In this document: piece by piece, positions 1 to 38,734 of the stretch
Layout: every line of letters starts with the position of its first letter
Position numbering within the stretch: the first letter of the stretch is position 1
IMG/VR virus record: IMGVR_UViG_3300030385_001682
Location: 1 to 38,734 of that record
DNA length: 38,734 nucleotides
Reading direction: 5' to 3' (one strand)
From: a virus
Made by a program: the position numbers and the translations under genes
Notes under the pieces: model-generated
The model's database searches: none
Seen by the model: the letters and a program-made list of their open reading frames with translations, nothing else
What the model was told of the DNA's origin: nothing

Positions 1-95
1 GTATCATAGGAACACATCTTCAATGATAGGTCATTAAGCCAATCAGATGGATAAAATTGAAAGGAAGGCAATTTGTCTTGTTTTTCCTTCTTCAT
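1..95 (-). CDS. Partial replication protein: N-terminal 31 codons, duplicate of the gene at 37896-38657
   Basis: The ATG at 95-93 opens a frame that runs off the left edge of the window. Its residues match the start of the full-length gene at 38657, with one conservative change (Glu4 here, Asp4 there) and one silent change at Pro16. It is not a second gene. It is the left end of the circular map re-reading the start of the same gene. The stop codon of the upstream gene (92-94) overlaps this start, as at the right end. Confidence 0.85.
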   Translation of the reverse strand, partial: MKKEKQDKLPSFQFYPSDWLNDLSLKMCSYD

Positions 96-172
96 AATGT
101 GAATTTATAGGTCTGTCTGGACAATATTTTGAGCAATTTTTTAAATCTGGCATCCCTTTTTTTCCTTTTGCC
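1..172. repeat. Left copy of imperfect 172-bp terminal direct repeat
   Basis: Bases 1-172 align without gaps to 38563-38734. I count six mismatches, at positions 48, 84, 131, 132, 140 and 143 of the repeat. The repeat covers the start of the replication protein gene and the end of the tandem helix-turn-helix gene, and both reading frames stay open in both copies. The likeliest meaning is that the sequence closes into a circle of about 38,562 bp and the two ends come from slightly different members of the phage population. A real terminal repeat is the alternative. Confidence 0.9.
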
Positions 173-475
173 ATTGATCACATTGGACAAAAACACAGGA
201 CTGAATTCCCTGTGTTTAAGGCAAAATGCCTTCATTGTCTTATGGTTCAAATACAACATCTTCCTGATCCGTTCCCTGTCATTTTTATCAATGACATCTG
301 GTCTGTGGTTTGGATCACAATTTTTGATGTAGAATTTAAGATCAGAAATATATGTCTTATCCAAAACCCTTTCATTGATCACATTGATCACCTTCTGATA
401 TTTCAATCCAGATGATTTGCAAAAATGCCTGACTGTGCCAAACTTCTTTTTGATCTGTTCTTTAAGAATTGTCAT
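92..475 (-). CDS. Small DNA-binding-like protein with two tandem helix-turn-helix-like repeats
   Basis: The protein has 127 residues and is strongly basic. It has two similar halves: a segment containing TVRHFCKSSG followed by VINVIN, then a segment containing TMKAFCLKH followed by LSNVING. The shared pattern T-x2-[HA]-F-C ... N-V-I-N resembles the recognition part of Cro/XRE-type helix-turn-helix domains, so I infer an internal duplication that makes a two-headed DNA-binding protein. I chose the ATG at 475, which overlaps the end of the annealase gene by 14 bases; an upstream ATG at 550 would overlap by 89. The last 26 codons reappear at 38654-38734 with Leu to His and Lys to Asn changes. 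Function is unknown. A regulator or replication accessory would fit its place between bet and the initiator gene. Confidence 0.75.
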   Translation of the reverse strand: MTILKEQIKKKFGTVRHFCKSSGLKYQKVINVINERVLDKTYISDLKFYIKNCDPNHRPDVIDKNDRERIRKMLYLNHKTMKAFCLKHREFSPVFLSNVINGKRKKRDARFKKLLKILSRQTYKFTL

Positions 476-1523
476 CTGAAAACAATTTATCTGGTGCAGG
501 TGGAATTGTTCCATTCTGATCTGCAAGTCTTTCCATGTGGTTCTGTGCATATGACAACACTGTCTTCCTGATTTCTGTTTCAGTGATGGTGATCACATCA
601 TCAATTGTCTTCTGTTCTTTGATGAATAGTTTTGCACCTGCCACACCTAATTCATCTGTTTTGATGAAATCCACATCCATGTTTTTGACACCTGTTTCTT
701 CATCAATGACATCCTGCACTTCCTGTGTGTTGAATTCATTTTCCAATGCCTTCTGCACTTCCAACTGTTTCCTTTTGATACTGAACAGGTCTTTGAATTC
801 CTTGCAGTCATGTAGGTCATCATATGTGTTCCACAGGTTGACCATTTCTGGTTTGATGGTTTTACATGCATTGATCTTATCTGCCATGTCATCAGGAATG
901 CATTCAGGATCATTGGTCTTCAATATACCCTTCACATTGCCTTCAGTCTTTACAGGTGCAACCTTTTTGACAACCTTTTTTGGTTGTTGTGGTTCTTGAT
1001 GGACATCCAATTCTTCTGATGTGTAAGGCATTCCACCCAATTCATCATTGAAACAAAGTCTGAAACCCTGTGCCATTGCCACCTTTTTGATCATGGTCAC
1101 AGGTTTTTCCTTCCAGATCATTGACTGCCTGACATACTCAACAAAATACACTTCATGCACAAATGCATGATCCCAATCCTTTCTGTGTATGGTGATCACT
1201 GCCTTCAAAGACTTGTCTGCAATCTTCCCTTCTGTTGTGACATGCCAACCAGAACACAATTTTGTTCTTTCTGCCCTTTTGATATAGGTTTCATATCCAA
1301 CCACAATGTTGAATTTATCCCTGAACTTGATTGCATATACTTCCCTTTTAAAAGGATTCAAATTGAATGCCTGACTTATTTCAATGAATCTTTTGACTTC
1401 ATCTTTTGACAAGTTTTCAATCAGGTTCATTGCTTTTAAATATTCAATGACCTTTTCTTGGTTTTCATCCAATCTTGGATCATTTGTCTTCACTAATTCT
1501 TGGTTCAAAATTTCTGCTTTCAT
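462..1523 (-). CDS. bet: Bet/RecT-family single-strand annealing protein
   Basis: The 353-residue protein carries the phage recombination protein Bet signature near the N-terminus: FNLNPFKREVYAIKF around residues 53-67, then IVVGYETYIKRAER around 73-86 and a following SGW. This family coats single-stranded DNA and anneals complementary strands during phage recombination and replication. Roughly the last 160 residues, after a Gln/Pro/Lys-rich linker near residue 180, go beyond the core domain and have no recognised fold. The leader reads GAAGAAATT before the ATG. The gene follows the 169-residue protein and overlaps the helix-turn-helix gene. No lambda-type exonuclease partner is visible next to it. 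The VRR-NUC nuclease at 35571-35927 is the only nuclease-like candidate outside the packaging motor. Confidence 0.88.
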   Translation of the reverse strand: MKAEILNQELVKTNDPRLDENQEKVIEYLKAMNLIENLSKDEVKRFIEISQAFNLNPFKREVYAIKFRDKFNIVVGYETYIKRAERTKLCSGWHVTTEGKIADKSLKAVITIHRKDWDHAFVHEVYFVEYVRQSMIWKEKPVTMIKKVAMAQGFRLCFNDELGGMPYTSEELDVHQEPQQPKKVVKKVAPVKTEGNVKGILKTNDPECIPDDMADKINACKTIKPEMVNLWNTYDDLHDCKEFKDLFSIKRKQLEVQKALENEFNTQEVQDVIDEETGVKNMDVDFIKTDELGVAGAKLFIKEQKTIDDVITITETEIRKTVLSYAQNHMERLADQNGTIPPAPDKLFSDDNS

Positions 1524-1535
1524 AATTTCTTCAAT

Positions 1536-2045
1536 TTATTGGTTTATAATGGTTTTTGAAATATCAGCATCCTTTGGAAATGTAACTTCCACAGATGTTG
1601 TTGATGTTTTAATTGGTGGAATAAGATCATAAATTTCACCTGTTTCTTCATTGATCATTGATCTTTTTCTTGTCACTGACCTTATGGTCTGTTCAATCTC
1701 TTTCATTTCTGCTTTAATCTTGGTCATCTTTTCATTCAACTGCACCCAAATGTCATTGTTTGAATAGTCATATTTGACACCTGTTTCTTTCTGTCTTAAT
1801 TTGACACCCTTGAAGATGCATTCAGTGTTTGGATATTTGTCCAATTCATCCAGAACTAATGTTCTCAATCCAACAGATGACTGTTTGAATATGTTCATAA
1901 TGAAATCACAATGGATCAACTGTGAAATGATGTCTTTGTCTTCTGCATCAGTGATGATGGTTCTGCTGAAATCAGCAATGGTTGATTTTGACAATTCAAA
2001 TGATGGTTCATTCAAGATTGCCATTATTTTGTTTTCTTGGTTCAT
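1536..2045 (-). CDS. Phage protein of unknown function upstream of the annealase
   Basis: The protein has 169 residues. It has a mixed N-terminal half, a probable coiled coil at about residues 105-135 (an MTKIKAEMKEIEQTIRSV-type heptad pattern), then MINEETGEI and a Ser/Thr-rich strand ending in VEVTFPKD. I recall similar proteins with an EETGEI turn followed by a conserved beta strand next to RecT/Bet genes in Bacteroidota phages, so a recombination accessory role is plausible but not shown. The gene is 12 bases upstream of bet. The leader is AAAAAAG directly before the ATG. Confidence 0.8.
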   Translation of the reverse strand: MNQENKIMAILNEPSFELSKSTIADFSRTIITDAEDKDIISQLIHCDFIMNIFKQSSVGLRTLVLDELDKYPNTECIFKGVKLRQKETGVKYDYSNNDIWVQLNEKMTKIKAEMKEIEQTIRSVTRKRSMINEETGEIYDLIPPIKTSTTSVEVTFPKDADISKTIINQ

Positions 2046-2068
2046 CTTTTTTAAATTTAGGTTAATAA

Positions 2069-2368
2069 TTATCTTTTTCTGTTTTTATAGTCTTCAATTC
2101 CTTTGTTCCATTCCTTATGCCTGTGCAGACATTCCAAACCACAATATTCTGCATCATGGTTCAGCATTTCTGGTGTCATTATCACATGGCATGATGGATT
2201 CATGCATTCCTGCCTTTCAACCAACATTGCCTTTGGCATCACATCTTCTGGTATGGTGATGTTTTTGCCATATGCCATCACTTCCAGAGAATCTGCAATC
2301 CTTCTGATCTGGATTGTTAAGGTGTCCAATTTGTCCTGCATTTCTGTTATTGTTTCTTCAATATTCAT
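2069..2368 (-). CDS. Small protein with N-terminal coiled coil and a zinc-finger-like Cys4 motif
   Basis: The protein has 99 residues. Residues 1-30 form a likely coiled coil. Cys55 and Cys60 (CMNPSC) and Cys76 and Cys80 (CGLEC) are spaced like a treble-clef or FCS-type zinc knuckle. The C-terminus is basic. The start overlaps the stop of the upstream gene in an ATGA junction, which points to translational coupling. A nucleic-acid or protein-binding adaptor is the likeliest role, but I do not recognise the family. Confidence 0.8.
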   Translation of the reverse strand: MNIEETITEMQDKLDTLTIQIRRIADSLEVMAYGKNITIPEDVMPKAMLVERQECMNPSCHVIMTPEMLNHDAEYCGLECLHRHKEWNKGIEDYKNRKR

Positions 2369-2694
2369 GCTTTTAATTTTTTGCTTTTATTAAAAAACTT
2401 CAACTTTTCATGCACATCATTGGCATGATTGATCTTGGTGATTATGGTCTTTGTCAATGTCTGACCAATCAAAGTCAAATCCTTCAGGTGTTTGTCCAGA
2501 TGGAACATGATGTAATTTAATGGATATAAATGAATGTTTCCTGCACTGTTTTTATTCATCCATTTTGATCTGTGAATGAACAGTCTGCAATGCTTATTGA
2601 TAAAATGTTCCAAATACTGTTTTTCCTGATCATTAAGAAAGGTCAGTAATGAATCCATTTTCAGGTCTTCAGATATTTCCATATATTTGTTCAT
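2365..2694 (-). CDS. Hypothetical protein, 109 residues
   Basis: The protein is mostly helical and lysine-rich, with a KKLKA C-terminus and no recognised domain. I chose the ATG at 2694 because its leader, AAAAGATGATTATG, matches the leader of the gene at 3398 and ends in the same ATTATG found before several other early genes. An in-frame ATG at 2733 would add 13 residues and overlap the upstream stop in an ATGA junction, so it remains possible. The downstream junction is ATGA. Confidence 0.75.
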   Translation of the reverse strand: MNKYMEISEDLKMDSLLTFLNDQEKQYLEHFINKHCRLFIHRSKWMNKNSAGNIHLYPLNYIMFHLDKHLKDLTLIGQTLTKTIITKINHANDVHEKLKFFNKSKKLKA

Positions 2695-2729
2695 AATCAT
2701 CTTTTTAGGAAGGTCAGTGACTGTGTGAA

Positions 2730-3035
2730 TCATTGACCTTCTTTTTTTGTGAACCTGTCCTGAATGTCTTTAAAGAAGGAATTGATGGATGTTTCCATGT
2801 GTTCCAACCTGTCCTTTTTACCTTCAAAGACTTCAATTTTCCTTTTCAGTGTTTTTGTGGTCTTATGATCAGAATTGATGATGTTCCAACACTTCATCAT
2901 AATAACATCTTTATACATGTTCATTCTGATTTCAAGCCATGCACCACCAATCTGTCTGTCTTCTTTTTCATTCAGGTAATGATCAACCTTCTTTTTTATC
3001 TGTTCTTTAAATATGTGATTGTAGTCAAAAGTCAT
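2730..3035 (-). CDS. Hypothetical charged helical protein, 101 residues
   Basis: The protein is lysine- and glutamate-rich, with helical periodicity throughout and a probable coiled coil in its second half (about residues 60-95). There are no cysteine clusters, membrane segments or catalytic motifs. The start follows an AAAAAAGAAGATT leader of the type shared by neighbouring early genes. It lies in a run of closely packed small genes leading to bet. Confidence 0.75.
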   Translation of the reverse strand: MTFDYNHIFKEQIKKKVDHYLNEKEDRQIGGAWLEIRMNMYKDVIMMKCWNIINSDHKTTKTLKRKIEVFEGKKDRLEHMETSINSFFKDIQDRFTKKEGQ

Positions 3036-3047
3036 AATCTTCTTTTT

Positions 3048-3398
3048 TTATCCATATATTTTCAATTCAGGTCTTCCATCATGTTCACCTTTATCAAGTA
3101 AATTATATAAGTCTTTTAAATCAATTGCAGGTGTATGATATTTCCAATTTCCTTCATCTGGTGTTATAACCATCCAACAATAGTGATGTCCATCTGTGTC
3201 CAATATGTCAATGGTTGCATTGATTAATGGAAGATAAAATGTGCATCCAAATGATGTTGTGTCTTCAGGATAATATGCATCAGTGACTTTTTTGACCAAT
3301 CCCTTTTCTTCATAACCTTTGACAATAAGCCAATATGTGAATGCAGGTGCATCAATGTCATTGATTGTTTTTTCTGATAATCCAAATTTGTCTTTCAT
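3048..3398 (-). CDS. Hypothetical protein, 116 residues
   Basis: The protein begins MKDKFGLSEK. It has aromatic-rich beta-type segments (FTYWLIVKGYEEKG, then FGCTFYLPL) and later a GHHYCWMV segment. I do not recognise the family. The start at 3398 fits the AAAAGATGATTATG leader. A longer frame opening at 3452 would begin inside the terminator hairpin at 3423-3461, so I reject it. The gene is the first after that terminator. Confidence 0.75.
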   Translation of the reverse strand: MKDKFGLSEKTINDIDAPAFTYWLIVKGYEEKGLVKKVTDAYYPEDTTSFGCTFYLPLINATIDILDTDGHHYCWMVITPDEGNWKYHTPAIDLKDLYNLLDKGEHDGRPELKIYG

Positions 3399-3422
3399 AA
3401 TCATCTTTTTTTTGTGTCTTTT

Positions 3423-3461
3423 AAAAAAAGGAAGGACACCAGAACAAACCAATGCCCTTCC
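3423..3461 (-). terminator. Rho-independent terminator hairpin between 3708 and 3398 genes
   Basis: On the minus strand GGAAGGGCA pairs with TGTCCTTCC. This gives nine base pairs with one G-T wobble and a 14-base loop, and a run of seven T follows. It is the clearest stem plus U-tract in the early region. It sits between two genes read in the same direction, so expression of the downstream gene needs read-through or its own promoter. Confidence 0.8.
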
Positions 3462-3477
3462 ACCAAAAAAGACAAGT

Positions 3478-3708
3478 CTATATTTTTTTAATGTCTTTTA
3501 CATGCACAATGCTTTCTTCACCAATGAACCCATTGATGAATTGTGTGACATATGCACCACCTTCAGGTCTTTGATGCCATATCTTTTCACCATCTGGTGT
3601 GACATCCTTGACCAAATATTTTGTCCTTGAACCTTCAACTTTTTGAAGGATTTCATAAATGCAATCATCTGTGATGCCTTGCACCTTTTGTCCTGTTTCA
3701 TAAATCAT
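3478..3708 (-). CDS. Hypothetical small protein, 76 residues
   Basis: The protein is short and beta-rich. The segments YETGQKVQGI and KYLVKDVTPDG look like a small barrel of the kind found in phage-encoded SH3/KOW-like proteins, but no family can be assigned. The start ATG follows AAGAAGAAATT. About 30 bases upstream lies a TATATTTG box, so this gene probably starts its own transcript. A strong terminator follows it. Confidence 0.75.
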   Translation of the reverse strand: MIYETGQKVQGITDDCIYEILQKVEGSRTKYLVKDVTPDGEKIWHQRPEGGAYVTQFINGFIGEESIVHVKDIKKI

Positions 3709-3738
3709 AATTTCTTCTTTTTTGGTTTAAATAATATT

Positions 3739-3746
3739 CAAATATA
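3739..3746 (-). promoter_or_regulatory. Bacteroidota-type -7 promoter box (TATATTTG)
   Basis: The minus strand reads TATATTTG, an exact match to the Bacteroidota -7 consensus TAnnTTTG. It is 30 bases before the ATG at 3708. A TTG at the usual -33 distance is not evident. The same octamer precedes the genes at 16977 and 33764. Confidence 0.5.
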
Positions 3747-3754
3747 TAACTAAA

Positions 3755-3793
3755 TGCATAAATAACCATTATTTCTTTTCAACTATTTATGCA
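3755..3793 (-). repeat. 10-bp perfect inverted repeat at a gene end
   Basis: TGCATAAATA (3755-3764) is the exact inverse of TATTTATGCA (3784-3793), with a 19-base spacer. It overlaps the stop codon of the gene at 3787-4398 and lies just upstream of the TATATTTG box. No U-tract follows, so it may be an operator or an RNA-end hairpin rather than a classical terminator. Confidence 0.6.
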
Positions 3794-4398
3794 CATTCTG
3801 TTTCACTGTCAACACAATATTCTTTTGATTCTTGATCCTGCATCCACCAGATGTGTTTGAATTTTGGTTTCAACATCCATTTTCCATGTGCTGATGACCT
3901 TTTTCCATACAGATATTTGATCCACTGCCTTAATTCCTGCATTTCTTCCAACCTGTCCTTGAACAGTTTTACACCATCTTCTGCCATCTGTAAAAACATT
4001 TTTCTTTCTTCAACATCATCCACAGTGTAGTAATTAGTGCCATATAAAATTTTATGTGCTTTTAAATGTTGGATCACTTCTTTGTGATTTTCTTTTGCCT
4101 TCTTATAAGCATAATCAAACCAAAGGATATAATAATCAACACCTGTGATCAAGTCATTTAAAGGAATGGCAGATGATTTGTCTTTTACATTCCTTCTGAC
4201 AAACCAATTGACCAACTTTGGTCTGAAATTGATATCCTTATTCCATTTGTGTTTCATTTGTGAAACCATTTTTGGATTCTTTTTTGACCACCTGTCATTG
4301 AAATATGTTGGTTGACATGCTTTCATGTGTTCATACCTTTGTTGCAACAGGACTGCACTGTGCCTGTCCAATTCTATAATAATATCTTTTATTCTCAT
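3787..4398 (-). CDS. Hypothetical protein, 203 residues
   Basis: The protein is basic and helical and rich in Trp, Tyr and Lys. It includes WNKDINFRPKLVNWFVRR near residues 52-70 and a Trp-rich C-terminal stretch around HIWWMQDQ. I recognise no catalytic motif. The start follows AAAAAGTAAGATT. The gene is flanked by inverted repeats on both sides (4478-4527 upstream, 3755-3793 downstream), so it may be a separate transcription unit. Confidence 0.75.
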   Translation of the reverse strand: MRIKDIIIELDRHSAVLLQQRYEHMKACQPTYFNDRWSKKNPKMVSQMKHKWNKDINFRPKLVNWFVRRNVKDKSSAIPLNDLITGVDYYILWFDYAYKKAKENHKEVIQHLKAHKILYGTNYYTVDDVEERKMFLQMAEDGVKLFKDRLEEMQELRQWIKYLYGKRSSAHGKWMLKPKFKHIWWMQDQESKEYCVDSETECA

Positions 4399-4477
4399 AA
4401 TCTTACTTTTTTAACTGTTTACAAATATGCTCTGTATGGCATTATCTTTTGGCTTTGATGGTCTTTGTCACCACCTT

Positions 4478-4527
4478 GTAGAAATGCCCTAAAACCCCTT
4501 TAAAATGGTCTTCATTGGCATTTCTAC
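4478..4527 (-). repeat. 11-bp perfect inverted repeat in a 141-bp intergenic gap
   Basis: GTAGAAATGCC (4478-4488) is the exact inverse of GGCATTTCTAC (4517-4527), with a 28-base spacer. It lies just downstream of the 413-residue protein gene and about 80 bases upstream of the next start. There is no T-tract after the stem on the minus strand. Possible roles are an RNA processing or stability hairpin, a protein-binding site or a small structured RNA. Confidence 0.6.
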
Positions 4528-4539
4528 CCCTTTTATCAA

Positions 4540-5781
4540 TCATACTTTTATTCCTTTAAAACAGATTGAATGATTCTGATCAGCACTGTGGGTGACTTCT
4601 TCTGGAATTAGAATTCCTTCCTTTTCACATACTTCCTTGAAGGTTGAAAATTCCCTGTACAACCCACCACCAGATTTCAACATCCTTGCATGAACATTTC
4701 CATTGAAGGATTCAGGTCTGGCAATCATAAAGTGAAGGACACAAGATTTCATTGCATCTTCAATGGTTGCATAATTACCCAGATGACATTCCCAAAGGTT
4801 TGAAGAATTGTGATCTTTGGTAATGACAAAACCATCACTGTTCCAACTGTTCTTGATTGTATAATCAAGGAAACCCCATGAAACCCTTTCTTTGTCATAT
4901 TTCATGTCACACATGGCTTTCTGCAATTCATCAAGATACCTATAATTTTCTTTATACATGCTTTTTGATATGACCTGCAATGCATCAAATTTGCCCTTAC
5001 CTGTGATAAAACTTTTATTCACTGCCTTCTGTTGCCAATCATTCAATTCATCCATTGGCATATCATACATTGACATGGACAGGATGTTCTTTTCTTTGAT
5101 CACATTGTCATCTGTGGTTTGAAACCAAATTATAAGATTGTTTTTTTCTGCACTTCCTTGTCTTGCAACTTCTTGTGCATTTGTACTTTCCAAAATATAA
5201 TTTAAGGTTTCTTCTTCACCATTAAGGTAATATGTACCCTGACCTTTCAACCATTCACATTTGGCATCCCTGCATTCTGCAAGTGTTCTTTTGACACAGG
5301 AAAACAGGTTTCCATTGGTGTGTCTGTAATCATATGCAATCATTTTTTTTCTTTTACTTCCATGTCCTGCATAAAATCCTTCATACTGTTCACTTCCTGA
5401 TTCTATGGTTGTGCTAATTCCATTTGCAGTCATTTTTGATTCACCACTTTTTGTGATCTTGATGTCTTCATCAACTTCAGGAAGGTGCTTTGTCTTTAAT
5501 GAAGGAAATGCACCCTTTACCTTTGTCATGGTCATTTTGCCATCTGCAACAACAACATCTGCAATCTTGGTTGCACCTTTTAACAGTCTGCCAAAGAAAT
5601 CATCTTTAAGCCATTTTTTAATGATGTCTTTTTCTTCCTGTTGTCCTTCAGGTGATTCAAATCCATGTGTTGCATTCACATAATCATTTAAATAATGTTC
5701 CATTGATCTTCTGATCATTGCCATTTCATGCACAGTGTATTCTGCTTTGAACATCTGCACCTTTTTGTTTTCTTTTTTCAT
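4540..5781 (-). CDS. Large early protein of unknown function, 413 residues
   Basis: This is the largest of the early-region genes with no assigned function. The N-terminal half has a segment reading MFKAEYTVHEMAMIRRS and a basic KKWLKDDFFGRLLKGATK stretch. The middle contains a KNNLIIWFQTTDDN strand. The C-terminal part contains GFLDYTIKNSWNSDGFV and an HARMLKSGGGLYREFSTF segment. I do not recognise the family. The start is set at 5781, directly after the conserved leader with its AAGAAAAG end. The frame stays open upstream to 5883, but those 34 codons would translate the terminator hairpin and leader, so I exclude them. Confidence 0.78.
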   Translation of the reverse strand: MKKENKKVQMFKAEYTVHEMAMIRRSMEHYLNDYVNATHGFESPEGQQEEKDIIKKWLKDDFFGRLLKGATKIADVVVADGKMTMTKVKGAFPSLKTKHLPEVDEDIKITKSGESKMTANGISTTIESGSEQYEGFYAGHGSKRKKMIAYDYRHTNGNLFSCVKRTLAECRDAKCEWLKGQGTYYLNGEEETLNYILESTNAQEVARQGSAEKNNLIIWFQTTDDNVIKEKNILSMSMYDMPMDELNDWQQKAVNKSFITGKGKFDALQVISKSMYKENYRYLDELQKAMCDMKYDKERVSWGFLDYTIKNSWNSDGFVITKDHNSSNLWECHLGNYATIEDAMKSCVLHFMIARPESFNGNVHARMLKSGGGLYREFSTFKEVCEKEGILIPEEVTHSADQNHSICFKGIKV

Positions 5782-5850
5782 CTTTTCTTGGTTTAAATTA
5801 AAAAATCTTTTATCTACCCAAAAAAGGACATCCGTTTCTGGTATGTCCTT
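5782..5850 (-). terminator. Terminator-leader module A
   Basis: AAGGACAT pairs with ATGTCCTT (8 bp, 11-base loop ACCAGAAACGG). A TTTTTT tract and then GGGTAGATA begin a conserved leader that runs to AAGAAAAG before the ATG at 5781. Modules B and C carry the same hairpin, loop included. The U-tract ends in TTG, and about 18 bases later comes TAATTTAA, which loosely fits a Bacteroidota promoter (TTG, spacer, TAnnTTTG). The module may therefore end one transcript and start the next. Confidence 0.75.
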
Positions 5851-5869
5851 GTTTTGGTTCAGGTTGATT

Positions 5870-6178
5870 TTAATAATCATCATTCAATCGTTCACCATAT
5901 CCATGTGTTTCAATTGTTGGATATGCATCCCTTCTGTATCTGTATTTGTCATCATCATTATAACATTTGCCACAGTAATGCCCTGTTTCAATGCCATGAA
6001 AATCATATCTTAATTGAACATCATCAACATATTCCAAACAACCCCTGCATCCGATCATTTTATAGATCATACAGTCTTCCCTGTTCCAATCATTGTATTC
6101 AAGGATGTTTTGGATATCATATTGCCCTTCACATTCTTCCTGTTCATTGGTCTTTTCGTGTTTAATTACATATTTCAT
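5870..6178 (-). CDS. Small zinc-ribbon-like protein, 102 residues
   Basis: Cys44 and Cys47 (CRGC) and Cys69 and Cys72 (CGKC) form a zinc-ribbon pattern with a 21-residue spacer. A tyrosine- and charge-rich tail follows, containing YPTIETHGYGERL. A Cys pair followed by a Tyr/His/Gly tail also occurs in other small phage proteins, but I know no function. The gene overlaps the end of the upstream gene by 17 bases. Its leader, AATTAAATACCGAAAGGCAA, resembles that of the gene at 8221. Confidence 0.78.
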   Translation of the reverse strand: MKYVIKHEKTNEQEECEGQYDIQNILEYNDWNREDCMIYKMIGCRGCLEYVDDVQLRYDFHGIETGHYCGKCYNDDDKYRYRRDAYPTIETHGYGERLNDDY

Positions 6179-7061
6179 TGTCTTGCCTTTCGGTATTTAA
6201 TTGGTTAATAATAATTACTCTGTTTAATCTGGTGTATTTTTTACCCATTCTTTCTTCATGTTTGACCACTGTTCCCTTGATCATATAGTTTTCACCTTTT
6301 TCCATGTCTGCCTTGCACCAAAAATGGAACAGGTTGTCATCCTGATCCTTCAGGAAATAGTGATAGGTTATTATATCAGAATAGACTTCCTTCCAATTTG
6401 ATGATTCTTCTTTTCTGTAAACCTGAAGATCAAAATCATCCCTTTTTTTCAATTCACCACAATATTCTGATGTGCATTCTTCCCTGTTCTTATCACTGAT
6501 CATCTGGAAATGTGCATCCTTCAGGTCATTGGCAATTTCTTTCAATGCCAAGTTTTTTGGTTTTGCAGGAACATGGGCATCTTTTCTGTGTGAATAATAT
6601 CCACCAACTTCAAAGGTCTTTGCAAACCATATGACATATTGTGGATCATTTTCAAAGACTTCCTGTAAGGTCTGCCCTTTGTATTTGCCAAAGGTCAGAA
6701 AAGGAACACCATCACAGGTGAATCCTTTTTTTGGTCTGTAAGTCTGTGCATCTTCCAATTCAACAGGCATTCCAGAACCATTGCAAATCTTTTTGACTGC
6801 ATCAACAATGTTCATTGACAGGTTTCCACAATACACAGGATTTTTCACCAATGGGTGAAATTTAACTTTGTGCCTGTATAAAGTGAAGAAGACCTGTTGT
6901 CTTCCTGTTGGACTGACCACATAACAACCAAACTGTTTTCTGGTTTTGTGATCAGGATCAACCTTCTGGTTGTGGTCTTCAACAATCTTATATGCCTGAT
7001 CAATCTGTTCATCAGTACAATCAGTGAATAATTTCTTTACTCTTTCAAATGTGTTTTTCAT
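6162..7061 (-). CDS. Protein with exonuclease X C-terminal-like FGKYKG domain
   Basis: The protein has 299 residues. Around residues 120-150 it has VPFLTFGKYKGQ followed by DPQYVIWFAK. This matches the short FGKYKG ... DPxYxxW domain (DUF3820 / putative exonuclease X C-terminal type) that is often linked to DNA-processing enzymes. The N-terminal 100 residues are basic, with CYVVSPTGRQQVFF. The C-terminal 60 residues contain MIKGTVVKHEERMGKKYT, a possible OB-like strand set. No catalytic nuclease residues are evident, so a DNA-binding accessory role is more likely than an enzyme. Both junctions with neighbours overlap: 4 bases upstream and 17 downstream. Confidence 0.78.
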   Translation of the reverse strand: MKNTFERVKKLFTDCTDEQIDQAYKIVEDHNQKVDPDHKTRKQFGCYVVSPTGRQQVFFTLYRHKVKFHPLVKNPVYCGNLSMNIVDAVKKICNGSGMPVELEDAQTYRPKKGFTCDGVPFLTFGKYKGQTLQEVFENDPQYVIWFAKTFEVGGYYSHRKDAHVPAKPKNLALKEIANDLKDAHFQMISDKNREECTSEYCGELKKRDDFDLQVYRKEESSNWKEVYSDIITYHYFLKDQDDNLFHFWCKADMEKGENYMIKGTVVKHEERMGKKYTRLNRVIIINQLNTERQDNEICN

Positions 7062-7261
7062 CTTTTCTGGTTTTTTGGTGCTTTCTGAAACTTAATAATT
7101 TTTAAATTCAATTCTTGTGCAACATAATTAATGTGTTTCTGTGTAGTCACTGACCACCACCCCAATTCATGCAATTCCTGTCCTTTGATGGTTGCAACAT
7201 GAGTAATATAACTGATCACTTTGTTGCCTTCCACCCTTAAATTTTTTTTATGTTTTATCAT
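7058..7261 (-). CDS. Small conserved phage/plasmid-type protein, 67 residues
   Basis: The protein contains VISYITHVATIKG, then LGWWSVTTQKHINYVAQEL. This pattern of a Ser-Tyr-x-Thr-His strand followed by a Trp-Ser-x-Thr-Thr helix is familiar from short proteins of phages and plasmids, where function is unknown. The start directly follows module B and the stop overlaps the next start in an ATGA junction. The gene is thus the first of a three-gene unit with those at 7061 and 6178. Confidence 0.78.
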   Translation of the reverse strand: MIKHKKNLRVEGNKVISYITHVATIKGQELHELGWWSVTTQKHINYVAQELNLKIIKFQKAPKNQKR

Positions 7262-7330
7262 CTTTTCTGGTTTTAAATTAAAAAATCTTCTATCTACCTA
7301 AAAAAGGACATCCGTTTCTGGTATGTCCTT
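7262..7330 (-). terminator. Terminator-leader module B
   Basis: The hairpin and 11-base loop are identical to module A (arms 7304-7311 and 7323-7330), and the leader to the ATG at 7261 is nearly identical. One base differs just after the U-tract, giving TTA where A and C have TTG. That weakens the proposed -33 TTG in this copy. Confidence 0.75.
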
Positions 7331-7350
7331 GTTTTGGTGATGGTCAGGTT

Positions 7351-7827
7351 TTAATTATCTCTCAAATTATCCCAATTCCATGTGCTTTCTGCCTTTGTGA
7401 ATTTACCAGATTTTGATTTTGTTACCTTCAGAATTCTGATGTCTTCATATCTGATGACATGATTTGTTTTTCCACCCAATAAATCCCTGCCTGAAACAGT
7501 GAATTTTTCATAACCCCATTTTTCCACAAACATCATTTTTCTTGCAAACCACAATGAATTGTCAATTGCCCTTACCCTTTGATCTTTTTTAAGAACACTG
7601 TCTGTGATCACAATGGTTCTGAAATGGTTGTCACCTTCATATCCCACAAGGTCAAAAATGACTTCATTGTTTTGAAATAATTCCCTGAATTGTTTTTTGG
7701 TTAATTCAACAGGATGGTCACACCATGTTCCTGTTTTTTCATCACTGTATAATTCTTTTTTTAACACAACAAATGGATTAATGTGTGTATAATTTTTGTC
7801 TGTCTTTTTATTAGTCTTGTCATTCAT
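7351..7827 (-). CDS. Hypothetical protein, 158 residues, N-terminus MNDKT
   Basis: The protein is mixed alpha/beta with a basic C-terminal third. Landmarks are FVVLKKELYSDEK near residue 20, FRELFQNNEVIFDLVGYEG in the middle, and VIRYEDIRILKVTKSK near the end. No known domain is evident. It starts immediately after module C. Its first residues, MNDKT, and the DNA around the start match those of the next gene upstream (8221). The 5' ends of these two genes therefore share origin even though the remaining sequences do not. Confidence 0.75.
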   Translation of the reverse strand: MNDKTNKKTDKNYTHINPFVVLKKELYSDEKTGTWCDHPVELTKKQFRELFQNNEVIFDLVGYEGDNHFRTIVITDSVLKKDQRVRAIDNSLWFARKMMFVEKWGYEKFTVSGRDLLGGKTNHVIRYEDIRILKVTKSKSGKFTKAESTWNWDNLRDN

Positions 7828-7895
7828 CTTTTCTTGGTTTAATTAAAAAATCTTCTATCTACCCAAAAAAGGACATCCGTTTCTGGTATGTCCTT
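7828..7895 (-). terminator. Terminator-leader module C
   Basis: Arms AAGGACAT and ATGTCCTT (7869-7876 and 7888-7895) have the same 11-base loop as modules A and B. They are followed by TTTTTTGGGTAGATAG and the conserved leader to the ATG at 7827. Confidence 0.75.
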
Positions 7896-7915
7896 GTTCT
7901 GGTAATGGTCAGGTT

Positions 7916-8221
7916 TTAGTTATTGAAATAATTGACTAAAAATTCAATCTGATCAACTAAAACATTTTTTTTGCCTTTTAATCCAAAGTATTTTTTAACA
8001 ACTGAAACCTTCCAATTTCTGGTTGGTTTCATTCCCATGTTCCACAATCTTAAATCCCTTTTTGAGATTATTAAATTATAAATTGCCTTATGCATATTTG
8101 TGGAATTTACTTTGATATAGTCATCAGTTTGTAATGCAGTAATAAATGGACTTTTGATATTGATATTCATTTCATCAAAATCACTTTTAAAAATTTCTTT
8201 TGTTATGGTCTTGTCATTCAT
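7916..8221 (-). CDS. Hypothetical small basic protein, 101 residues, N-terminus MNDKT
   Basis: The second half is basic and helical, with NWKVSVVKKYFGLKG followed by DQIEFLVNYF. This resembles a small DNA- or RNA-binding helical protein, but I cannot assign a family. It shares its MNDKT start with the following gene. It is preceded by hairpin module D and followed by module C, so it probably forms a single-gene unit. Confidence 0.75.
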   Translation of the reverse strand: MNDKTITKEIFKSDFDEMNINIKSPFITALQTDDYIKVNSTNMHKAIYNLIISKRDLRLWNMGMKPTRNWKVSVVKKYFGLKGKKNVLVDQIEFLVNYFNN

Positions 8222-8298
8222 CTTTTTTGCCTTGCGGTATTTAATTCAATGGATTCTTCCATCTACCCAAAAAAAGGATGCGTTTAGGCTATCCTTTT
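8222..8298 (-). terminator. Terminator-leader module D (diverged)
   Basis: AAAAGGAT pairs with ATCCTTTT (8 bp) around an 11-base loop, followed by a T7 tract and GGGTAGAT. The architecture and the sequence after the hairpin match modules A-C, but the stem and loop sequences differ. The form is conserved while the stem has changed. The leader nearer the start carries AATTAAATACCGCAAGGCAA, shared with the gene at 6178. Confidence 0.72.
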
Positions 8299-8322
8299 AG
8301 GGTTTGAAGGTGTTGGTCTGGA

Positions 8323-8943
8323 TCACTTCACTAAATACCTGTAATGCGGTCTTTGAACCATTCCTGATGCAATTATTGTCCATGCTCTGACTGACTTTTC
8401 ACCATCTGTCAAAAGGATTTCCAGATTCATATCCATGAACCCTGATTCCATTGTCATCTTGGAAATGTCCAATCCCTTTTTGATGATCCTTTGTGCCAAT
8501 TTCACCAATGATCCTTCATAATGCTTTTCTGCATATTTCATCATTTTTTCAATATGCACATCTTCACCTTTTCTTCTGGTGTCATAATAATCTCTGGTTT
8601 TGCATTGTATTGAATAAGCACAATTTCCACCAATGAAGAATCTTCCTTCATCCATTCTTTGGTTTACAATTTCTGGTGTCCTTCCTGCACCTGTTTGTGG
8701 ATAATAACCTTGTTTTAGAATGTGTCTTTTCCATGATGGTAAGGTCACCCAATCTTCAATCCATTCATTCCAATCATATCTGCCTTGTGTAATTGTATCC
8801 AATTCCTTTTCTTGTGCCTGAACTTCATCAATCATCTTCAACATGGTATGGAATGATTCTTTTGCCCACACTTCAGTCTGTTTCAAATATTCAACCTTCA
8901 ATTCTCTGGTTGCTTGTCTTAAAATTTCAATTAGCTTTTTCAT
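8323..8943 (-). CDS. Hypothetical early protein, 206 residues
   Basis: The N-terminal 50 residues form a likely coiled coil. The centre is aromatic and includes WNEWIEDWVTLPSWKRHIL and GNCAYSIQCKTRDYYDTRR. The protein ends in SGMVQRPHYRYLVK, an ending I have seen in other phage proteins of unknown role. It is the first gene after the 168-bp intergenic control region. Its leader shares the GTAGATA ... TTAATT core of modules A-C, so it is probably the first early transcript made. Confidence 0.75.
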   Translation of the reverse strand: MKKLIEILRQATRELKVEYLKQTEVWAKESFHTMLKMIDEVQAQEKELDTITQGRYDWNEWIEDWVTLPSWKRHILKQGYYPQTGAGRTPEIVNQRMDEGRFFIGGNCAYSIQCKTRDYYDTRRKGEDVHIEKMMKYAEKHYEGSLVKLAQRIIKKGLDISKMTMESGFMDMNLEILLTDGEKSVRAWTIIASGMVQRPHYRYLVK

Positions 8944-9111
8944 CTTTTTTTGGTTTTAATTAGAAAATCATTTATCTACTATAATATATACAAAAACCAC
9001 ACCAATTGCAAACTTTAATGAAATATAATTTCAATTAGTTATGTATTACATGGTTAAAATGCACCTATTGTCAGAAAGACATAATGAATAAAAAATGAAG
9101 GGAATATCTGC
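8944..9111 (-). promoter_or_regulatory. 168-bp intergenic control region at the late/early boundary
   Basis: This is the longest gene-free stretch in the window. It holds a conserved leader core (GTAGATA ... TTAATT, about 8950-8980), an AT-rich TATATATTATAG box just upstream of it, the dyad TGAAAT-TAT-ATTTCA (9019-9033), and the 11-base palindrome ATGTATTACAT (9041-9051). These features suit an early promoter with operator sites. No terminator hairpin is evident for the upstream virion genes. Confidence 0.6.
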
Positions 9112-9453
9112 CTATCTGTCCAAATGCTTCTGGATAATGGACAGTGACAGGTGTGTGAAAAATAAACAAGGAAGGAACAACCACCATGTGACCATTCCTT
9201 CACTTGCACACACAGAAAAGAATAAAAGACCAATCCACATGTTTTGACAATACATGCACCCACCTAATGGATTGTATAAAAATTTGACAGGATTCTTTGG
9301 ATAATCTTCAGAAAAATATTTGTCCAGAAACCTGATCCAGAAATGAAATATATTTCCTTCTTCATAAGCAAATTGAAGAAAGATTGATCCTGCACTTGCA
9401 GACACAGAAATGAACAACATGATCAGGAATTGACTGATCAATTCAATCAACAT
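9112..9453 (-). CDS. Small multi-pass membrane protein with CxxC motif
   Basis: The protein has 113 residues. Hydrophobic segments lie at about 3-28, 72-85 and 88-107. Between the first two is NPLGGCMYCQNMWIG, with Cys66 and Cys69. The gene follows the small virion-like genes and closes the late cluster. It could be an inner-membrane lysis accessory or a superinfection factor. I chose the ATG at 9453, which overlaps the upstream stop by 7 bases; an upstream ATG at 9486 would overlap by 40. Confidence 0.75.
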   Translation of the reverse strand: MLIELISQFLIMLFISVSASAGSIFLQFAYEEGNIFHFWIRFLDKYFSEDYPKNPVKFLYNPLGGCMYCQNMWIGLLFFSVCASEGMVTWWLFLPCLFFTHLSLSIIQKHLDR

Positions 9454-9752
9454 CCTTTGATTATTGATGTGAAACAAAAAGAACATGCACCATCATCTGA
9501 TGTGATGAAATGATTTCCATCACCTTGACACAATGTTGGCAATTCCACCTTAAAACAGATTTCTGCATCTTCATTATAATCATTTGAAATGAAGATTGAA
9601 TTCCCTATCAAAAAAGAATGTGTTTCTTCATATATTTGACCATTGTATTCAACATAGACAGTGAAATCACCTGTGCATGGTGCATTGACACCTGTTTCAA
9701 CTTTGTCTTCTTTCATAAAACATCCTAAATGCTTTGAACATCCACAATTCAT
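9447..9752 (-). CDS. Small cysteine-rich protein, likely virion component
   Basis: The protein has 101 residues and nine cysteines. It opens with MNCGCSKHLGC and has a C-terminal ACSFCF motif. The body is beta-rich (FTVYVEYNGQIY). Small Cys-rich proteins of this look occur among the structural genes of Bacteroidota siphophages. Disulfides or metal binding are both possible. Its place, after the 173-residue protein and before the membrane protein, suggests a late gene. Confidence 0.7.
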   Translation of the reverse strand: MNCGCSKHLGCFMKEDKVETGVNAPCTGDFTVYVEYNGQIYEETHSFLIGNSIFISNDYNEDAEICFKVELPTLCQGDGNHFITSDDGACSFCFTSIIKGC

Positions 9753-9767
9753 ATATTTAATTTTTAA

Positions 9768-10289
9768 TTAACAACAAATAAAATTTTGATCAAAATAAAT
9801 GTCAAAATCAACATAAACAAAACACAATTCCTTCCTGAACATCTTTGTCTTTGGTGCTTCTTCAGAAAGAACTTTGATGGAATCAATATTTGATGAAACC
9901 AGATCAACCATGATGTTTCTTTTATTTCCACAGTTTGGAATGTTCATTGATAACAAACCACCCCTGATTGATTCTTCAACAACATAAGGATTCAGATTTT
10001 CAGTGATACTGACCAACCTGACTTCAATTTTTGTTCTTACATTCTGTTCACAAGATGATTTCCTGTTTTCATCTTCAAGGACATCATATTTGATCCTGCC
10101 AGAATACAGATGCCTGATATAAAAATAATTTCCTTTATTGTCTGAAATTCCTGCATAATCAAATTCATTGCCATCTTCCTTCATTATCAGAACCCTTCCA
10201 TCATCATCAATCCTTGCCAGATAAATTCCTTCCTTATGGATTCCAACCTGTAAAAGTCTGTGTTTTATATGTGCAAGTATTTCAAACAT
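9768..10289 (-). CDS. Putative virion protein, 173 residues
   Basis: The protein is beta-rich with paired strands, such as GIYLARIDDDGRVLIMKEDG and IEVRLVSITEN. It ends in a FDIYFDQNFICC tail with a terminal Cys pair. It sits 2 bases after a connector-like protein. By position it could be a head-tail joining or tail-terminator protein, but I cannot assign the fold from the sequence alone. Confidence 0.72.
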   Translation of the reverse strand: MFEILAHIKHRLLQVGIHKEGIYLARIDDDGRVLIMKEDGNEFDYAGISDNKGNYFYIRHLYSGRIKYDVLEDENRKSSCEQNVRTKIEVRLVSITENLNPYVVEESIRGGLLSMNIPNCGNKRNIMVDLVSSNIDSIKVLSEEAPKTKMFRKELCFVYVDFDIYFDQNFICC

Positions 10290-10291
10290 AA

Positions 10292-10750
10292 TTACAAAGA
10301 TGCCACTATTTTATTGAATTCATCTGTTAATAAATCTTCAAAATATTCTGTTACCTGATTGACTTCTTGATCTGATGGTGTTGATATTTCTTTTTTGTAA
10401 TTCTTGAATTCTTGTCCTTTCATTATCAATGCCTGTTTTGGTCTGGTGATCCTGATGACAACATCCTGTCCATCAATAACAGGTTGCATGGAATGTTCCA
10501 ATTTCTGTGTCACAGAAAGATCAACATATGATGTTTGGAAATTGTTCAACTTCCTGAATTTGATCCATGATGGTGTTTTATATTTTCCAATTTTTGAATT
10601 GTCTGTTGCTTTGCCCTGCTGAAAAATCCTTGCCTTCATCAAGCCTTCCAACCTTTTGCCTGTAAGCATAAGCATTTCCATCTTCTTCTTCTGCATTCCA
10701 AGAATCAATTTCCAACCAAACTGTCTGAATGACTTTTCATCAAATTCCAT
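10292..10750 (-). CDS. Head-tail connector / tail completion-like protein
   Basis: The protein has 152 residues. It begins with a charged helix, then has GKATDNSKIGKYKTPSW and a short stretch reaching YVDLSVTQKLEHSM. The order of a Gly-Lys loop, an aromatic-basic segment and VDLS-x-T-x-x-L is the pattern of phage virion-morphogenesis proteins related to HK97 gp10 and Mu gpG, which join tails to heads. It overlaps the spanin-like gene by 11 bases. Confidence 0.7.
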   Translation of the reverse strand: MEFDEKSFRQFGWKLILGMQKKKMEMLMLTGKRLEGLMKARIFQQGKATDNSKIGKYKTPSWIKFRKLNNFQTSYVDLSVTQKLEHSMQPVIDGQDVVIRITRPKQALIMKGQEFKNYKKEISTPSDQEVNQVTEYFEDLLTDEFNKIVASL

Positions 10751-11186
10751 CCCTGAACAATTTAATGAATTTATAAGACATGATTAAAGCAAAAACAATT
10801 CCAAGAATCCACAGGATTTTCTTTGCAATGTCCTTCCATTCCTGATGCAATTTTGTTGTGTGTATTGTGGTCAATATTTCCTTTTCAACAATGATGGTGT
10901 CTGGTGGACATTCAGCAAAGATTTTTATTGTATCACCTGCCATCCTGATAAACTTCACTTTTATATTTGTAATGGTGTCATGGAAATACATGGTGTCATT
11001 GTTTTGTTTAAGAATGAATGCAGTGTCAAATCTGGTGACTTCAGTGAAGATGGTTGTGTCCTTGACTTCAATGATGGTTTCAGTCTTTGGTGGAAACCTT
11101 TTCTGACATCTTTTTTCTGATACACAACTATAAAGGTTTATCAGGATCAGGATCAGACAAATCTTTGACAGACAATTCATTGTCAT
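10740..11186 (-). CDS. Putative unimolecular spanin (lipoprotein with C-terminal membrane anchor)
   Basis: The protein has 148 residues. It has a lipoprotein signal, with hydrophobic residues 9-19 ending in LYSC and Cys21 as the acylation site. A beta-rich outer domain contains repeated Asp-Thr turns (KDTTIF, NDTMYF, GDTIKIF). A single C-terminal membrane helix spans about 123-141 (ILWILGIVFALIM). A protein tied to the outer membrane at one end and the inner membrane at the other is the layout of T1 gp11-type u-spanins, which fuse the two membranes in the last step of lysis. It overlaps the holin gene by 59 bases and belongs to the lysis cluster. Confidence 0.7.
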   Translation of the reverse strand: MTMNCLSKICLILILINLYSCVSEKRCQKRFPPKTETIIEVKDTTIFTEVTRFDTAFILKQNNDTMYFHDTITNIKVKFIRMAGDTIKIFAECPPDTIIVEKEILTTIHTTKLHQEWKDIAKKILWILGIVFALIMSYKFIKLFRDGI

Positions 11187-11631
11187 ATGTATTCACTTTT
11201 TTATATAAATATTTTGCAAAAGTCTTTGGAAGGTAACCCAATAAAGAAAGGTTTTTCACAAAAGACAACAGGTTGATCAATACCAATGGAACAAAGACTG
11301 CATCCTTCAAAAAGAATAATGGTTTTGATTCCCTTCCCAATTGAAAGGCAAAGAATAAGATTGCAGTGTGTCCAATCAAAGTATATAACACCCTTTTTGC
11401 CTTTGATGTGCAAAACTTCTGGTTCTTTAATGCCACATACATTCCTGTCAAGTTATCAACCAATATCAACAACATCAGTGAATAATACTGATCAGCAGGA
11501 TTGTAAATGTGGGCATTGGTGAAGGAATAGATTGTGCCAATTGAAAACCCTGATAATAAAATCACAGAAGGTTTCTTCAAGGTCAGACCACAAACTGACT
11601 TTGCTATGGAAATGAATTCTGATCCAATCAT
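11128..11631 (-). CDS. Phage holin (holin-4/toxin secretion type)
   Basis: The protein has 167 residues and four hydrophobic segments, at about 22-36, 50-68, 81-98 and 110-125. The second contains LVDNLTGMYVALKN, the conserved Asp-x-x-Thr-Gly signature of this holin family. The C-terminal tail is cytoplasmic-like and acidic (DPDPDK). I set the start at 11631, where the upstream small gene ends in an ATGA junction. A longer frame reaching a GTG at 11769 is possible but competes with that small gene in another frame. Role: timed pore formation that lets the amidase reach the wall. Confidence 0.8.
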   Translation of the reverse strand: MIGSEFISIAKSVCGLTLKKPSVILLSGFSIGTIYSFTNAHIYNPADQYYSLMLLILVDNLTGMYVALKNQKFCTSKAKRVLYTLIGHTAILFFAFQLGRESKPLFFLKDAVFVPLVLINLLSFVKNLSLLGYLPKTFAKYLYKKVNTYDNELSVKDLSDPDPDKPL

Positions 11632-11774
11632 CTTTTCTTCTTTGAAAACATTTTGTTGTTCAACAGATTGGATTTGAATGTTCCCATCCTTTTGGATGTA
11701 GGTTTCACCCTGACCTTTGGTGATGTATTCCCTTTCATCCTTGTCTTTTTGCTTTTTCCACAATTGCACCCCAT
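11628..11774 (-). CDS. Small basic protein with N-terminal MGCNCGKS motif
   Basis: The frame has 48 codons and opens with an ATG after TTATTAAA. It encodes MGCNCGKSKK followed by a basic tail ending MFSKKKR. Its stop forms an ATGA overlap with the holin start, and it lies 9 bases after the preceding gene. I recall short proteins with an MGCNCGK-type start from Bacteroidota phages. The alternative is an N-terminal extension of the holin in another frame from a GTG. Codon use does not separate the two, so this call rests on the start codon and junctions. Confidence 0.55.
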   Translation of the reverse strand: MGCNCGKSKKTRMKGNTSPKVRVKPTSKRMGTFKSNLLNNKMFSKKKR

Positions 11775-11783
11775 TTTAATAAT

Positions 11784-12722
11784 TTAAACAAATGATTCAA
11801 CATACCTTGACTGTTTGCAAACAACACAAACATCATCAATTTTCTTGGCTAAATCTGGCAATGAATTCACCAGATTAGTCATTAATTTTTTGTATTCTTT
11901 TTGGTAATCATCCAACAGGAATTCTGCCTGTTCATCTTTCAACAATGTAAATGAATTCAACCTGTCTGATGAAAACAATTCTTTTATGATCTCAATGCCT
12001 GACTTGTATAATATAGGCAACCCCAAATGATGGCTAATAATACAGGCAAATTCTTCAACATCACATTCAGCAGTGACATATGCCTGAATGCCATATGTTG
12101 ATGTTGATGTTGATGTTCCTGTCCATCCATGTGCCTTCAGATTTTTTGATCTGTTTGATCCACATCCACACCCCTTTTTCACTTCAGCATCTTTCATCTG
12201 CAACAGTGTGTTGTCAATGGTCAGATAAATTGTTGTTGATTCACTCATATAATCAACATTAAATTCAGAAACACCTGCACCATCTGTGGTGAAATTATAG
12301 GTTGTAATGGTGTTATTATCAGTAATATTCAACACCCCTGCAACAGGAATGCCACCATCATCCAATTCAATCTTCACTTTGTCAACATAAATCTTTGACA
12401 ATCTGGTTTCTGATGTTACAATTTTGACACCCCTTTCATTTGGACTTACTGCAAGATAATTGGTTTTGAAATCACCAACCTTCAATTCATCAACAGTCAA
12501 ATTCATCCTGAATAAAGGAAGAAAATTTGATCTTAATTCCTGAATCACCTTTTTCTGTGCAATTTCAATTTTCTTTTCAAGCAATGCCACACCTGACTTA
12601 TAAGATGAATCTGCAATGTTTGATGCCAATCTTAAATTGATGCCTTCCAGATCAGTAATGTCATAACCTGATGTTCCTTCATAGATTCCACAGATGCCAA
12701 TGTATTTTTCAAAACACTTCAT
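11784..12722 (-). CDS. Virion structural protein, 312 residues
   Basis: The protein begins with MKCFEKYIGICG and GINLRLASNIAD, then has a long helix (VALLEKKIEIAQKK). A beta-sandwich-like middle contains GGIPVAGVLNITDNN and GVSEFNVDYM. A Cys-Gly cluster follows (KKGCGCGSNRS, near residue 184), next to a Thr-Ser repeat linker (TGTSTSTSTYG). The C-terminal half is helical. I know similar proteins from Bacteroidota siphophage virions, where the role is not established. It overlaps the amidase gene by 4 bases. The Thr-Ser repeat is encoded by a short GATGTT microsatellite. Confidence 0.72.
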   Translation of the reverse strand: MKCFEKYIGICGIYEGTSGYDITDLEGINLRLASNIADSSYKSGVALLEKKIEIAQKKVIQELRSNFLPLFRMNLTVDELKVGDFKTNYLAVSPNERGVKIVTSETRLSKIYVDKVKIELDDGGIPVAGVLNITDNNTITTYNFTTDGAGVSEFNVDYMSESTTIYLTIDNTLLQMKDAEVKKGCGCGSNRSKNLKAHGWTGTSTSTSTYGIQAYVTAECDVEEFACIISHHLGLPILYKSGIEIIKELFSSDRLNSFTLLKDEQAEFLLDDYQKEYKKLMTNLVNSLPDLAKKIDDVCVVCKQSRYVESFV

Positions 12723-13222
12723 AATTTGTAATTGTAAGGATTTTCCTGATATATGTTTTTGTCTTCAATGCCAATAGACCTGCAAAATGCAGGAACAGAA
12801 AATGATGGACATGCCTTTCTGCTGAATTGATTATGCCCTGCAATAAGAATGTCAGGTGCATAATTCAGGACTTCATCAATAATGCTGATCATGGTGCAGG
12901 TTTGTCTGTCTGTCCTTGTGTCCTTTGGTTTTATGTCTTCATCCACCCCCCCAATATAACACAAATGTCTGGATATTGAATTGACACCTTTTGCACCAAA
13001 GGTGATTTCTTCATTATCAATGTATTCATCATTGTTGTGTTCAACAAATTTGTGTCTTGTGCCATCCAACAGGATCAGATCAGAATATCCAACCCTTGAC
13101 CAACCCCTTCCTTTTGGTGGTTCATCCCTGTGCCACCCTTGAATGGTTTCTGGTGAATAGTGTTTTCCTGAAATGGTTGCACTACAATGAATGATCAGAA
13201 ATTTAATCTTTTTCTTTGTCAC
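12719..13222 (-). CDS. N-acetylmuramoyl-L-alanine amidase endolysin (T7 lysozyme-type)
   Basis: From the GTG at 13222 the protein has 167 residues and starts at the first strand, IKFLIIHCSAT. Its ligands align with T7 lysozyme: His12, Tyr46 (GWSRVGYSDLI), His130 (AGHNQF), Lys136 and Cys138 (SRKACPS). The H-x7-C spacing and the intervening Lys are the same as in T7. It cleaves the amide between muramic acid and L-alanine of the cell wall. It has no signal peptide, so it needs the holin. An ATG at 13318 would add 32 unrelated residues and overlap the previous gene by 116 bases, so the GTG start, overlapping by 20, is preferred. Confidence 0.88.
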   Translation of the reverse strand: MTKKKIKFLIIHCSATISGKHYSPETIQGWHRDEPPKGRGWSRVGYSDLILLDGTRHKFVEHNNDEYIDNEEITFGAKGVNSISRHLCYIGGVDEDIKPKDTRTDRQTCTMISIIDEVLNYAPDILIAGHNQFSRKACPSFSVPAFCRSIGIEDKNIYQENPYNYKL

Positions 13223-13673
13223 CTTTTTCTTCTTTTTCTGATTCAATATATAACAGAATTGTTGAAAAAAGGTTGTTAGTAAGTTTTTTGTATTTGACAT
13301 CTGTTCCTTTGATAACATCAGAAATCAATCTTTCAAGACCTGTGGTCAATTTTACCTTTGCATATCCCATTGTAGGAACAAAGACCAATCCATTGGACAG
13401 ATCATCATTATGTGTTGTCAAATATTTCTTCCAAGACTTATCAATGATCTTCAGATTCCTGATTTCTTTTATTTCAGGCAGATCATTCTTTTTCCTTTCT
13501 GCATTATATTTATTAAGGTTTCCACCCTGCTTTGATAAAAGGTCAAAATCTTTCTTTTCCAAATAGACTTCAAGAACTTCAACATTATAAATTCTGAATT
13601 TGAATTCAATTGCCTGAAGGACTTTGGTGATGTCATCATTAACTTCTTGTAAAAGATTCTTATTGATTATCAT
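13203..13673 (-). CDS. Hypothetical protein in the virion cluster, 156 residues
   Basis: The protein is helical with alternating basic and acidic patches. It has a VEVLEVYLEKKDFDLL segment and a conserved-looking GLVFVPTMGYAKV turn, and ends in a charged EKEEKGDKEKD tail that encodes the amidase start in another frame. By position, between the basic disordered protein and the amidase, it could be a head completion protein. No family is recognised. Confidence 0.72.
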   Translation of the reverse strand: MIINKNLLQEVNDDITKVLQAIEFKFRIYNVEVLEVYLEKKDFDLLSKQGGNLNKYNAERKKNDLPEIKEIRNLKIIDKSWKKYLTTHNDDLSNGLVFVPTMGYAKVKLTTGLERLISDVIKGTDVKYKKLTNNLFSTILLYIESEKEEKGDKEKD

Positions 13674-13683
13674 AACCTTTTAT

Positions 13684-14070
13684 TTATCTGCCTGATCCTG
13701 ATCCCTTCCTTTTGGTTGAAAACACCAATTTTGATTTCCTGTCCTTTTTGCCCTGATATTTTGATGCACTTCTTTCCTTCCTGTCAATAGCATTCAGATA
13801 TTTCCAACCTGCATCCTGCATTGTTGTAATGGTAACACCAGAATCTGATGTGTCAACTTTTGGATTGAATTTTGACTGATCAACATTTGCACCCATGAAT
13901 GATTGTGCCTGTGATGATCTTGCCTGTGATGATCTTGCAACATCCATACCAGAAGATGTGTCCATCCTTTGTTTTGCTCTGGACTGTCTTGCACCAACAG
14001 ATGATTTTTTTGAAACCATCTTTTTAACAGGTTTTTTAACAGGTTCAGTTTTACCTTTAGTTTTAGCCAT
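13684..14070 (-). CDS. Basic, low-complexity virion-associated protein, 128 residues
   Basis: The protein is disordered and strongly basic. It has an N-terminal Lys/Pro repeat (KGKTEPVKKPVKKM), a central repeat with two ARSSQ units in a row, an ordered patch GVTITTMQDAGWKYLNAIDR, and a Lys/Ser/Gly C-terminus. Proteins like this often bind DNA or the capsid interior. The ATG at 14070 is preferred; an in-frame ATG at 14100 lies inside the terminator stem just upstream. Confidence 0.7.
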   Translation of the reverse strand: MAKTKGKTEPVKKPVKKMVSKKSSVGARQSRAKQRMDTSSGMDVARSSQARSSQAQSFMGANVDQSKFNPKVDTSDSGVTITTMQDAGWKYLNAIDRKERSASKYQGKKDRKSKLVFSTKRKGSGSGR

Positions 14071-14087
14071 TTTATATTGTTTTAAGA

Positions 14088-14115
14088 ATATGAAAGGCAT
14101 TTCTGCCCTTCATAT
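14088..14115 (-). terminator. Hairpin terminator after the tail tube-like gene
   Basis: On the minus strand ATATGAAGGGC pairs with GCCTTTCATAT (11 bp with one G-T pair) around a 6-base loop, followed by TCTTAAAAC. The stem is strong but the U-tract is poor. It separates the capsid and tube genes from the following virion genes and may limit read-through. Confidence 0.65.
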
Positions 14116-14144
14116 CTATTTAAACCAAGAATTGAAATTCAATT

Positions 14145-14705
14145 TTAAATAACACCTGAAAGATCAACATATGTTGGCACTGCCATCAATGTATCATTCC
14201 AAGTTAATGTGCCATCAAAATAAGAACTGCCTGTGGATGAATCTTCAATCACTTCATCAATTTCTAATTGAAATGAATCAATGTACCCATAAACATAATC
14301 TTCACAAGTGATGAACATCAACTTGTATTTTGTGGTATCATCTAAAATTGTATTCCAAAAAGTGTATTGCAACACACCATGACCACCTGCGGTCAGTGTA
14401 TCAGTGTTATAATCCTGAAATGTGATGGAATGTTCTGCACCAACAACTGCTTCAGGATCACAAGACACAACCCTTTTTTTAGTAAAACTTCCCTTTGGTT
14501 TTTGACCTAAAAGGTAACCACTTACAACAATATCACCATTGGTGATTGCATCTTCCCAATCTGTTGTCACAGTAATATCAGGTAATACAAAGTTACATTT
14601 TACAAAAACAAGTCTGGAAATTCCACCATTTCTGGTCACTACACCACAACCATCAGCATAAACTTCTGGCAAATCAATGGAACAAGTATCTGGACATATA
14701 GCCAT
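14145..14705 (-). CDS. Probable major tail tube protein
   Basis: The protein has 186 residues and is beta-rich, with ISRLVFVKCNF, then TDWEDAITNGDIVVSG, HSITFQDYNTD, and a C-terminal half with WNTIL and KLMFITCEDYVYGYIDSF. Its size, beta content and place immediately after the major capsid gene fit the major tail or tube protein of Bacteroidota siphophages. The assignment comes from context and general pattern, not a sure motif. A head decoration protein is the main alternative. Confidence 0.65.
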   Translation of the reverse strand: MAICPDTCSIDLPEVYADGCGVVTRNGGISRLVFVKCNFVLPDITVTTDWEDAITNGDIVVSGYLLGQKPKGSFTKKRVVSCDPEAVVGAEHSITFQDYNTDTLTAGGHGVLQYTFWNTILDDTTKYKLMFITCEDYVYGYIDSFQLEIDEVIEDSSTGSSYFDGTLTWNDTLMAVPTYVDLSGVI

Positions 14706-14749
14706 TTTATCAATATTTTATAGTTAACAAATATTTATCAATCCAACAC

Positions 14750-15790
14750 TTATGGTGCAGGACATTCAGCAATTTCAGAACAATCTTTCCAATCAAATGT
14801 GTAATTAACACCTGCAAATTCATCACCTGCATTAAAACTGTTGGCAGGTAATTGGAAAAGTTTGTAATGTAAAAACAACTTGATAACATACTTTTCAGTA
14901 CAATCATCATAATGAACCTTCATGTCATAAGTCAACCCTGTGAATGGATCAGTAATTGTTCCATGCTCAAACACATCATTTCTTTTTGCATAAGAACCCA
15001 GATATTTATTCCAAGTCAGTAATTGATTGACATTTGGTGCTAACACTATAAAGTGACCTGCACCTGCAATTCCTTCAACAAATCTGTCATTATAATAAGC
15101 ATAATCATTCCACAGACTTAAATCTGTACCAACTGAAGAATTGCAACATGCAATTTCTGTTGATTTTGCATATAGATCAAAATTTCCTGATCCAATGATT
15201 AAAGGAACACCAACTGCACCAACTTCTTCATATTGATGTCTGATCTGTGCCATTGCAATTGATCTTGGTGCATTTTCAGGTGCATCAGTGAACAAAGGAA
15301 CTTCCTTCAATGATGTTCCATCAGCAAAATCACCAAAATTAGCACTTTGATCTGTAATAATTCTTTTGTCCAATTCAACATTGATAGCATTCATTTGTCC
15401 CATGACAATGTTTGAAATCCATGTTGCATCAGATTCGCACAATTTTCGCATTTCATCTTCAGTAAAGATCAACCCCTTTGTACTTATACAGTCATCAACT
15501 GCAACCTTTTTTTCAAATGGTTCTTGTTCAACAGAACCTGTACAATCTAATATTCCAGAACAATCTTCATCAATGTTGGATGCAATACCCCTTTGATAAA
15601 ATTTGATCAATGTTTCTTTATATTTTCCATCAGATGGAACAGGTATCTTTTCAATGCCATCAGTATTCAAATTTGACAACAATGCATCAAGATATCCAAC
15701 ACGATCCCTTTTTAATGCAGGTGCATTTTTTCCTGCAACATCATTTAAGTATGTTTGGAATGCTTCACATAATCCTTGTGTAAAAGCCAT
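14750..15790 (-). CDS. Major capsid protein
   Basis: The protein has 346 residues from MAFTQGLCEAF. It shows the pattern I recall from Bacteroidota siphophage capsid proteins: N-terminal GLCEAFQTYLND and LKRDRVGYLDAL, then FTEDEMRKLCE, IVMGQMNAINVELDKR, and ATW near the spine helix. The middle contains GAVGVPLIIGSGNFDLY, and the C-terminal part holds DCTEKYVIKLFLHYKLF. It ends in ECPAP. The scaffold-like gene lies directly upstream. The start at 15790 begins the conserved MAFTQ. The frame is open to 15853, but that extension has no family counterpart. Confidence 0.85.
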   Translation of the reverse strand: MAFTQGLCEAFQTYLNDVAGKNAPALKRDRVGYLDALLSNLNTDGIEKIPVPSDGKYKETLIKFYQRGIASNIDEDCSGILDCTGSVEQEPFEKKVAVDDCISTKGLIFTEDEMRKLCESDATWISNIVMGQMNAINVELDKRIITDQSANFGDFADGTSLKEVPLFTDAPENAPRSIAMAQIRHQYEEVGAVGVPLIIGSGNFDLYAKSTEIACCNSSVGTDLSLWNDYAYYNDRFVEGIAGAGHFIVLAPNVNQLLTWNKYLGSYAKRNDVFEHGTITDPFTGLTYDMKVHYDDCTEKYVIKLFLHYKLFQLPANSFNAGDEFAGVNYTFDWKDCSEIAECPAP

Positions 15791-15913
15791 AATATAGTTA
15801 TTTAATTTTTTTAAATTAATGTTTCTAAAACAGATTTTGGATTCCCATCCCAATGATCATTTTAGGTATGATGATCAACATACAATTAGCATTTTTGGTT
15901 GCTATACCACAGG
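15791..15913 (-). promoter_or_regulatory. 123-bp noncoding leader upstream of the major capsid gene
   Basis: No supported gene lies here. It contains a 7-bp perfect inverted repeat (TGATCAT at 15854-15860, ATGATCA at 15871-15877, 10-base loop) and an AT-rich stretch up to the capsid ATG. Abundant capsid messages often have their own promoter or stabilising hairpin, and either role is possible. I see no clear TAnnTTTG box. Confidence 0.45.
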
Positions 15914-16750
15914 TCAAAGTGATGTCAATCCACCATGTGTCTTCATCTCTTTTAATCTTTCAGCATTTTCTTTTGCCTTCTGAAGATGTGGTAGGTGGAA
16001 TTTATTTTCAACTTCACTTTTGTTTTTTACGTTTAAGGTCTTAAATATTGCCTTTGATGTGTTTTCAACATCACCATTTGACTGTTTAATTACCTTCATT
16101 TCATTTAGATAGCCATCAACAATTTGATCCAATGTCTGAACTGTTGTTCCTTCTTTGTCTAATGGATTAAGACCATCTTTTGTTTTGATCTGCAATGCAT
16201 CATCATCACCAAGACCAATGGAATAATTCTTATCAAGATATGATTGGACTGATGGATAAAGAATTTCTGAATCCACAATCAAGGATTTTTTGTTCAATAT
16301 CTTCCTGATCTTCATTTCTTTCTTATAGTCAGAAAGTTTTGTTTGTCCTTTTGTCTGAATGTCTGGAATGATCTTGTCTTCAAATTCCTTCACCTTTGAT
16401 CTTAATTCAATCAAATCATTTTGCAATGTTTCATTGACATCAGTCTTTTCACCCCTTAATTTGTCAATAGCCAGAACAATGATTTCATCAAACTTCTTGT
16501 CTTTGATTTCTTCAGATGTCAAACCAAATGCCTTTTTGATCTTATGTTCAATCTGTGACAACTCTTTTCCTTGTATTTCTTTCTTTAATGGATTGATGAC
16601 TTCTGGATTGTTGATAAAAACATCTTTGAATGATGTTTTAAAGCCATCTGACAGGTCTTTGACTTCAATGTCATCTTCACCCTTCAATTGGTCAATTGCA
16701 TCACCTGTGACACCAATTTCCTTCAAGAATTTTTCTGTGTTAGAATTCAT
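15914..16750 (-). CDS. Probable scaffolding protein
   Basis: The protein has 278 residues and is almost entirely helical and highly charged. It has a central coiled coil at about residues 100-140 (LIELRSKVKEFEDKII) and a basic C-terminal region (LPHLQKAKENAERLKEM). The order portal, Mu F-like protein, scaffold, major capsid is the classical head module. Scaffold proteins guide capsid assembly through such C-terminal basic helices and are then removed. No protease gene is visible nearby other than the HExxH domain of the Mu F-like protein. Confidence 0.72.
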   Translation of the reverse strand: MNSNTEKFLKEIGVTGDAIDQLKGEDDIEVKDLSDGFKTSFKDVFINNPEVINPLKKEIQGKELSQIEHKIKKAFGLTSEEIKDKKFDEIIVLAIDKLRGEKTDVNETLQNDLIELRSKVKEFEDKIIPDIQTKGQTKLSDYKKEMKIRKILNKKSLIVDSEILYPSVQSYLDKNYSIGLGDDDALQIKTKDGLNPLDKEGTTVQTLDQIVDGYLNEMKVIKQSNGDVENTSKAIFKTLNVKNKSEVENKFHLPHLQKAKENAERLKEMKTHGGLTSL

Positions 16751-16977
16751 TTATTCCTTTTTTTCACTGTCTTCTTTTTAGCTTTTTTCTGTGGTGTTGG
16801 TTTTGGTTTCACTTCTGCCTTCACCTGTGGTTGTGGTTTTGCCACCACTTTTTTTGGTTCTTCAATTATATCAAGATGCCTGTGTTTGTCCTGTTTCTTC
16901 AAGATACTAAAAGCCAAAGATGTCAAATTAATGATCCTTCCTGTCTTCAAATTCTTTACCTTAACATTAGTCATCAT
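16747..16977 (-). CDS. Small protein with Pro/Lys-rich tail, 76 residues
   Basis: The first 40 residues are ordered (VKVKNLKTGRIINLTSLAFS). The rest is a Pro/Lys/Ala low-complexity tail ending in KKKTVKKRNK. A TATATTTG box is 2 bases before the ATG, so a transcript from it would have almost no leader. The gene overlaps the scaffold start by 4 bases. Role unknown; it lies inside the head gene cluster. Confidence 0.72.
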   Translation of the reverse strand: MMTNVKVKNLKTGRIINLTSLAFSILKKQDKHRHLDIIEEPKKVVAKPQPQVKAEVKPKPTPQKKAKKKTVKKRNK

Positions 16978-16979
16978 AA

Positions 16980-16987
16980 CAAATATA
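16980..16987 (-). promoter_or_regulatory. Bacteroidota-type promoter with near-leaderless start
   Basis: TATATTTG is preceded, 18 bases earlier, by TTG on the minus strand. This is the best full match in the window to the Bacteroidota TTG-N19-TAnnTTTG promoter. It is 2 bases from the ATG at 16977, so initiation a few bases downstream would give a leaderless message or one that starts at the next gene. Confidence 0.55.
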
Positions 16988-17012
16988 TAAATAATATTAA
17001 AAAATCAATGCA

Positions 17013-17261
17013 TTAATTATCCACAAACTTCACATTCAGGACATAAATAAGATCATCTTCATCCCTTTTGTACTTGCCATTAAATTTAATTATTCTTCCT
17101 TCTGCTTCAAGCAAAATTAAATATAACCCCCTTGCACCTTCAAACTGAAGATAATCCATTGGATCATCTTCCTTTGGAAAATTCATTATATATTTGGCAT
17201 AAAGATTTTCAAAATTCTCAAAATTAAAATCTGGATATTGTTTTCCTTTTACTGTTATCAT
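17013..17261 (-). CDS. Hypothetical small protein, 82 residues
   Basis: The protein is acidic, with ITVKGKQYPDFNFENFENL at the N-terminus and a Gly-Arg-rich turn (GARGLYLILLEAEGR) before a final beta strand. No family is recognised. It overlaps the end of the Mu F-like gene by 4 bases and precedes the head genes, so it is probably a small head-associated protein. Confidence 0.72.
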   Translation of the reverse strand: MITVKGKQYPDFNFENFENLYAKYIMNFPKEDDPMDYLQFEGARGLYLILLEAEGRIIKFNGKYKRDEDDLIYVLNVKFVDN

Positions 17262-19519
17262 AAGCCATTAATACTTTTATATTGATCTAACATCAATTGA
17301 TATAATTCAGGATTTTCATCCCTAAAAATTGGATTGCCTTGCCAAAAATTTTCTGCTGAATGCACATAAAATTCAAACCTTCTGGCAGAACCACCATGTT
17401 TTGAAAAATATGATTTTGGATGACCACTTCCATGATTGGAATTACTTAATGCCATAATTGTATCAGAATAACTTCCCAAGAAATTGAACAATTGCTTTCT
17501 TGTATAAATACCTTTATATTTTGCTTCATAGTCATTTATTGTACCCCATGCACCATGCTTCAATCCACCAAATTTGTATTTTAGTCTTAACTTTGCAGTG
17601 TCTGATGTGTCTGCTATATATTTAACTGTCCTGTCATCATCTTCCTTTACCTGTTTTTTATATAACTTCCTGCTTTCAAGATAATTGTCTTCATATTCTT
17701 GTTTATATATTTTTAAACCCCATTTTCCACCAATCAATTTTTTTGGTTTATCATGTGGATAAGGTAATTTTATTATCTTTTTTGTTTTTGGATGAATATA
17801 ATGTTGTGGAATCCATTCCCTTTTTGCAAATTGCTTTTCTTGTGCATGTGACATTTCATGGATCATCACAGTTTTCCGAATTGATGGATCATCAAAAACT
17901 GCAATATTAATAAACAATTCATTCTTTGCAGGACTAAAAAATGCAGGTCTACCCCTTTTGTTTTTTGTATCAACATCAATGGTTGGCATAGATGGTGAAC
18001 CCTTTTTGTCAAACAATTCCCAATATTGATCTGGCAGATTATCCAATTCAGGATTGTCAATCAATGCCTTTGGTTTTGACCTTTTGCCACCCCATCCTGT
18101 CACTTCATTTTTCCTGTCATAAGTCAAATCCATATATTTTGATGCAGGAACATCTGCCATGTTTGTGTCTTCTTTAACCTTCTTTTCAATTTCAGTTTTG
18201 TATTGTTTACTGTCATATCTTTTCCGTTCTCTGGTGGTCATTCTGAAAGGTATTGCAGTATGTCTGCAATTATATCCACCCCTGAAGACTGCAAAATTGT
18301 TTTCATTTGTTCCTGCAATCAATCCCTGCATTGGTGATCCATTCAAAAGTTTTGACAGGTCTTCTTTTAATAAGACACCCATTGCAACCCACCTTTTGCA
18401 CTGTGGTCTGGATGTTCCCTTCAGACTTCCAACATATTGATATGCATCAAGATTGTAATCCTTTGCCATCTGTTGGTTGATCATGCCATCATATTGGTTC
18501 AGTGAATCCCTTGCAATCTGTCCAACATAGGCAGAAAATTTTCCAACATCCTGATCATTACCTTCAATGAATGTTTTGATGGACTTTTCCATTTCATCAA
18601 TGGTGACACCTGCAACTGCATTTTTGAATAACTGTTCCCTGATAGGAACAACAAAGGCATCATTGACACCTGATCCTGTCAGACCTTGCAATGTGTCTTC
18701 AATCATCTGTTTTTTAAATGGTTCAACCAATTCTTCCATTGTCTTATTCTGCTCAACAGATTCAGGATAAAAGGAAAATTCATTCATGTCATTTCCATCC
18801 CATATTACTTCTGATGCCTTAACTTTTTGTTGAATAACTTTTCCATCTTTTGATTCCAAGTCTGCATATGTTTTTGATAATGAAATCCATTCACCTTGAT
18901 GAATTTTATCAATGCCATCTTTTGGAATCCCCCTGTAAATGGTCACTTCACCATCTGGATCACCTTTCATCTTTTTTATGACATCCCAAGATTCCTTATA
19001 TGAATCTGCAATTCTTTTATCTTTTGCATTAAAATTTGCATATAATTCAGGTCTTGAATAAAAGTCTTCAGGAATCAAGTCACCACCTTTTGTCATATCA
19101 GATAAATTGGTATTAAAATCATCATCTTTAGACATCTGATGTGCCACCTTTTCAGATTCATAAGGAAGACCATTGACTTCATGTTGGATTTTTTCCTGAT
19201 GTTTCTGAACCTGATCAAAACTTTTCAGATACTTTTTCACATCTTTCAGGTATGTGTCATCAGAATTTCCTGCCTTCCCTGTTCTGATTTCATTTAAGAT
19301 TGCTTTGTCAAGGGAATTGATTGAATTCAATGTGTTTTCATCAACATCAACTTTGCCATCTTTGACTGTGAATTGTGCCATGTGTTTTTTCACCAACTTG
19401 AACACATTCCTTTCATATGATGACATATTTCTTAACATCATTTTATCCTGATCAGTGATAAATTTAATGTTTGTCCTGATCAGTTTTAAGATACTTCCAT
19501 CAGACCATCTTCTGTTCAT
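17258..19519 (-). CDS. Three-part head protein: ADP-ribosyltransferase-like, Mu F-like and HExxH domains
   Basis: The protein has 753 residues. An ADP-ribosyltransferase-like region covers about 190-250, with VTIYRGIPK (Arg196), then EWISLSKTYAD and GNDMNEFSFYP (Glu247). Phage polyvalent-type ART domains share this R-S-E order. A Mu F / SPP1 gp7-like minor head domain covers about 290-430, with QCKRWVAMG (Cys374) and GGYNCRHTAIPF (Cys418, His420), the usual C-terminal motif of that family. Residues 549-564 contain HEMSH (His554, Glu555, His558), a zinc-metallopeptidase motif. The C-terminal region is basic and aromatic. Neighbours are the portal upstream and the scaffold downstream, so this is the minor head protein, packaged on or in the capsid. 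The enzymatic parts could be injected and act on host proteins, or the peptidase could process the head. Both are inferred. Confidence 0.82.
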   Translation of the reverse strand: MNRRWSDGSILKLIRTNIKFITDQDKMMLRNMSSYERNVFKLVKKHMAQFTVKDGKVDVDENTLNSINSLDKAILNEIRTGKAGNSDDTYLKDVKKYLKSFDQVQKHQEKIQHEVNGLPYESEKVAHQMSKDDDFNTNLSDMTKGGDLIPEDFYSRPELYANFNAKDKRIADSYKESWDVIKKMKGDPDGEVTIYRGIPKDGIDKIHQGEWISLSKTYADLESKDGKVIQQKVKASEVIWDGNDMNEFSFYPESVEQNKTMEELVEPFKKQMIEDTLQGLTGSGVNDAFVVPIREQLFKNAVAGVTIDEMEKSIKTFIEGNDQDVGKFSAYVGQIARDSLNQYDGMINQQMAKDYNLDAYQYVGSLKGTSRPQCKRWVAMGVLLKEDLSKLLNGSPMQGLIAGTNENNFAVFRGGYNCRHTAIPFRMTTRERKRYDSKQYKTEIEKKVKEDTNMADVPASKYMDLTYDRKNEVTGWGGKRSKPKALIDNPELDNLPDQYWELFDKKGSPSMPTIDVDTKNKRGRPAFFSPAKNELFINIAVFDDPSIRKTVMIHEMSHAQEKQFAKREWIPQHYIHPKTKKIIKLPYPHDKPKKLIGGKWGLKIYKQEYEDNYLESRKLYKKQVKEDDDRTVKYIADTSDTAKLRLKYKFGGLKHGAWGTINDYEAKYKGIYTRKQLFNFLGSYSDTIMALSNSNHGSGHPKSYFSKHGGSARRFEFYVHSAENFWQGNPIFRDENPELYQLMLDQYKSINGL

Positions 19520-21203
19520 CTAAATTCAGGGTTTTATTTGCCTTTTCTTTATCCAGATATTTCTGCATTCCTTTGTCAATATTGTCAAAAATAAATTGCA
19601 ATTCATTTTCCAGAAAATGTGTTCCTTCAACTGCAATGATTTCCATTAATGTCTTATAAGCAAATAATGATTTCAAGATGTCTTCATTCTGAATTGTTCC
19701 AGATGCCAACAACATGGTTTTTTCCTGAACTGTAAGGTGGAAAATAGGATCATAAGAAACAAGGATTTCAATGATTCTTGGTTGTGTCACTGATCCACTG
19801 AATCTTTTCCTTGCCAAGTCTTTTGTTGTTTCCAGAAGAAATGCCACAGGAACATTTTTTGACTTCATTTCATTAATTTCACTGATCAGATCACTTTCTG
19901 TTTTTATGGTGAAATCAATTGGTTTCTGGATGTTAGGTTCAAAAGGATCAGAAAGGTTTCGGTATTTTTCAATGAATATCAATGACTTGTAAATGATTTC
20001 ATCAAAAATGTTGTTGCTGATCTTAATCAAAAATGAATATTGTTCTTCCCTGTCAATTGCCTTTGCCACCCCTGACTGTGCTTCAACAACATGAAGAAGA
20101 TGCAATGATTCTTCTGCCTTCTTCAGTAAATCCTGCCATGCTTCACCACTGTATTTGATGATGTCAACAGGTGGACTGATGAACCTGACCACAGGATCAG
20201 TCAAATTGGTGTTCCCATCCAATGCAGGATTGGATTTTGCCCTGATAAAAACACCATAAGGACTTCTGTTGATGATATAACCTGTGCCATTACATTTTGA
20301 ACAGGTTGCAGTGTCACCAGATTCAACATCAAGGATCAATCCTGATCTGCACTTTGGATGATCACAATCTTCTGCAACTTCTTCCCTGTATGGAAATGCA
20401 CTCATGGTCATAACACCTTGCCAATCAGAATATTGTCTTATGCTTTCATTGGCAAAAGGAAGGAATGGTGAAAAGTATGAAACAAAATAATCATCTTCAG
20501 TGATGTTGCCACCCAAAGTGATGGCAGGAATCATGTCAAAATTGTGTTGATAGATTTCTTCTAATTCATAAGCATTCTTTGATGCCTTTTCTTTTTCAGT
20601 ATGTCTGTATATATGTGTTTTTGTCAGTGTATAATAAACCTTCCCTTTTACATCCACACCACCCTGATTGATTAAAACACTTTCATTTGGTTGATAAAAG
20701 GTGATGTGATCATCATCCATCTGGACAATGTTACTGCTATAAACCAACACAGGTTTCACCTGAACCTTTTCTGATGGATTGGTCAGACCTTCACCTGATG
20801 GTAACCACACCAGAAGACCATTGGCATCTTCAATCATCCTTCTGACAACAAACTTCTGGATATAAGAATAAAAATATTGACCTGTGAATTTCTTCACTGA
20901 CAGGTAATCATCAAGATCAGGATTGATCTGAATGCTGAAATTGGCACTTTGGAAGATTCTGTATAAGGTATCAATTGCCCTGTTGATTGAACCTGTGGTG
21001 ATTGGTTCATATATGCTCAACCTGTATTTATACAATGTCTGATCTTCATTTGGTCTTCTTTCAGACAAAATCTTTTCTGGCAGTGAACCCCTTGTGTGAA
21101 CAAACATATTTTGCATGGCATCAATCCATTCCTGTTTGTGTTCAGGTTCATCCAGATTAAGAAATTCCTGATTGTATTTAATGATGTCAAATTCTTCTTC
21201 CAT
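19500..21203 (-). CDS. Portal protein with zinc-ribbon insert
   Basis: The protein has 567 residues. Portal features include an N-terminal acidic helix, PITTGSINRAIDTLYRIF, a long middle with FSPFLPFANESIRQYSDWQG, and a C-terminal helical tail (LLKKAEESLHLLHVVEAQSGVAKAID, then the DNA-facing helices). Residues 280-304 hold Cys280, Cys285, Cys301 and Cys304 (CDHPKC, CSKC, then NGTGY), a DnaJ- or rubredoxin-like zinc ribbon inside the wing region. The portal forms the dodecameric DNA channel at one capsid vertex. It overlaps the Mu F-like gene by 20 bases, the usual portal/minor head pairing. Confidence 0.85.
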   Translation of the reverse strand: MEEEFDIIKYNQEFLNLDEPEHKQEWIDAMQNMFVHTRGSLPEKILSERRPNEDQTLYKYRLSIYEPITTGSINRAIDTLYRIFQSANFSIQINPDLDDYLSVKKFTGQYFYSYIQKFVVRRMIEDANGLLVWLPSGEGLTNPSEKVQVKPVLVYSSNIVQMDDDHITFYQPNESVLINQGGVDVKGKVYYTLTKTHIYRHTEKEKASKNAYELEEIYQHNFDMIPAITLGGNITEDDYFVSYFSPFLPFANESIRQYSDWQGVMTMSAFPYREEVAEDCDHPKCRSGLILDVESGDTATCSKCNGTGYIINRSPYGVFIRAKSNPALDGNTNLTDPVVRFISPPVDIIKYSGEAWQDLLKKAEESLHLLHVVEAQSGVAKAIDREEQYSFLIKISNNIFDEIIYKSLIFIEKYRNLSDPFEPNIQKPIDFTIKTESDLISEINEMKSKNVPVAFLLETTKDLARKRFSGSVTQPRIIEILVSYDPIFHLTVQEKTMLLASGTIQNEDILKSLFAYKTLMEIIAVEGTHFLENELQFIFDNIDKGMQKYLDKEKANKTLNLDEQKMV

Positions 21204-21214
21204 TTTATTATTTT

Positions 21215-22255
21215 TTATGTATTACAAGACAAATCAATTTCATTACAACAGGACTGCACTTCTGTGTCCATCAACCACATCCTTCCTGTTTCATTATTTT
21301 TTGATATTTCAGATATTATCTGATAAACTTTATCATTGATCCAAATTGGTGATCCATTGAAAACATTTGCAACAATATTCATTGCATATGGTGGTAATGG
21401 ATAGGATGCAACCCTATATGTGGAACACAACTGACTTTTTACAGGATTCAATGTGTTTTTAATTACTTCTTTTGTGTATGATTCACTGATCTTTTCAATT
21501 TCACCTTCAAACCTGTATATGTTTCTATATGCCAAAGGTGAATTTCCAAGATACCACAAGGTATCATCATCCCTTTGAAATGGTGTTCCATAGTAATAAC
21601 CATTACAATCCCTTTTGTTAGAAGGATAAGATGATTCAATTTTCACTGTGGACTTATTGCAATTATTCATTTCAAATGGTTCTGTGCATAATTCATAAAA
21701 ATTCAACCCTGAAACATCAGTGTAAAATCTGAATATGATCACAAAACATGGTGGTAATCCCAAACCATCCAATGCATCAACAATCAATGATGAATCCAAT
21801 TCAATGTTCTGATAAGCAAAGTTTTCCTGACTGCCATCATATTTGGTTTTTTTTGCCATGCCAATCATATAATTGGATGCATAATCAGTAATGATCCCTG
21901 CAATTGGTGGTTCACCACAACATGGAAAAATCCTTGCAGTGCATAATGGTGTTCCTGTGTCCCAACCCCTTGAAGGATAAGCAAAATCATTTTCAATGAT
22001 ATTCAACAGGTCAATCTGTTGGAAATGGAAAAATAATGAATCACCATAATTGAATGTATTATTAAAAGGCATGTCATTACCACACAAATGGCAATTCCAT
22101 GAATCTTCACAGTCACATAAATACAATCCATTGTTGACCACTGCCAATGCACAACCATCACCTGTGCAATCCAAAATGGTTGCAGGTGCTTTGATTACAT
22201 CAAATAATTGTGGATTCTGAAATCCATATCCTTCTTGATTACATATTATCTGCAT
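21215..22255 (-). CDS. Cysteine-rich tail-associated protein, 346 residues
   Basis: The protein is beta-rich with about 20 cysteines, many in clusters (CDCEDSWNCHLCG near residue 50, FPCCGEPP, and ESCC-like pairs at the end). Landmarks are YPSRGWDTGTPLC, GYYYGTPFQRD and the C-terminal VYQIISEIS. It lies between the 974-residue adhesin-like gene and the portal. The Cys density suggests disulfides or metal binding in an extracellular part, possibly host recognition. I do not recognise a family. Confidence 0.68.
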   Translation of the reverse strand: MQIICNQEGYGFQNPQLFDVIKAPATILDCTGDGCALAVVNNGLYLCDCEDSWNCHLCGNDMPFNNTFNYGDSLFFHFQQIDLLNIIENDFAYPSRGWDTGTPLCTARIFPCCGEPPIAGIITDYASNYMIGMAKKTKYDGSQENFAYQNIELDSSLIVDALDGLGLPPCFVIIFRFYTDVSGLNFYELCTEPFEMNNCNKSTVKIESSYPSNKRDCNGYYYGTPFQRDDDTLWYLGNSPLAYRNIYRFEGEIEKISESYTKEVIKNTLNPVKSQLCSTYRVASYPLPPYAMNIVANVFNGSPIWINDKVYQIISEISKNNETGRMWLMDTEVQSCCNEIDLSCNT

Positions 22256-22256
22256 A

Positions 22257-22559
22257 TCATTCTTTTTTATAAATTATACATACCACTTCTTTTGTTCCCT
22301 TTGTAACATCTTCAACCACAATGCCTTCTGCATCTTCAGATGTTCCCTTCACCATATCATCACCTGACTTTTTTATATAGTCACCTTTGACAATCTTGCC
22401 TTTGACCTTCTTTTTAACTACACCAATTTTTCCAACATCACTTTTGTTGTATCTTAAAACATTATTTTTTGACCAATCAGTGATGATCTTGAAATTCTTT
22501 TCTGGAAGATCATGGATGTTGATCATAAAAGATAAAGGAATATTTGTTTCTTTATTCAT
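22257..22559 (-). CDS. Small basic protein between tail genes, 100 residues
   Basis: The protein has an N-terminal strand-rich half (MNKETNIPLSFMINIHDL) and a Lys/Val/Gly-rich second half with repeated KG and KGT turns. No motif is recognised. It is tightly packed between two Cys-rich tail proteins (2 and 4 bases) and may act with them, for example as an assembly chaperone or minor fibre component. Confidence 0.68.
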   Translation of the reverse strand: MNKETNIPLSFMINIHDLPEKNFKIITDWSKNNVLRYNKSDVGKIGVVKKKVKGKIVKGDYIKKSGDDMVKGTSEDAEGIVVEDVTKGTKEVVCIIYKKE

Positions 22560-22563
22560 AGTT

Positions 22564-25488
22564 TTAACAATTACAGTTTAAATCTAAATTTGGAATTGGT
22601 GTTATTGACAAAGGATTCACAACAGGTTGATATGCCATTCCCATAAATATATATTGACCAGATTGCAATTGTGAAACATCAACTTTGAAATATGCATGGT
22701 TTGATCCATCAAATTCCAAATCAACATTACAGATGGCATCATCCTTCAATGCTAATAAAGGCAGTATTTCAGGATATGGTTGACCAATTGGATAAATTGG
22801 ATTTTCTTCCCTGATTGTTCCTGCTGATGACTGAACCTGATCAAATAATGCAATGAATTGGTTGTTGTTTACCAAATATGTCTTGTGAACCCTTACAATT
22901 ATGCAATTGGTGTCTGTATTACAGAAGACCTGATTCAATTCAGTGATGCCATCATCCTTGAACAATTTAATTTCATCCATTAAAAATCCAGAATCAAATC
23001 CAATGACTTCCATCTTGCCAACTGTCCTGATCACATAATCCAATGGAGATCCAAATATTGGTTGAAAGTCAAAGTGAATGAAGGTTTCAAAATATATTGT
23101 TTTCCCTGTCCAATCATATGTTGCACCCAATGTGTTGATGTATGTTGATGCCATTGCACCTGCATTCACCCTTGAACCAAAATCACCTGTTGTCTGCACC
23201 TGTGCCATTGTTGGAACAATATGATCTTCCCATCTTGTCCTTAATTCATATTCCATTGACACTGCATTCAACAAACCAAAAGTCATGTCAATAACCTTAT
23301 ATTTTGGATTATTAGAAGAAAACCCTAATGGTGAAACACCAATTCTGGTTGCAGTGGCTTTGTCATATATTACATATGTGGTTTGACCAACAGAAGGAAA
23401 ATCAAGGTGTTCAGTATGAACCTGAAATTCATATTTGGTGATGTAATTCTGCCAATTTACTGCATCACCACCCCATGATGTAATACAATCATGCATTGTT
23501 GGTGCAGAACCAAACTGTGAAATGTTCAACATGCTGATCTTCAATCTTTCCATCACTGTGGATGTAAACCACAACCCTGCACCCATCATAAAAGTATCAT
23601 AATAATTGGTGAAATTCATATTTTGTCCAAGACTGCAACAGGTATCATCATCAGGCAGGTCAGTCACACCATATTGTTTTGATACAAAGGAATTTACAAT
23701 GTCATTGACTTTGTCATAAACAACTGCAATGATGTAATATGCACCACCAGATGTCACTGATGTGTTCACCTTGAATGTGCCTTCATAAGTGTTTGGTGAT
23801 ACATTAGTTAATGCAGTGGAAGGTGCAGAAATTTCATTGTCAAGAACAACAGGAAGAACATTGGTGTTTATTGGTGTCCTTGATGAATTATAATTTTCAT
23901 AAAAGGTGACTGAATCATCAAAATTGTTCCAATCAATTAACCAGATGACCAATTGTGTTGGTGCTGATGTATGTTCAATTTTGAAAGTCACATCTGTTTC
24001 ATTCAAGGTGGAAAATTTGTCTTTAGGTGTTCCATTCCTTTCAACAGTGAAAAGATGATCAGTCATTTCTGCAGGTGCATGAAGAAGACCTGTGTCATAG
24101 AATCTTTGTGTAATTGGAATTGAATCAAGGTGGTAACATTCAAAATCACCAATTATCTGTGTTAATGGATCAGGTGCTTGAATATTTGGATCAATCAAAT
24201 AAGTCATGGCACACCATTTCTTCATCTGGTTATATACACAGGCATCAGAATTGTCAAAATACATTGGATTGTACCTTGTATTGACAATCAGTTTTGGATT
24301 GTTCTGTTTTGCAGTGGATGTCAATGGTTCATCCATATCACATATATTATAATATATGATCCTGATCATAAATTCATAAGGTGGATTGATATTGTGGAAC
24401 TGCACTTCATAATTCCTGTTATTTTCAGTATTACCACCTGCATTCACAATGTTCATTGGACTGACCAATGGCATTCCTGCAACATATTCAATGAACCATG
24501 ATGTTGGCATTGGATCATCAATGACACCTGAAGAATAATACTGCAACCAATCACAGTCATAAGAAAACAACATTGGATTGAAATATAATTTCACCCCTGT
24601 CTGAAGACCATTGCCATAATTAAGATAAAATGACATTGACTTCCGTTCACCAATTGCACCTGATATGAATGACAATGGTGTGATGGTGCAAAGGTTTGAA
24701 ACCAAATCCAGATAGTCATTTTCAGTGAAATATTCAATATTATCACAGGTCAGACATGGCAATGCACCTGCAATTCCTGTCATATCCAGATCACAAGAAT
24801 TTGTGCATTCTGCAACACCTGTCACCACATTCAGACTTAATTGACATGATAATGTTCCAGATGATCCACCTATTGGTGACCATGTTGCAATCAATGTCAT
24901 GGTGGTATATGGTGGTATCACAAAAGGATTTGGTTGATTGTAGGTCAATTGTGGATCAGCACAATCATCACTGAAATTCACTATCCAATCACATCCTGTT
25001 GTGTTTTCTATATCAACAAATACATCCTGACTTGATCCAGATGTAACAAAACCAAAATCCATTGTTGCAGGATATGGATTGCCATCAATGGTGACATTAT
25101 CACACACTGTATCTGGATGGATTCTGCTTGTTTTGGTGATGGATGAACCTATTCCTGAAACATCAGGACATAAACTGTATATAATAGTTAAAACATCTGT
25201 TGTGAATGTTGGTGGTTGCAATCCACACACCATGATGCCAATTTGTACTGATGTTAATGCAGGTAATGTGTAAGGCAATGGTGCGCCTGATGGTGGTATA
25301 AATAAAATTCCATCAACTGCAATCACTGACATCCAATTGTCTGGAAGACCTATTGTGGAATTTGAAATTGATGATATTACAACACAATCTTCATAGGTGT
25401 TGTGGATGTCACAGGTATATACGCAACAACACCCATCAAGAACATGAGCAAAACCTGTATATGTACAATTGTCAATTATTAATGCCAT
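22564..25488 (-). CDS. Large cysteine-rich tail protein, putative receptor-binding adhesin
   Basis: The protein has 974 residues, almost entirely beta and rich in Asn, Thr, Pro and Cys. Residues 30-220 contain repeated Ig-like segments of the ASPM/SPD-2/Hydin or BACON type (SSISNSTIGLPDNW, then DFGFVTSGSSQDVFVDIENT, then SGTLSCQLSLNV). The C-terminal half contains more beta segments (IYFETFIHFDFQP) and ends PNLDLNCNC. Its length, beta content and Cys richness, and its place after the tail-tip protein, suggest a fibre or tip adhesin. It starts 12 bases after the tail-tip gene. Confidence 0.72.
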   Translation of the reverse strand: MALIIDNCTYTGFAHVLDGCCCVYTCDIHNTYEDCVVISSISNSTIGLPDNWMSVIAVDGILFIPPSGAPLPYTLPALTSVQIGIMVCGLQPPTFTTDVLTIIYSLCPDVSGIGSSITKTSRIHPDTVCDNVTIDGNPYPATMDFGFVTSGSSQDVFVDIENTTGCDWIVNFSDDCADPQLTYNQPNPFVIPPYTTMTLIATWSPIGGSSGTLSCQLSLNVVTGVAECTNSCDLDMTGIAGALPCLTCDNIEYFTENDYLDLVSNLCTITPLSFISGAIGERKSMSFYLNYGNGLQTGVKLYFNPMLFSYDCDWLQYYSSGVIDDPMPTSWFIEYVAGMPLVSPMNIVNAGGNTENNRNYEVQFHNINPPYEFMIRIIYYNICDMDEPLTSTAKQNNPKLIVNTRYNPMYFDNSDACVYNQMKKWCAMTYLIDPNIQAPDPLTQIIGDFECYHLDSIPITQRFYDTGLLHAPAEMTDHLFTVERNGTPKDKFSTLNETDVTFKIEHTSAPTQLVIWLIDWNNFDDSVTFYENYNSSRTPINTNVLPVVLDNEISAPSTALTNVSPNTYEGTFKVNTSVTSGGAYYIIAVVYDKVNDIVNSFVSKQYGVTDLPDDDTCCSLGQNMNFTNYYDTFMMGAGLWFTSTVMERLKISMLNISQFGSAPTMHDCITSWGGDAVNWQNYITKYEFQVHTEHLDFPSVGQTTYVIYDKATATRIGVSPLGFSSNNPKYKVIDMTFGLLNAVSMEYELRTRWEDHIVPTMAQVQTTGDFGSRVNAGAMASTYINTLGATYDWTGKTIYFETFIHFDFQPIFGSPLDYVIRTVGKMEVIGFDSGFLMDEIKLFKDDGITELNQVFCNTDTNCIIVRVHKTYLVNNNQFIALFDQVQSSAGTIREENPIYPIGQPYPEILPLLALKDDAICNVDLEFDGSNHAYFKVDVSQLQSGQYIFMGMAYQPVVNPLSITPIPNLDLNCNC

Positions 25489-25499
25489 AATATATATTT

Positions 25500-27257
25500 T
25501 TAAACTGTGCCATTCACTGTCATTACTCTTTTAGAGAAATTAACCTTTAATTCTTTTACCTGTCCATGCTTAACAACACCACCTTTCATCAATTTCACAT
25601 ATTTGTCAAAACCAAATGATTGCCAATCTTCACAATCAAAGGCAAATTCAAAACTGAAATCAAATTGTTGTGAACTTGGATTTCTTGGATCATCTATTGA
25701 CCAAAACTGATCATAAAGATTCAATTCATTGTCTGCCTTAAACCAATAAGGATAATTATATCTTTCATTTTCTGCAACAATTTCACCACCTGCATATACA
25801 TTTCCACCTGTATATACATTATGCCACACAAAAGACACTGTTGGATCAGAGATACTATAAAAATTATCAGATAATAACAACAATTTCATCTGGAATGCAG
25901 TGTGTTGATTCAACAATAATGCCCTGTTATATGTAGAAAATGCACCACCCCAAATCAAATTAAAAAAGGTCTTATTGAACATGGTATAAATATCTGTTTC
26001 AACACCATCATTCCTGAATCTTGCCATTCCAAAAGGTAATGAAATCAATTTTTCACCTGACTGCATTTCACTGACAGGATTATTCCATTCAACAATGTCT
26101 TCATATCTGGTTTTACCTTCATTACCAATGTAATCCTGTGAATCCAATGCATAAGTGAATTTTCCAAAGGCAGGTCTTTCATCATCCTTCCAATTGAAAC
26201 AGATTTCATTGTCAATGATCTTGTCTTCTGCCATTAATGTAACGGAATCAAGCCATTCAATGGTCTGGAAGAAATAATCCTTTCTTTCAAAGGTCAAGAT
26301 GCCATTTGCCACATGCCAATCACCATTGTAAACCCTTGACAGGTAATTGGTTAAGAAATCAGATAATGTCAACAATGGTTCATTCCCTGCAATAAGATCA
26401 AAGTCTGTTGATGCAGGTTTTCTGCCCTTATGAATTGGTGCAGAAAATAAAACAGTTTTATAATATAATGATGCAGGATCATTCAGGATTGATGACTGAA
26501 ATTGTAATCCACATTTGTCACATACATTTTTGATGTAATCCCTGACATATGGTGATGGATGAAATCTTCCACACCCCAACATCCAATTGGCAATTGAATC
26601 AAAGATATCTGTAATCTCATTAATTACATTTATTGGATTAGTGAATCCAGAATTGCAATTTGGTGGATTGCAAGGAATTAATGGAATTGAACAGATTCCT
26701 GCAATGATATTACAGAAGACATAAATGATTCCAAAAATGATAATGACAACAAAGATCAATGCAATCATAATTGAAAATATTAATGTTTGTAATGCAGATG
26801 CAAGAAGAATCAATAATGCCTGAACAAAATTTGGTCTTAATTCAAGGCAATACCTAATGGCAGGATGTTGTTGTGATGAAAAGAAACCATTGTGATCATC
26901 TGCCAATACTGTGGATTTTATGCAATCTATATCAGGATCAGATTCCACTATTGATGCAGTAATGGAACAGACAGGTTCACACCAATCAATGCCATCACCC
27001 CTGATGATCCCTGAATAAACCTTTTCATTACAACAGTCATCATATATGTCCACATTGACAAATTGAATGAAACCTTCTGGATCATCAATCAATGCATTCT
27101 TTAAAATCTGGTAACCATCATCATAAAATGTCAATTCAGAAGAAAATGACTTGCCAATGGCATTGTCTGTGCCTTTTCTGGACAGTGTGACTTCAAAGGT
27201 GTCTGTGCCTTCAACCCTTCCATTGATTTTGGTGTTATTTATTTCAATGACCATCAT
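25500..27257 (-). CDS. Tail-tip hub-like protein with membrane-like segment
   Basis: The protein has 585 residues. The N-terminal 100 residues resemble a distal tail/hub beta domain (INGRVEGTDTFEVTL, SSELTFYDDGYQIL). Residues 144-195 form one or two strongly hydrophobic stretches (FVQALLILLASALQ and FVVIIIFGIIYVF), which is unusual for a soluble tail protein. A Cys/Pro-rich segment follows, and the remaining 370 residues are beta-rich (FDLIAGNEPLLTLSDFL, SFVWHNVY). It lies directly after the tape measure gene, where tail-tip and hub proteins are encoded. Membrane insertion during DNA ejection is an inference from the hydrophobic segment. Confidence 0.75.
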   Translation of the reverse strand: MMVIEINNTKINGRVEGTDTFEVTLSRKGTDNAIGKSFSSELTFYDDGYQILKNALIDDPEGFIQFVNVDIYDDCCNEKVYSGIIRGDGIDWCEPVCSITASIVESDPDIDCIKSTVLADDHNGFFSSQQHPAIRYCLELRPNFVQALLILLASALQTLIFSIMIALIFVVIIIFGIIYVFCNIIAGICSIPLIPCNPPNCNSGFTNPINVINEITDIFDSIANWMLGCGRFHPSPYVRDYIKNVCDKCGLQFQSSILNDPASLYYKTVLFSAPIHKGRKPASTDFDLIAGNEPLLTLSDFLTNYLSRVYNGDWHVANGILTFERKDYFFQTIEWLDSVTLMAEDKIIDNEICFNWKDDERPAFGKFTYALDSQDYIGNEGKTRYEDIVEWNNPVSEMQSGEKLISLPFGMARFRNDGVETDIYTMFNKTFFNLIWGGAFSTYNRALLLNQHTAFQMKLLLLSDNFYSISDPTVSFVWHNVYTGGNVYAGGEIVAENERYNYPYWFKADNELNLYDQFWSIDDPRNPSSQQFDFSFEFAFDCEDWQSFGFDKYVKLMKGGVVKHGQVKELKVNFSKRVMTVNGTV

Positions 27258-30200
27258 CTGGATTGCCTGTTTTTAAGCCTTGAAGACTTATAAGCTAAAT
27301 TTGAAACAATTCCATGAATGCCTTTTTCATCAATGGACACTGACATCCTGTTCTGTTTGTTGATTGCCTTTTCAATACTGTGCAACCTTGAATCCATTGT
27401 TTTGTTTTCCACCAACACCATCTTCTGGCTTAAAAGATCAGGTGATAATGTCCTGCCTGTGTGTATGGCATCCAAAAGATTCCTGTTTCTTGCAGTCTTA
27501 TCTTTGCTGATCACATATTCACCTTTGTGAACAACACCTGCAACATCCATTTTTCTTCCATCACCTGTGTAACCACCTTCAGCAAATCCACCTGCAAGAC
27601 TTTGTGCTTGTGCCTTTGCAGATATGATTCCAATGGCTAATGCAATCAATGTTGATGCAATGGTAAAAGGTGCTAATGCACCACCTTCTGCACCTGCTCT
27701 GGCAATGGCTAACATGCTTTGACTGATGATCATAATCAAATCCAATGCCTGTTGTGTCTGGACAAATTTCTGTTTCTTGGCATTTAATTCCAACAACCTT
27801 TCTTCTTCCAATTGCAACTGTTCTGCATTGCCAAATTCTGCCAAATCCCTTGCCCTTTCAATCCTGTCTTTCTGTGCATCAATCTGACCATCAACTTCTG
27901 CAATTGCCAGACTGATCAATTCCTTCACCATCTGTGCAGTCTGTTTGATTATATTTTCAATTGCTTTTTTCTTTTCTTCTTCTTCTTTTAAAGCAATATC
28001 TTCATCATTCTTCTTTTTGAATTTTGCATATTCTTCATCTAATTTCATCAATGCAAGTGTTTTTTTCTGATTTGCCAATTCAACCAAATCTGCATTTTGC
28101 CTTGCCAACATGACTTCTGTGTTGTGTGCATCCATTATTGATGCCTCCTTGATCATCTTTTCCTTTGCCAACATATCATCCAATGCCTTTTCTGACTGCT
28201 TTGCCTGTTCTTCTTTGCCTTCTTTCCTTAATTTGGCAATCAAATCTTCCTGTTCCTTGATCTTTGCACCTATCAAGACCAATTCCTGTTGCCTTTCAAC
28301 TTCACCAATGGCAATCATGGTCTGCATCTTCTTCATTCTGACCTTTCTGACTTCTTCTTCTGCCTTTTTTACCACCAATTTGATCTGTTCATCCAATATC
28401 TGGTCTAATAAAACTTTGTTTTTGTCACTTAATTGCTTTTTTTCTTTTGCAATCCTTTTCCTTTCAGTCATAATCTTCTGCAATGCAAGAATTTCTGCAT
28501 CCTTGATCTGGTTGATCTTGTCAATGTCATCAATATCTGCAAATTTGATGTCTAAAATTCCAACCTGTTGTTTTAACTTCTGCAATTCTTTGAACAGGTT
28601 GTTGAATAAGGATGTCATTACTTTTGTTGTTCTTCCTGCACCATCTTCAATCTTGTCTTGTTCTTTTGTCCATTGTGAATAAAAGTCTATTATGTTTGAA
28701 ATGACTTTTCTGTTCTTTTCAACTTCTTTTTGATAATCTTTTGTTTTATGTGTCATGGCAGACACCATGAATGTATTGTTTTGTAAGACACCAAATGTCT
28801 TTTTCTGTTCATCAGTAAGATTTTTATATACTATCTTCAAGGCATTCCCTTCCTTTGCAATCAATTTGGTTTGTATGACACCATCTTCTGTTGTTGACTT
28901 CCATTCAACACCAAGATCAACCAACTTGTCCATCACATCAACAATTTGTTCTGATGTTGCACCCTGTATTCCTGAAACCCTGATTGATTCCTTCCATTCT
29001 GAATTCAAGTCTTCTGCAAGTTTGATCTGTGTTTTCATTACTTCACTGATCTTTTCTTCCTGTGTCTGTACTGCAACCTTTTTCATCATTGCATCTGTTA
29101 CACTTTTATATGCCAATGCAATTTCTTTTAATTCTGCTTTTTCTGTCAATAGGTTTGGCAAATAGTCACTGTATGATTCATTGATCTGTTTGATCAACAA
29201 CAACTTCCTTTCTTTTCCTGTATTACTGTGCATTAATTCTTCAAATAATGCAGACATCTTTGATGTTTCTTCAGAAACCTTTTTGTTCATTTCTTTGGTT
29301 GCTTCAACAGAATCCCATGTGAACTTGGTGTTTTTTTCCAGACCATCATTCACTTCATCAATTGCAAAAATACTATCTGCAAATACAACTGCAAGTGTGG
29401 TCAATGCAGTAGCAATGATTCCAATAGGATTGGACATGATTGCCCTGCTTAATGCCCTGAATGAAATGGTCATTGCTCTGGTGCTGATGGTTGCAGTCCT
29501 TTGTGCCAATGTCATTGCCTTTGTGCCAAGTGTTAATCTTCGCATATTATATGTACCAAAAGTCATCACCTTATTTGATAATCCTTGCCACAATGCGAAT
29601 GCCTTCAATCTTAATACATTTAAAACAATCAATGCATTGTATGATCCAAATGCAACACCTAATCCAATTATACTTTTCTTGTTGTCATCAATGAACTTTG
29701 GCAAAGTCTGAATAAATTCAATTATTTTACTTCCAATTTCAATCATCTTGTTGAATGTTGGCAATAACTTATCACCTATTGATCTTTGCAATGCAGTGAA
29801 TTCACCTTCCAATGTTGACATCTTTCCTGCCGTAGTCTGTGACAGGTTGACCATTAAGTCTTTGAACTTGCCACCTTCACCTGTCATTTCCTTAAATGCC
29901 TGTTCCAATAAATCAAAATTCAACTTGCCTTCAGAACCCATCTTCTTGATTGCAGATGTTGGCACTTTTAACATCTTTGCAAACTTGTCAATGATTGGAA
30001 TCCCTGCTTCAGTCAACTGATTGATGTCTTCAGCAAACAGTGTTCCTGATACCTTTGCCTTGCCAAAGATCACTGCCAATTCATTGAAATTCTTCCCTGT
30101 TCCTGCACTTAAATCACCAATTGTTTTCAGACTTGGAATCAGTTTTTCTGTGGTCACACCAAATGCCAACAACACCTTCCCTGCCTGATTCACTTCTTCA

Positions 30201-30541
30201 GGTGTCAATGGTGTCTTCAGACTGAACTGTTCAAGGTCTGCCATGACCACCTTTGCCTTTGCACTTGATCCAAGAAAGGTTTCAAAACTGACTGTCAAGG
30301 CTTCAAAGTCTGATGCCAGACCAATGGTTGCCTTGCCAAAATCCAATAACTGTTGCACTGCAAATAAACCACCCAACAATTGACCTGCCTTCTGGATTGT
30401 CTGACCAAATTTGGACATGGATGACTGTGCCTTCTTCACTGACTGATCCACCTTGCCAACATCCTTTGCCATCTGTGACATATCTTTCCGCATCCCTTTG
30501 GTGTCTGCTTCAATCCTGAATATTACATTCTTTACTGCCAT
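27254..30541 (-). CDS. Tape measure protein
   Basis: The protein has 1095 residues. It begins MAVKNVIFRIEADTKGM. Residues 60-260 carry the TP901-type tape measure domain, with GLASDFEALTVSFETFLGS, TPEEVNQAGK, then KVSGTLFAEDINQLTEAGIP. Hydrophobic segments lie at about 292-312 and 372-394. Long coiled coils rich in Glu and Lys fill residues 640-900. The C-terminus has the usual GGFAEGGYTG and HKGEYVISKD. It sets tail length: at about 0.15 nm per residue this predicts a tail of about 160 nm. It directly follows the chaperone-like pair, as in lambda. Confidence 0.88.
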   Translation of the reverse strand: MAVKNVIFRIEADTKGMRKDMSQMAKDVGKVDQSVKKAQSSMSKFGQTIQKAGQLLGGLFAVQQLLDFGKATIGLASDFEALTVSFETFLGSSAKAKVVMADLEQFSLKTPLTPEEVNQAGKVLLAFGVTTEKLIPSLKTIGDLSAGTGKNFNELAVIFGKAKVSGTLFAEDINQLTEAGIPIIDKFAKMLKVPTSAIKKMGSEGKLNFDLLEQAFKEMTGEGGKFKDLMVNLSQTTAGKMSTLEGEFTALQRSIGDKLLPTFNKMIEIGSKIIEFIQTLPKFIDDNKKSIIGLGVAFGSYNALIVLNVLRLKAFALWQGLSNKVMTFGTYNMRRLTLGTKAMTLAQRTATISTRAMTISFRALSRAIMSNPIGIIATALTTLAVVFADSIFAIDEVNDGLEKNTKFTWDSVEATKEMNKKVSEETSKMSALFEELMHSNTGKERKLLLIKQINESYSDYLPNLLTEKAELKEIALAYKSVTDAMMKKVAVQTQEEKISEVMKTQIKLAEDLNSEWKESIRVSGIQGATSEQIVDVMDKLVDLGVEWKSTTEDGVIQTKLIAKEGNALKIVYKNLTDEQKKTFGVLQNNTFMVSAMTHKTKDYQKEVEKNRKVISNIIDFYSQWTKEQDKIEDGAGRTTKVMTSLFNNLFKELQKLKQQVGILDIKFADIDDIDKINQIKDAEILALQKIMTERKRIAKEKKQLSDKNKVLLDQILDEQIKLVVKKAEEEVRKVRMKKMQTMIAIGEVERQQELVLIGAKIKEQEDLIAKLRKEGKEEQAKQSEKALDDMLAKEKMIKEASIMDAHNTEVMLARQNADLVELANQKKTLALMKLDEEYAKFKKKNDEDIALKEEEEKKKAIENIIKQTAQMVKELISLAIAEVDGQIDAQKDRIERARDLAEFGNAEQLQLEEERLLELNAKKQKFVQTQQALDLIMIISQSMLAIARAGAEGGALAPFTIASTLIALAIGIISAKAQAQSLAGGFAEGGYTGDGRKMDVAGVVHKGEYVISKDKTARNRNLLDAIHTGRTLSPDLLSQKMVLVENKTMDSRLHSIEKAINKQNRMSVSIDEKGIHGIVSNLAYKSSRLKNRQSR

Positions 30542-30543
30542 GC

Positions 30544-30855
30544 TTATGGTTTATTACTTTGAAATGATTGATTGTCCATCTGCTTTTCCTGTGCCTTTGC
30601 TTTTTCATCAATGATCTTCACATAGGTGTTGATGGTGGAATAATATTCATCAATGTTCAGGTCTTCCATTGCTTTGATTTCACTTACTTTGTTTTCACAC
30701 ACCATCTGGTTCAAATAATTAATGTCATCAATGTATTTTATTATTTCATGCCTTGCAATAATTTTAGCAATATGTCTGATTGGTCTTTGTTTCTGATCAA
30801 ATAGTCTTTTATATCTTTGTCTGACATATTTCCATAATTTGTTGTGTATTGCCAT
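30544..30855 (-). CDS. Second tail-assembly chaperone-like frame (frameshift extension)
   Basis: The frame has 103 codons from an internal ATG. It starts with a basic segment (KYVRQRYKRLFDQK) and ends in a helix and a QSFQSNKP tail. It overlaps the upstream frame by 115 bases and lies in the -1 frame to it. The -1 frame is open from the U9 run at 30865-30873 through this ATG. It may therefore be made mainly as the C-terminal part of a frameshift fusion, the gpGT type, rather than alone. It ends 2 bases before the tape measure gene. Confidence 0.75.
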   Translation of the reverse strand: MAIHNKLWKYVRQRYKRLFDQKQRPIRHIAKIIARHEIIKYIDDINYLNQMVCENKVSEIKAMEDLNIDEYYSTINTYVKIIDEKAKAQEKQMDNQSFQSNKP

Positions 30856-31292
30856 GCCTTTTGCAAAAAAAAAGACTTGGCATCATTATCCCTGTCCAAT
30901 ATTTCTTTCTTCTTGTCCTGCCAATTGGAATTCATCTGTTTAATGTCTTCACCTTCCAGAATGAAATAACAACATGCCAGATCAATCAAGGTCTTTTCTT
31001 CACATATGTATTCCAACCTGTATTCCAATTCTTTAAGCATGTGGAACATATCCACAATCTTCCCTTTGTCTGCAAATTCCTTCATTGCACCAATGGACTT
31101 CTGCAATGTTTCCTTTGTGATGTTCATGGATGACCACTTGGTTGCAACTTCACCTGCAATTGCCCTTCTTGTTGGTAATGATAGCATGTTCTGGAATTCA
31201 AACCACCTGTTGCCATCAATATCCTTGTAACATTCCACCAGATCAAGGTCTGTTCCTTCAGGTTTCTTCTTTTTATTGAATAATGTGATCAT
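30741..31292 (-). CDS. Tail-assembly chaperone-like protein (gpG-type), 183 residues
   Basis: The protein is helical and acidic, beginning MITLFNKKKK and containing WFEFQNMLSLPTRRAIAGE and a Cys pair (LACCYFIL, near 107). Its place is the tail-assembly chaperone slot, immediately upstream of the tape measure protein. The codons around Ser140-Phe142 form TCT followed by U9, a slippery stretch. Reading there in -1 continues into the next frame, giving a predicted 249-residue fusion. I set the start at 31292, where the ATG overlaps the previous stop (ATGA). A longer frame opening at 31343 would overlap that small gene by 55 bases. Confidence 0.75.
   Translation of the reverse strand: MITLFNKKKKPEGTDLDLVECYKDIDGNRWFEFQNMLSLPTRRAIAGEVATKWSSMNITKETLQKSIGAMKEFADKGKIVDMFHMLKELEYRLEYICEEKTLIDLACCYFILEGEDIKQMNSNWQDKKKEILDRDNDAKSFFLQKAWQYTTNYGNMSDKDIKDYLIRNKDQSDILLKLLQGMK
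30865..30873 (-). promoter_or_regulatory. Predicted -1 ribosomal frameshift site (U9 run)
   Basis: The message reads TCT TTT TTT TTG in the zero frame at codons 140-143 of the chaperone-like gene. A slip of one base back continues as TTT GCA AAA GGC ATG and joins the second frame without a stop. Phage tail chaperones classically use such a slip to make a long fusion. A single missing base in a homopolymer of the assembly would look the same. Confidence 0.65.
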
Positions 31293-31417
31293 TTGCGTTT
31301 CCTTTTTGTGGTTTTCTTCCCTTTTTTGTTCTGTGAATAGCATATTGCATAAGAATCAGACTTCTTTTTGCCTGACTTCAGCAACTTTTGGACACATTGT
31401 TCAACTTTTAAAGGCAT
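31289..31417 (-). CDS. Small basic protein after terL, 42 residues
   Basis: The frame has 42 codons: MPLKVEQCVQKLLKSGKKKS, then YAICYSQNKKGKK and a Lys/Arg tail. Its stop makes an ATGA overlap with the chaperone-like gene start and it begins 11 bases after terL. Short basic proteins with a Cys-x-x-K helix are common beside terminase genes in Bacteroidota phages. Function unknown. Confidence 0.6.
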   Translation of the reverse strand: MPLKVEQCVQKLLKSGKKKSDSYAICYSQNKKGKKTTKRKRK

Positions 31418-31428
31418 AATTTTCAAAT

Positions 31429-32721
31429 TTAGGTCATTATTTTAATAAAGTTATGATGAAATGTCCACAGAAAGTAACGGAAACAGTCTAAAAGGTGACT
31501 TCTGTGCTTGTCCTTTGCCTTGTCAATGTCACCAGATTCATTGGTTTCAACAAATTGCAGGTCTTCAATTAAGAACCTGCACCTTTCATCAATTATCAGG
31601 TCTTCATGCCTGTCCAACATGCTATTGACCAACACCCTTGAATTCTTTAATGATGGATTCACTGATGGTACTTTGAATTGTGATCTGCTTAACATCAATT
31701 GTTGCTTAATAACTTTGTAATAATTCAGATCACCTTTGACCAATGCAGACCTTGATGATCCAGATGCATCACCTGTAACCAAGAAATATGATGACTTTGG
31801 AAATGATGTGTTGATTTCTTCACACAATTCATATATATTACTGTTCCTTAACCTGAATTCCTTGATGATCCTGATCTTCCCTTCATAGGTCTGCCCTGCA
31901 ATACAGGTGATTGGATCAACATTGAAATCAAATGACAGGATGATGTGCATGGAATGATCAATCTTCAACCCATGACCAACATGCTTTCCAAGATCAAAGG
32001 CATATGCAAATGGTCTGTCCACATCCAGAACATTCCAATTCCCTTTGACATAGACCTGATGTGTGATGTCATCCAGATTCTTCAGGTTGTCAATGTATTC
32101 TTCAGTCAGACTTGGATTGTCCAACATTGTTGATCTTAAATAGAAATAGCCATCAGGCAATGCATCTTCCATTGCAGGTTGATGGAATATGTCCTTGATC
32201 CAACCCTGTGATGGATTGCAGGTGACCAAGATCAATGGTTTTGGTTGTTTTTCTTCTGGTATTAAGGGAATGATGTGCCTTCCTGATCTCAATTTGCACT
32301 TCTCAAAGGTCTTTCTGTTGATTTCCTGCCCTTCTTCAATCAGAAACCCATTGCATTCAATCCCATCCATCCTTGTCAGGTTCTTGTCTTGGTGGTAATT
32401 CTCTGGAAAGAAATGCAATTCAGAACCATTCCTGAAGGTCACCACCTGATCAGTCTGGTTGTATGTCCTGATGAAAGACTTTGGACATAGCTTGAAGAAT
32501 GATGGAATGGTGGTTCTTTTAAGTGATGGCAATGATTCCCTGATCACAAAATACTTTGAGAATGGATGAATCTTGCACAACAGGATCAGGATTGCCAATG
32601 AAACAAAGGTCTTGCCACCACCTGCACCACCACCAAACATCAGATATTTGTGCCTGTTGCTGAACACTGCATTGATGAATTCTTCCTGCTTTGCATGTGG
32701 TTCAAACATTACCTGTTCCAT
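31429..32721 (-). CDS. terL: Terminase large subunit (packaging ATPase and nuclease)
   Basis: The protein has 430 residues. The Walker A is GGGAGGGKT at 30-38 and the Walker B is GFLIEEGQE from 125, with the acidic pair at 129-130. A coupling-type LVTCNPSQ lies at 165-172. The RNase H-like nuclease residues are Asp265 (SFDFNVDP), Asp318 (VTGDASGS) and Asp412 (HLLDCFRYF). It drives DNA into the procapsid through the portal and cuts it at the end of a round. It lies downstream of the terS-like gene, separated by four tiny genes, and precedes the tail module instead of the portal, which is unusual. Confidence 0.93.
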   Translation of the reverse strand: MEQVMFEPHAKQEEFINAVFSNRHKYLMFGGGAGGGKTFVSLAILILLCKIHPFSKYFVIRESLPSLKRTTIPSFFKLCPKSFIRTYNQTDQVVTFRNGSELHFFPENYHQDKNLTRMDGIECNGFLIEEGQEINRKTFEKCKLRSGRHIIPLIPEEKQPKPLILVTCNPSQGWIKDIFHQPAMEDALPDGYFYLRSTMLDNPSLTEEYIDNLKNLDDITHQVYVKGNWNVLDVDRPFAYAFDLGKHVGHGLKIDHSMHIILSFDFNVDPITCIAGQTYEGKIRIIKEFRLRNSNIYELCEEINTSFPKSSYFLVTGDASGSSRSALVKGDLNYYKVIKQQLMLSRSQFKVPSVNPSLKNSRVLVNSMLDRHEDLIIDERCRFLIEDLQFVETNESGDIDKAKDKHRSHLLDCFRYFLWTFHHNFIKIMT

Positions 32722-32722
32722 A

Positions 32723-32878
32723 TCAATTCAGTTTTGCAAATCCCTTTTTGCCATACTTCTTTCTTCCAATCCATGCACACAGTCTTGCTGATCCTGTTTC
32801 CTTCATACAATTCTTGAACCTTGTGCCTGTGCCAAGTTTACCACTGAATGATCCTGACTTCTTTTTCTTTTTAGCCAT
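32723..32878 (-). CDS. Small basic protein with AWIGRKKYGKK motif, 51 residues
   Basis: The frame opens MAKKKKKSGSFSGKLG, then has FKNCMKETGSARLCAWIG and RKKYGKKGFAKLN. The pattern of two Cys with AWIGRKKYGKK is familiar from short phage proteins of the Bacteroidota group. It ends one base before terL and overlaps the previous tiny gene by 8 bases. A role in packaging or a DNA-binding accessory is a guess. Confidence 0.68.
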   Translation of the reverse strand: MAKKKKKSGSFSGKLGTGTRFKNCMKETGSARLCAWIGRKKYGKKGFAKLN

Positions 32879-32969
32879 TATTGTTGTTTTCGTTTTCAAT
32901 ATGATTCCAGATCAGAAATACAATGCATATGATCACCATATATGTTGTAACAGTCACAAAGAATTCCAT
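32871..32969 (-). CDS. 32-residue single-pass membrane peptide
   Basis: The frame is MEFFVTVTTY, then a hydrophobic run VIICIVFLIW and a short polar tail ending NENNNNG. Its stop TAA lies within the start of the next gene (ATGGCTAA). Its start overlaps the end of the previous gene by 16 bases. A single hydrophobic helix of this size can be a small holin, an antiholin or a membrane regulator. The frame is short, so confidence is limited. Confidence 0.5.
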   Translation of the reverse strand: MEFFVTVTTYMVIICIVFLIWNHIENENNNNG

Positions 32970-33109
32970 TTCTTCTGGTTTTGTCTGTCATGCTTTGCCC
33001 TTAACCCAATCTGCATTTCACATATCTGGATATTGATCTGCACATTCTTCTTCTGGTCTTTAGTCAAATCCTTCAATGCCTTCAGTCTGTCAATGATCCT
33101 TTCAATCAT
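32954..33109 (-). CDS. Small coiled-coil-like protein, 51 residues
   Basis: The frame is MIERIIDRLKALKDLTKDQ, then a basic helix with KNVQINIQICEMQ and a Lys-rich end. It has heptad-like spacing of Ile and Leu. It starts in an ATGA overlap with the upstream gene (stop 33106). It probably pairs with another small protein of this cluster. Confidence 0.6.
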   Translation of the reverse strand: MIERIIDRLKALKDLTKDQKKNVQINIQICEMQIGLRAKHDRQNQKKWNSL

Positions 33110-33255
33110 CTGTACATCTGTTCTTCTTGGTTAATGTCTTCCTGATACTGCCTGAACTGTTTGTCAGTCATGTATTTCCTTGCACATGCAATGAAGACCA
33201 ACATCATTGCACCCAACAGAAAGATTGCAATGTATGTCCTGCACTTATCAGTCAT
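33106..33255 (-). CDS. Small membrane protein or lipoprotein, 49 residues
   Basis: The frame is MTDKCRTYIA, then a hydrophobic run IFLLGAMMLVFIAC and a polar tail ending QEEQMYR. FIAC could be a lipobox with Cys24. A simple membrane anchor fits as well. Its start shares the A of the terS-like stop codon (TGATG), so the two genes are coupled. It begins the run of four tiny genes between the terminase genes. Confidence 0.62.
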   Translation of the reverse strand: MTDKCRTYIAIFLLGAMMLVFIACARKYMTDKQFRQYQEDINQEEQMYR

Positions 33256-33764
33256 CAATTGAATTCAATTACGTTCTGACCAATCTTGAATATCTGTCTG
33301 GTCTGATCAACATTCAGATCAATGGTATCATTCCAATTTGCAGGATCAGTGTTCTTCAATGCAAATATTATTGCGGTTGAATTGGGTGTGATCCACTTCT
33401 GTTTCCTGATGATCTTCTTCCCTTTGATGTTCCCTGCCTTGTCAATCAACTTTTCTTCAGTGACTTCCACAACCATGTGACCTTCAAGCATTTGTTGTAA
33501 TCCATCCAATGCTTTAACCCTGCATTTTTCCTTTGTTAATCTGGAATGATGGTCTTTTGCTTTTTTAAAACCCTGTGAAATTTCTGAAACAACCCCCTGC
33601 CAATTGATTAATGTTCTGTATGTGATGCCATGTTCACCACAACAGGATTCAATTGTAAAATTGTTATTGGAATATAAGTCAAATATCAGATTGGCAATGT
33701 TAATCTTTTCAGCAACAGACTTCTTTGTTGATGCCTTTTTTTTAGGTGCTTTCTTAACTGCCAT
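33255..33764 (-). CDS. terS: Terminase small subunit-like protein
   Basis: The protein has 169 residues. The N-terminus is Lys/Ala-rich, then comes an HTH region (FTIESCCGEHGITYRTLINWQ) typical of terminase small subunits that bind packaging sites. The central helical part contains AKDHHSRLTKEK. The C-terminal part contains TPNSTAIIFALKNTDPANWND, which resembles the Asn-Pro-x-x-W motif of phBC6A51-type small terminases. It lies upstream of terL. A TATATTTG box is 4 bases before the ATG. Confidence 0.8.
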   Translation of the reverse strand: MAVKKAPKKKASTKKSVAEKINIANLIFDLYSNNNFTIESCCGEHGITYRTLINWQGVVSEISQGFKKAKDHHSRLTKEKCRVKALDGLQQMLEGHMVVEVTEEKLIDKAGNIKGKKIIRKQKWITPNSTAIIFALKNTDPANWNDTIDLNVDQTRQIFKIGQNVIEFN

Positions 33765-33768
33765 AAAA

Positions 33769-33776
33769 CAAATATA
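33769..33776 (-). promoter_or_regulatory. TATATTTG box just upstream of the terS-like gene
   Basis: The minus strand reads TATATTTG, matching the Bacteroidota -7 consensus. The 3' end of the box is 4 bases before the ATG at 33764, so a transcript from it would have a very short or no leader. A clear -33 TTG is not seen. Confidence 0.4.
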
Positions 33777-33786
33777 TCATTTTTTT

Positions 33787-34155
33787 TTATGCATGTTGTT
33801 CACTTATAAGGTGAATATGGTCTTCAGGAACACCATTATTTGCCAAGAAAAGGACAAATGCATGTGGATCAGCAATGGCAATTTTATTCTGCCTTGTGTT
33901 GGACTTTGTGCAGTAAGTCAACCACTTTGTCTGGTAGTGTTCAAAGATGCCTGTCATGTCTTCTTTTGATGGTCTGTTGACATTATTCTTGTGCAGGTCA
34001 TTGGTGTCATTTACCTTTTCAATGAATGACTTGATTAATGTGGAAAAATGTTTATCAATCACCACAGAATCTCTTTTCCATGTCCTTAATACCTGCCTTT
34101 GATTATTCTGGTTGTTGTTGGTCTTGCCATGCTTATTTTTGTGCCTTCTGGTCAT
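33787..34155 (-). CDS. Hypothetical basic protein, 122 residues
   Basis: The N-terminus is Asn/Gln/Arg/Lys-rich (TRRHKNKHGKTNNNQNNQRQ). The middle is helical, and the C-terminal part contains IADPHAFVLFLANNGVPEDH. No motif is recognised. It ends just before the TATATTTG box of terS and overlaps the upstream gene by 4 bases. Confidence 0.72.
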   Translation of the reverse strand: MTRRHKNKHGKTNNNQNNQRQVLRTWKRDSVVIDKHFSTLIKSFIEKVNDTNDLHKNNVNRPSKEDMTGIFEHYQTKWLTYCTKSNTRQNKIAIADPHAFVLFLANNGVPEDHIHLISEQHA

Positions 34156-34334
34156 TCTTCTTTATTCATTCCTGAAATAATATCAGCAATCATCTTTGAA
34201 ACATCCCTGACTTCTTCAATTATCCTGTTGTTGATCTCAAATTCCCTGAATGATATGTCATCATCATTTGCCATTTCATGGATTTTGTCATCACAGAATT
34301 CATCAATCAGTTTTATTTGTTCAATCATGTCCAT
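34152..34334 (-). CDS. Small acidic protein, 60 residues
   Basis: The protein is acidic and helical (DMIEQIKLIDEFCDDKI, then IIEEVRDVSKMIADI). It resembles a small interaction adaptor but has no known family. The start overlaps the upstream gene by 10 bases (an ATG at 34328 is also possible) and the stop overlaps the next start in an ATGA junction. Confidence 0.72.
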   Translation of the reverse strand: MDMIEQIKLIDEFCDDKIHEMANDDDISFREFEINNRIIEEVRDVSKMIADIISGMNKEE

Positions 34335-34723
34335 TTAAACATTGTCATTTGTTGGTTTTTTTTCCAATCATGCAGTGTATTTTCTGCCATGATTCTGGAT
34401 TCTTTCATTGCCAATTCCCTTTGTTTAATTGATTCAATCCATTCTTCCAATTCAGCTTGTGTCTGTGCAACATAATACCCTGATGATGTAGCCACCAGAC
34501 CTTTAATAAGGCAATTTGTTCTTATATATTGAATCATTTTCCTGATCCTTGCACCTGTCAGGTCTGCAATGCCTTTGTTTTTCATGCCACTGATCATCTG
34601 TTTTGATGTCACTGCATTCTGTTTTCCAATTTTTTTTGATAGGATTGGAATGAAATATTTTTCCACCAATCCTTTTTCTTCAGTGTTCAATTCCACTGTC
34701 TGTTGTGTAAATCCATTAATCAT
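34325..34723 (-). CDS. Winged-helix-like phage protein, 132 residues
   Basis: The middle contains VTSKQMISGMKNKGIADLTG, then RIRKMIQYIRTNCLIKG and the wing-like ATSSGYYVAQT. This is the helix-turn-helix plus wing pattern of short phage DNA-binding proteins. The C-terminal third is helical (WIESIKQRELAMKESR). A regulator or initiator accessory is likely, but no specific function can be named. Confidence 0.75.
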   Translation of the reverse strand: MINGFTQQTVELNTEEKGLVEKYFIPILSKKIGKQNAVTSKQMISGMKNKGIADLTGARIRKMIQYIRTNCLIKGLVATSSGYYVAQTQAELEEWIESIKQRELAMKESRIMAENTLHDWKKNQQMTMFKWT

Positions 34724-35039
34724 CTTCTGTGTATTTAGTTTTAAAAATCTTTTTATACTTCCCTGTTTTTGGCACTTTATTCCAAAATTCCTTTCTTTTT
34801 CCTTTTTTATCCATCAATAATTGACACTTTTCAAATTCTTCTTTGCCTTCAAAGTAATCAATTAAGTTTTTAAATGTTTCATTGCTTAATGGATCACTTA
34901 ACAACCAATATTGCTTTGCCTTTTCAAACATGGTGAATTCAAAGTCATCTTTGTATAAATTAAAGGTATTCAGGAAGGCATCATGGATGTCTTCTTCTTC
35001 CTTCATTAAATCTGTTTTAATATATGAATTTTCTTCCAT
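34716..35039 (-). CDS. Hypothetical acidic protein, 107 residues
   Basis: The protein has an acidic N-terminal half (MEENSYIKTDLMKEEEDIHD) and a basic C-terminal half (KKGKRKEFWNKVPKTGKY). No domain is recognised. It overlaps the 44-codon frame upstream by 34 bases and the winged-helix gene by 8 bases. Confidence 0.72.
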   Translation of the reverse strand: MEENSYIKTDLMKEEEDIHDAFLNTFNLYKDDFEFTMFEKAKQYWLLSDPLSNETFKNLIDYFEGKEEFEKCQLLMDKKGKRKEFWNKVPKTGKYKKIFKTKYTEDD

Positions 35040-35140
35040 TTTTTTTTTCCATAAACATCAATATATGATTCCCATCTTACAGGAAATTCATTTTTCACCT
35101 TATGAATATAAAACCATTTAATTATTTTTTTTAAGATCAT
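35006..35140 (-). CDS. Short basic protein, 44 residues, filling an intergenic gap
   Basis: The frame starts ATG ATC TTA and encodes MILKKIIKWFYIHK, then FPVRWESYIDVYGKKKW and a Lys-rich end. It bridges the 78-base gap between the neighbouring genes and overlaps both. The start lies 23 bases inside the upstream gene. The open frame and the aromatic-basic content suggest a real short gene, but conservation could not be tested. Confidence 0.5.
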   Translation of the reverse strand: MILKKIIKWFYIHKVKNEFPVRWESYIDVYGKKKWKKIHILKQI

Positions 35141-35396
35141 CATGTTGACTTTTCCACTGAACAAATTCCTGTGTTGTCATTCTTGGTTCTTGTTTATTCA
35201 TTCCTGATGACATATCTTCAGACTTTAAATTTGTGATTTCATCAACAAATATCTGTCTGTTTTTCTTCAGTGAATCCAGATTTTTCTGTTGCATGTTCAT
35301 AATTTTTTCCAAATCCTGCACCTGCACATCCAATTTTTTAATTGTCTGATTCAAATTGTTGATAATTTTATCTTTATTTGCTGAAAACATCTTCAA
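35118..35396 (-). CDS. Coiled-coil protein, 92 residues
   Basis: Residues 8-60 form a likely coiled coil (KIINNLNQTIKKLDVQVQDL, then LEKIMNMQQKNLDSLKKN). The C-terminal third is polar. It overlaps the membrane protein upstream by 23 bases and the 44-codon frame downstream. It probably forms a dimer or binds a phage replication partner. Confidence 0.74.
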   Translation of the reverse strand: MKMFSANKDKIINNLNQTIKKLDVQVQDLEKIMNMQQKNLDSLKKNRQIFVDEITNLKSEDMSSGMNKQEPRMTTQEFVQWKSQHDDLKKNN

Positions 35397-35574
35397 ATTT
35401 GTTTAAGGAATAAGTGATTGCATCCCAAATTCCACACCAATCAATGATTTTTATTAGTAATGAAATCAATAAAATGAGCAAATAAACAATGCAGGTGACT
35501 GAAATCACAGGAACAAAGATGATCAGCACCATGATCCTTGACTGCCATTTCAATTCTTTAAGTCTTTTATTCAT
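35374..35574 (-). CDS. Small membrane protein, 66 residues
   Basis: Two hydrophobic segments (IMVLIIFVPVISVTCIVYLL and LILLISLLIKIID), joined without a clear polar loop, span most of the protein. Short charged ends lie at both sides (MNKRLKEL, LNKFEDVFSK). The gene overlaps the VRR-NUC gene by 4 bases. A role in membrane tethering of early complexes is possible. Confidence 0.72.
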   Translation of the reverse strand: MNKRLKELKWQSRIMVLIIFVPVISVTCIVYLLILLISLLIKIIDWCGIWDAITYSLNKFEDVFSK

Positions 35575-35927
35575 AATTTTTTCTTTAGATAGTGATTAAA
35601 ATAATGATCAAATTGATCATAATCCCTTGCAACAAAACCAAATGCACCTGAATCAATTATTTCTTTCAGCATCATTGTCTGGTGCAAGGATTCTTTGTCT
35701 TTTCCAACCTTGACTTCAATGCCAATGAAGATGCCTGTCTTCCTATGGAAACCAATGACATCAGGAATTCCCTTTTTAAACAAAGGATTCTTTCTGTAAA
35801 TGCCTTTTTTAGGATCATAAACACCACCATTGTATTGATTCCATACATTGAATCCTGCTGATTGCAGTCTGAAGATGATGTGTTTAGTCATGCCATTTGC
35901 AGTGACCTTATTCAATATTGTTTTCAT
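35571..35927 (-). CDS. VRR-NUC domain nuclease
   Basis: The protein has 118 residues, the size of stand-alone phage VRR-NUC proteins. It holds the PD-(D/E)XK core: GIPDVIGF with Asp56, IGIEVKVGKD with Glu71 and Lys73, and HQTMMLKEI with Gln83. The C-terminal strand contains GFVARDYD. These nucleases cut structured or flapped DNA and often serve replication, recombination or Holliday junction processing. It sits among replication-associated genes. Confidence 0.85.
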   Translation of the reverse strand: MKTILNKVTANGMTKHIIFRLQSAGFNVWNQYNGGVYDPKKGIYRKNPLFKKGIPDVIGFHRKTGIFIGIEVKVGKDKESLHQTMMLKEIIDSGAFGFVARDYDQFDHYFNHYLKKKL

Positions 35928-36075
35928 GGATTTCTTTTGTCAGTTTTTCTTTTAATGTCTGTATGTCCACCAATTCATCATTTGAAAGTCTGAAATTATA
36001 TTCATTTGCTTTCATTTCCTGCAATGCAAGGATCATCACCTGTGCCTGTGTTTCTGTTATTTCAAGATTGATCAT
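35908..36075 (-). CDS. Small helical protein, 55 residues
   Basis: The protein begins MINLEITETQAQVMILALQE and ends in a charged tail. The first half matches the look of short phage proteins with an LEITExQAQ start. I chose the ATG at 36075, 14 bases inside the upstream stop; the ATG at 36099 would add eight residues. It overlaps the VRR-NUC gene by 20 bases, so the two are probably translated together. Confidence 0.68.
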   Translation of the reverse strand: MINLEITETQAQVMILALQEMKANEYNFRLSNDELVDIQTLKEKLTKEIHENNIE

Positions 36076-36277
36076 TATTTTTGCTTTTATAGATTCCAAT
36101 TATTTTGCATTCATAATCATCACCTGTGATTTCATCCATATATTTGTCCAATTCTTTCTGTGTTCCACTGAATTCTTTGACACCATAATCCCTTTCTTCA
36201 ACCATGTGCCATCTGTCATGGTCTGGATCATGCACCATTTTCTGAATAGAACCTTTATATAATATTGACCAATTCAT
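36062..36277 (-). CDS. Small protein, 71 residues
   Basis: The protein contains MNWSILYKGSIQKMVHDPDH, then RWHMVEERDYGVKEFSG and a charged end. The ATG at 36277 is preferred. A longer frame to 36430 would overlap the upstream gene by 176 bases and has a hydrophobic, low-quality extension. No family is recognised. Confidence 0.7.
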   Translation of the reverse strand: MNWSILYKGSIQKMVHDPDHDRWHMVEERDYGVKEFSGTQKELDKYMDEITGDDYECKIIGIYKSKNNDQS

Positions 36278-36554
36278 TTTTTTCTGTTTTTTCAAATATA
36301 AAAATATGTATTGGTGTAAAATCACCAACATATGCACACCAGACATTGTATTCCAGATATTCAATTGCCACTGTTCTTGGATCATCACCTTCATCCAGAT
36401 GATCAGAAACCAATTTTGTTGCAATCTCAATCATTTTGCCTTCATCATAAATGGCAACTTCATTTCTGGAACAATACCCAATTATGGCATCATCATAACC
36501 ATCCCAAAGGATGGCATGACCATTGAATTCTGCAATTTTTTCCCTTGCAGTCAT
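36255..36554 (-). CDS. Conserved-looking phage protein with GYDDAIIGYC motif, 99 residues
   Basis: The protein contains FNGHAILWDGYDDAIIGYC, then YDEGKMIEIATKLVSD, IEYLEYNVWCAYVGD and FTPIHIFIFE. I recall this order of motifs from many phage proteins of unknown role, so the family looks real although unnamed. It starts in an ATGA-type overlap with the upstream gene. Confidence 0.76.
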   Translation of the reverse strand: MTAREKIAEFNGHAILWDGYDDAIIGYCSRNEVAIYDEGKMIEIATKLVSDHLDEGDDPRTVAIEYLEYNVWCAYVGDFTPIHIFIFEKTEKNELVNII

Positions 36555-36748
36555 AATGATGCATTATTTTTTTTGTCCTGCATATACTTAATTACATAAT
36601 GAACATAATTCATTGACACCCTTTTGTTCTGGAAGGTGATCCAACCCCTGTGGTTTTCAACACCTTCCTGATATTTTTGTTTCAATTCAATGATGGTATC
36701 TTCATCAAATTTAAAATTGAAATTCCCTGTGTCATTATCAAATGCCAT
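36551..36748 (-). CDS. Hypothetical small protein, 65 residues
   Basis: The protein contains NFKFDEDTIIELKQKYQEG and ITFQNKRVSMNYVHYVIKY. No family is recognised. Its start overlaps the last base of the single-stranded DNA-binding protein gene and its end overlaps the next start by 4 bases, so it is translationally coupled on both sides. Confidence 0.73.
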   Translation of the reverse strand: MAFDNDTGNFNFKFDEDTIIELKQKYQEGVENHRGWITFQNKRVSMNYVHYVIKYMQDKKNNASL

Positions 36749-37098
36749 CAGAAAGGAAGAACATCATTTTCATCTTCATTTTCACTTGGTGGATCAGAAA
36801 GACCATTATCAGGTGATTCATGCACACCTTCAAGAATGTTAATTTTCCATCCTGACAGATTCATAAAATATCTTTCATCCTTCCACAATTTACCTTGCAA
36901 ATTATAATAAATTTCAATGACATCACCAACTTTGATTTCTGTTAATAAATCAATATAATCCTTTTTGAAATCCACAGGAATATCATTTTCATATTTTGAA
37001 TCTTCAGCATCCACAATAATTGTTTGCACCTTGAAATCATTGGAATATTCTCTGACATCTTGGATTTTTTTGACTTTACATTTTAATATTCTTTCCAT
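36748..37098 (-). CDS. DUF3127-type single-stranded DNA-binding protein
   Basis: The protein has 116 residues. It has an OB-fold-type start (LKCKVKKIQDVREYSNDFK), then VDAEDSKYENDIPVDF, KVGDVIEIYYNLQGKLWKDE and RYFMNLSGWKINI, which matches the DUF3127 order. The last 20 residues are acidic and end in DVLPF, like the DDDIPF tip of bacterial single-stranded DNA-binding proteins that recruits partners. In phages this protein probably covers single strands at the fork. Confidence 0.8.
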   Translation of the reverse strand: MERILKCKVKKIQDVREYSNDFKVQTIIVDAEDSKYENDIPVDFKKDYIDLLTEIKVGDVIEIYYNLQGKLWKDERYFMNLSGWKINILEGVHESPDNGLSDPPSENEDENDVLPF

Positions 37099-37951
37099 TT
37101 TCTTGATTTTTTTTATGGTTTAAAAATTTGTTTTTAAATGAACTAATATGGCTTTTCTGATCAGTTAGATCATCAAACCACAATTTCAAGGCTTTAATCC
37201 TTGCAATGTTTTTGATCTTTTGACTTTGTGTGTTGATTCCTTGATCTTGGATCAGGTCTTTGATCTTATTTTTTTTTCTTCTGTCTTCATATGATGATGA
37301 TGAATCCAATGTTTTCAGATATTCTTGTTTTGATTGTTCAAAAATATCCAATTTTTGGTCTTTAGGCATGTATATGATTCCTGCATCTTCAAGCATCAGG
37401 AACATTTGTGATGGCAAAAAGGTATTCAATTCTTTAGTTTTTTTGTATTCATCAAATGCCACCACCAATTGATTGTCAAACCAATCTTCAAAAATCTTTA
37501 TCTTTTCTTCTAAAGAAACAATTTTTTCTGGAAGAAGGTTTTTTGATTCATTAATGTAATCTTTCAGGATGATCCTTTTATGCTCTGTGTAGGCATTTAA
37601 AACATCACACAGGTATATTGATGAAAACTTCTGGAAATGTGTCATATTGACCTTAAATGTGCCTTTAACACCCAATTCAAAGGCAAGTCTGATGTCTTCA
37701 ATGCTGAAATGACTTAAATTATCAATGATGAAATTCATCAGGACAATTTTTTCAACTTTGGAAGGAAGGTTATCACCTTTTAATCCAATAAGTGTGAAAA
37801 CATACTTCAAAACCTGACTGATTTTTGTCAATTGATCATCAACAGGTATGTTTTTGATCCTTACAGTGTTTGAGATTGCAATCATCTTTGCATTTTCACC
37901 AACCCTGAATCTGTTGGTCAAATGATTCTTTGTTGTTAGTTTTTTTGTCAT
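37076..37951 (-). CDS. Putative replication protein, 291 residues
   Basis: The middle holds IEDIRLAFELGVKGTFKV, then HFQKFSSIYLCDVLNAYTEH. This helical pattern is seen in Bacteroidota phage proteins encoded beside initiators and may load the host helicase. The C-terminal half is basic and coiled. The ATG at 37951 overlaps the upstream gene by 56 bases. An internal ATG at 37885 (MIAISNTVRIKN) would avoid the overlap and remains possible. Confidence 0.72.
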   Translation of the reverse strand: MTKKLTTKNHLTNRFRVGENAKMIAISNTVRIKNIPVDDQLTKISQVLKYVFTLIGLKGDNLPSKVEKIVLMNFIIDNLSHFSIEDIRLAFELGVKGTFKVNMTHFQKFSSIYLCDVLNAYTEHKRIILKDYINESKNLLPEKIVSLEEKIKIFEDWFDNQLVVAFDEYKKTKELNTFLPSQMFLMLEDAGIIYMPKDQKLDIFEQSKQEYLKTLDSSSSYEDRRKKNKIKDLIQDQGINTQSQKIKNIARIKALKLWFDDLTDQKSHISSFKNKFLNHKKNQENGKNIKM

Positions 37952-38657
37952 TTTTTCTGTTTTTAAGCCAATTCAATGTTGTTAGATAAACGGATTTATA
38001 TTTTTTAGTCAATCCATTATGATTTTCCATGTTCAACCAGACCTGTTCAATATCTTCAGGAAGAAAGTTTTCTTCCAATTTCTGGCACTCTGTTTCTGTC
38101 AACTGATTTTCTAATTTTGAAATGTTGACCATCTTTTCCATTACAGAATTTAATCTTTCATCTATAAAAGCTAAATTTCTTTTTTTAATATTTTTTTTCT
38201 TTAAAGACATAGCAGAAGAAGAAGAAGAAGAAAGGGTTGATTTTTGGTTGACCTTTTGGTTGTTGTTTTGCTTAACCAACCCCTTAACCAAATTAGGATT
38301 GCCACCCAACTTGCCAGATTCCTTTCTAACCATACGGATGTGTTCATCCTTGACCATTCTGTCAGAATAATACCTTCCATTTTTATCTTGTTTTAGTATT
38401 GAATATTGGATCAATTCTGAAAACACTTTTTGGAATTTTTTAGGACTTAAATTGGTCAAAACCTGGATTTTTTTCTTATCTAATGGAACATTTCCAACAA
38501 TAAGAACACCCCTTTCTGGTGATTTATGCATCCAACAAAGAAGATCAATCCACACCCCTTTTGTATCATAGGAACACATCTTCAATGATAGGTCATTAAG
38601 CCAATCAGAAGGATAAAATTGAAAGGAAGGCAATTTGTCTTGTTTATCCTTCTTCAT
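37896..38657 (-). CDS. DnaD-like winged-helix replication initiator, 253 residues
   Basis: The N-terminus contains SFQFYPSDWLNDLSLKMCSY, then GVWIDLLCWMHKSPERG. This is the winged-helix start seen in phage replication initiators of the DnaD/Lin1244 type (a Y-P-x-D-W helix followed by a G-x-W-I-D-L-L helix). A Ser-rich linker (about residue 142, encoded by a TCT microsatellite at 38214-38235) leads to a basic C-terminal part with LEENFLPEDIEQVWLNMENH. It probably marks the replication origin or loads host enzymes. The gene spans the join of the circular map. Confidence 0.78.
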   Translation of the reverse strand: MKKDKQDKLPSFQFYPSDWLNDLSLKMCSYDTKGVWIDLLCWMHKSPERGVLIVGNVPLDKKKIQVLTNLSPKKFQKVFSELIQYSILKQDKNGRYYSDRMVKDEHIRMVRKESGKLGGNPNLVKGLVKQNNNQKVNQKSTLSSSSSSAMSLKKKNIKKRNLAFIDERLNSVMEKMVNISKLENQLTETECQKLEENFLPEDIEQVWLNMENHNGLTKKYKSVYLTTLNWLKNRKNDKKTNNKESFDQQIQGW

Positions 38658-38734
38658 AATGTGAATTTATAGGTCTGTCTGGACAATATTTTATGCAATT
38701 TATTGAATCTGGCATCCCTTTTTTTCCTTTTGCC
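38563..38734. repeat. Right copy of imperfect 172-bp terminal direct repeat
   Basis: This copy matches 1-172 in length and order. The six differences fall into codons of the initiator gene (a Glu/Asp change and a silent Pro change) and the helix-turn-helix gene (Leu to His from two changes, Lys to Asn, and one silent Phe change). Substitutions that respect both open frames argue for natural variation rather than sequencing noise. Confidence 0.9.
38654..38734 (-). CDS. Partial tandem helix-turn-helix gene: C-terminal 26 codons
   Basis: The frame enters at the right edge and ends at the stop overlapping the initiator start. It encodes the end of the protein at 92-475, with His where that copy has Leu and Asn where it has Lys. 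It is the same gene seen across the join, not a second locus. Confidence 0.85.
   Translation of the reverse strand, partial: GKRKKRDARFNKLHKILSRQTYKFTL

What the first reader, a model, noticed from the sequence alone, without database searches (positions are those of the whole stretch)
17258..19519. Head protein with ADP-ribosyltransferase-like, Mu F-like and HExxH parts in one chain
The minor head protein next to the portal combines an R-S-E type ADP-ribosyltransferase region (Arg196, Ser213, Glu247), a Mu F-like head domain with its Cys/His motif, and a metallopeptidase HEMSH motif at 554-558. Proteins that combine several enzymatic domains in the head may be injected with the DNA. No separate capsid protease is evident, so the HExxH part could process the head, or both enzymes could act on the host.
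Basis: partly seen in the sequence, partly recalled or inferred. Interest (0 to 1): 0.75.

Follow-up and report, generated by a model that had tools for sequence, protein, structure and literature searches.

The report
Phage head protein carrying toxin cassettes
This phage builds two enzyme-like parts into a minor protein of its DNA-filled head, one of them paired with a small neighbouring gene that looks like its antidote; relatives swap that enzyme-antidote pair while keeping the head protein, which suggests weapons delivered together with the phage DNA.

Summary
ORF 17258-19519(-), 753 aa, next to the portal, has R196, S213, E247, the MuF motif RGGYNCRH (413-420) and HEMSH (554-558). Comparison with 80 relatives shows how it is built. 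The MuF head core is conserved. Residues 428-753 are a swappable C-terminal gluzincin (M90/polyvalent-MPTase type; H554, E555, H558 and E716 invariant). It is followed, with a 4-base ATGA overlap, by an 82-aa gene. Across relatives the effector type and the small-gene type always change together (zincin A/ORF A 29, zincin B/ORF B 20, no crosses), bare MuF proteins have no such ORF, and near-identical cores carry different cassettes. This is a MuF polymorphic toxin-immunity locus. Residues 121-261 are a separate insert found only in this phage. They belong to a very common phage domain family (phrog_2579, mislabelled 'ParB C-terminal') that no Pfam or NCBIfam model covers. Its conserved R-S/T-E pattern and AlphaFold model point to an ADP-ribosyltransferase-like fold, but similarity to solved ARTs is weak. 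A head-maturation role for the zincin is unlikely: relatives lack it. No integrase was found in 18 records, whereas MuF toxins were reported only from temperate phages. No activity was measured.

The parts
17258..19519 (-). 753-aa MuF-type minor head protein with two extra domains
   Evidence: ORF; MuF2/PF06152 sub-threshold match; start overlaps the portal gene end
19160..19519 (-). N-terminal arm, residues 1-120, shared with bare MuF relatives
   Evidence: alignments; arm before the core is 112-118 aa in most complete relatives
18737..19159 (-). nested ART-like insert, residues 121-261 (phrog_2579 family)
   Evidence: absent from all 80 relatives and from 17 relative records; PHROG E=1.4e-19; AlphaFold pLDDT 89
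18932..18934 (-). Arg196, putative ART strand-1 arginine
18881..18883 (-). Ser213, S/T in 96% of the family
18779..18781 (-). Glu247, 99% conserved, putative catalytic glutamate
18239..18736 (-). MuF core, residues 262-427
   Evidence: 42-60% identical to 75 fetched relatives
18260..18283 (-). MuF motif RGGYNCRH, residues 413-420
   Evidence: near-invariant in relatives
17258..18238 (-). C-terminal swappable gluzincin effector, residues 428-753
   Evidence: A9 alignment; Peptidase_M90 in 17/19 members, MPTase-PolyVal in 7/19; model; fold search
17846..17860 (-). HEMSH, residues 554-558
   Evidence: H, E, H invariant in 19 relatives
17372..17374 (-). Glu716, predicted third zinc ligand
   Evidence: invariant; lies in the later helix of the model
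17013..17261 (-). 82-aa candidate immunity (antidote) gene, ATGA overlap with the MuF stop
   Evidence: homologous to the ORF after zincin-B relatives; absent after bare MuF genes; overlap
16747..16977 (-). conserved small 'KTG' gene that directly follows MuF in bare relatives
15914..16750 (-). probable scaffold gene, conserved in relatives
   Evidence: order and similarity in relatives; no PHROG function hit
14750..15853 (-). probable major coat protein (likely ATG at 15790), 44% identical in L002
   Evidence: assignment by gene order
19500..21203 (-). portal protein
   Evidence: phrog_7376, E=2.2e-13

Best explanation
The protein is a MuF2-like minor head protein that serves as carrier for two enzymes. 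(1) Its C-terminus is a gluzincin effector, encoded together with the small gene immediately downstream as a toxin-immunity cassette that is exchanged as a unit between related phages. The small protein is made from the same late operon by translational coupling and keeps the protease harmless while the phage is produced. (2) Between the N-terminal arm and the MuF core sits an independent ART-like domain of the phrog_2579 family, whose relatives lie in standalone phage proteins and large polyvalent-type proteins. The chain is packaged at the portal and enters the next cell with the DNA. The zincin then cleaves host or rival-element proteins (or releases the domains), and the ART-like domain modifies a host molecule with NAD+. 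Shown here: domain boundaries, homology, conservation, cassette co-variation and swapping. Inferred: packaging, injection, enzymatic activity, targets and inhibition by the small protein.
For: Bare relatives define the MuF scaffold. Effector and small-ORF types: C0/M0 29, C1/M1 20, C2 or C3/M2 4, bare/none 12, no crosses; dereplicated 15 vs 15, Fisher p=1.3e-8, not corrected for phylogeny. On the core tree effector and small-ORF types each need at least 17 changes; 4 of 4 well-supported independent pairs go the same way (sign test p=0.125, only four pairs). L196 and L190/L194 have 98.1% identical cores but different cassettes. P0002 vs the L142 ORF: 0 of 5000 shuffles as good. ATGA overlap. 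Zincin: M90 in 17/19 members, HExxH helix and E716 helix, best PDB matches minigluzincins. ART-like: conserved R, S/T, E; confident model; top nine PDB matches are CNFy, ExoS and ART2.2 chains. Kin L147 carries zincin B plus a classical ART, PF03496 E=4.7e-21. MuF toxins with downstream immunity genes are established (PMC5576092, PMC11699363), and MuF-ART head proteins are described (PMC9503650).
Against: No activity, packaging or injection data. ART assignment: PDB matches have E>=0.2 and low TM-scores, and profile-profile comparison with classical ARTs gave nothing, though that test also failed between two accepted ART families. Zincin subtype L181/L195/L208 and effector L167 lack the small ORF. 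The ART-like insert has no antidote gene of its own. Apparently non-lysogenic phages have less obvious need of immunity.
Confidence: 0.68

Rival explanations
1. The zincin is a self-processing or domain-release protease that cuts this chain in the head or after entry, as proposed for polyvalent MPTases (P1 DdrB), and the small ORF is a chaperone or regulator of that cleavage.
For: Zincin domains are the commonest domains of polyvalent proteins and are proposed to release their partners (PMC5512222). Here the zincin shares a chain with an ART-like domain.
Against: Nearly all zincin-bearing relatives have no second effector to release, and the zincin is exchanged for an ART-like domain with its own small ORF.
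Confidence: 0.17
2. The zincin is the head-maturation protease of the phage, cutting scaffold, portal or coat.
For: No S78 prohead protease in 18 records; position between portal and scaffold.
Against: Bare relatives keep portal, scaffold and coat but have no zincin; others replace it by non-proteases.
Confidence: 0.04
3. The ART-like insert is not an enzyme but a binding or structural module unrelated to ARTs.
For: Weak structural matches, no profile support, hydrophobic residue in place of the first Glu/Gln of the usual ExE, family His222 replaced by Glu here (also in the nearest relative L247).
Against: Invariant polar residues at R-S-E positions across very diverse hosts of the domain; the nine best PDB chains are ARTs or CNFy; relatives often lie beside ART-PolyVal domains (9 of 48).
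Confidence: 0.25
4. The small ORFs are not immunity genes but assembly chaperones matched to each C-terminal domain.
For: They are tiny and translationally coupled, and no inhibitory activity is known.
Against: Bare MuF proteins need none; the layout matches tested MuF toxin-immunity pairs (Bxa/Bsi, PMC11699363).
Confidence: 0.2

Closest known systems
MuF polymorphic toxins (Jamet et al. 2017, PMC5576092)
   Same: MuF head protein, exchangeable C-terminal toxin domain (20% metallopeptidase, 14% ART in that survey), small ORF just downstream as presumed immunity gene.
   Different: Diverged MuF2-like carrier; no integrase found in 18 records, whereas toxin-bearing MuF genes were reported only in temperate phages; an extra effector-like domain nested upstream of the MuF core.
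Bxa/Bsi/BAH of Bacteroides stercoris prophage (PMC11699363)
   Same: MuF-type N-terminus, ART toxin, adjacent small immunity gene; related carriers bear other toxins.
   Different: There the ART is the C-terminal toxin; here the C-terminal toxin is a zincin and the ART-like part is an insert of another family.
Polyvalent proteins (Iyer et al. 2017, PMC5512222)
   Same: Several enzymatic domains in one virion-type protein, with zincin-like peptidase and ART as common partners; the insert's relatives sit in such proteins.
   Different: Swappable antidote cassette; insert not of the H-Y-D ART clade and matching no Pfam LPD or ART-PolyVal model.
phrog_2579, 'ParB C-terminal domain'
   Same: The insert is a clear member.
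   Different: Family is not registered in Pfam or NCBIfam, and its label is not supported; it looks ART-like.
Peptidase_M90 (MtfA) and minigluzincins such as selecase
   Same: HExxH plus later Glu; sequence match in most relatives, fold match to selecase/jannalysin.
   Different: The window sequence itself is below the M90 cut-off; fused to a MuF protein, with large insertions.

Membership tests
MuF polymorphic toxin | N-terminal MuF-superfamily domain encoded in the packaging/head module | tested here: met
   PF06152 matches, all below cut-off, in this and most related ORFs; gene lies beside portal and scaffold
MuF polymorphic toxin | variable C-terminal toxin domain on a conserved carrier | tested here: met
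   five C-terminal classes or none on one MuF core; 98.1% identical cores with different cassettes
MuF polymorphic toxin | cognate small ORF immediately downstream | tested here: met
   P0002 and homologs co-vary with zincin B; absent after bare MuF genes
MuF polymorphic toxin | carried by temperate phages or prophages | tested here: inconclusive
   0 of 18 records with tyrosine integrase by two models, no resolvase over cut-off; records may be incomplete and other lysogeny routes were not searched
MuF polymorphic toxin | toxicity of the C-terminal domain, relieved by the immunity protein | not testable with these tools
   needs expression experiments
Zincin (gluzincin) metallopeptidase | HExxH plus a downstream Glu ligand in helices of a zincin core | tested here: met
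   H554, E555, H558, E716 invariant; helices in the model (pLDDT 72); minigluzincins top the PDB list at non-significant E 0.2-1.0
Peptidase_M90 (MtfA) | match above the Pfam cut-off | tested here: inconclusive
   window sequence E=0.029, below cut-off; 17/19 relatives match, L147 above cut-off
ADP-ribosyltransferase, R-S-E clade | conserved Arg, Ser/Thr, Glu in order | tested here: met
   the first residue of the usual ExE pair is hydrophobic
ADP-ribosyltransferase, R-S-E clade | ART fold | tested here: inconclusive
   good model; best PDB matches are ART-fold chains but E>=0.2, TM about 0.3
ADP-ribosyltransferase, R-S-E clade | match to known ART profiles | tested here: not met
   no Pfam or NCBIfam ART model, no profile-profile match; the control shows low power
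ADP-ribosyltransferase, R-S-E clade | NAD+-dependent activity | not testable with these tools
   biochemistry needed
Polyvalent protein | two or more unrelated enzymatic domains in a virion-type protein | tested here: inconclusive
   zincin well supported, ART-like domain probable

The most novel reading that the evidence does not exclude
The phrog_2579 domain is a new, very widespread family of phage-injected ADP-ribosyltransferases, and this group of non-integrating phages uses MuF toxin-antidote cassettes not for lysogen competition but against rival phages or cells, stacking a nested ART and a swappable protease in one injected head protein.
Probability: 0.35. Interest if true: 0.78.

Novelty: new variant of a known kind. 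Interest (0 to 1): 0.62.

Why it matters
It gives a clean natural experiment, with the same head protein bare, with two zincin types, with ART-like domains, or with a nested insert, for asking what head-carried enzymes do after entry and why a phage without a detected integrase keeps antidotes. It also draws attention to a domain family that is abundant in phages, absent from the main domain libraries searched and probably misnamed, so that it is likely to be missed in surveys of phage ADP-ribosyltransferases.

Tried and rejected
Head-protease reading: rejected because relatives lack or replace the zincin. 'ParB C-terminal' label: no Pfam model, ParB models included, matched the domain in more than one of 86 members at E<=0.1. 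Orotate phosphoribosyltransferase: five weak NCBIfam matches, best 0.0028, regarded as chance. PDB sequence search: nothing for the ART-like profile, chance hits for the whole protein and the zincin. Profile-profile comparison with classical ARTs: no signal; its first run used wrong reading frames for three sequences and was repeated; the control shows the test has little power. First alignment of relatives was too divergent for a scan, replaced by DNA patterns. Single-protein scans found few or no relatives. Genome scan for host prophages: none. An exact terminal-repeat test missed the imperfect repeat (corrected). The zincin query was typed with three wrong leading letters; it served only for leads. 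A 'MuF-like Cys motif' search in the ART-family ORFs found none because the expression was too narrow; Pfam finds PF04233 in 4 of 48.

Full report
WHAT IS THERE. The ORF at 17258-19519 on the minus strand encodes 753 aa. Its start overlaps the end of the portal gene (phrog_7376, 2.2e-13). PHROGs matches residues 125-258 to phrog_2579 with E=1.4e-19. Pfam gives only a weak PF06152 minor-capsid match (E=0.0039), but PF06152 is found below cut-off in the corresponding ORF of most related records too (16 of 18 records including the window). PF04233 does not match the window.

COMPARISON WITH RELATIVES. The portal led to sister phages at 55-58% identity, and an alignment of the MuF core led to 75 loci. 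The nearest useful comparison is L002: the same gene order, but a MuF protein of only 286 aa that aligns to residues 1-120 and 262-427 and lacks everything else. The window protein is therefore the head protein plus two additions: a nested insert (121-261) and a C-terminal extension (428-753). In the 81 MuF ORFs examined, the stretch before the core is at most 118 aa except in the window, where it is 261 (some relatives give shorter values because the profile match starts earlier or the contig is cut). Across 18 records phrog_2579 is found only in the window.

THE CASSETTE. C-terminal extensions and the small ORFs directly downstream were clustered separately. C0 (a zincin, for instance HESGH) goes with M0 (29 cases), C1 (the window's zincin type) with M1 (20), C2 and C3 (ART-like) with M2 (4), and bare MuF proteins have no such ORF (12). 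There are no crosses. After dereplication at 95% core identity 15 C0/M0 and 15 C1/M1 remain, Fisher p=1.3e-8, which ignores phylogeny. On a tree of the cores the effector type and the small-ORF type each need at least 17 changes. In the four independent pairs on well-supported branches the small ORF follows the effector each time; four pairs cannot reach significance by themselves (p=0.125). L196 (C1/M1) and L190/L194 (C0/M0) share 98.1% of the core, so the cassette has been exchanged on an almost unchanged carrier. Exceptions: three members of a C1 subtype (L181, L195, L208) and the single C4 case (L167) have no small ORF. In the window the small ORF (17013-17261, 82 aa) overlaps the MuF stop by ATGA and is homologous to the ORF of L142 (BLASTP 4e-7; 0 of 5000 shuffles).

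THE ZINCIN. In 19 aligned C1 domains H554, E555, H558 and E716 are invariant, with G697, G699, H700, H720, E723 and N724. Seventeen of 19 match Peptidase_M90, best 4.3e-9, and seven match MPTase-PolyVal; the window member itself is below cut-off. The AlphaFold model (pLDDT 72) has three strands, a helix with HExxH and a later helix with E716, which is the zincin core described for polyvalent proteins (PMC5512222). The best PDB matches are the minigluzincins selecase and jannalysin, probability up to 0.92, E 0.2 and higher.

THE ART-LIKE INSERT. tblastn found the domain alone in mycobacteriophages and vibriophages and within larger proteins of other phages. A degenerate DNA pattern stopped at 120 viral contigs, so the domain is common, and a variant found 24 more. 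It occurs in ORFs from about 100 to over 3000 aa, beside ART-PolyVal in 9 and Phage_Mu_F in 4 of 48 scanned ORFs, once with a portal domain. In 95 dereplicated sequences E247 is 99%, S/T213 96% and H127 91% conserved; R196 was part of the search pattern but is also invariant in the set found by tblastn. Pfam and NCBIfam have no model for it. AlphaFold gives pLDDT 89 and pTM 0.82 with R196 in a strand, S213 at the end of the next strand and E247 just before the last strand (residue = model position + 107). Against the PDB the first nine matches are CNFy, ExoS and ART2.2 chains, but with E between 0.2 and 1.1 and low TM-scores. ExoS and ART2.2 are ARTs; that CNFy contains an ART-like domain is from memory. 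Beyond the family itself, viral structures also list several annotated ARTs, again weakly. Profile-profile comparison gave nothing, but it also failed between minor-head ARTs and T4 ModB, so it does not count against. The family's His222 is Glu in the window; the nearest relative, L247 (43% identity), has the same, so this is a subtype and not decay. An ART-like fold is probable, not shown.

MECHANISM. Most likely the MuF core brings the chain into the head at the portal, the chain enters with the DNA, and the two domains act in the cell, the zincin on host or competitor proteins and the ART-like domain through NAD+. The small protein protects the producing cell. These steps are inferred. The nearest kin on the core tree, L144, L147 and L155, all carry C1/M1, and L147 also has a classical ART (PF03496, 4.7e-21) after its zincin, so a zincin with an ART-type domain in one MuF chain arose more than once. 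Self-processing by the zincin remains possible; head maturation by it does not fit the bare relatives.

COMPARISON WITH KNOWN SYSTEMS. MuF polymorphic toxins with downstream immunity ORFs were described in 2017 (PMC5576092), a Bacteroides MuF-ART toxin with two immunity proteins in 2024 (PMC11699363), MuF-ART fusions and polyvalent proteins in PMC9503650 and PMC5512222. This locus is a variant of that kind. New are the nested insert of an unregistered domain family, the scale of cassette exchange in one phage group, and the absence of a detected integrase in 18 records of 31-39 kb where toxin-bearing MuF genes had been reported only in temperate phages. The window has a 172-bp imperfect terminal repeat (166/172) and may be near complete.

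Noticed in passing
1-172 and 38563-38734: Imperfect direct terminal repeat, 166 of 172 bases identical, suggesting a near-complete genome or an assembly overlap with variants.
   Followed up: partly
L147:5481-6986: Near kin of the window protein with zincin B followed by a classical ADPrib_exo_Tox domain (E=4.7e-21) in the same MuF chain.
   Followed up: partly
L161, C-terminal 642 aa of its MuF ORF: 920-aa MuF protein with an ART-like C-terminus (FRGH, RSTS, EAE) and the M2 small ORF that is otherwise paired with a PARP-like C-terminus, so one small-ORF family goes with two effector types.
   Followed up: no
L181, L195, L208: Zincin subtype on the same carriers without any small ORF downstream.
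   Followed up: no
L167: MuF C-terminal extension of 295 aa of a different type, with a P-loop-like GGAGSCKTS stretch, and no small ORF listed in the 329-base gap.
   Followed up: no
L004:3632-5671: 679-aa protein ('DNA repair protein') in a P22-like head/injection gene cluster with the phrog_2579 domain and two further stretches that look ART-like (FHGSK, YHGTG).
   Followed up: no
30544-31343: Two overlapping small ORFs next to the tape-measure gene, possibly frameshifted tail chaperones.
   Followed up: no
L007:1223-1906 and L217:336-1196: In some mycobacteriophages the second gene, near the terminase, is annotated metalloprotease in several and VIP2-like toxin in another.
   Followed up: no

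Follow-up and report, generated by a model that had tools for sequence, protein, structure and literature searches.

In phage lambda, the tape measure gene is immediately preceded by a pair of overlapping frames that a -1 shift at an X_XXY_YYZ heptamer joins, yielding the two products G and G-T; the site is GGGAAAG, only five zero-frame codons of G are left beyond it, and the gene preceding G is the major tail gene. The E/E+E' pair of phage P2 is organized in a comparable manner, with T_TTT_TTG standing in register, with the tape measure gene as the next gene downstream, and with a gene E of 91 codons of which six are left after the site. Tail chaperone genes with a poly-U site have been described before, not only in P2 but also in Smp131, whose site is given as T7G in PMC3931495, and in SPP1. 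For the gp17.5 and gp17.5* pair of the latter, PMC6316719 places a putative -1 shift on UUUUUUC, beyond residue 112 of the 173, giving a fusion of 297 amino acids; by the numbers of that paper, 61 codons of the zero frame follow the site. As a control, the heptamer scan applied in this study recovers both GGGAAAG in lambda and TTTTTTG in P2.

The locus that we compare with these systems lies on one virus contig in IMG/VR, IMGVR_UViG_3300030385_001682, positions 1 to 38,734 of which (the whole stretch analysed, 38,734 nucleotides) are referred to here as the window. The relevant features are the following.

27254 to 30541, minus strand: tape measure protein, 1095 amino acids, adjoining T downstream (PHROG and Pfam TMP_3 matches).
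30544 to 30867, minus strand: T, which prolongs G in the -1 frame by 107 residues past the shift (the frame closes at 30544).
30741 to 31292, minus strand: G, the zero-frame gene, a predicted tail assembly chaperone of 183 amino acids plus stop.
30741 to 30866, minus strand: dual-coded stretch, in which the 41-codon zero-frame tail of G lies over the beginning of T.
30853 to 30855, minus strand: an incidental T-frame ATG, shared at this position by 2 of 73 junctions.
30864 to 30870, minus strand: U_UUU_UUG, the second of two overlapping heptamers (codons 142-143 preceded by the last base of codon 141).
30867 to 30873, minus strand: zero-frame heptamer U_UUU_UUU (third base of codon 140 plus codons 141-142).
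31289 to 31417, minus strand: small open reading frame of 42 amino acids, which ends within the start codon of G (ATGA overlap).
31429 to 32721, minus strand: terminase large subunit, upstream of G (profile matches and position in relatives).

An alternative upstream ATG for G exists at 31343, but the ATGA overlap with the 42-codon frame supports the start at 31292. The 42-amino-acid frame contains Cys, and a loose pattern search finds a segment resembling it before G in 18 of 28 representative loci, the window included.

Around the slip site the minus strand reads AAG TCT TTT TTT TTG CAA, so that codons 140-143 of G are TCT TTT TTT TTG and the run is T9 (A9 on the plus strand, 30865-30873). 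The coding strand of the window has three runs of at least seven T, of which one is a T9. The run accommodates U_UUU_UUU together with the overlapping U_UUU_UUG, both of which are X_XXY_YYZ heptamers, and 126 bases of overlap between the two frames follow the slip. Two products with a common N-terminus are predicted, one of 183 and the other of 249 amino acids, the latter composed of 142 zero-frame residues and 107 residues in the -1 frame; a slip on U_UUU_UUG, read by hand, would likewise give 249 residues, with Leu rather than Phe at residue 143. The first-pass annotation had given both lengths correctly, and had also placed the site at the right codons, although it was slightly inexact in speaking of TCT followed by nine U, the final base of TCT being already one of the nine. 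Its further statement that a homopolymer here takes the place of a heptamer does not hold, given that U_UUU_UUU and U_UUU_UUG both conform to X_XXY_YYZ and that poly-U precedents exist in P2, Smp131 and SPP1.

We propose, with a probability of roughly 0.9, that a conserved -1 ribosomal frameshift at the poly-U site joins G and T into the 249-residue fusion, making up a lambda-like pair of tail chaperones. Most ribosomes would finish at the stop codon of G itself and release the 183-residue protein. In a minority, the P- and A-site tRNAs, sitting on the two successive Phe codons of U_UUU_UUU or, in the window, on the Phe-Leu codons of U_UUU_UUG, would re-pair one base back, and translation would go on in the -1 frame to produce the G-T fusion, the slip setting the ratio of G to G-T. 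On the model of lambda gpG/gpGT, the role of the G part may be to coat the tape measure protein, and that of the T part to recruit the tail tube subunit. We infer both the ribosomal nature of the slip and its efficiency; according to a review (PMC5009743), ribosomes in E. coli shift much less readily on U_UUU_UUU than on A_AAA_AAG.

The locus matches lambda in the overlapping frames, the heptamer and the position before the tape measure gene, and the likeness to gpG/gpGT put forward in the first-pass annotation is upheld by a -1 frame relation conserved in all 74 distinct junctions that we could assemble. It differs from lambda in that 41 zero-frame codons are left after the site, and in that G is preceded by the terminase rather than by the major tail gene. 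The P2 heptamer is identical to the second heptamer of the window, but E is much shorter than G, the two being compared by site and architecture. In its long zero-frame tail past the site, the window resembles SPP1 as that phage is described.

The relatives were drawn from IMG/VR viral contigs, using searches with single sequences and then with two alignments. P0001 alone as a query found no relatives among the viral contigs and blastn with the region gave no match, whereas the T frame as a query retrieved four viral contigs with the register kept and with runs of T9, T8, T7 and T7. The alignment searches yielded 42 loci via T and 80 of 123 via G; profiles for both frames match all 120 loci other than the window. 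Dropping loci with an identical junction left 74 distinct junctions, the window included, which form 48 clusters at 90% identity and 28 at 70%; pairs drawn from the 48 are on average 52% identical. Beyond these contigs, T has no match in genome contigs, protein queries for G and T (from L005 and L003) have no tblastn match in 50,697 phage records, and a literature search returned no paper on this G/T family. One 36.7 kb contig, IMGVR_UViG_3300020017_000024, carries the G/T region twice (L009 and L010), about 6.6 kb apart and with an identical junction, which may reflect either duplication in tandem or an error of assembly.

The T_TTT_TTT heptamer stands in zero-frame register inside the two-frame overlap in 73 of the 74 junctions. 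The exception (L100) has an in-frame TGA earlier in G while its T9 run and T frame are intact, and its relatives possess intact copies. Among the 48 representatives sharing less than 90% identity the heptamer shows zero variation, with the mean pairwise difference at the three bases preceding it reaching 0.52-0.65, and in 40 aligned G proteins F141 and F142 are among the 18 invariant columns. Elsewhere in G, Phe is encoded by TTT 261 times and by TTC 244 times out of 505; judged by the codon usage of each gene, the log10 probability of TTT at both codons throughout would be about -30 for the 48 representatives and -18 for the 28, figures that ignore shared ancestry and are indicative only. The same qualification applies to all such counts, as the register is inherited and 73 junctions are not 73 independent tests. 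A chance occurrence of the site is rejected by the invariance of the heptamer and its register across the relatives.

The run itself is less constant, being T7 in 40 of the 73 junctions, T8 in one and T9 in 32. This bears on the most viable alternative, namely that RNA polymerase adds a U on the T run (a net -1 change) and that ribosomes then read the longer mRNA in the normal manner. Bacterial RNA polymerase is known to slip on A9/T9 runs, according to PMC5009743, and T9 is found in the window and in 31 other junctions, where polymerase slippage could add to ribosomal slipping. The homopolymer length expected for it (about nine A or T) is, however, a property of the window and not of the family; what is conserved is the heptamer in its tandem-codon register and not the length of the run; and the tail chaperone precedents of lambda and P2 are described as translational. 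Since more than half of the junctions have only seven T, transcriptional slippage would be at most an addition, and as the sole explanation we regard it as unlikely. Ribosomal slippage is thus favoured, and U9, which the first-pass annotation had named as the slip site, is a feature of some members of the family in which nine U are not essential.

Far less probable still is the notion that G and T are two independent overlapping genes, in which case T would be initiated at the ATG at 30855 and the fusion would be unnecessary. Such an ATG does exist in the window and in one relative (L002), where it is the first ATG of the T frame and lies at codon +6, but these are just two of the 73 junctions; in two others the first ATG is upstream of the slip, and in the remaining 69 it comes at codon +44 or later or is absent. 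When ATG, GTG and TTG are all counted, 62 of the 73 junctions lack any start ahead of codon +44, and the rest comprise nine whose sole candidates precede the slip and the two with the ATG at +6; yet the alignment of relatives indicates that the T frame is conserved right from the slip onward. The invariant heptamer also counts against an independent T gene. With so few starts of its own and with conservation beginning at the slip, T is best understood as an extension of G accessed through the shift, and the ATG in the window as incidental. On the evidence of the aligned sequences, then, T is not a separate gene and would be reached only by frameshifting. In three junctions a stop codon lies just before the heptamer and the T frame opens exactly there, so the shift cannot occur farther upstream. 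The description of T as a second gene with its own ATG has accordingly to be abandoned. The 115-base overlap cited in favour of a functional slip is correct as a figure (from the ATG at 30855 to the stop of G at 30741), but it is not the figure that matters, since that ATG is incidental; the overlap after the slip is 126 bases.

The pattern of nucleotide substitution is in keeping with the -1 frameshift. Before the slip, the differences at the three zero-frame codon positions are 0.37/0.25/0.61, in the overlap they are 0.32/0.33/0.46, and in the part coding for T only they are 0.22/0.58/0.29; the wobble position shifts to the -1 frame at the slip and is damped in the overlap, as dual coding predicts. 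The zero-frame sequence of G also stays conserved past the slip, its tail there comprising 41 codons in the window and 35-63 in the relatives (the value of 35 coming from a locus cut by the contig end). That G and T are a single gene whose run was miscounted would be a natural suspicion for an error-prone homopolymer in a single IMG/VR contig, but the same frame relation with T7, T8 and T9 runs across 73 distinct sequences, together with the conserved and dual-coded zero-frame sequence past the slip, excludes such an error in the window assembly for practical purposes.

The tape measure gene lies directly downstream in every one of the 67 relatives for which 600 nt or more of downstream sequence is present, as it does in the window, where the first-pass annotation had rightly described the two as neighbours. 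The terminase precedes G in 58 of 63 loci by a strict coordinate test, and in the other five it ends inside the stop-to-stop frame of G. Neither G nor T has a convincing match to a named Pfam, PHROG or PDB family. AlphaFold models of G and T have intermediate pLDDT values, 71.9 and 70.5, and fold searches returned no significant match in the PDB (G only) or among viral models (G and T); in the viral search with G the best match, with an E-value of 0.011, was to an unnamed protein, and six of the 50 matches listed were to named tail assembly chaperones, all with E-values of at least 0.41. Because family and fold matches of significance are missing, the assignment is based on position and architecture, from which we infer that G/T is probably a tail assembly chaperone. 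The terminase and tape measure matches include Bacteroidota phages among others, all distant, and a host from the Bacteroidota is a guess.

Programmed frameshift sites are often, though not obligatorily, accompanied by stimulators, such as a downstream RNA structure or an upstream Shine-Dalgarno-like element. By folding energy we found no downstream RNA stimulator: in 46 representatives the 60-nt windows just after the slip fold on average more weakly than the gene as a whole, the sequence after the slip in the contig analysed here also folds only weakly, and no downstream stem-loop stands out. Upstream of the slip, the energy of the Shine-Dalgarno-like duplex in 48 representatives is -5.9, compared with -3.7 in synonymous shuffles, and a positional control places the strongest signal of 25 positions (-2.18) at the slip. 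The T7 group (-3.22) accounts for this signal; the T8-9 group (-0.73), of which the window is a member, does not. It is tempting to speculate, though the idea is doubtful, that in this one orphan family the U_UUU_UUU slip is driven in two alternate ways, by U9 with the second heptamer U_UUU_UUG in lineages of the window type, and by an AAGGAGG-like element pairing with the anti-Shine-Dalgarno sequence about 7 nt upstream in many of the seven-U lineages. On the tree the run length changes three times and the Shine-Dalgarno label nine times, with just two or three independent pairs in which the two could be compared. If the idea were true, an internal Shine-Dalgarno-like stimulator and the length of the run would be interchangeable means of setting the G:GT ratio.

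As a whole, the data provide good support for a real and strictly conserved -1 frameshift, an ordinary case of a known phenomenon set in orphan protein sequences, which leaves existing knowledge of tail assembly and recoding unchanged. The result settles how an orphan gene pair in a sizeable family of uncultivated phages is to be annotated, namely as a single frameshifted gene instead of two genes, and the invariant heptamer with its natural T7, T8 and T9 variants makes a usable set for studying how run length and upstream Shine-Dalgarno-like sequences affect frameshifting.

The Riemerella phage RAP44 and the Bacteroides phage p00 have a related tape measure gene and, not far upstream of it, likewise a pair of overlapping -1 frames, with other genes intervening between the pair and the tape measure gene in RAP44. 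The candidate heptamers differ from that of the window, being A_AAT_TTT and C_CCT_TTT, and the T sequences look different by eye. In both phages the overlapping pairs (L122, near 1261, in RAP44; L123, near 3635, in p00) are annotated as two separate genes.

The order of genes on the minus strand of the window is terminase, tail chaperone and tape measure, with portal-, scaffold- and capsid-like frames farther downstream (19500-21203, 15914-16750 and 14750-15853, respectively, recognized by eye and by position). In a frame of 753 amino acids (17258-19519, minus strand), a central YRGIP...SLSKTYA segment resembles, by eye only, an ADP-ribosyltransferase motif.
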